DNA from: a virus
DNA length: 21,014 nucleotides
Direction: 5' to 3' (one strand)
IMG/VR virus record: IMGVR_UViG_3300043410_000927
Coordinates: 1-21,014 of that record
Under the pieces are notes generated by a model. The model was not told the DNA's origin. It made no database searches and saw only the letters and a list, made by a program, of their open reading frames with translations. The translations under genes were made by a program, and so were the position numbers. The number at the start of each line of letters is the position of its first letter. The first letter of the stretch is position 1. Below, piece after piece: positions 1-21,014 of this stretch.

Positions 1-1083
1 CGCACCAAAACTTTTGTACCACGTGGTTACAAAGGTCGTGTGGATTTGGATGTAGGCGATCAAGACGAATACAGTGAAGTTATGCACACATTACAACGTG
101 CAGCCAAGCAAGCAGGTCAACATGTTGAATGTGGACTAAGTGGTAATAACATGAGCGTGTTCTCTAAGACCATGGGCACCGATGATCTAGATGCGTTTAT
201 TGATGATTCTTTAGAGCAAGGTTTGGCGGAAGTTAGCAATTTTAAACGCAACGAACTGCGCCATGAGTTAGCACACGAACGCAATAACATTCAAGTTGTT
301 ATTAATGGTAAGCCTTGGAAAGTGTTCCCGGGCCGTGGTTATGCTGATAGCCGCGAAGAATGGCAATTCCTACAAAGCATGAAGACTTGGGCAGATAAAA
401 AGTCTGCACAAACCGGTAAGAAGTGGTCTGTACACTTAACTGGTGCAAGCCCAACACTTGAAGAAAGTGATATTAGTGGCCTATTGGCTGCTGCAAGTCT
501 TAATAAGGCATTTATCATTACCGCTGAACTAGCAGAAGGTGGCACAAAACGTTTCCGTGTTAAAGCACAAAGCGCCAAAGTTGCTGTTGAGAAGTTTAAA
601 CAACATGCTAGCATGGCTAAAGTAATTGACGTTAAAGAAGTACCGTTTAACGAACACATTGTTAAAGTTAGCGGCGGATACGAACTAAAGAGCAAACACG
701 GTAATAAGAATCTAGGCAAGTATCCTACCAAAGCTGGCGCAGAAAAGCGTGAGCGTCAAGTACAATACTTCAAGCACATGGGCGAAGACACCAATGACCA
801 AGAACAACTAAGTGAATTAAGTAACGAACTATTGGGCCGTTACAAGAAAGCATCTGGCATTTCTGCACGTGACTTAGATAAAGCTGGTAAGTACAAGCAA
901 GCAGATAAACGTTTTCATGGTATTGTTCAAGCTACTAAGAAAGAGCTTGACAACGATATGAAGAAGTACCAGAAAGATGAAGACATTATGCAAACTGCCG
1001 GCACAGATTCTACAAGTCCAATCCATGAGGACGTGGAAGATATGCTAGCTAGCATGAAACGAGCAGGATACGATATCAAATGA
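1..1083 (+). CDS. Conserved phage protein of unknown function, 5' end outside window
   Basis: The frame is open from base 1, so the gene very probably begins upstream. A GTG at 40 is the first possible start inside the window but has no ribosome binding site. The visible protein (about 360 residues) is charged and lysine-rich. It seems modular: an acidic N-terminal part, a segment around residues 80-135 (counted from the GTG) containing VINGKPWKVFPGRG and KWSVHLTGASPT, and a C-terminal segment (about 205-255) with GGYELKSKHGNKNLGKYPT followed by AEKREREVQYF-like residues (here AEKRERQVQYFKH). I recall similar 'nGK.LG.y.tkagAekRereVQyFKH' tails in many phage proteins of unknown role. The last 90 residues look like a charged helix. 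Its stop overlaps the Dps start by four bases (ATGA), so the two are probably translationally coupled. Function is unknown. Confidence 0.7.
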   Translation, partial: RTKTFVPRGYKGRVDLDVGDQDEYSEVMHTLQRAAKQAGQHVECGLSGNNMSVFSKTMGTDDLDAFIDDSLEQGLAEVSNFKRNELRHELAHERNNIQVVINGKPWKVFPGRGYADSREEWQFLQSMKTWADKKSAQTGKKWSVHLTGASPTLEESDISGLLAAASLNKAFIITAELAEGGTKRFRVKAQSAKVAVEKFKQHASMAKVIDVKEVPFNEHIVKVSGGYELKSKHGNKNLGKYPTKAGAEKRERQVQYFKHMGEDTNDQEQLSELSNELLGRYKKASGISARDLDKAGKYKQADKRFHGIVQATKKELDNDMKKYQKDEDIMQTAGTDSTSPIHEDVEDMLASMKRAGYDIK

Positions 1084-1511
1084 ATTTAGCAGAAGCAGCA
1101 AAAGTAGCATTCGCTAGTGAATTTAGTTTTTACTTAAAGGCCCACAACTTCCACTGGAACGTAGAGGGCCCGGTATTCCTACAATACCATGATCTATTTG
1201 GTAAAATCTACGAAGAAGTGTACGGCAGTATTGATGACTTTGCTGAAAAGATTCGTTCCATTGGCAGTTACATGCCAGGATCATATACTCGCTTTAGTAT
1301 GTTAAGTCAAATTGACGACACAGTTGATGTGTTACCTGTTGATCAAATGGTATCAACACTACACGAAGATAATGAAAAGATGCTTGTTACTCTAAAGATG
1401 GCATACGATTATGCTGAACAAGCAGGCGAGCATGGTTTTTCAAATTTCCTAGCTGAACGCATGGATGCACACCGCAAACACGGTTGGATGCTACGTGCCA
1501 GCTTAAAGTAA
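1080..1511 (+). CDS. dps: Dps-type ferritin-like protein (DNA protection / ferroxidase)
   Basis: Dps proteins form dodecameric shells that bind DNA and oxidise Fe(II) with peroxide, protecting DNA. The signature AHNFHWNVEGP (residues 21-31) is followed by FLQYHDLFGKIYEEVYGSIDDFAEKIR. The four ferroxidase ligands are seen as H25, H37, D52 and E56. Their spacings of 12, 15 and 4 match those of the classic E. coli Dps site (H31, H43, D58, E62 in the numbering I remember), so the iron site looks intact. At 143 residues it is shorter than typical cellular Dps (about 160-170), mainly because it lacks the N-terminal Lys/Arg tail that E. coli Dps uses for DNA binding. The C-terminal helix carries HRKHGWMLRA. 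The start overlaps the upstream stop (ATGA). Dps genes are uncommon in phages. Roles could be protecting phage DNA, or iron handling during infection. Confidence 0.85.
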   Translation: MNLAEAAKVAFASEFSFYLKAHNFHWNVEGPVFLQYHDLFGKIYEEVYGSIDDFAEKIRSIGSYMPGSYTRFSMLSQIDDTVDVLPVDQMVSTLHEDNEKMLVTLKMAYDYAEQAGEHGFSNFLAERMDAHRKHGWMLRASLK

Positions 1512-1589
1512 CACCTACCTTAGGACCGTACTTAGTTACGAAGGTGTCGGCGGCTGCTGCCGAATCTCAGATAAACGCCATTCTCTGAG
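1511..1589 (+). other. Tandem hairpins, possible structured RNA or processing/termination element
   Basis: This gap after dps can form three consecutive stems on the + strand: ACACCT (1511-1516) with AGGTGT (1542-1547), which can enclose CGTA/TACG; TCGGC (1547-1551) with GCCGA (1559-1563); and CTCAG (1566-1570) with CTGAG (1585-1589). No run of T follows any of them, so a classical rho-independent terminator is not supported. It has no tRNA T-loop signature. It could be a 3' stabilising structure, a small RNA or a weak terminator isolating the next promoter. Confidence 0.35.
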
Positions 1590-1600
1590 TAAAGTGAGCA

Positions 1601-1629
1601 TTTACATTCACATTCAATGACGCTATAAT
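1601..1629 (+). promoter_or_regulatory. Near-consensus sigma70 promoter, leaderless geometry
   Basis: TTTACA (1601-1606) and TATAAT (1624-1629) are separated by exactly 17 bases. The expected transcription start, about 7 bases past the -10 box, falls on or beside the ATG at 1636, so the mRNA would have essentially no 5' leader. This is the best -10/-35 pair in the window. Confidence 0.75.
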
Positions 1630-1635
1630 TCTACT

Positions 1636-2181
1636 ATGAATTTCACTTGGGCATTAGTCACCACCTCTAAAAAATTAGTATTTGCGGATTCTGAGTATCG
1701 CAAATTAAAGATTATACAGTTGCTAATGTCCAGCTCAACGTTGTTTGATGTAGTTGCATGGCGTGATAATGTAGTTATTCAGCCCGAACAACTTGAGCTA
1801 CATCATAAGGTGGCATTTGTCAAATCAATATTTGACTCTGAAGAAGCAAACATCGCAAACTTATCAATTATACGTAATAACGACGGTCTCAAAGACACAT
1901 TAAAGTCGGTTAGAGAATTCTACACGTTAATTCACCCTAAAGACACAATTGTTCCTGACTTAGTGGACCAAGAACTAACAGAACTCGACGGATGGATGGG
2001 TGCTGTGCCGCAGCACAAATCGTATATCTTCCAAGCACTCCACAAGTTAGACTATCTACAAGACTTAGATACCATTAAGCAAGAATTTCGGGACACAACC
2101 AAGAATCCCCCTCACGACGATTACTATGTGTATGAACAACTTAATCATGCACTTATGACCTTTTTAAACTCAACTTCATGA
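1636..2181 (+). CDS. Hypothetical protein, probable leaderless transcript
   Basis: I do not recognise this 181-residue protein. It is soluble-looking, probably mostly helical, moderately acidic, and has no signal peptide, membrane segment or metal-binding motif. The ATG at 1636 is the natural start: an in-frame TGA sits at 1618-1620 and the next methionine is about 30 codons later. There is no Shine-Dalgarno sequence, and the -10 box of the promoter ends only six bases before the start codon, so translation probably starts from a leaderless mRNA or inefficiently. It shares an ATGA overlap with the following PP-loop gene, so the two form one transcription unit and may act together. Confidence 0.7.
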   Translation: MNFTWALVTTSKKLVFADSEYRKLKIIQLLMSSSTLFDVVAWRDNVVIQPEQLELHHKVAFVKSIFDSEEANIANLSIIRNNDGLKDTLKSVREFYTLIHPKDTIVPDLVDQELTELDGWMGAVPQHKSYIFQALHKLDYLQDLDTIKQEFRDTTKNPPHDDYYVYEQLNHALMTFLNSTS

Positions 2182-3356
2182 ATTACGAAGACATTTTACA
2201 AAATAGTAGGGTCATAAACGTAAGAAACGTACCCATTAATAATAGATTTGGACGGTTTTGGAACATTACCCGATTTGCTGTACCTGCAGTCACAGATTTA
2301 AAAGCTCGCACTGGGCGTTTTAATACTCCGTGGAGTACATCTGTAGATCCAATGTTTGCAATGCCAACGTTACGGGTTATTCCCGATAAGCTAAGTGATA
2401 TTATGGACGAACGTGCCATTGAACTTAACAACATCGCAAAGCAAACAAACAGAAAAATTATGATTATGTGGAGTGGTGGTATTGATAGCACCGCTGTACT
2501 AACTGCATTTCTTAAAAATTTATCGCCACAAGACTTAGATAACATTACTATTGTTCTTAGTGGTGAGTGTATTATCGAAAACCCTGTATTCTTTGAAAAA
2601 TACATTTACAAGAAACTAAAATGCATATCGTATCTAGAATATTGTATTAATAGTAATACTTTAGATACCTGTATTAACCTTAACGGCGATCCTGCAGATG
2701 CGCTATTTGGGCCAAGTTTTTCTATGTATAGATCTTATATAACCGAAGGTATACATTTAAAGCCTTTTAGGTTTAATACTAGGTTAATCACTGAACCTAT
2801 ATATAGATACGGCGAGTTATCAATTAACAAATATGCATGTCACGGGTTTCAGACTTGGTACGTGCAAAAAATCACAAAGAACTTACTCGAAGTTAACCCC
2901 GACGGGGTGGAAACTATCTCTGATTGGTGGTGGTGGCACTACATGAACTTCAAATGGGAGTTTAGTATCTGGAGATCGTTGCTTCGTCGTAAAGCCGGTG
3001 CCGCAGAAACTGAAAGACTTACTCGAGAACAATTAGAGTTCTTTGTGGCTAACACATTCTATGCAACAGAACGTTTCCAATTGTGGAGTTATAGTAACCT
3101 GCGTAATCATATTCGCGGTACCGACATAACATCGCACAAACGAGACATCAAAGAATACATCCATAACTTTGATGGTAATGACTCGTACTTGCAGCAAAAA
3201 ACAAAAGTTACGTCTATACCAATTTACGACCATAGCTATTATTATGAAGTGCGTAAACCATTCTTGATCGGTAACGACTGGTACGGGTATCATGATAACG
3301 AGCATCCAGAACTAGTCGAACTATGTAGACAGAAACTTGAAGATTTTAAAGGTTGA
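2178..3356 (+). CDS. PP-loop ATP-pyrophosphatase domain protein, asparagine-synthase-like
   Basis: Residues 99-104 read SGGIDS after a hydrophobic strand (KIMIMW), the PP-loop that binds the pyrophosphate of ATP in N-type ATP pyrophosphatases (asparagine synthase, QueC, GMP synthase, TilS). Residues 170-178 (GDPADALFG) resemble the 'GdgaDElFgG' motif of asparagine synthase C-terminal domains, which favours that branch. There is no N-terminal glutaminase domain with Cys at position 2, so ammonia or another amine would have to be supplied separately. A Trp-rich stretch (SDWWWWHYMNFKWEF) lies around residue 250. The C-terminal zinc-binding Cys cluster of QueC is missing, so I do not call it QueC. 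Such enzymes adenylate a carboxylate and then amidate it; the substrate here is unknown. The start overlaps the previous stop (ATGA) with no clear Shine-Dalgarno sequence, suggesting coupled translation. Confidence 0.7.
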   Translation: MNYEDILQNSRVINVRNVPINNRFGRFWNITRFAVPAVTDLKARTGRFNTPWSTSVDPMFAMPTLRVIPDKLSDIMDERAIELNNIAKQTNRKIMIMWSGGIDSTAVLTAFLKNLSPQDLDNITIVLSGECIIENPVFFEKYIYKKLKCISYLEYCINSNTLDTCINLNGDPADALFGPSFSMYRSYITEGIHLKPFRFNTRLITEPIYRYGELSINKYACHGFQTWYVQKITKNLLEVNPDGVETISDWWWWHYMNFKWEFSIWRSLLRRKAGAAETERLTREQLEFFVANTFYATERFQLWSYSNLRNHIRGTDITSHKRDIKEYIHNFDGNDSYLQQKTKVTSIPIYDHSYYYEVRKPFLIGNDWYGYHDNEHPELVELCRQKLEDFKG

Positions 3357-3382
3357 CATTAGTCAACTACATTTACTACAAT
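3353..3382 (+). promoter_or_regulatory. Sigma70-like promoter with a dyad over the -35 box
   Basis: TTGACA (3353-3358) and TACAAT (3377-3382) are 18 bases apart, upstream of the dsbA-like gene; AGGAGA at 3391-3396 provides the ribosome site. The -35 box lies inside a perfect inverted repeat, GTTGAC (3352-3357) / GTCAAC (3362-3367) with a 4-base spacer, which also overlaps the stop of the upstream gene. The dyad could be an operator or simply a small hairpin at the end of the previous transcript. Confidence 0.65.
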
Positions 3383-3401
3383 ACATTTTTAGGAGAATAA
3401 C

Positions 3402-3677
3402 ATGACTGATCAATCTGATTACAACCGCAGCTTTAACGGCGATGCTAAAATTAAACTTACTCAACTTATCAACGAAGGCATGCGTGTTATGCAAGAAGTT
3501 GAAGACCTTAACGCAGGACTAAGCGACACTGTTAAAGCAATCGCCGAAGAACTCGAGATTAAACCGGGTGTTCTAAAGAAGGCAATTCGCATTGCACATA
3601 AAGCCAAGCTCGGCGAAAACAATCGCGACAACGACGAGCTAAACACTATTCTTGAAACTGTTGGCAAAACTCTGTAA
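3402..3677 (+). CDS. dsbA: Small DsbA-like dsDNA-binding protein (T4-type)
   Basis: This 91-residue, highly helical and charged protein resembles in size and layout the T4 DsbA family, small dsDNA-binding proteins linked to late transcription. The second half (AIAEELEIKPGVLKKAIRIA, then a Lys-rich stretch and DNDELNTILETVGK) looks like the conserved C-terminal helical part, with a possible helix-turn-helix-like pair around residues 47-68. The gene has its own strong promoter and an AGGAG ribosome site six bases before the ATG, consistent with a protein needed in quantity. The assignment rests on remembered family pattern and context rather than an alignment, so the symbol is tentative. An alternative is a generic small nucleoid-type phage protein. 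Confidence 0.55.
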   Translation: MTDQSDYNRSFNGDAKIKLTQLINEGMRVMQEVEDLNAGLSDTVKAIAEELEIKPGVLKKAIRIAHKAKLGENNRDNDELNTILETVGKTL

Positions 3678-3964
3678 TGAATGACCATTTACTAGGTATA
3701 TGGGATTGGATCCGCAATGACTTCAAAAGTAATAGAATTCGTTTTTGTTTTGAGGTCGTTGCTTGGATTGTTAGTATTGGTTGCGCTCTCACTATGGCTA
3801 TCACCGTTCCAGAGCCACCTCTCAAGTATCTTTACATTCCTTGGGTTGCCAGTACTGCTATATACTCTGGGTGTGCTTATAGTAGGGGTTCCTTTGGGAT
3901 GTTGGCTAATTACCTTCTTTTGTTCATTATTGATTTCACGGCGCTAGTGCGTTGGTGGCTGTAA
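3677..3964 (+). CDS. Small integral membrane protein, unknown function
   Basis: The 95-residue protein starts with a short amphipathic segment containing WDWIRNDFKSNRIRF. Three hydrophobic segments follow at about residues 25-44, 49-68 and 73-94, so it should sit in the host inner membrane. I recall similar 'sIGCALTMA.TVP.PPL' proteins in aquatic T4-like phages, all uncharacterised. The ATG overlaps the dsbA-like stop (TAATG), so it is probably translated by re-initiation. Holins can have this size and three segments, but nothing specific supports that role and no lysis genes are nearby. Confidence 0.7.
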   Translation: MNDHLLGIWDWIRNDFKSNRIRFCFEVVAWIVSIGCALTMAITVPEPPLKYLYIPWVASTAIYSGCAYSRGSFGMLANYLLLFIIDFTALVRWWL

Positions 3965-4563
3965 TGTATTGTTACGTTAAGGATAAGTTTGCCTACATTA
4001 AAGTACCCAAGAACGGGTGCTCTACATATGGTGCGTTCTTTGAGTCTAATGGCTGGACAAAGACTGACTTATTCTTTAACGACCTAGATATAGATAATAC
4101 TATATTCTTTGGACACATTAGTGAGCCTAATCAAAGACACACAAAAGGACTTGCACAGTATCTAATCAATACCAACCAAGTCCCGTTAATTAATCATGAA
4201 TTGTCTCATTTACTTGTAAGCGGAGTTTTTGATGAACACTGCTACAGTATACATATGATGATTCCACACTTAGTTAACAAGGTGCATTGGATTCCACTAG
4301 ACTATAAGCATCGTCACTTCGATGGTACGTTTCTAACAAATCGTTTCTTTAAGCAACACAATCTTAACCTACAATACGATGATACTAGTAGACTTAATGT
4401 TGCCGACGGAAAGAAACAGTTTATATACAAACGCATCAATGAGTTAAAATTAAAGTACGATCAAGATTACCAGAAGTTAGTAAAAAACTTTTTAGAACCC
4501 GATATTAAGTTGCACTCTGATGCAATGGACAAGTATAATCACATTGACTTAGACGCTAACTAA
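3964..4563 (+). CDS. Sulfotransferase-like protein with degenerate PAPS site
   Basis: I chose the ATG at 3964, which overlaps the upstream stop (TAATG), over a GTG at 3952; this gives 199 residues. Residues 10-21 (AYIKVPKNGCST) match the 5'-phosphosulfate-binding loop of sulfotransferase-family proteins ('f.hIPKngsSt'). Where the family has its 3'-phosphate motif (RDPxeRwxSG), this protein has HISEPNQRHTKG (51-62): the leading Arg is replaced but the following pattern is kept. It is recognisably related to the better-preserved protein at 9170-9805. The degenerate site suggests an altered donor or a lost transferase activity. Possible targets include host surface sugars, phage proteins or modified DNA, but none is indicated. 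The gene closes the operon that begins with the dsbA-like gene. Confidence 0.55.
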   Translation: MYCYVKDKFAYIKVPKNGCSTYGAFFESNGWTKTDLFFNDLDIDNTIFFGHISEPNQRHTKGLAQYLINTNQVPLINHELSHLLVSGVFDEHCYSIHMMIPHLVNKVHWIPLDYKHRHFDGTFLTNRFFKQHNLNLQYDDTSRLNVADGKKQFIYKRINELKLKYDQDYQKLVKNFLEPDIKLHSDAMDKYNHIDLDAN

Positions 4564-4572
4564 ATATTTTAT

Positions 4573-4618
4573 AGTCTCGCCGGACTCTAAACGGCAGGTA
4601 GAGTGAGTGTAAGCTCTA
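4573..4618 (+). promoter_or_regulatory. Leader with mutually exclusive hairpins before the polymerase operon
   Basis: Three short stems compete in this 75-base gap: AGTC (4573-4576) with GACT (4583-4586); ACTCTA (4584-4589) with TAGAGT (4599-4604); and TAGAG (4599-4603) with CTCTA (4614-4618). The middle arm can pair with either neighbour. The structure ends about ten bases before the AGGAG ribosome site (4629-4633) of the small gene that is translationally coupled to DNA polymerase. T4 and RB69 gp43 repress their own translation at a leader hairpin, so an autoregulatory operator is conceivable. Confidence 0.3.
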
Positions 4619-4638
4619 AATTACACACAGGAGAATAT

Positions 4639-4791
4639 ATGAGTAATCGAAATTATTTCGAAGATGAAGATCTCATCGAAATTTGCGAGCAGTGCGAAGA
4701 CTGCGTTCACCCAAATGGCTGCATTAGAGCCTGTGCTATTAAAACCCATGTACAAGAAGATGTAGCAAGGATCAGAGGTGAGGCCCAATGA
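4639..4791 (+). CDS. Small Cys-rich protein, possible metal binder
   Basis: The start is the ATG at 4639, six bases after AGGAG (4629-4633); the upstream GTG at 4603 lies inside the structured leader and has no ribosome site. The product has only 50 residues and is acidic, with five cysteines spaced C-x2-C-x2-C-x5-C-x3-C (CEQCEDCVHPNGCIRAC, residues 16-32), a likely Zn or Fe-S knuckle. It ends four bases inside the polymerase gene (ATGA), so its translation probably feeds into that of gp43. This placement suggests a role in replication or in control of polymerase synthesis, but no family was recognised. Confidence 0.6.
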   Translation: MSNRNYFEDEDLIEICEQCEDCVHPNGCIRACAIKTHVQEDVARIRGEAQ

Positions 4792-7448
4792 GTTATATCG
4801 ATGCTCTCTACGATAGAGCAAAAGATCGTATCCACGTTGTTGAACGTGTTAATGGTCAAAGGGTGTATCGCGAATACCCAGCAGATTACATTTTTTACTA
4901 CGATGACCCCCGCGGCAAGTTCCGCACAATTTACGGCACACCTGTAAATCGTTTTAGTACCCGAAACAATAAAGAATATCAAAAAGAACTTCGCATTAAC
5001 AGCGGCAAGCGGTTGTGGGAAAGTGATATCAATCCAATCTTCCGTTGCCTAGAGACTAACTACTTAGGTGCAACATCTCCTAAACTACAAACAGCGTTTT
5101 GGGACATTGAGGTCGACTTTGATCCAGTTAAAGGTTATAGTCGACCCGAAGATCCGTTTAATCCCATTACTGCCATATCAGTTTACTTAGACTGGCTAGA
5201 TAAGTTAGTTACGTTAGTGGTTCCGCCAAAGACATACTCGTGGGAGTCAGCGCAAGAGATTTGTGATCAGTATGAAAACTGTTTCTTGTTTGAGCGTGAA
5301 GAAGACATGCTCAATACATTCCTTGACTTAATTGATGACGCAGACATTTTAACTGGTTGGAACTCAGAAGGTTTTGATATTCCGTATACTGTTATGCGTA
5401 TTATCAAAGTACTGAGCCGCGATGATACTCGTAGATTCTGTTTATGGGGACAACAACCAAAGCAACGTGAGTTTGAACGTTTTGGTGCAAAGAACATCAC
5501 ATTCGATTTGATTGGTCGTGTTCATATGGATTACATGCAACTATACCGCAAGTACACATATGAAGAACGCCATAGTTATAGTCTAGACGCCATTGGCGAA
5601 TATGAACTTGATGAGCGTAAAGTTGCTTACGAAGGCACACTGGATCAACTTTACAACAAGGACTTTCCAAAGTTCATCGACTATAACAGACAAGATACCA
5701 TGCTGATTGCTAAACTAGACAAGAAACTACGTTTCCTAGACTTAGCAAACGAACTTGCTCACGATAATACTGTGTTGTTACAAACCACAATGGGTGCGGT
5801 TGCTGTAACAGAGCAAGCTATCATTAATGAAGCACATGCACGTGGTATGATTGTACCAAATCGAAAGGGTAGAGATGATTCAGAGAACACACAAGCCGCA
5901 GGTGCCTATGTTGCTTATCCCAAAAAAGGGATGCACGAATATATCGGAGCAATTGACATCAACTCGCTCTATCCCTCGGCTATTCGTGCCCTTAACATGG
6001 GGCCGGAAACAATTGTTGGACAACTCAGACCGGTAATGACCGACCAATACATCGCAGACAAAATGGCAACAGGTTGCAGTTTTGCTGACGCATGGGAAAA
6101 TATGTTTGGTACACTCGAATACCAAGCGGTAATGGAAGGACAACTTGGTACTGAAATTGTCATTGACTGGGAAGATGGTAACTGTACTACCCATACCGCA
6201 GCAGAAGTGTGGAGTTTAGTGTTTGAAGGTAACCAACCATGGACATTAAGTGCCAATGGTACGTTATTTAAGTACAACATGAAGGGTATTGTCCCTGGAC
6301 TTTTAGAAAGATGGTATGCAGAACGAAAAGAAATGCAAGCTAAAAAGAAGACCGCAGAAACTGAGGAAGACAAAGCGTTCTGGGACAAACGGCAACTCGT
6401 TAAAAAGATTAACCTCAATTCGCTCTACGGGGCGATCCTTAACCCAGGGTGCCGCTTCTTCGATCAGCGTATTGGCCAGAGCACTACGCTTACTGGCCGG
6501 ATCATCGCAAAGCACATGGACGCATTCGTTAACGAAGCAATTACTGGGTCATACGACCACGTTGGTGAATCGATTATCTACGGTGACACAGACTCAGTAT
6601 ACTTTAGTGCGTGGCCGACGATCAAAAAAGAAGTAGAAGCAGGAAACATGGAATGGAACAAAGACATTTGTCTCCAAGTCTACGACAGTATTGCTGATCA
6701 AGTAAACGAATCGTTCCCGGGCTTTATGGAACGTGCATGTCACTGTCCACGTGAGATGGGTGCCATTATTAAAGGTGGTCGTGAACTAGTTGCAGAGAAG
6801 GGCTTGTTCATTAAGAAGAAGCGTTATGCTGTATTAATTTATGACCTAGAAAACAAACGACTTGACGTAGATGGCAAGCCAGGTAAAGTTAAAGCTATGG
6901 GCCTTGACCTTAAGCGCAGTGACACTCCGAAGTTTGTACAAGACTTCTTAAGTGAAATTCTATTAGATGTACTAACCGGTAGCCAACGAGAAGAAATCAT
7001 CGAGAAGGTACGCGAGTTTAAGTATCGATTCAAAGATTTACCTCCATGGGAGAAAGGCACACCCAAGCGTGTTAACAACTTGACCAAGTACACAGCCGCA
7101 GAAGTTGCACAAGGTAAAGCTAACATGCCCGGACACGTTCGTGCTGCTATGAACTGGAATAACTTAAAGCGCATGATGGGCGACAACTACTCAACATCAA
7201 TTGTTGACGGTATGAAGACTATTGTATGTAAGCTAAGGGATAATCCACTAGGTTATACTAGCGTTGGTTATCCAACAGACTTATCTAAGATTCCGCAATG
7301 GTTTAAGGACTTGCCATTTGACCAAGACTTAATGGAAGATACTATCGTTAGCCAAAAGGTTGAGAACTTATTAGGCGTGCTAGAGTGGGGTATTCAAGAT
7401 TCCACTGACATCAGATCAACATTTGATAGTTTGTTTACATTCGAGTAA
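4788..7448 (+). CDS. 43: DNA polymerase, T4 gp43-type family B
   Basis: This is the replicative DNA polymerase with 3'-5' proofreading. At 886 residues it is close to T4 gp43 (898). Exonuclease motifs: Exo I FWDIEV (D106, E108), Exo II GWNSEGFDIPY (from about 191, D197) and Exo III YNRQD (Y299, D303). Polymerase motifs: motif A DINSLYPSAIRALNM from D390, motif B KKINLNSLYG (539-548) and motif C YGDTDS with D600 and D602. All catalytic acids are present, so it should be active for synthesis and proofreading. The extreme C-terminus (DSLFTFE) is acidic/hydrophobic, like the clamp-binding tail of gp43. It overlaps the small Cys-rich gene by four bases; the sliding clamp gene follows after one methyltransferase gene. 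Unlike T4, no regA or clamp-loader genes lie between them. No intein, split or frameshift is seen. Confidence 0.97.
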   Translation: MSYIDALYDRAKDRIHVVERVNGQRVYREYPADYIFYYDDPRGKFRTIYGTPVNRFSTRNNKEYQKELRINSGKRLWESDINPIFRCLETNYLGATSPKLQTAFWDIEVDFDPVKGYSRPEDPFNPITAISVYLDWLDKLVTLVVPPKTYSWESAQEICDQYENCFLFEREEDMLNTFLDLIDDADILTGWNSEGFDIPYTVMRIIKVLSRDDTRRFCLWGQQPKQREFERFGAKNITFDLIGRVHMDYMQLYRKYTYEERHSYSLDAIGEYELDERKVAYEGTLDQLYNKDFPKFIDYNRQDTMLIAKLDKKLRFLDLANELAHDNTVLLQTTMGAVAVTEQAIINEAHARGMIVPNRKGRDDSENTQAAGAYVAYPKKGMHEYIGAIDINSLYPSAIRALNMGPETIVGQLRPVMTDQYIADKMATGCSFADAWENMFGTLEYQAVMEGQLGTEIVIDWEDGNCTTHTAAEVWSLVFEGNQPWTLSANGTLFKYNMKGIVPGLLERWYAERKEMQAKKKTAETEEDKAFWDKRQLVKKINLNSLYGAILNPGCRFFDQRIGQSTTLTGRIIAKHMDAFVNEAITGSYDHVGESIIYGDTDSVYFSAWPTIKKEVEAGNMEWNKDICLQVYDSIADQVNESFPGFMERACHCPREMGAIIKGGRELVAEKGLFIKKKRYAVLIYDLENKRLDVDGKPGKVKAMGLDLKRSDTPKFVQDFLSEILLDVLTGSQREEIIEKVREFKYRFKDLPPWEKGTPKRVNNLTKYTAAEVAQGKANMPGHVRAAMNWNNLKRMMGDNYSTSIVDGMKTIVCKLRDNPLGYTSVGYPTDLSKIPQWFKDLPFDQDLMEDTIVSQKVENLLGVLEWGIQDSTDIRSTFDSLFTFE

Positions 7449-7451
7449 TAT

Positions 7452-8378
7452 ATGAAATTAAGTGAACTAGTTGACCTTCGTGAAAGACTTAAACAGGCAT
7501 ACTACTTAGAGCCTGTTTACAACAGTATCGATAACTTACGTTTAAATTTAGGATTAGTAAATCAAAACGTAAGTGCAACATACTCAACTCAGCTCGAAGA
7601 CATTATCAAGGATTACCGGGAACTACGTACAGCAGTAGCGGCACCAACGGAAAAAGTACAAAATATCATTGACGCAATTAATCACGAGATTAATACTAAG
7701 GCAAGTCCGTTCTTCTTGGAGAACTACGAACAAGAATTAGTGTACGAGATTCCGGAAAATATTCGTCGTGTTCGTATTATGTACATTCCCGACAATATCA
7801 AAGCAGAGATTGATGCACGTATTGCGCTACGTACAAGTTGGAAATACCCAACGCTAGAAATCGGATGTCGTGATGGCGAATGGACAAAGCATTTAGTTGC
7901 CGGTGATCCATTGTACTTAACTGATGTACACCAAGAGTTCTTGGATAGTGCTATTAAGGATTATCCTGTTGAATACCAACGCAGAACTCGCCCGTACTTA
8001 ATTAAAAACGGCGACTACAGTATCCTTCCGCAAAAACAATTTGGGTTTGTGTTCTCGTGGAACTACTTTAATTACAAAACTATTGACACTATTAAGGCCG
8101 AGTTAAAGCAAGTGTATAACTTACTTCGCCCAGGTGGGGTCTTTATGTTTAGTTACAACAATGGCGATTTACCTGCAGGTGCAGCGTATGCGGAAAGCTA
8201 CTTTATGAGTTACGTGCCAAAGAGTATGCTTATTCCTGTATGTCAACAAGCAGGCTTTGATGTCATAGTATCAAAAGACTACGAACCAGCAGTAAGTTGG
8301 GTGGAGTTACAAAAGCCGGGCGAGCTACAAACTTCAAAAGGTCATCAAGCACTAGGTATTGTTAAACAAATTGAGTAA
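7452..8378 (+). CDS. Class I SAM-dependent methyltransferase, substrate unknown
   Basis: The protein has 308 residues. The first 120 or so are helical with coiled-coil character and no known domain. The second half is a Rossmann methyltransferase. Motif I is TLEIGCRDGEW (about 134-144). An acidic strand end (LYLTDVH) probably binds the ribose of SAM, and a later strand (FGFVFSWNYFNY) is followed by LKQVYNLLRPGGVFMFSY, typical of motifs post-I to III. No target-base motif of DNA methylases (DPPY, PC, NPPY) is visible, so it looks more like a small-molecule, protein or sugar methyltransferase. It lies between gp43 and gp45, three bases after the polymerase stop, which points to co-expression with replication. 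Confidence 0.75.
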   Translation: MKLSELVDLRERLKQAYYLEPVYNSIDNLRLNLGLVNQNVSATYSTQLEDIIKDYRELRTAVAAPTEKVQNIIDAINHEINTKASPFFLENYEQELVYEIPENIRRVRIMYIPDNIKAEIDARIALRTSWKYPTLEIGCRDGEWTKHLVAGDPLYLTDVHQEFLDSAIKDYPVEYQRRTRPYLIKNGDYSILPQKQFGFVFSWNYFNYKTIDTIKAELKQVYNLLRPGGVFMFSYNNGDLPAGAAYAESYFMSYVPKSMLIPVCQQAGFDVIVSKDYEPAVSWVELQKPGELQTSKGHQALGIVKQIE

Positions 8379-8386
8379 TATTTTAG

Positions 8387-8416
8387 TTGACAGACCTAAA
8401 TACAATCATCTACAAT
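8387..8416 (+). promoter_or_regulatory. Sigma70-like promoter for the sliding clamp gene
   Basis: TTGACA (8387-8392) and TACAAT (8411-8416) are separated by 18 bases, the same boxes and spacing as the promoter at 3353. A second TACAAT copy at 8401-8406 is too close to the -35 box to serve with it. The predicted start leaves a leader of about 15 bases with TAGGAG at 8426-8431. Confidence 0.7.
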
Positions 8417-8438
8417 CAACAACATTAGGAGTATATAC

Positions 8439-9170
8439 ATGCAAGATTATTTAAAAGACATCGTACAACACACATTTAACTTAGGCAATATCGATTTAGT
8501 TAAAATTACCGGCGACGGCAACGAAACTCGTATCACTGCACTAGCCGAAGACAAAAGTGTTGTAGTTGATGCTAAGTTTAAAAACCCAGTACCAGAGTTT
8601 GTTGGTACGTTTGGTATGCCAAACTTAGGCAAGCTAAACACTATTCTAAACATTCCAGAATACAAAGAAGATGCTAACCTAAGCATTATCAAGCAAACCC
8701 GTAACGGCGAAGAAGTCCCATCTGGTATCCACTTTGAAAACAAAGCTGGCGACTTTAAGAACGACTATCGCTTTATGGCAACTGAGATTGTTAACGAGAA
8801 GTTGAAGAATCAAAAGATGCGCCCAGTAAAGTGGAACGTGGACTTTGCACCAACTGCACAAAACATTCAACGTTTAAAGTTCCAAGCTAGTGCTAACAGC
8901 GAAGAAACTACATTTACTGCTAAAACAGAAAACGGCGACTTGAAGTTCTACTTTGGCGACTTTAGTAGCCATGCAGGTAACTTTGTGTTCCAAGGTGGTG
9001 TTAGTGGAGACTTGTCTCGTAGCTGGTCTTGGCCTGTTGCTGCATTTATTGGTATCCTAAGTCTAAGCGGCGACAAGACTGTTAAAATTAGTGACGAAGG
9101 CGCTGCAATGATTACTGTTGACAGTGGCTTAGCTGAATTCAACTATATTCTACCAGCACAAACTAAGTAA
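8439..9170 (+). CDS. 45: Sliding clamp, T4 gp45-type processivity factor
   Basis: The 243-residue protein matches gp45 clamps in length (T4: 228) and pattern. The segment FVGTFGMPNLGKLNTILNIPE (about 54-74) corresponds to the first clamp domain's 'gi.dl..flgilnl' region. Alternating short strands and repeated lysines are expected for a toroidal clamp that encircles DNA, and the C-terminus ends in a strand with FNYILPAQTK. Gp45 tethers gp43 to DNA and in T4 also activates late transcription with gp33 and gp55. It has its own promoter and a good ribosome site (TAGGAG), allowing high expression. The stop overlaps the next start (TAATG). Confidence 0.88.
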   Translation: MQDYLKDIVQHTFNLGNIDLVKITGDGNETRITALAEDKSVVVDAKFKNPVPEFVGTFGMPNLGKLNTILNIPEYKEDANLSIIKQTRNGEEVPSGIHFENKAGDFKNDYRFMATEIVNEKLKNQKMRPVKWNVDFAPTAQNIQRLKFQASANSEETTFTAKTENGDLKFYFGDFSSHAGNFVFQGGVSGDLSRSWSWPVAAFIGILSLSGDKTVKISDEGAAMITVDSGLAEFNYILPAQTK

Positions 9171-9805
9171 TGCTTGAGCACTTAGTTGTTAGAGGATACA
9201 CCCCTCAAAGCGGGATTATATCCCCAGAGGGTGTATTCTGTTTGCACATTCCTAAAAATGCAAGTACGTTCGTAACAAACTTTCTTGTACATAATGGTTG
9301 GCGTCATAGCAGCGCCAACGATCCAGAAATTAAAAAGCAAATAGTAGTATTACGTGACCCACTTGAACGTTGGGTAAGCGGCTTTGCCACTTATGCTGCA
9401 TCATGGATATTAGGACCTAGTTATGGCAGTGACAACTTTAGTGATGACTTTAATGACTTGAGCGCAAGATTAATTTTCGATCAAGTAATATTTGATGACC
9501 ATACTACTCCTCAAGTACAATTCATCGAACAACTTAACAAAAGTATACCAACAACATACTTTGCACTCAATAACGATCTTGTGTCAAATCTAAAACATTT
9601 TTTAGGTACTGAGTTAGAATGGCGTGAAGATTTGAATGCCAATATAACCGAAAACAATTACGATACTAAGCAAGTAGCTAAAAGGATAAAGTACACGCTA
9701 AGTCAGAATCCTACATACACAGCTAAAGTTATTGAATGTTATAAACAAGATTACGATTTTATAAAAAGTATAAATTTTTACGATTATTACAATGAGTCAA
9801 GATAA
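9170..9805 (+). CDS. Sulfotransferase-family protein
   Basis: Both nucleotide-binding motifs of PAPS-dependent sulfotransferases are visible: the 5'-phosphosulfate loop FCLHIPKNAST (23-33) and the 3'-phosphate motif VVLRDPLERWVSGFATY (59-75). The protein has 211 residues, at the short end for this family, as usual for phage versions. It is a distant paralogue of the protein at 3964-4563 but keeps the Arg of the RDP motif, so it is the better candidate for an active enzyme. The substrate is unknown. It starts in the stop of the clamp gene (TAATG) without its own Shine-Dalgarno sequence and overlaps dpdA by 14 bases, so the clamp, this enzyme and DpdA are probably on one message. Confidence 0.7.
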   Translation: MLEHLVVRGYTPQSGIISPEGVFCLHIPKNASTFVTNFLVHNGWRHSSANDPEIKKQIVVLRDPLERWVSGFATYAASWILGPSYGSDNFSDDFNDLSARLIFDQVIFDDHTTPQVQFIEQLNKSIPTTYFALNNDLVSNLKHFLGTELEWREDLNANITENNYDTKQVAKRIKYTLSQNPTYTAKVIECYKQDYDFIKSINFYDYYNESR

Positions 9806-11339
9806 CTTAACTGCAAAACAATTAGACTACGCAGTGTACTTGCCAGCCATTAGCGGCTTCTATGGTACCTTTGTAGGCAAACAACGAAACGAACACTATG
9901 TTGATCCCGCAAGATTTCCTAAGGGTCTTACTGACATGGAGCAACTTAATTGGCTCAACTCGAATAAGGGCTTTTTCCCCTATAAGTGGAGTCTTTATAG
10001 TGGAGGACATGCGAACCTTGATCTTAGTAAACAAGATTGGTCTGAGGATATGGTACGAAATCGGGAAGCCGGATCATTTATGCTTGGCGACTCGGGTGGT
10101 TTCCAGATTGCTAAAGGTCTCTGGGAAGGTGACTGGAAAGCAAACTCCGGATGCCCAAAAGCACAAAGCAAGCGTGAGTCTATTTTAAAATGGCTAGACG
10201 GTATTGCTGACTATGGCATGATTCTCGATATTCCAACTTGGGTCGTTAAGGATCCGTTTGCATCCAGTAAGTGTAAAATTACCACACACCAAGAAGCAGT
10301 TGATGCCACAAAGTTCAACAACGAATACTTTATGGCTAACCGCAAAGGTGTTGCCAATGGTGGTGCTAAGTTTCTAAACGTGCTACAAGGTGCTAACCAC
10401 ACAGAAGCCGAAGACTGGTATCAAATTATGAAGGATTATTGCGATCCTGTGAAATACCCAAATACACACTTTAACGGATGGGCAATGGGGGGTCAGAACA
10501 TGTGTGACGTACACTTAATCTTAAAACGATTAGTGACATTACGACATGATAACTTGTTACAAGAAGGTGTACACGATTGGATGCACTTCTTGGGCACAAG
10601 TAAACTAGAGTGGGCAGTGTTGCTCACAGTTATACAACGAGCAGTGAGAAAATATGTCAACCCTAATTTTACTATTTCTTTTGATTGTGCTAGTCCGTTT
10701 TTGGCGACTGCGAATGGGCAAGTATATTTCGAAAACGTCTTCCCGCACAACGGCAAATGGAGCTACCGAATGGCCCCAAGCGCAGACGACAAAAAGTACG
10801 CAACAGACACAAGACCCTGGGCACAAGGGGTAGTAGCAGATGGCTTTTACAACAATTGGGATAACTCCCCAATTAGTGATATGCTAACTATGAAAGATAT
10901 CTGTATCTACAAACCAGGCGACCTAAATAAGAATGGTAAGGAAGGTAAAACTTCTTGGGATAGTTTTAGCTATGCACTATTAATGGGCCATAATGTTTAT
11001 CAGCACATTACTGCGGTACAAGAAGCTAATAGACGTTTTGATGCAGGCGAACATCCTGCTATGATGCAATACTCTGCACCAAGTGCAGAATACTTCGAGG
11101 ATATCATTGAAGCTATTTTTGCTACACCAGATAAGCAAACAGCTTTGGATATTATCGAACAATACGATCGTTACTGGATGGAAATTGTAGGTACACGTGG
11201 GTTCAAAGGAAAGAAAACTAAGAACGCTAACACAATGTACAACGCACTTTTCTCCCACGATGACGAAGACGAAACTGTAGCAGATGATGATACAGAATTT
11301 AACAACAACGCTCTAGATGATTTGGAGAAATCAGTATGA
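9792..11339 (+). CDS. dpdA: DpdA-type DNA guanine transglycosylase (TGT family)
   Basis: DpdA exchanges guanine in DNA for a 7-deazaguanine base, using the fold of tRNA-guanine transglycosylase (TGT). The hallmarks are in order: LGDSGGFQ with D100 (TGT 'DSGGFQ'), DYGMILDIPTW with D146, GWAMGG (229-234, TGT 'GyaiGG'), HFLGTSKLEW (265-274, TGT 'yLmGvGtpe') and ISFDCASPF with D298, the expected nucleophile in the TGT 'mFDCv.P' position. H400-N401 falls where TGT has its conserved HN, but the three zinc Cys of bacterial TGT are not all visible; zinc-site loss is a feature I associate with the DpdA branch. It has 515 residues, longer than TGT (about 375). FolE at 17417 and QueD at 20391 support a DNA-modification role rather than a tRNA role. 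The subfamily (DpdA1, 2 or 3) cannot be decided by eye. Confidence 0.85.
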   Translation: MSQDNLTAKQLDYAVYLPAISGFYGTFVGKQRNEHYVDPARFPKGLTDMEQLNWLNSNKGFFPYKWSLYSGGHANLDLSKQDWSEDMVRNREAGSFMLGDSGGFQIAKGLWEGDWKANSGCPKAQSKRESILKWLDGIADYGMILDIPTWVVKDPFASSKCKITTHQEAVDATKFNNEYFMANRKGVANGGAKFLNVLQGANHTEAEDWYQIMKDYCDPVKYPNTHFNGWAMGGQNMCDVHLILKRLVTLRHDNLLQEGVHDWMHFLGTSKLEWAVLLTVIQRAVRKYVNPNFTISFDCASPFLATANGQVYFENVFPHNGKWSYRMAPSADDKKYATDTRPWAQGVVADGFYNNWDNSPISDMLTMKDICIYKPGDLNKNGKEGKTSWDSFSYALLMGHNVYQHITAVQEANRRFDAGEHPAMMQYSAPSAEYFEDIIEAIFATPDKQTALDIIEQYDRYWMEIVGTRGFKGKKTKNANTMYNALFSHDDEDETVADDDTEFNNNALDDLEKSV

Positions 11340-11524
11340 CATATAAAAATAGAATCACACATTTAGAAGAAAAACATCACATGCTAGACAAGCAAGTTGC
11401 AGAGTCTGAACGCACTGGTAAATTTACGGACAAAGATCTTCACGAAATGAAGAAAGAGAAGTTGCTTATCAAGGACGAAATTGCTAAACTACAACGACTA
11501 ATGCAAGAAACAGGACACCAATAA
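11336..11524 (+). CDS. DUF465/YdcH-like small coiled-coil protein
   Basis: The 62 residues form one charged helical hairpin: HLEEKHHMLDKQVAESE, a turn at GKFTDKD, then LHEMKKEKLLIKDEIAKLQR. The pattern 'L...H..LD..i...E......d..i..lKkeKL.LKDEI..L' is that of DUF465 (YdcH), small cellular proteins of unknown function. It overlaps dpdA by four bases (ATGA) and the next gene by one, so it is in the middle of the dpdA operon. It may be a scaffold or assembly partner; no catalytic residues are expected. Confidence 0.7.
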   Translation: MTYKNRITHLEEKHHMLDKQVAESERTGKFTDKDLHEMKKEKLLIKDEIAKLQRLMQETGHQ

Positions 11525-12030
11525 TGGAACGAGACGGTCACGATAATGTTATTTTCTTTAAAGGCATCGAAGTAGAACACACTCCGATGTTTGGGAAGAA
11601 AACTTTATTTGTAGTAGGCGTACAGCCAGTTGAGGACATTGCAGCTAACATCGGCGGCTGTGAACATATCTATTTTGGAGCAAACATGAGTTTCCCAAAG
11701 TTAAAAGTTGACGATGCCGAAGCATGGCGTGAATGGGAAAACATGATTGTTTACTTCCTAGACAAGGGATATCAATGCACACTAGACATTGATGTAACTT
11801 GTGTAGAAGGCCTAGCCGAAGGTCTGCTAGTCGAATACCGAAACTTCAATCCAATGATTTCGGTTAAATTGCCCTATGTACGTCAGCTAGGCTATAATGC
11901 TACAATTAAGCTAGATGATATTGACTTTGACAAAACAAACAACGGTGTTTGGTGTCACAGTTTACACAACCTATTGTCCCGCGAAACATTCACCGACTGG
12001 GATGAGTATTCAAAGGACGAGACATTATGA
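11524..12030 (+). CDS. Conserved phage protein of unknown function in the dpdA operon
   Basis: The protein has 168 residues in a mixed alpha/beta pattern: NVIFFKGIEVEHTPMFGKKT, a strand LFVVGVQ, then CEHIYFGANMSFP, GYQCTLDIDV, MISVKLPYV, ATIKLDD and VWCHSLHNL. I recall this family ('IEVEHTP.yGKkTLFVVGvQ...HIYFGANmSFP') from many aquatic phage genomes, always without a function. It has no CxxxCxxC radical-SAM motif, so it is not QueE. The conserved His, Cys and Asp residues suggest an enzyme. It sits between DpdA/DUF465 and the PTPS-like gene with overlapping stops and starts, which suggests a shared task, perhaps in 7-deazaguanine metabolism. That is inference from context only. Confidence 0.7.
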   Translation: MERDGHDNVIFFKGIEVEHTPMFGKKTLFVVGVQPVEDIAANIGGCEHIYFGANMSFPKLKVDDAEAWREWENMIVYFLDKGYQCTLDIDVTCVEGLAEGLLVEYRNFNPMISVKLPYVRQLGYNATIKLDDIDFDKTNNGVWCHSLHNLLSRETFTDWDEYSKDETL

Positions 12031-12467
12031 CATTAAATGAGAGAGAAAAAGTTAACCGCATTATGGATCGAGCAGACCGTAAGATCTGGGTTACATTCCG
12101 CAAAGAAGGTATTCACAAATATCCAGCCGCAGCAACTGATCCACTATTGGCGACCGGTGATGAGTATGATGTGTCTTTCTTGGGCGTTCCTCATCGCCAT
12201 ATCTTCCATTTCCGTGTCTGGATTGACGTCTTCCATAACGACCGAGACGTTGAGTTTATCCAGTTCAAACGCTGGCTCGAAAATCTCTACAGAGACGGAA
12301 CCATTCAACTTGACTTTAAGTCATGCGAAATGATTGCCGACGATTTGTATTTGCAAATCGCAACCAAATATCCTAACCGTGCAGTTTGGATTGAAGTGGC
12401 CGAAGATGGTGAAAACGGCGCACTCATTAAATATGAAACTCACCTACCACAACTGATTAGCATTTAA
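12027..12467 (+). CDS. Possible PTPS/QueD-fold protein lacking the catalytic Cys
   Basis: Several landmarks of the tunnelling (T-fold) 6-pyruvoyl-tetrahydropterin synthase family appear in the right order in these 146 residues. H30 and H56-R-H58 could be the three zinc histidines (QueD 'AAH' and 'HGH'). HFRVWIDV is the following strand, VEFIQFKRWLENLY (75-88) matches 'DF..LK' plus helix, SCEMIADDLY (99-108) matches 'PTsEnlA..', and VWIEVAED (120-127) matches the final 'V.V.Et' strand. The Cys that precedes HGH in true QueD is absent, so the normal QueD reaction is unlikely. It may be a paralogue with a new reaction, for example on a 7-deazaguanine or pterin intermediate, or a structural partner. 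It overlaps the previous gene by four bases (ATGA). The fold call is a by-eye pattern and needs a profile search. Confidence 0.45.
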   Translation: MTLNEREKVNRIMDRADRKIWVTFRKEGIHKYPAAATDPLLATGDEYDVSFLGVPHRHIFHFRVWIDVFHNDRDVEFIQFKRWLENLYRDGTIQLDFKSCEMIADDLYLQIATKYPNRAVWIEVAEDGENGALIKYETHLPQLISI

Positions 12468-12479
12468 TAAGGAACAATA

Positions 12480-12746
12480 ATGGCTAATGAACATCTGCAA
12501 AAGTACTTCCGTATGACCAAGGAAGTTACTAACATTTACAACGAACTAGATGCGTATCTAGAATTTTGCAAAAAGCAAGGCTACGTCTTTGACGAAGCAC
12601 ATCTCGGCAACGAGAAAACCCCCTGGGGTGAATGGCAACGTGTCAAGGCGGGCAAGCACCCCAAAGACAATTGGAGTCCATTCCCCAAAGAAAAGCGTGA
12701 GTTTAAGCCTCGCGATCGCAACAGCAACTGGAAGTACCGTCAGTAA
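12480..12746 (+). CDS. Hypothetical small basic protein
   Basis: I do not recognise this 88-residue protein. Its first half is helical and acidic/neutral (VTNIYNELDAYLEFCKKQGY); its second half is rich in Trp, Pro and basic residues (KTPWGEWQRV, KDNWSPFPKEKREFKPRDR), probably extended or disordered and able to touch nucleic acid. A ribosome site (AAGGA) lies before the ATG at 12480, twelve bases after the previous stop. The stop overlaps the next start (TAATG). It is probably an accessory protein of the same operon. Confidence 0.65.
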   Translation: MANEHLQKYFRMTKEVTNIYNELDAYLEFCKKQGYVFDEAHLGNEKTPWGEWQRVKAGKHPKDNWSPFPKEKREFKPRDRNSNWKYRQ

Positions 12747-13156
12747 TGGGAGCCGCTCGAGAACCGGATCAAGCCGACTTCGATCTCGAGCGTTTCATTG
12801 ACATGTTCGACGAAGCGTTAACTAGCCGAGACGAACGTGTAGTGAACGCTTTGCGAAGTCTAATGATGATGGTTATTTTAACCAAGCCCGAAACTGATAA
12901 AACAATGTCGGACCGCAATCCAGGGCCTTTGCGGAGAATGCACGAAGACATGAATCACTTAAATCGTCGTGTGCGAGATATGGAAGATACTTTGCGTAGT
13001 ATGCAACGCCAAAAGGAAGAATATTACGAGTGGGACAAAATGAAGACATATTCATTACAAACTTCTGGTCGGGACGTATTCAAGCAAAATTACGAAGATG
13101 AGCTTGCCAAAATCTCGCAACACTTTGCCCTGAAGGTTAATGGAGGAAAGATTTGA
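12746..13156 (+). CDS. Hypothetical coiled-coil protein
   Basis: The 136-residue protein has an acidic N-terminal helix (DFDLERFIDMFDEAL), a hydrophobic helix containing ALRSLMMMVILTKPET (about 35-50), and a long charged segment (about 63-95, MHEDMNHLNRRVRDMEDTLR) that reads as a coiled coil. The hydrophobic part is short and flanked by charges, so it is more likely an interaction helix than a membrane anchor. No family function is known to me. The ATG overlaps the upstream stop (TAATG); its own stop overlaps the TTG start of the glycosyltransferase. Confidence 0.65.
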   Translation: MGAAREPDQADFDLERFIDMFDEALTSRDERVVNALRSLMMMVILTKPETDKTMSDRNPGPLRRMHEDMNHLNRRVRDMEDTLRSMQRQKEEYYEWDKMKTYSLQTSGRDVFKQNYEDELAKISQHFALKVNGGKI

Positions 13157-14343
13157 GAAAACTATATTACATGGGCTTAGAAACATACAAAGCCCGTTAC
13201 ACATTACAACTAACCGAGTGGAACAAGCGTGTATTTGATTCACGTGGATTCGATGTTAGTTATGTTCCCGGACTTACATTGTCCAATGGAGAAAAGATTG
13301 TTGTAGGCCAAGTACTAGACGCACACGGCCGCTCTTACTTTGGTATGAGTCAACTAATGAACCTTGTTCGATTAATGCAACAAGGACAAGTTACTGATAA
13401 AGATGTTGTTTACTTTGAAGACATGTTTCAACCGGGCTTTGAAAGCCTTGGGTATATTCTTGATCAAGTGCCTGCTGAGATGCGACCACGCATTTACGTA
13501 CGGTGCTTGGCGCAGTCAATCGATCCTGATGACTTTGTTCACGTATGGGGAATGTCCAAGTGGATGGGCCTCTACGAACATATGGTATGTGAAATTGTCC
13601 GTAAAACGAATGGCGCTGTACTCGCAACTAACGAAGAAATGGTCATGAACATGAAGATTGCAGGTTGGGATTGTCCAATCTACAACATTAGTGGCCTAGC
13701 ATTTGGTAAGAGTGAAGTTCAAGAACGTGTTGGCAACAACATTAAGCCATTTAGTGAACGCAAGCATCGTGTTGTATTCTCGGCACGTTGGGACCAAGAA
13801 AAGCAACCAGACTTCTACATGGATGTTATCAAAGCATGGCACGAACGCCATCCTGGCAGTGGCGTAGAGTTTGCAGTATGCTCGGGCGCAAAACTAAAAA
13901 GCAATAACGACAGCTACATGGAACGTACACGCGGTATGCAAACAGCAGGATTGTTGACCATTTACGAAGATTTAGAAAAGAATCAGTACTATGATATTGT
14001 TAACGATAGTCGTGTTGTTTTTAATTGTGCATTACAAGATTGGGTCTCCAACACTGTCTCCGAAGCTGACGCTTTGGGATGCAATGTACTTTATCCTGCT
14101 TATCGTTCTTTCCCTGAAACTTTTGCAAACGATCATACTCGTATGTACGTACCATGGTCAATAGAAGATGCATTAGACAAGTTAGAAAAACTATTGCAGA
14201 AGCCTAGCGAACACATGGGCAAGATTAGCGATTGGAACGATGGTACTGTTGGCCGCATTTGCGACATTATTGAAGGCAAAGGCGAACAATGGTTGCGTAT
14301 GTCAACTGACTACCGCAAACATACACATACATCTAAATATTAA
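13153..14343 (+). CDS. GT-B glycosyltransferase (group 1 / GT4-like)
   Basis: Start: a TTG at 13153 sits six bases after a strong GGAGG (13142-13146) and overlaps the previous stop (TTGA). The alternative ATG at 13171 is too far from that ribosome site, so a TTG start is preferred, giving 396 residues. The C-terminal half shows a typical GT-B donor domain: RVVFSARWDQEKQPDFYMDV (about 210-229, the 'GR...eKg.d...' strand and helix), a middle strand FAVCSGA, then YYDIVNDSRVVFNCALQDW and VSEADALGCNVLYPAY, matching the donor-binding 'E...G.pvi' region. The acceptor could be DNA, as for T4 AGT/BGT, a surface glycan or a protein. The DpdA pathway nearby, and GalE and a DegT-type enzyme downstream, make DNA-base decoration an attractive but unproved option. 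Confidence 0.72.
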   Translation: MRKLYYMGLETYKARYTLQLTEWNKRVFDSRGFDVSYVPGLTLSNGEKIVVGQVLDAHGRSYFGMSQLMNLVRLMQQGQVTDKDVVYFEDMFQPGFESLGYILDQVPAEMRPRIYVRCLAQSIDPDDFVHVWGMSKWMGLYEHMVCEIVRKTNGAVLATNEEMVMNMKIAGWDCPIYNISGLAFGKSEVQERVGNNIKPFSERKHRVVFSARWDQEKQPDFYMDVIKAWHERHPGSGVEFAVCSGAKLKSNNDSYMERTRGMQTAGLLTIYEDLEKNQYYDIVNDSRVVFNCALQDWVSNTVSEADALGCNVLYPAYRSFPETFANDHTRMYVPWSIEDALDKLEKLLQKPSEHMGKISDWNDGTVGRICDIIEGKGEQWLRMSTDYRKHTHTSKY

Positions 14344-14350
14344 TTATGTC

Positions 14351-14860
14351 ATGGCTACCAAATTAGAAAACTTAGACTTAGAAATAGCACACTTTAATAA
14401 CTTTCGCAACAAGATCTCTGGCTGTGAAGATTTATGTCAGAACACCATTACTAGATTATTGCAATTTGGTATTATTCAAGTTTCAACCGCGTTTGAACTG
14501 GCACTAGCCAATTCTGGCGGTCACCAAGTGGTCAGTGAAAATACGCATGATCTCAGTGATGGTAGCGATGCAAAGTTATCTTGTGTAAGAACTTACAATT
14601 ACGGTAATTCATACGGGGCTCCAGTGACTAACATATACGGCAAAACAGGCTCGTTACGAGTTCAAGTTTACGAGCGGAAGAATCATAAATTTTATTACTT
14701 TGTAATTCCGCAGTATGCTTATTCACATGTGCCAAAGTCAAGTAATATCGAAATCCCATTCTATATAGACGGATCGCCTAGACGGGTTCCGTCTAGGGTA
14801 GTTTCGCGTAATTGGTGGAATTACGAAGTTGCTTCATTCGAAGAAATGTCACGTAAGTGA
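14351..14860 (+). CDS. Conserved hypothetical protein, possible nuclease-like fold
   Basis: I chose the ATG at 14351 (169 residues, MATKLENL) because the frame upstream runs inside the glycosyltransferase gene. The N-terminal third is helical (ISGCEDLCQNTITRLLQFGI), followed by a polar region with DLSDGSDAK (67-75), then strands SLRVQVYERK (101-110) and FYYFVIPQYAY. A strand ending in D-x-K or E-x-K followed by a second strand is reminiscent of PD-(D/E)XK nucleases, but the spacing is not clearly right, so function remains open. There is no clear Shine-Dalgarno sequence; it starts seven bases after the previous stop. The stop is shared with the next GTG start (GTGA). Confidence 0.6.
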   Translation: MATKLENLDLEIAHFNNFRNKISGCEDLCQNTITRLLQFGIIQVSTAFELALANSGGHQVVSENTHDLSDGSDAKLSCVRTYNYGNSYGAPVTNIYGKTGSLRVQVYERKNHKFYYFVIPQYAYSHVPKSSNIEIPFYIDGSPRRVPSRVVSRNWWNYEVASFEEMSRK

Positions 14861-15045
14861 GTCTAAATACTAAACAAGAAATCTGGGTCGAATGCTGCCA
14901 GGCAAAATGGCCCGCTATGAGCGAAGCTGCCTGCTTGGCACTAAGCATGAGGGCCGCAAGCGACTATTACCTCGGCGGTAGTCCAGAACTTGTAGAAGTA
15001 TTTGATCAATATGTAATGCTAAAAACACTCAAAGGAATTGATTAA
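14857..15045 (+). CDS. Hypothetical small protein, GTG start
   Basis: This 62-residue protein begins with GTG at 14857, overlapping the previous TGA (GTGA). It contains two adjacent cysteines (WVECCQAKWPAMSEAACLAL) and is probably two helices. I recognise no domain. Its stop overlaps the next ATG (TAATG). The tight overlap on both sides is the main support for it being a real gene. Confidence 0.55.
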   Translation: MSLNTKQEIWVECCQAKWPAMSEAACLALSMRAASDYYLGGSPELVEVFDQYVMLKTLKGID

Positions 15046-15269
15046 TGGCAACAAAGAAAAGTAAAGTATTAACGGACGATATTATTGCAATAGCAGGCAA
15101 GTGGCCCAAGGTGGAAATCGGAACACACCTAACAGTTACTAAATTTGAAAACGGCGTTACTATTTTAAAATGGGACGACGAACAACTTCTTAAAGAAGTA
15201 CAAGAAGCAATCGCAAGCGTAGAAGGGAAATCAGATGACAAAACTCGCAAAACTCGCAAAAGTAAATGA
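15045..15269 (+). CDS. Hypothetical small protein with basic tail
   Basis: The 74-residue protein has AAGGA upstream and an ATG overlapping the previous stop (TAATG). It begins MATKKSK and ends in a Lys/Arg tail (KTRKTRKSK) that is encoded in part by a tandem 9-base repeat (AAAACTCGC twice, 15240-15257). The middle (THLTVTKFENGVTILKWDDEQLLKEVQEAI) is a beta hairpin plus helix. That pattern resembles the next protein's middle section, suggesting an old duplication. Function is unknown; a nucleic-acid-binding tail is possible. Confidence 0.55.
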   Translation: MATKKSKVLTDDIIAIAGKWPKVEIGTHLTVTKFENGVTILKWDDEQLLKEVQEAIASVEGKSDDKTRKTRKSK

Positions 15270-15426
15270 TTCAATTACCGTTAACCGTTACGACAACGGT
15301 TGGATGGTAGAGATTGGCGGCCGTAACAAAAAAGACGACTGGGCAAACACTAAGACTATGTGTGCCACTGAAGAAGAACTAATTGCAGTTCTTAAAGAAT
15401 ACAACTCAATGGTTATTGCAGAGTAA
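15235..15426 (+). CDS. Hypothetical small phage protein
   Basis: The 63-residue protein starts at the ATG at 15235 and overlaps the end of the preceding gene by 35 bases in another frame; AGGGA lies just upstream. Its pattern is beta hairpin plus helix: DSITVNRYDNGWMVEIGGRN, then ATEEELIAVLKEYN. I recall similar 'rYdNGwmvei.Gr...ddW...' proteins in aquatic phages without known function. It resembles the upstream neighbour in layout (strand, nG turn, strand, then E-rich helix). Confidence 0.6.
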   Translation: MTKLAKLAKVNDSITVNRYDNGWMVEIGGRNKKDDWANTKTMCATEEELIAVLKEYNSMVIAE

Positions 15427-15427
15427 T

Positions 15428-15838
15428 ATGGCAACTTGGAAACTTTCTAATTACCACAAGAAGAACGTTGTTGAAACTCAACATTGGGCTAAGGACGGAA
15501 AGTCGTTTACTCGCAGCGAAGGCTTTCGTTGGGGCAAATTTACTCGAGAAGACGACGAGCAACCTGATGTTGACCTAGAGAATCCAGACGGGTACGAACC
15601 CTTGTGGGACGATTGGGAAATGGACATGCTCGACGATGGCTGTTGGGCAGAATTTGATTTCCCGGAAGACTTTACTCAAGAAGAGCGTGAAGAAATTGAA
15701 CGCCTATGGGACGAAGATAGTTACAGTGGCTTAGAAGGTGCAGGTTGGTACAATGACGATACTGACATTACACTCCAAGGCCCATTGCTACTAGAAAACA
15801 CAGATACTGGTGAAAGCTGGAACGGGGATAATGAATAA
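15428..15838 (+). CDS. Hypothetical strongly acidic protein
   Basis: The ATG at 15428 (MATWKLSNYHKK) is preferred over an upstream in-frame ATG at 15383 that lies within the previous gene; it gives 136 residues. A basic N-terminal 15 residues is followed by a very acidic body rich in Asp, Glu and Trp (for example EPLWDDWEMDMLDDG and EEREEIERLWDED). It ends with a short beta-rich section. Acidic phage proteins of this kind include DNA mimics and inhibitors, but nothing specific identifies one here. Its end overlaps the GalE start by eight bases. Confidence 0.6.
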   Translation: MATWKLSNYHKKNVVETQHWAKDGKSFTRSEGFRWGKFTREDDEQPDVDLENPDGYEPLWDDWEMDMLDDGCWAEFDFPEDFTQEEREEIERLWDEDSYSGLEGAGWYNDDTDITLQGPLLLENTDTGESWNGDNE

Positions 15839-16820
15839 AACGATTATCGTAACAGGCGGTTGTGGCTATATTGGTAGCCACGTTGCTCGTGCATTTAAGA
15901 TGAATGGCGACACTGTACATATCATCGATCGTGTAAAGCGTGAGCATACACTAAAAGACATTGATGGTTACTTTATTAGCGACTTTGTAACAGAAGAATC
16001 GTTAGCAACAATAATTGACTTACAGCCAGATATTATTGTTCACTGTGCAGGTACCAGCCTCGTTGGCCCATCAATGACAGATCCAGCCGAGTATTACGAA
16101 AACAATATTGTCAAGACTATTGCGTTACTTAACGTAGTCAAAAGCATGGATAAAAAGCCGCTGATTATGTTCTCTAGTAGCGCAAGTGTCTACGGCAATC
16201 CTGTGCGTTTGCCAGTTAACGAGCTAGACCCTAAAGCACCTATTAGTCCTTACGGCAACACAAAGTACATGACAGAGTTGATCCTACGTGATTATTGCTC
16301 TGCGTATGGTATTAATAGCATTTGTTTCCGTTATTTCAATGCCGCGGGTGCAGAACCTATTAATCATGACTTAGGGCAAGAGCTCGGTGCCACACATATT
16401 GTTGCCCGTGTATTAGAAGCAAGTCTTGCGAAACGAGCATTTACTATCAACGGTGACGATTATAATACACCCGATGGTACTTGCGTTCGTGATTATGTAC
16501 ACGTTTGGGATATTGCACAAGCACACGTTAAAGGTGCAGAATTTATTAACAGTGTTACTGACGACCTTACAACCGCAGTAGCAATGGTTTTTAACTTAGG
16601 CACAAACAAGGGCGTTAGCAATAAACAAATCGTTGATTATGTCTACGGTCGTTATGGGCTAGCGCATGTTAACTTTGGTCCACGACGAGCCGGCGACCCA
16701 GACGAGTTAGTGGCCGATCCACATTGTGCTTGGGACTTACTTGGATGGGATCCACAATTCAGCGACATAGAAACAATTATAGATTCAGCATATAAGTGGT
16801 ATAGTAATGGGATTCGATAA
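15831..16820 (+). CDS. galE: NAD-dependent sugar epimerase, GalE-type
   Basis: UDP-glucose/UDP-N-acetylglucosamine 4-epimerases interconvert glucose and galactose configurations on UDP-sugars. The ATG at 15831 puts the Rossmann motif TGGCGYIGSHV (8-18, GxxGxxG) near the N-terminus; an ATG at 15810 would add seven residues from within the previous gene. FSSSASVYG (114-122) and the catalytic Y141-x3-K145 (YGNTK) of short-chain dehydrogenases are present. So are GalE-specific stretches FRYFNAAGA and RDYVHVWDIAQAH. It has 329 residues, close to the E. coli enzyme (338). GalE is the closest family, but phage epimerases can use other UDP-sugars. It overlaps the aminotransferase-like gene by 14 bases, so the pair probably makes a nucleotide sugar, possibly for the glycosyltransferase at 13153. 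Confidence 0.88.
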   Translation: MNKTIIVTGGCGYIGSHVARAFKMNGDTVHIIDRVKREHTLKDIDGYFISDFVTEESLATIIDLQPDIIVHCAGTSLVGPSMTDPAEYYENNIVKTIALLNVVKSMDKKPLIMFSSSASVYGNPVRLPVNELDPKAPISPYGNTKYMTELILRDYCSAYGINSICFRYFNAAGAEPINHDLGQELGATHIVARVLEASLAKRAFTINGDDYNTPDGTCVRDYVHVWDIAQAHVKGAEFINSVTDDLTTAVAMVFNLGTNKGVSNKQIVDYVYGRYGLAHVNFGPRRAGDPDELVADPHCAWDLLGWDPQFSDIETIIDSAYKWYSNGIR

Positions 16821-17415
16821 AATTTTTCAATTTGAAGAGCGTTTAGCAGAGTACACTGGTGCTCCATACGCTATTATGACAGACTGTTGTACCCACGCAA
16901 TTGAGTTGTGCTTGCGTCACGACAAGATTACTGAATGTACATTTACACCGTTTACATACCTAAGCATCCCAATGACTATGCACAAGTTAGGTATCAAGTA
17001 TAGCTACTATCCAGACTCGCTTGCACATAGACAACACTGGGTTGGCGAATATAAGTTCGAAGGTACTCGTATCTGGGACAGTGCTAGACGTTTAGAAAAG
17101 AATATGTATCGCCCAGGTATGATGCAGTGCGTGAGCTTTGGACACGGAAAGCCTTTACACATTGGTCGCGGAGGTGCTATACTACTTGACAATAAAGATG
17201 CATATGATAAAATAATTCGTATGCGGTATGACGGGCGCGATCTAAATATATTACCATGGAGCTCTCAACAAGTGTTTCAGGTAGGATACCATTACAAACC
17301 AACACCGGAAGAAGCCCAACAAGGCCTTGCGTTGTTGGAAGGTATAAAGGAAAATCCCCGTGAGCCAAAGTTTGTAGAATATCCAGACTTAAGAACAATC
17401 ACTATCCAGGACTAA
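16807..17415 (+). CDS. Truncated-looking DegT/DnrJ/EryC1-type PLP aminotransferase
   Basis: The DegT family transfers amino groups to keto-sugars. Recognisable parts are YAIMTDCCTHAIELCL (21-36, the 'vssGTaAL.lal' phosphate-binding region), TFTPFTYLS (45-53), RIWDSARRL (88-96, with D91 in place of the PLP-binding Asp) and SFGHGKPLHIGRGGAI (110-125), where K115 should be the Schiff-base lysine. It has only 202 residues, while the family usually has 370-400: the interval before D91 is compressed and the C-terminal small domain is almost gone. The frame is open and codon use looks ordinary, so this may be a miniaturised phage form rather than decay. It overlaps galE by 14 bases, which supports a sugar-amine role. 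Activity is uncertain. Confidence 0.65.
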   Translation: MGFDKIFQFEERLAEYTGAPYAIMTDCCTHAIELCLRHDKITECTFTPFTYLSIPMTMHKLGIKYSYYPDSLAHRQHWVGEYKFEGTRIWDSARRLEKNMYRPGMMQCVSFGHGKPLHIGRGGAILLDNKDAYDKIIRMRYDGRDLNILPWSSQQVFQVGYHYKPTPEEAQQGLALLEGIKENPREPKFVEYPDLRTITIQD

Positions 17416-17416
17416 A

Positions 17417-18118
17417 ATGACAGACAACAGTTTAAATTTATCACAAGTTATTCGTAAACGCCTAACAGACGCAGACAAGCGTTATTGGGCAGGTGACAAC
17501 ATTTCCGAGTTTATTACAGACAAAGAAAAAGATATGTTAGTAGATGAGCTAACAACTAAATTTGAAGGCGTGCTTGACAGTTTGATTATCGACCGTCACA
17601 CAGATCCTAACTCTATGGATACTGCACGCCGTTTAGCAAAGATGTACGTATATGAAATTATGTCTGGTAGGTATGAGGAGTCACCGAACCCAACGGCTTT
17701 CCCAAATGATACAGAAGGTGCGTACAACGGTATGTTGGTCGTTCGTAGTGAGCTCAAGAGTATGTGTTCACACCACCATCAACCTGTTTCGGGTGTGGCT
17801 TACATTGGAATTATTGCTGGTCCCAAGCTCATTGGACTTAGTAAGTACTCGCGTATTGCCCAGTGGTGCGCTCGACGTGGCACGTTACAGGAAGAGCTTT
17901 GCATGGACATCGCTAAAGAGATTATGTTTGCAACTGGATCCGAGAACGTCGGCGTTTACATTCAGGCCACACATGGATGCTGCGAAAACCGTGGAATTAT
18001 GGCGCACTCGAGCTTAACACAAACCACAGTTTTGCATGGTTCTTTTAAAGAAGATGCAGGCGTGAAAAAAGAGTTCTTTGATAACATTAAGTTGCAACAA
18101 GACTTTGCTCCACGCTAA
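17417..18118 (+). CDS. folE: GTP cyclohydrolase I (FolE)
   Basis: FolE converts GTP to dihydroneopterin triphosphate, the first step of both folate and 7-deazaguanine synthesis. The zinc site is visible: C117-S-H119-H120 in MCSHHHQPVSGVAYIGI, and C188/C189 in THGCCENRGI, matching the family's 'CeHH..pf.G.ahVgyiP' and 'H.Cm..RGv'. LIGLSKYSRIAQWCARRGTLQE (138-159) corresponds to 'viGLSKl.Rive.fa.R.q.QE'. It has 233 residues, with an N-terminal extension of about 60 that is also common in cellular FolE. It starts two bases after the aminotransferase-like stop. With QueD (20391) and DpdA (9792) in the same window, supply of 7-deazaguanine precursor for DNA is the likely purpose, rather than folate. 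Confidence 0.9.
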   Translation: MTDNSLNLSQVIRKRLTDADKRYWAGDNISEFITDKEKDMLVDELTTKFEGVLDSLIIDRHTDPNSMDTARRLAKMYVYEIMSGRYEESPNPTAFPNDTEGAYNGMLVVRSELKSMCSHHHQPVSGVAYIGIIAGPKLIGLSKYSRIAQWCARRGTLQEELCMDIAKEIMFATGSENVGVYIQATHGCCENRGIMAHSSLTQTTVLHGSFKEDAGVKKEFFDNIKLQQDFAPR

Positions 18119-18138
18119 GATGTAGTATTGGCATTATG

Positions 18139-18147
18139 TGCTATAAT
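18139..18147 (+). promoter_or_regulatory. Extended -10 promoter before the exported hydrolase
   Basis: TG-C-TATAAT (18139-18147) is a perfect extended -10 element in the 47-base gap after folE. No good -35 box lies 16-18 bases upstream, as is often the case for extended -10 promoters. The distance from the -10 box to the ATG at 18166 is 18 bases with AAAGGA between, the same compact layout as other promoters in this window. Confidence 0.55.
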
Positions 18148-18165
18148 GCAAACAAAGGAAAATAC

Positions 18166-18930
18166 ATGATAAAATCTATCTTAGTAACACTTTTGTTTGC
18201 ATTTTCTGTTTCTGCACATGCAGACCAGTTGCTGAGTGTGGCACCAGACGGTGCTGGATTTTTCACAGCTAATACTAATGTATTACTTTGGGAGAACCCG
18301 AAGTCTACTGCAACTGTAGTACATTTGCCTGGCGGCACTGGATCGTTTAACGTCACACAACTGTGGCCCCGAGAAAAAGTACATAGCTTCGGTTCCATAT
18401 TAACGTTGTTACTAGCAAGCGGTAATGTGTCTTCTGCATACATTGATAGCCCTTACTCATTGGGCGGTAACGACATTAGTGCTAGACGTAGCGAAGATCA
18501 CTTAGCAAGGGTAGCAAAAGCATTGCAGGCAATTCATAGCAAAACAAATAACCCAATTTGGCTATTTGGTCACAGCAATGGTGCAATCAGTGCTATGGAA
18601 ATGTATTCATACCTAAGCAAAACTAATGATCAACACATTCTAGGTGGCATTATATTATCTAGCTCACGCAACGAACTAATAGTTCCTGCAACTATGAATA
18701 TACCAGTTTTGTTTATGCATCATCGCAATGATACTTGCGTAAACACAATGTACGCCGATGCCCGCCAACGTTACGAAGAAGTTAAAGCTGTAAACAAAAA
18801 TAGAACAGAGTTTGCAACTATCACTTCAGCATTTACACCCAATACTCGCCCATGTTTTTCAGGCGCACACATGTACGAGAACAACTACGCAGAGATTGCA
18901 CAAATTATTGAAAAGTTTACAACCCAATGA
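18166..18930 (+). CDS. Exported alpha/beta-hydrolase (esterase-like)
   Basis: The ATG at 18166, six bases after AAAGGA, is the start. A start at 18136 would add ten residues in front of the signal peptide and would lie within the promoter. Residues 1-19 (MIKSILVTLLFAFSVSAHA) are a clear Sec signal peptide with an A-H-A cleavage site, so the mature protein should be periplasmic or beyond. The catalytic triad is plausible: S137 in the nucleophile elbow FGHSNGA, D189 in HHRNDT and H235 in GAHMYE. An oxyanion region, HLPGGTGSF, lies at 53-61. C191 and C230 could form a disulfide. It has 254 residues. The substrate is unknown: host envelope ester, polysaccharide or lipid are options. It is transcribed from its own extended -10 promoter and overlaps the next gene by four bases. 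Confidence 0.78.
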   Translation: MIKSILVTLLFAFSVSAHADQLLSVAPDGAGFFTANTNVLLWENPKSTATVVHLPGGTGSFNVTQLWPREKVHSFGSILTLLLASGNVSSAYIDSPYSLGGNDISARRSEDHLARVAKALQAIHSKTNNPIWLFGHSNGAISAMEMYSYLSKTNDQHILGGIILSSSRNELIVPATMNIPVLFMHHRNDTCVNTMYADARQRYEEVKAVNKNRTEFATITSAFTPNTRPCFSGAHMYENNYAEIAQIIEKFTTQ

Positions 18931-19247
18931 TAGCACTACCCCCAGGAGTTACCGTTAACTATTTTATTGCCATTGAAATTGATCGCTTAACAGACGAGAT
19001 GATTGAATGGTTTCAAATGATTGGCGGAGAAGTTAGTTTCAAACGTGACTGGGACCGTAAAGGTCGCGAAACTGAAAAGCCGTTAGTAAAATACGGAAAA
19101 GGCAAGCAAAGTTATTATCGGCAAGACGGGAGTGGTGGCACTAGACTTAACTTCCACGGCGACGATGCTAGCACTGCTAGCGTGTTCTTAATTAAATTTA
19201 ACGAGCATGTACAACAACATAACATGGGACAAGACTTCTATGTCTAA
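18927..19247 (+). CDS. Conserved hypothetical protein
   Basis: The 106-residue protein begins in the hydrolase stop (ATGA). It reads as a mixed alpha/beta domain: an N-terminal strand VNYFIAIEI, a helix LTDEMIEWFQMIGG, basic segments RDWDRKGRETEK and KYGKGKQSYYRQDGSGG, and a final strand/helix ASVFLIKFNEHV. I recognise no family. It overlaps the following phosphoribosyltransferase gene by eight bases. Confidence 0.6.
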   Translation: MIALPPGVTVNYFIAIEIDRLTDEMIEWFQMIGGEVSFKRDWDRKGRETEKPLVKYGKGKQSYYRQDGSGGTRLNFHGDDASTASVFLIKFNEHVQQHNMGQDFYV

Positions 19248-19764
19248 AAAATATTACACAAATGAGAATGTAACGCACTACATTCAACAAATTCTGCAAG
19301 GGCTTGCACACGATAACTGGCGACCAGATTACATTGTGGGGCTAACTCGTGGCGGACTAATTCCTGCAACTATGATTAGTCATTACTTGGGTGCGCCAAT
19401 GCATACATTAAATGTAAGCCTACGCGACAATAGATTGGGTCCAGAATCTAACTTGTGGATGGCCGAAGATGCATTTGGGTATGAAGACGGCGAAAGTCAT
19501 ATTAGCAAACGTTACAACATTCTAATCGTAGACGACATTAACGACCAAGGCACGACTTTAAAGTGGATCAAGAGTGATTGGCAATCGGGTTGTTTGCCAA
19601 ATAATCCTGCTTGGCAGGATATCTGGGGTGCTAATGTTCGTACCGCAGTTTTGATTAACAACGAAGCTAGCGAATTCAAAACTGTTGATTATGTTGGCCA
19701 CACAATCAACAAAGAACAAGTTCCAGAATGGTGTGTATTTCCTTGGGAAAACTGGTGGGAGTAA
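19240..19764 (+). CDS. Type I phosphoribosyltransferase (purine salvage type)
   Basis: PRTases join a base to PRPP, or act as regulators. The PRPP loop ILIVDDINDQGTT (94-106) is well preserved. An early strand and helix, PDYIVGLTRGGLIPATMISHYLG (29-51), match the 'd.ivgv.rGG...a..la..l' region of hypoxanthine/xanthine-guanine enzymes. The C-terminus is rich in aromatic residues (EWCVFPWENWWE), like the hood of xanthine-guanine PRTases. The ATG at 19240 (174 residues) is preferred; an upstream in-frame ATG at 19207 lies well inside the previous gene. With FolE consuming GTP, a purine-salvage enzyme would help the GTP supply, but this link is inference. Confidence 0.75.
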   Translation: MSKKYYTNENVTHYIQQILQGLAHDNWRPDYIVGLTRGGLIPATMISHYLGAPMHTLNVSLRDNRLGPESNLWMAEDAFGYEDGESHISKRYNILIVDDINDQGTTLKWIKSDWQSGCLPNNPAWQDIWGANVRTAVLINNEASEFKTVDYVGHTINKEQVPEWCVFPWENWWE

Positions 19765-19766
19765 CT

Positions 19767-20303
19767 ATGAGTAAATTTGATTGGGAGTCTTTCCCTACAT
19801 ACTATATTCTCTGCAAAAAGCTCACAGCACCCAGTGAACTTTGCAGTATTTTCAAGCAACACAATATCAAAAAATATGTGTACAGCTTTGTGTACGACAA
19901 TGCCGTAACCGTAAAAATCGGTATGAGCTCACCGAGAAGCCCAAGCCAGATCTGGGGAGAAAGGGTATATCGACAGTTAGCACATGCATTTAGCTGGGGG
20001 CCGAAGCGTATCGACGGATCAAGCGGAGCCGACTGGGTAATCATTGAGCGTGACTTTAAACTAAAATACGGTGTAGAATTAGATCACAACAAACTTATGT
20101 TGGTGGTGTGGGATGTTTCTAACTATGATTTTCAATCATTCAATCATTTCAAAGAAGTTGAATCAATGGAAAGTGAAAAGATTGATCAACACATCCGTCT
20201 GCTGGGCGAAAAACCAATCGGTAACATCAACGACGAAGCTAACAAGCGAAACCGAAAATTTGTTTCGGTTGATGCTTACAACTCTATATTTACAGTTGAA
20301 TAA
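19767..20303 (+). CDS. Possible GIY-YIG-type (T5orf172-like) domain protein
   Basis: The ATG at 19767 follows GGGAG (19757-19761); an earlier in-frame ATG at 19728 lies in the previous gene. It has 178 residues. YVYSFVY (37-43) and VKIGMSS (49-55) resemble the two strands of GIY-YIG superfamily domains ('yvY.f...g.vKIG.t'). ER (65-66) lies in the following helix, and E94 in WVIIERDF is in the position of the metal-binding Glu. It could be a stand-alone endonuclease or a T5orf172/MUG113-like relative. The rest (DHNKLMLVVWDVSNYDF and a charged C-terminal helix) is not recognised. Confidence 0.45.
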   Translation: MSKFDWESFPTYYILCKKLTAPSELCSIFKQHNIKKYVYSFVYDNAVTVKIGMSSPRSPSQIWGERVYRQLAHAFSWGPKRIDGSSGADWVIIERDFKLKYGVELDHNKLMLVVWDVSNYDFQSFNHFKEVESMESEKIDQHIRLLGEKPIGNINDEANKRNRKFVSVDAYNSIFTVE

Positions 20304-20306
20304 ATA
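20299..20306 (+). promoter_or_regulatory. Possible T4-type late promoter
   Basis: AATAAATA (20299-20306) matches 7 of 8 positions of the T4 late promoter TATAAATA and lies at the start of the queD leader. TAAATA-like strings are common by chance in AT-rich sequence, so this is weak evidence. Confidence 0.22.
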
Positions 20307-20317
20307 CATGTTCAACA

Positions 20318-20343
20318 AGCGGCCTCAGGCCTTTCATCCCGCT
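20318..20343 (+). terminator. Small hairpin in the queD leader, weak terminator candidate
   Basis: GGCC (20321-20324) and GGCC (20328-20331) can form a 4-bp stem with a three-base loop followed by TTT. Alternatively AGCGG (20318-20322) can pair with CCGCT (20339-20343). The two forms compete. The T run is short, so termination would be weak. Confidence 0.25.
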
Positions 20344-20359
20344 ATACAAATTCTGCAAG

Positions 20360-20381
20360 CCTATGCTAAAATTAACATAGG
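20360..20381 (+). promoter_or_regulatory. Hairpin hiding the queD ribosome site, overlapping an extended -10 box
   Basis: CCTATG (20360-20365) pairs perfectly with CATAGG (20376-20381) around a 10-base loop. The 3' arm contains the first bases of the Shine-Dalgarno AGGAG (20379-20383), seven bases before the queD ATG, so folding would reduce initiation. The same region carries TG-C-TAAAAT (20364-20372), an extended -10 box at the usual 18-base distance from the ATG. Transcripts from that promoter would lack the 5' arm and escape the hairpin, while read-through transcripts would carry it. Confidence 0.4.
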
Positions 20382-20390
20382 AGAATAAGC

Positions 20391-20930
20391 ATGTCTATAG
20401 AAGATACAATCAAGAAATATAAGTTAGAAACTCGCCCAGCTATTAGCTACAAATACACAAGTACAAAAGAATATCACAATGCGTTTCCAGTTGCATACCG
20501 TCAGTGGCGTGCAGACTCGCATTGTAATCTAATCCACGGTTATGCATTTAGCATGAAGTTTTATTTTGGAACTGATGACCTAGACGTGCGTAACTGGGCT
20601 GCTGATTACGGTGGACTCAAAGAACTAAAGAAGTTATTAGAGGATATGTTCGACCACACTTTGATTGTAGCCGAAGATGATCCCGAAATGGAAACATTCA
20701 AACTGCTACAAGAAAAGAACATGGCAAAAATTGTTGTGTTACCAAAACTAGGCTGCGAAGGCCTAAGCGATATGCTTTACAAGTATATCAACGGAGTTTA
20801 CATTCCCGACATGTGGGGTGAAGGTGAAGCAAAAAGACTTTGGTGTTATCGTGTAGAAGTTCGTGAAACACAAAGCAACATGGCATTCCGTGAAGGACAC
20901 AGAGAATGGAACGAGGACCTGCTATCCTAA
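20391..20930 (+). CDS. queD: QueD: 6-carboxy-5,6,7,8-tetrahydropterin synthase (PTPS family)
   Basis: QueD converts dihydroneopterin triphosphate to 6-carboxy-tetrahydropterin, the second step to 7-deazaguanines. Visible motifs: SHCNLIHGY (43-51) with the catalytic C45, followed by the strand FSMKFYF; DYGGLKELKKLLEDMFDHT (72-90), matching 'DF..LK....LDH' with D88-H89; CEGLSDMLYKYI (122-133) in place of 'PT.EnlA..i'; and VEVRET (155-160), the family's final strand with its Glu. Two of the three zinc histidines of E. coli QueD seem replaced: AYR (35-37) stands where 'AHR' is expected, and HGY replaces HGH. I recall the same RQWRA.SHC..lHGYA form in other T4-like phages. The 179-residue protein is longer than E. 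coli QueD (about 120), with insertions around 90-120. It has a good AGGAG site. Confidence 0.8.
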   Translation: MSIEDTIKKYKLETRPAISYKYTSTKEYHNAFPVAYRQWRADSHCNLIHGYAFSMKFYFGTDDLDVRNWAADYGGLKELKKLLEDMFDHTLIVAEDDPEMETFKLLQEKNMAKIVVLPKLGCEGLSDMLYKYINGVYIPDMWGEGEAKRLWCYRVEVRETQSNMAFREGHREWNEDLLS

Positions 20931-21014
20931 TCGATAAGTTTCCTGAACCTGCAGACAAAGAAATGACTCTGCAGGATTGGCTAAACCGAGAAGCCCAGCT
21001 GAGTTACGTTGGTG
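20906..21014 (+). CDS. Start of an unidentified gene, cut by the window end
   Basis: An ATG at 20906, preceded by AAGGA about ten bases upstream, opens a frame that overlaps the end of queD by 25 bases and stays open to the last base (36 residues visible). The fragment reads MERGPAILIDKFPEPADKE and then MTLQDWLNREAQL. It has no recognisable motif. An alternative start is the ATG at 20963. It does not look like the beginning of QueE, which normally has a conserved 'SiQGEG' stretch early on, but too little is visible to exclude relatives. Confidence 0.5.
   Translation, partial: MERGPAILIDKFPEPADKEMTLQDWLNREAQLSYVG

Follow-up and report, generated by a model that had tools for sequence, protein, structure and literature searches.

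A basic N-terminal tail is a feature of the DNA-binding subtype of Dps proteins (the E. coli type) and is not a defining feature of the Dps family as a whole. According to the title of PDB entry 1o9r, the Dps of A. tumefaciens is a family member that protects DNA without binding to it. Dps-family genes have also been reported in phages, including gut Gratiaviridae (PMC8008677) and Lactobacillus phages (PMC6669764). For T4, a capsid targeting sequence and the L/I-X-E motif of the protease gp21 have been described (PMC9026906). Here, we analyse a window of 21,014 nucleotides (the whole stretch of DNA under study) from an IMG/VR virus record. Our favoured reading, which we hold with only slightly more confidence than doubt, is that the window encodes a Dps of an old phage lineage that acts around or inside the assembling head, beside a modular cargo gene that is recombined at a short linker.

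The phage of the window is large and T4-like. Its DNA polymerase (4788..7448, plus strand) belongs to a family that lies downstream of Dps in 50 of 81 loci; the closest counterparts are the polymerases of jumbo phages such as Sinorhizobium phage Phosso (51%) and Agrobacterium phage Atu_ph07 (48%). A relative's capsid protein (in L094) is likewise most similar to that of Phosso (76%). The nine phage records with a Dps match (E 1e-5) include no cultured relative from the polymerase or capsid protein listings. The block downstream of Dps is concerned with replication, not with the head. A 91-aa protein (3402..3677, plus strand), whose family lies near Dps in 53 of 81 loci, has a match to PHROG 12534 (unknown) and a weak one to PHROG 639 (transcriptional regulator). 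Elsewhere in the window, the genes at 17417-18118, 20391-20930, 9792-11339 and 2178-3356 constitute a set for possible 7-deazaguanine DNA modification, including GTP cyclohydrolase I (PF01227) and a QueD-like protein (PF01242, PHROG 2389). A 515-aa protein of this set lacks a family match and contains DSGGFQ, presumably as in tRNA-guanine transglycosylases, and another contains SGGIDST, which we take to resemble PP-loop enzymes. The proteins encoded at 3952-4563, for which Pfam and PHROG scans gave no match, and at 9170-9805 carry (I)(K/H)(V/I)PKN motifs near their starts and by eye recall sulfotransferase-like folds. Additionally, a phosphoribosyltransferase (PF00156, 46.8 bits) is encoded at 19207-19764. 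The product of 18136-18930 contains GHSNG and by eye looks secreted and alpha/beta-hydrolase-like, NCBIfam giving only a weak unrelated match.

The open reading frame at 1080..1511 (plus strand, ATG start, 143 aa) is, as judged from its sequence and predicted structure, a true Dps, showing the fold of the family and a complete set of its ferroxidase residues. It matches the Pfam family Ferritin (69.7 bits) and PHROG 3636 (99.7 bits), and its best PDB match is PA0962 of Pseudomonas aeruginosa (8ff9, E 7e-26), with which its ferroxidase residues align. A single-chain AlphaFold model built from a 41-row alignment has a mean pLDDT of 95.5 and presents helices at residues 3-27, 33-48, 51-60, 87-114 and 118-142, i.e. 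the four-helix ferritin-like bundle with the short BC-loop helix; compared with solved structures, it reaches Z scores of 19.1-21.4 over the 50 best listed entries, nearly all of which are Dps proteins. The initial annotation had proposed that the phage encodes a Dps and that the ferroxidase site is intact, and both points are borne out: the frame lies in a virus record, the Ferritin match, the model and the invariant residues agree, and the translation places H25, H37, D52 and E56 at the claimed positions with spacings of 12, 15 and 4. All four are conserved without exception in the phage group, in 81 of 81 sequences (the window plus the best 80 of at least 595 encoding stretches in IMG/VR, among them L002, whose Dps protein is identical to that of the window) and likewise in 48 of 48 distinct sequences of a second phage Dps group. 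The MNLAEA start of the window protein holds an LxE|A string at residues 3-6 that is common only to close relatives. A second ferritin-family match was seen in four of the 16 Dps phage records searched (L420, L421, L422 and L416, from records G011, G012, G015 and G014, respectively), and these proteins resemble rubrerythrins by eye.

This Dps belongs to an old phage lineage. A scan of GTDB with the protein returned 38 loci, of which the two best (45% and 44%) are L295 and L296, phage contigs that were binned into MAGs; the other 36 show 34-41% identity, save for one 37-residue fragment at 49%. The tree comprised 64 rows (38 viral, 23 cellular and three from other phages), omitting 15 cellular loci (the fragments L306 and L331 and 13 near-duplicates) as well as viral near-duplicates. 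In this tree, the 38 viral rows together with contigs L295 and L296 form one group with support of 99/93, and a strict grouping of the 38 viral rows alone reaches only 66/64; six rows sit on long branches, including the three other phage rows and both contigs. With L295 Dps as query, no relatives were found in IMG/VR. A recent capture of dps from a host is rejected on this one GTDB scan, in which the best matches lie on phage contigs and the cellular ones show 34-41% identity. The transfer from a host that the initial annotation hoped to date by a tree finds no support in these identities or in the single group formed by the phage sequences. When the search was started from the polymerase (79 loci examined of the best 80 kept), Dps lay upstream in 12 of the 16 contigs that extend 9 kb or more in that direction and in 23 of the 30 that extend 5 kb or more. 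Over 61 loci, the distances of Dps and polymerase are only weakly correlated (r 0.29; none of 2000 permutations was as high), so that exchange between phages is likely as well.

The gene upstream of Dps is represented in the window by its 3' part only (1..1083, plus strand, frame open from base 1), its beginning lying outside. Its stop and the Dps start overlap in an ATGA (1080..1083, plus strand), the Dps ATG at 1080 overlapping the TGA that ends at 1083; the coupling suggested in the initial annotation thus stands as a possible translational coupling. The encoded fragment has no Pfam family, and its residues 256-328 match PHROG 26930 (unknown function, 40 bits). A stretch of 49 residues (646..792, plus strand) is 90% shared with the otherwise different upstream protein of L044. 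Genes at the same place in L004, L010, L011, L031 and L060 encode proteins of 925-1129 aa without any Pfam match above cut-off and with weak PHROG matches at most, and the two databases generally provide little information on linker-rich upstream proteins. The nearest complete homologues, in L004 and L011, begin with MNLYELDNS and MNLYDLSHP, which fit the targeting pattern in part only; used as query, the L011 protein found one cultured phage, through a 65-residue match. It is well supported that this cargo gene is modular and that phages exchange its modules at a short DNA element.

This element became apparent from relatives of the upstream protein, which repeat QGVAE, mostly followed by G. 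The 798 distinct proteins of Dps loci contain G[VMI][AE]E 118 times, whereas shuffling yields 20. Of 101 copies of the linker core in the Dps loci, spread over 48 of 81 loci, 100 are on the coding strand; the window copy (217..231, plus strand) is one mismatch from CAAGGTGTGGCGGAA and reads QGLAE. Allowing one mismatch, the linker is found in four of ten large records carrying Dps, at two to eight places each, and is absent from the other six, while the reversed control is found in none; with so few places, a genome-wide repeat is rejected. The site-bearing frames of two large records start with MRIKEIILESF, MTIKNFIQLVEQA and MRFKEIITELF, and at a one-mismatch site with MSANFERIA, which does not look like a targeting start. 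When site-bearing frames with their 5' end inside the contig are taken together, 24 of 82 have a targeting-type start, compared with one in a single shuffle. In two genes of L188, a linker site comes directly after the targeting-type start, where a processing site would be expected. The linker may also serve prohead protease processing, a role put forward as hypothetical because the putative site has V at P3, unlike the L/I-X-E motif described for T4 gp21 (PMC9026906).

Exchange at the linker was assessed from internal breakpoints of alignments with at least 90% identity among 200 records. Of 169 breakpoints, 59 fall within 3 nt of the element and 88 within 10 nt, with 1.1 and 1.9 expected; counting is per query, so that a single exchange may count more than once. 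Restricted to breakpoints inside site-bearing frames, the figures are 59 of 130 within 3 nt against 3.6 expected. Of the 200 records, 119 had been fetched because they bear the element; in the 81 not chosen for it, three of 27 breakpoints lie within 3 nt (0.1 expected) and seven within 10 nt (0.2). When module ends are defined by protein alignment, 36 of 342 lie within 2 aa where 12.9 would be expected, which is only moderately more, and the claim of exchange therefore rests on the DNA test. Individual pairs illustrate the pattern. The window and L002 are 99.9% identical over 6798 bp from base 215, with no match before; L013 and L014 diverge at the element after 8688 bp at 99.99%, with about 100 bp of L014 remaining beyond; and L042 is without an in-frame unit of 537 nt that in L036 is bounded by the element and a diverged copy. 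In our reading, head-cargo modules recombine at this linker, which may at the same time encode a protease site.

Several observations connect the surroundings of Dps with the virion head. Protein N-termini were searched for starts of the T4-like capsid-targeting type and compared with shuffled sequences. Upstream of Dps, such starts occur in 19 of 58 proteins at position -1 (0.4 in shuffles), 17 of 44 at -2 (0.5) and 14 of 96 at -3 to -5 (1.0); downstream, they occur in 12 of 128 at +1 and +2 (0.8) and 11 of 292 at +3 to +9 (2.7). The motif [LIVMF]-x-E follows the targeting start in 47 of 78 cases against 11 in a control stretch, a count inflated by the start pattern, which already demands hydrophobic residues there. 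Dps itself has a targeting start in none of 68 sequences (0.8 in shuffles), which speaks against packaging by the T4 targeting route. A T4-type protease and capsid protein were found in seven of 11 relatives' records, those of at least 198 kb, and neither was matched in the four shorter ones; by reading of the sequences, the relatives' capsid proteins have a likely pro-site such as YLAE|S or HLAE|A. ATAAATA is the core of T4 late promoters. It occurs within 120 nt upstream of Dps in 25 of 67 cases, versus 89 of 631 other frames (p 1e-5) and 3.7 in shuffles, and it is absent in the other 42, the window's own Dps among them. Words containing ATAAATA are also among the most enriched 8-mers upstream of open reading frames in L002-L081 (8- to 14-fold).

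In more distant loci, Dps follows a major head protein gene (L296) or just precedes a head-tail adaptor gene (L295). Speaking against a head link, no head gene is annotated in the 8.4 kb shown of Synechococcus phage S-SRM01, the ferritin-like gene of Lactobacillus phages is near replication genes (PMC6669764), and targeting starts are also present at +1 and +2, on the replication side of Dps. The second phage Dps group was sampled by the best 80 of 153 loci, giving 48 distinct sequences, of which 15 lie in long fusions (at least 379 aa, some cut by contig ends). Pfam scans of ten fusions detected Ferritin in all; Peptidase_S78 passed the cut-off in six, stayed below it in one and gave no match in the other three. 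Of the 19 matches that a structure search of viral models (BFVD) listed at E 0.001 or better, three carry the name 'Prohead protease'. In our reading, a head-related role for Dps is, on balance, a little more probable than not. Where the initial annotation listed iron storage, DNA protection and virion packaging as roles, gene context and the Dps-prohead protease fusions elsewhere favour a connection with the virion head, and Dps may itself be packaged, although we only infer this. As further observations on the neighbourhood, proteins that by eye resemble membrane fatty-acid desaturases (HRxQAHR) are encoded near cargo or capsid genes in L416, L094 and L011 (6405-7133), and targeting-type starts are also found on enzymes, such as the protein at 3825-5984 of L013 with cytidylyltransferase-like, LysM and transglycosylase domains. 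The gene at -1 of L029, L041, L043, L053 and L058 also has a targeting-type start, and several of these contain GRFNPPHxGH, which we take to recall NMN adenylyltransferases.

In the mechanism that we favour, Dps would form a 12-mer, oxidise Fe(II) using peroxide and store the iron; lacking a DNA-binding tail, it would in this way do away with Fenton chemistry close to the phage DNA. The most likely place of action would be around or inside the assembling head, because Dps is encoded with head-cargo proteins, as seen in the gene overlap and in the late-promoter-like box of relatives; in other phages, the Dps domain is fused to the prohead protease. The modules of the upstream cargo gene would be swapped between phages at the short DNA element, which, by encoding G-V-A-E(G) in the likeness of a prohead protease site, could be exchange point and processing site at once. 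A more specific version, offered tentatively and with less confidence than doubt, has an evolvable, head-packaged polyprotein whose modules would be swapped at an element of about 15-20 bp that also encodes the prohead protease site by which each module is freed, and beside it a fixed Dps acting in or at the head as iron and peroxide sink for the packaged genome.

Alternatives to the DNA-level linker are of two kinds. The element might be conserved only as a protein motif, a protease site or flexible joint, as its single reading frame in nearly all copies and its position directly after the targeting-type starts in L188 would allow. Its spelling argues otherwise: QGVAE is written CAAGGTGTGGCGGAA in 43 of 58 copies, with 0.27% expected from codon usage, and in 35 of 47 copies with distinct flanks, whereas VAE without a preceding G is written GTGGCGGAA in three of 129 cases; moreover, the linker 17-mer occurs in at least 120 IMG/VR stretches against 26 for a synonymous spelling. 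Protein-only conservation is thus rejected on the codon test and the synonymous pattern, and we consider this explanation very improbable. It is also improbable, if a little less so, that the junctions are assembly artefacts at a short repeat without any real exchange. Every contig does come from metagenome assembly and the element is short and repeated within genes, but stretches bounded by elements at both ends recur across contigs (e.g. L118/L055 and L105/L179), the 537-nt unit of L036 is flanked by the element and a diverged copy rather than by an exact repeat, and a repeated element conserved in its DNA would be left unexplained.

For Dps, the alternatives concern where it acts. The initial annotation remarked on the lack of the DNA-binding N-terminal tail, which the translation confirms for the window and which extends throughout its phage group; its reading as a special feature is not supported, protection without binding being already known from A. 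tumefaciens. The window protein is acidic (pI 5.25, also the median over 81 sequences, range 4.8-7.2), and because the basic tail is absent as well, direct DNA binding by Dps appears unlikely. Compaction of phage or host DNA by Dps, with the lysine-rich upstream protein giving the contact, would draw on the basic character of the upstream fragment, yet it meets an acidic, tail-less Dps and a partner that is not conserved between phages, and we regard it as the most improbable of the explanations considered. Of the lysine-rich partner that had been proposed, the composition stands for the upstream fragment (11.4% lysine, pI 8.75). A single conserved partner is rejected, because widely different genes precede Dps in different phages, and modular head cargo is a better reading of the upstream protein than a subunit through which Dps would contact DNA. 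A more serious alternative, though still a doubtful one, is a cytoplasmic stress gene that shields the infected cell and its replicating DNA from iron and peroxide, unconnected to the head, in which case the head-gene neighbours and fusions of other phages would reflect separate histories. The position of Dps upstream of the polymerase, its lack of a targeting start, the second ferritin-family match in some records, the host protection proposed for gut phage Dps (PMC8008677) and a ferritin-like gene near replication genes in Lactobacillus phages (PMC6669764) are in its favour. Against it, Dps overlaps or adjoins cargo genes, a late-type box precedes it in 25 of 67 cases, and in other phages it adjoins head genes or is fused to the prohead protease.

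If Dps is tied to head assembly, some phages carry protection against iron and oxidants for their packaged DNA. The linker, if our reading is true, represents a built-in means of shuffling injected proteins that keeps the reading frame and the processing of the product, and its sequence provides a handle for finding such cargo genes across viromes. Whereas the Dps is of a known kind, a specialist would be surprised by the linker and by the modular cargo gene, and the DNA element may be new: the literature searched, mostly other than subscription papers and hence weak evidence of absence, yielded no mention of it or of Dps-prohead protease fusions.

Compared with known systems, the window Dps resembles cellular Dps proteins (PA0962, PDB 8ff9, and other solved structures) in fold (Z 19-21) and ferroxidase residues, whereas the phage group is separate in the tree and about 12 residues shorter before HxFHWN (median 22 versus 34). 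The record of Synechococcus phage S-SRM01 also holds a Dps-family gene, but its product is 31% identical and falls outside the tree group of the window. For the Dps of gut Gratiaviridae and Lactobacillus phages, the available portions of the reports mention neither a cargo polyprotein nor a linker (PMC8008677; PMC6669764). The internal proteins and Alt of T4, as far as described in the portions available (PMC9026906; PMC12373910), share with the genes near Dps a targeting-type start followed by an x-E motif; unlike them, the proteins found here are large and multi-module, with repeated GVAE sites and a linker conserved in its DNA. Polyvalent proteins of phages and plasmids are also multidomain and thought to be packaged and injected, but in the portion of the report available their processing is ascribed to internal domains and a repeated DNA-level linker goes unmentioned (PMC5512222). 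Finally, the Dps-prohead protease fusions of IMG/VR loci share with the window the Dps domain and all four ferroxidase residues; they carry an S78 protease on the Dps polypeptide itself, whereas the large relatives of the window encode a separate S77 protease.
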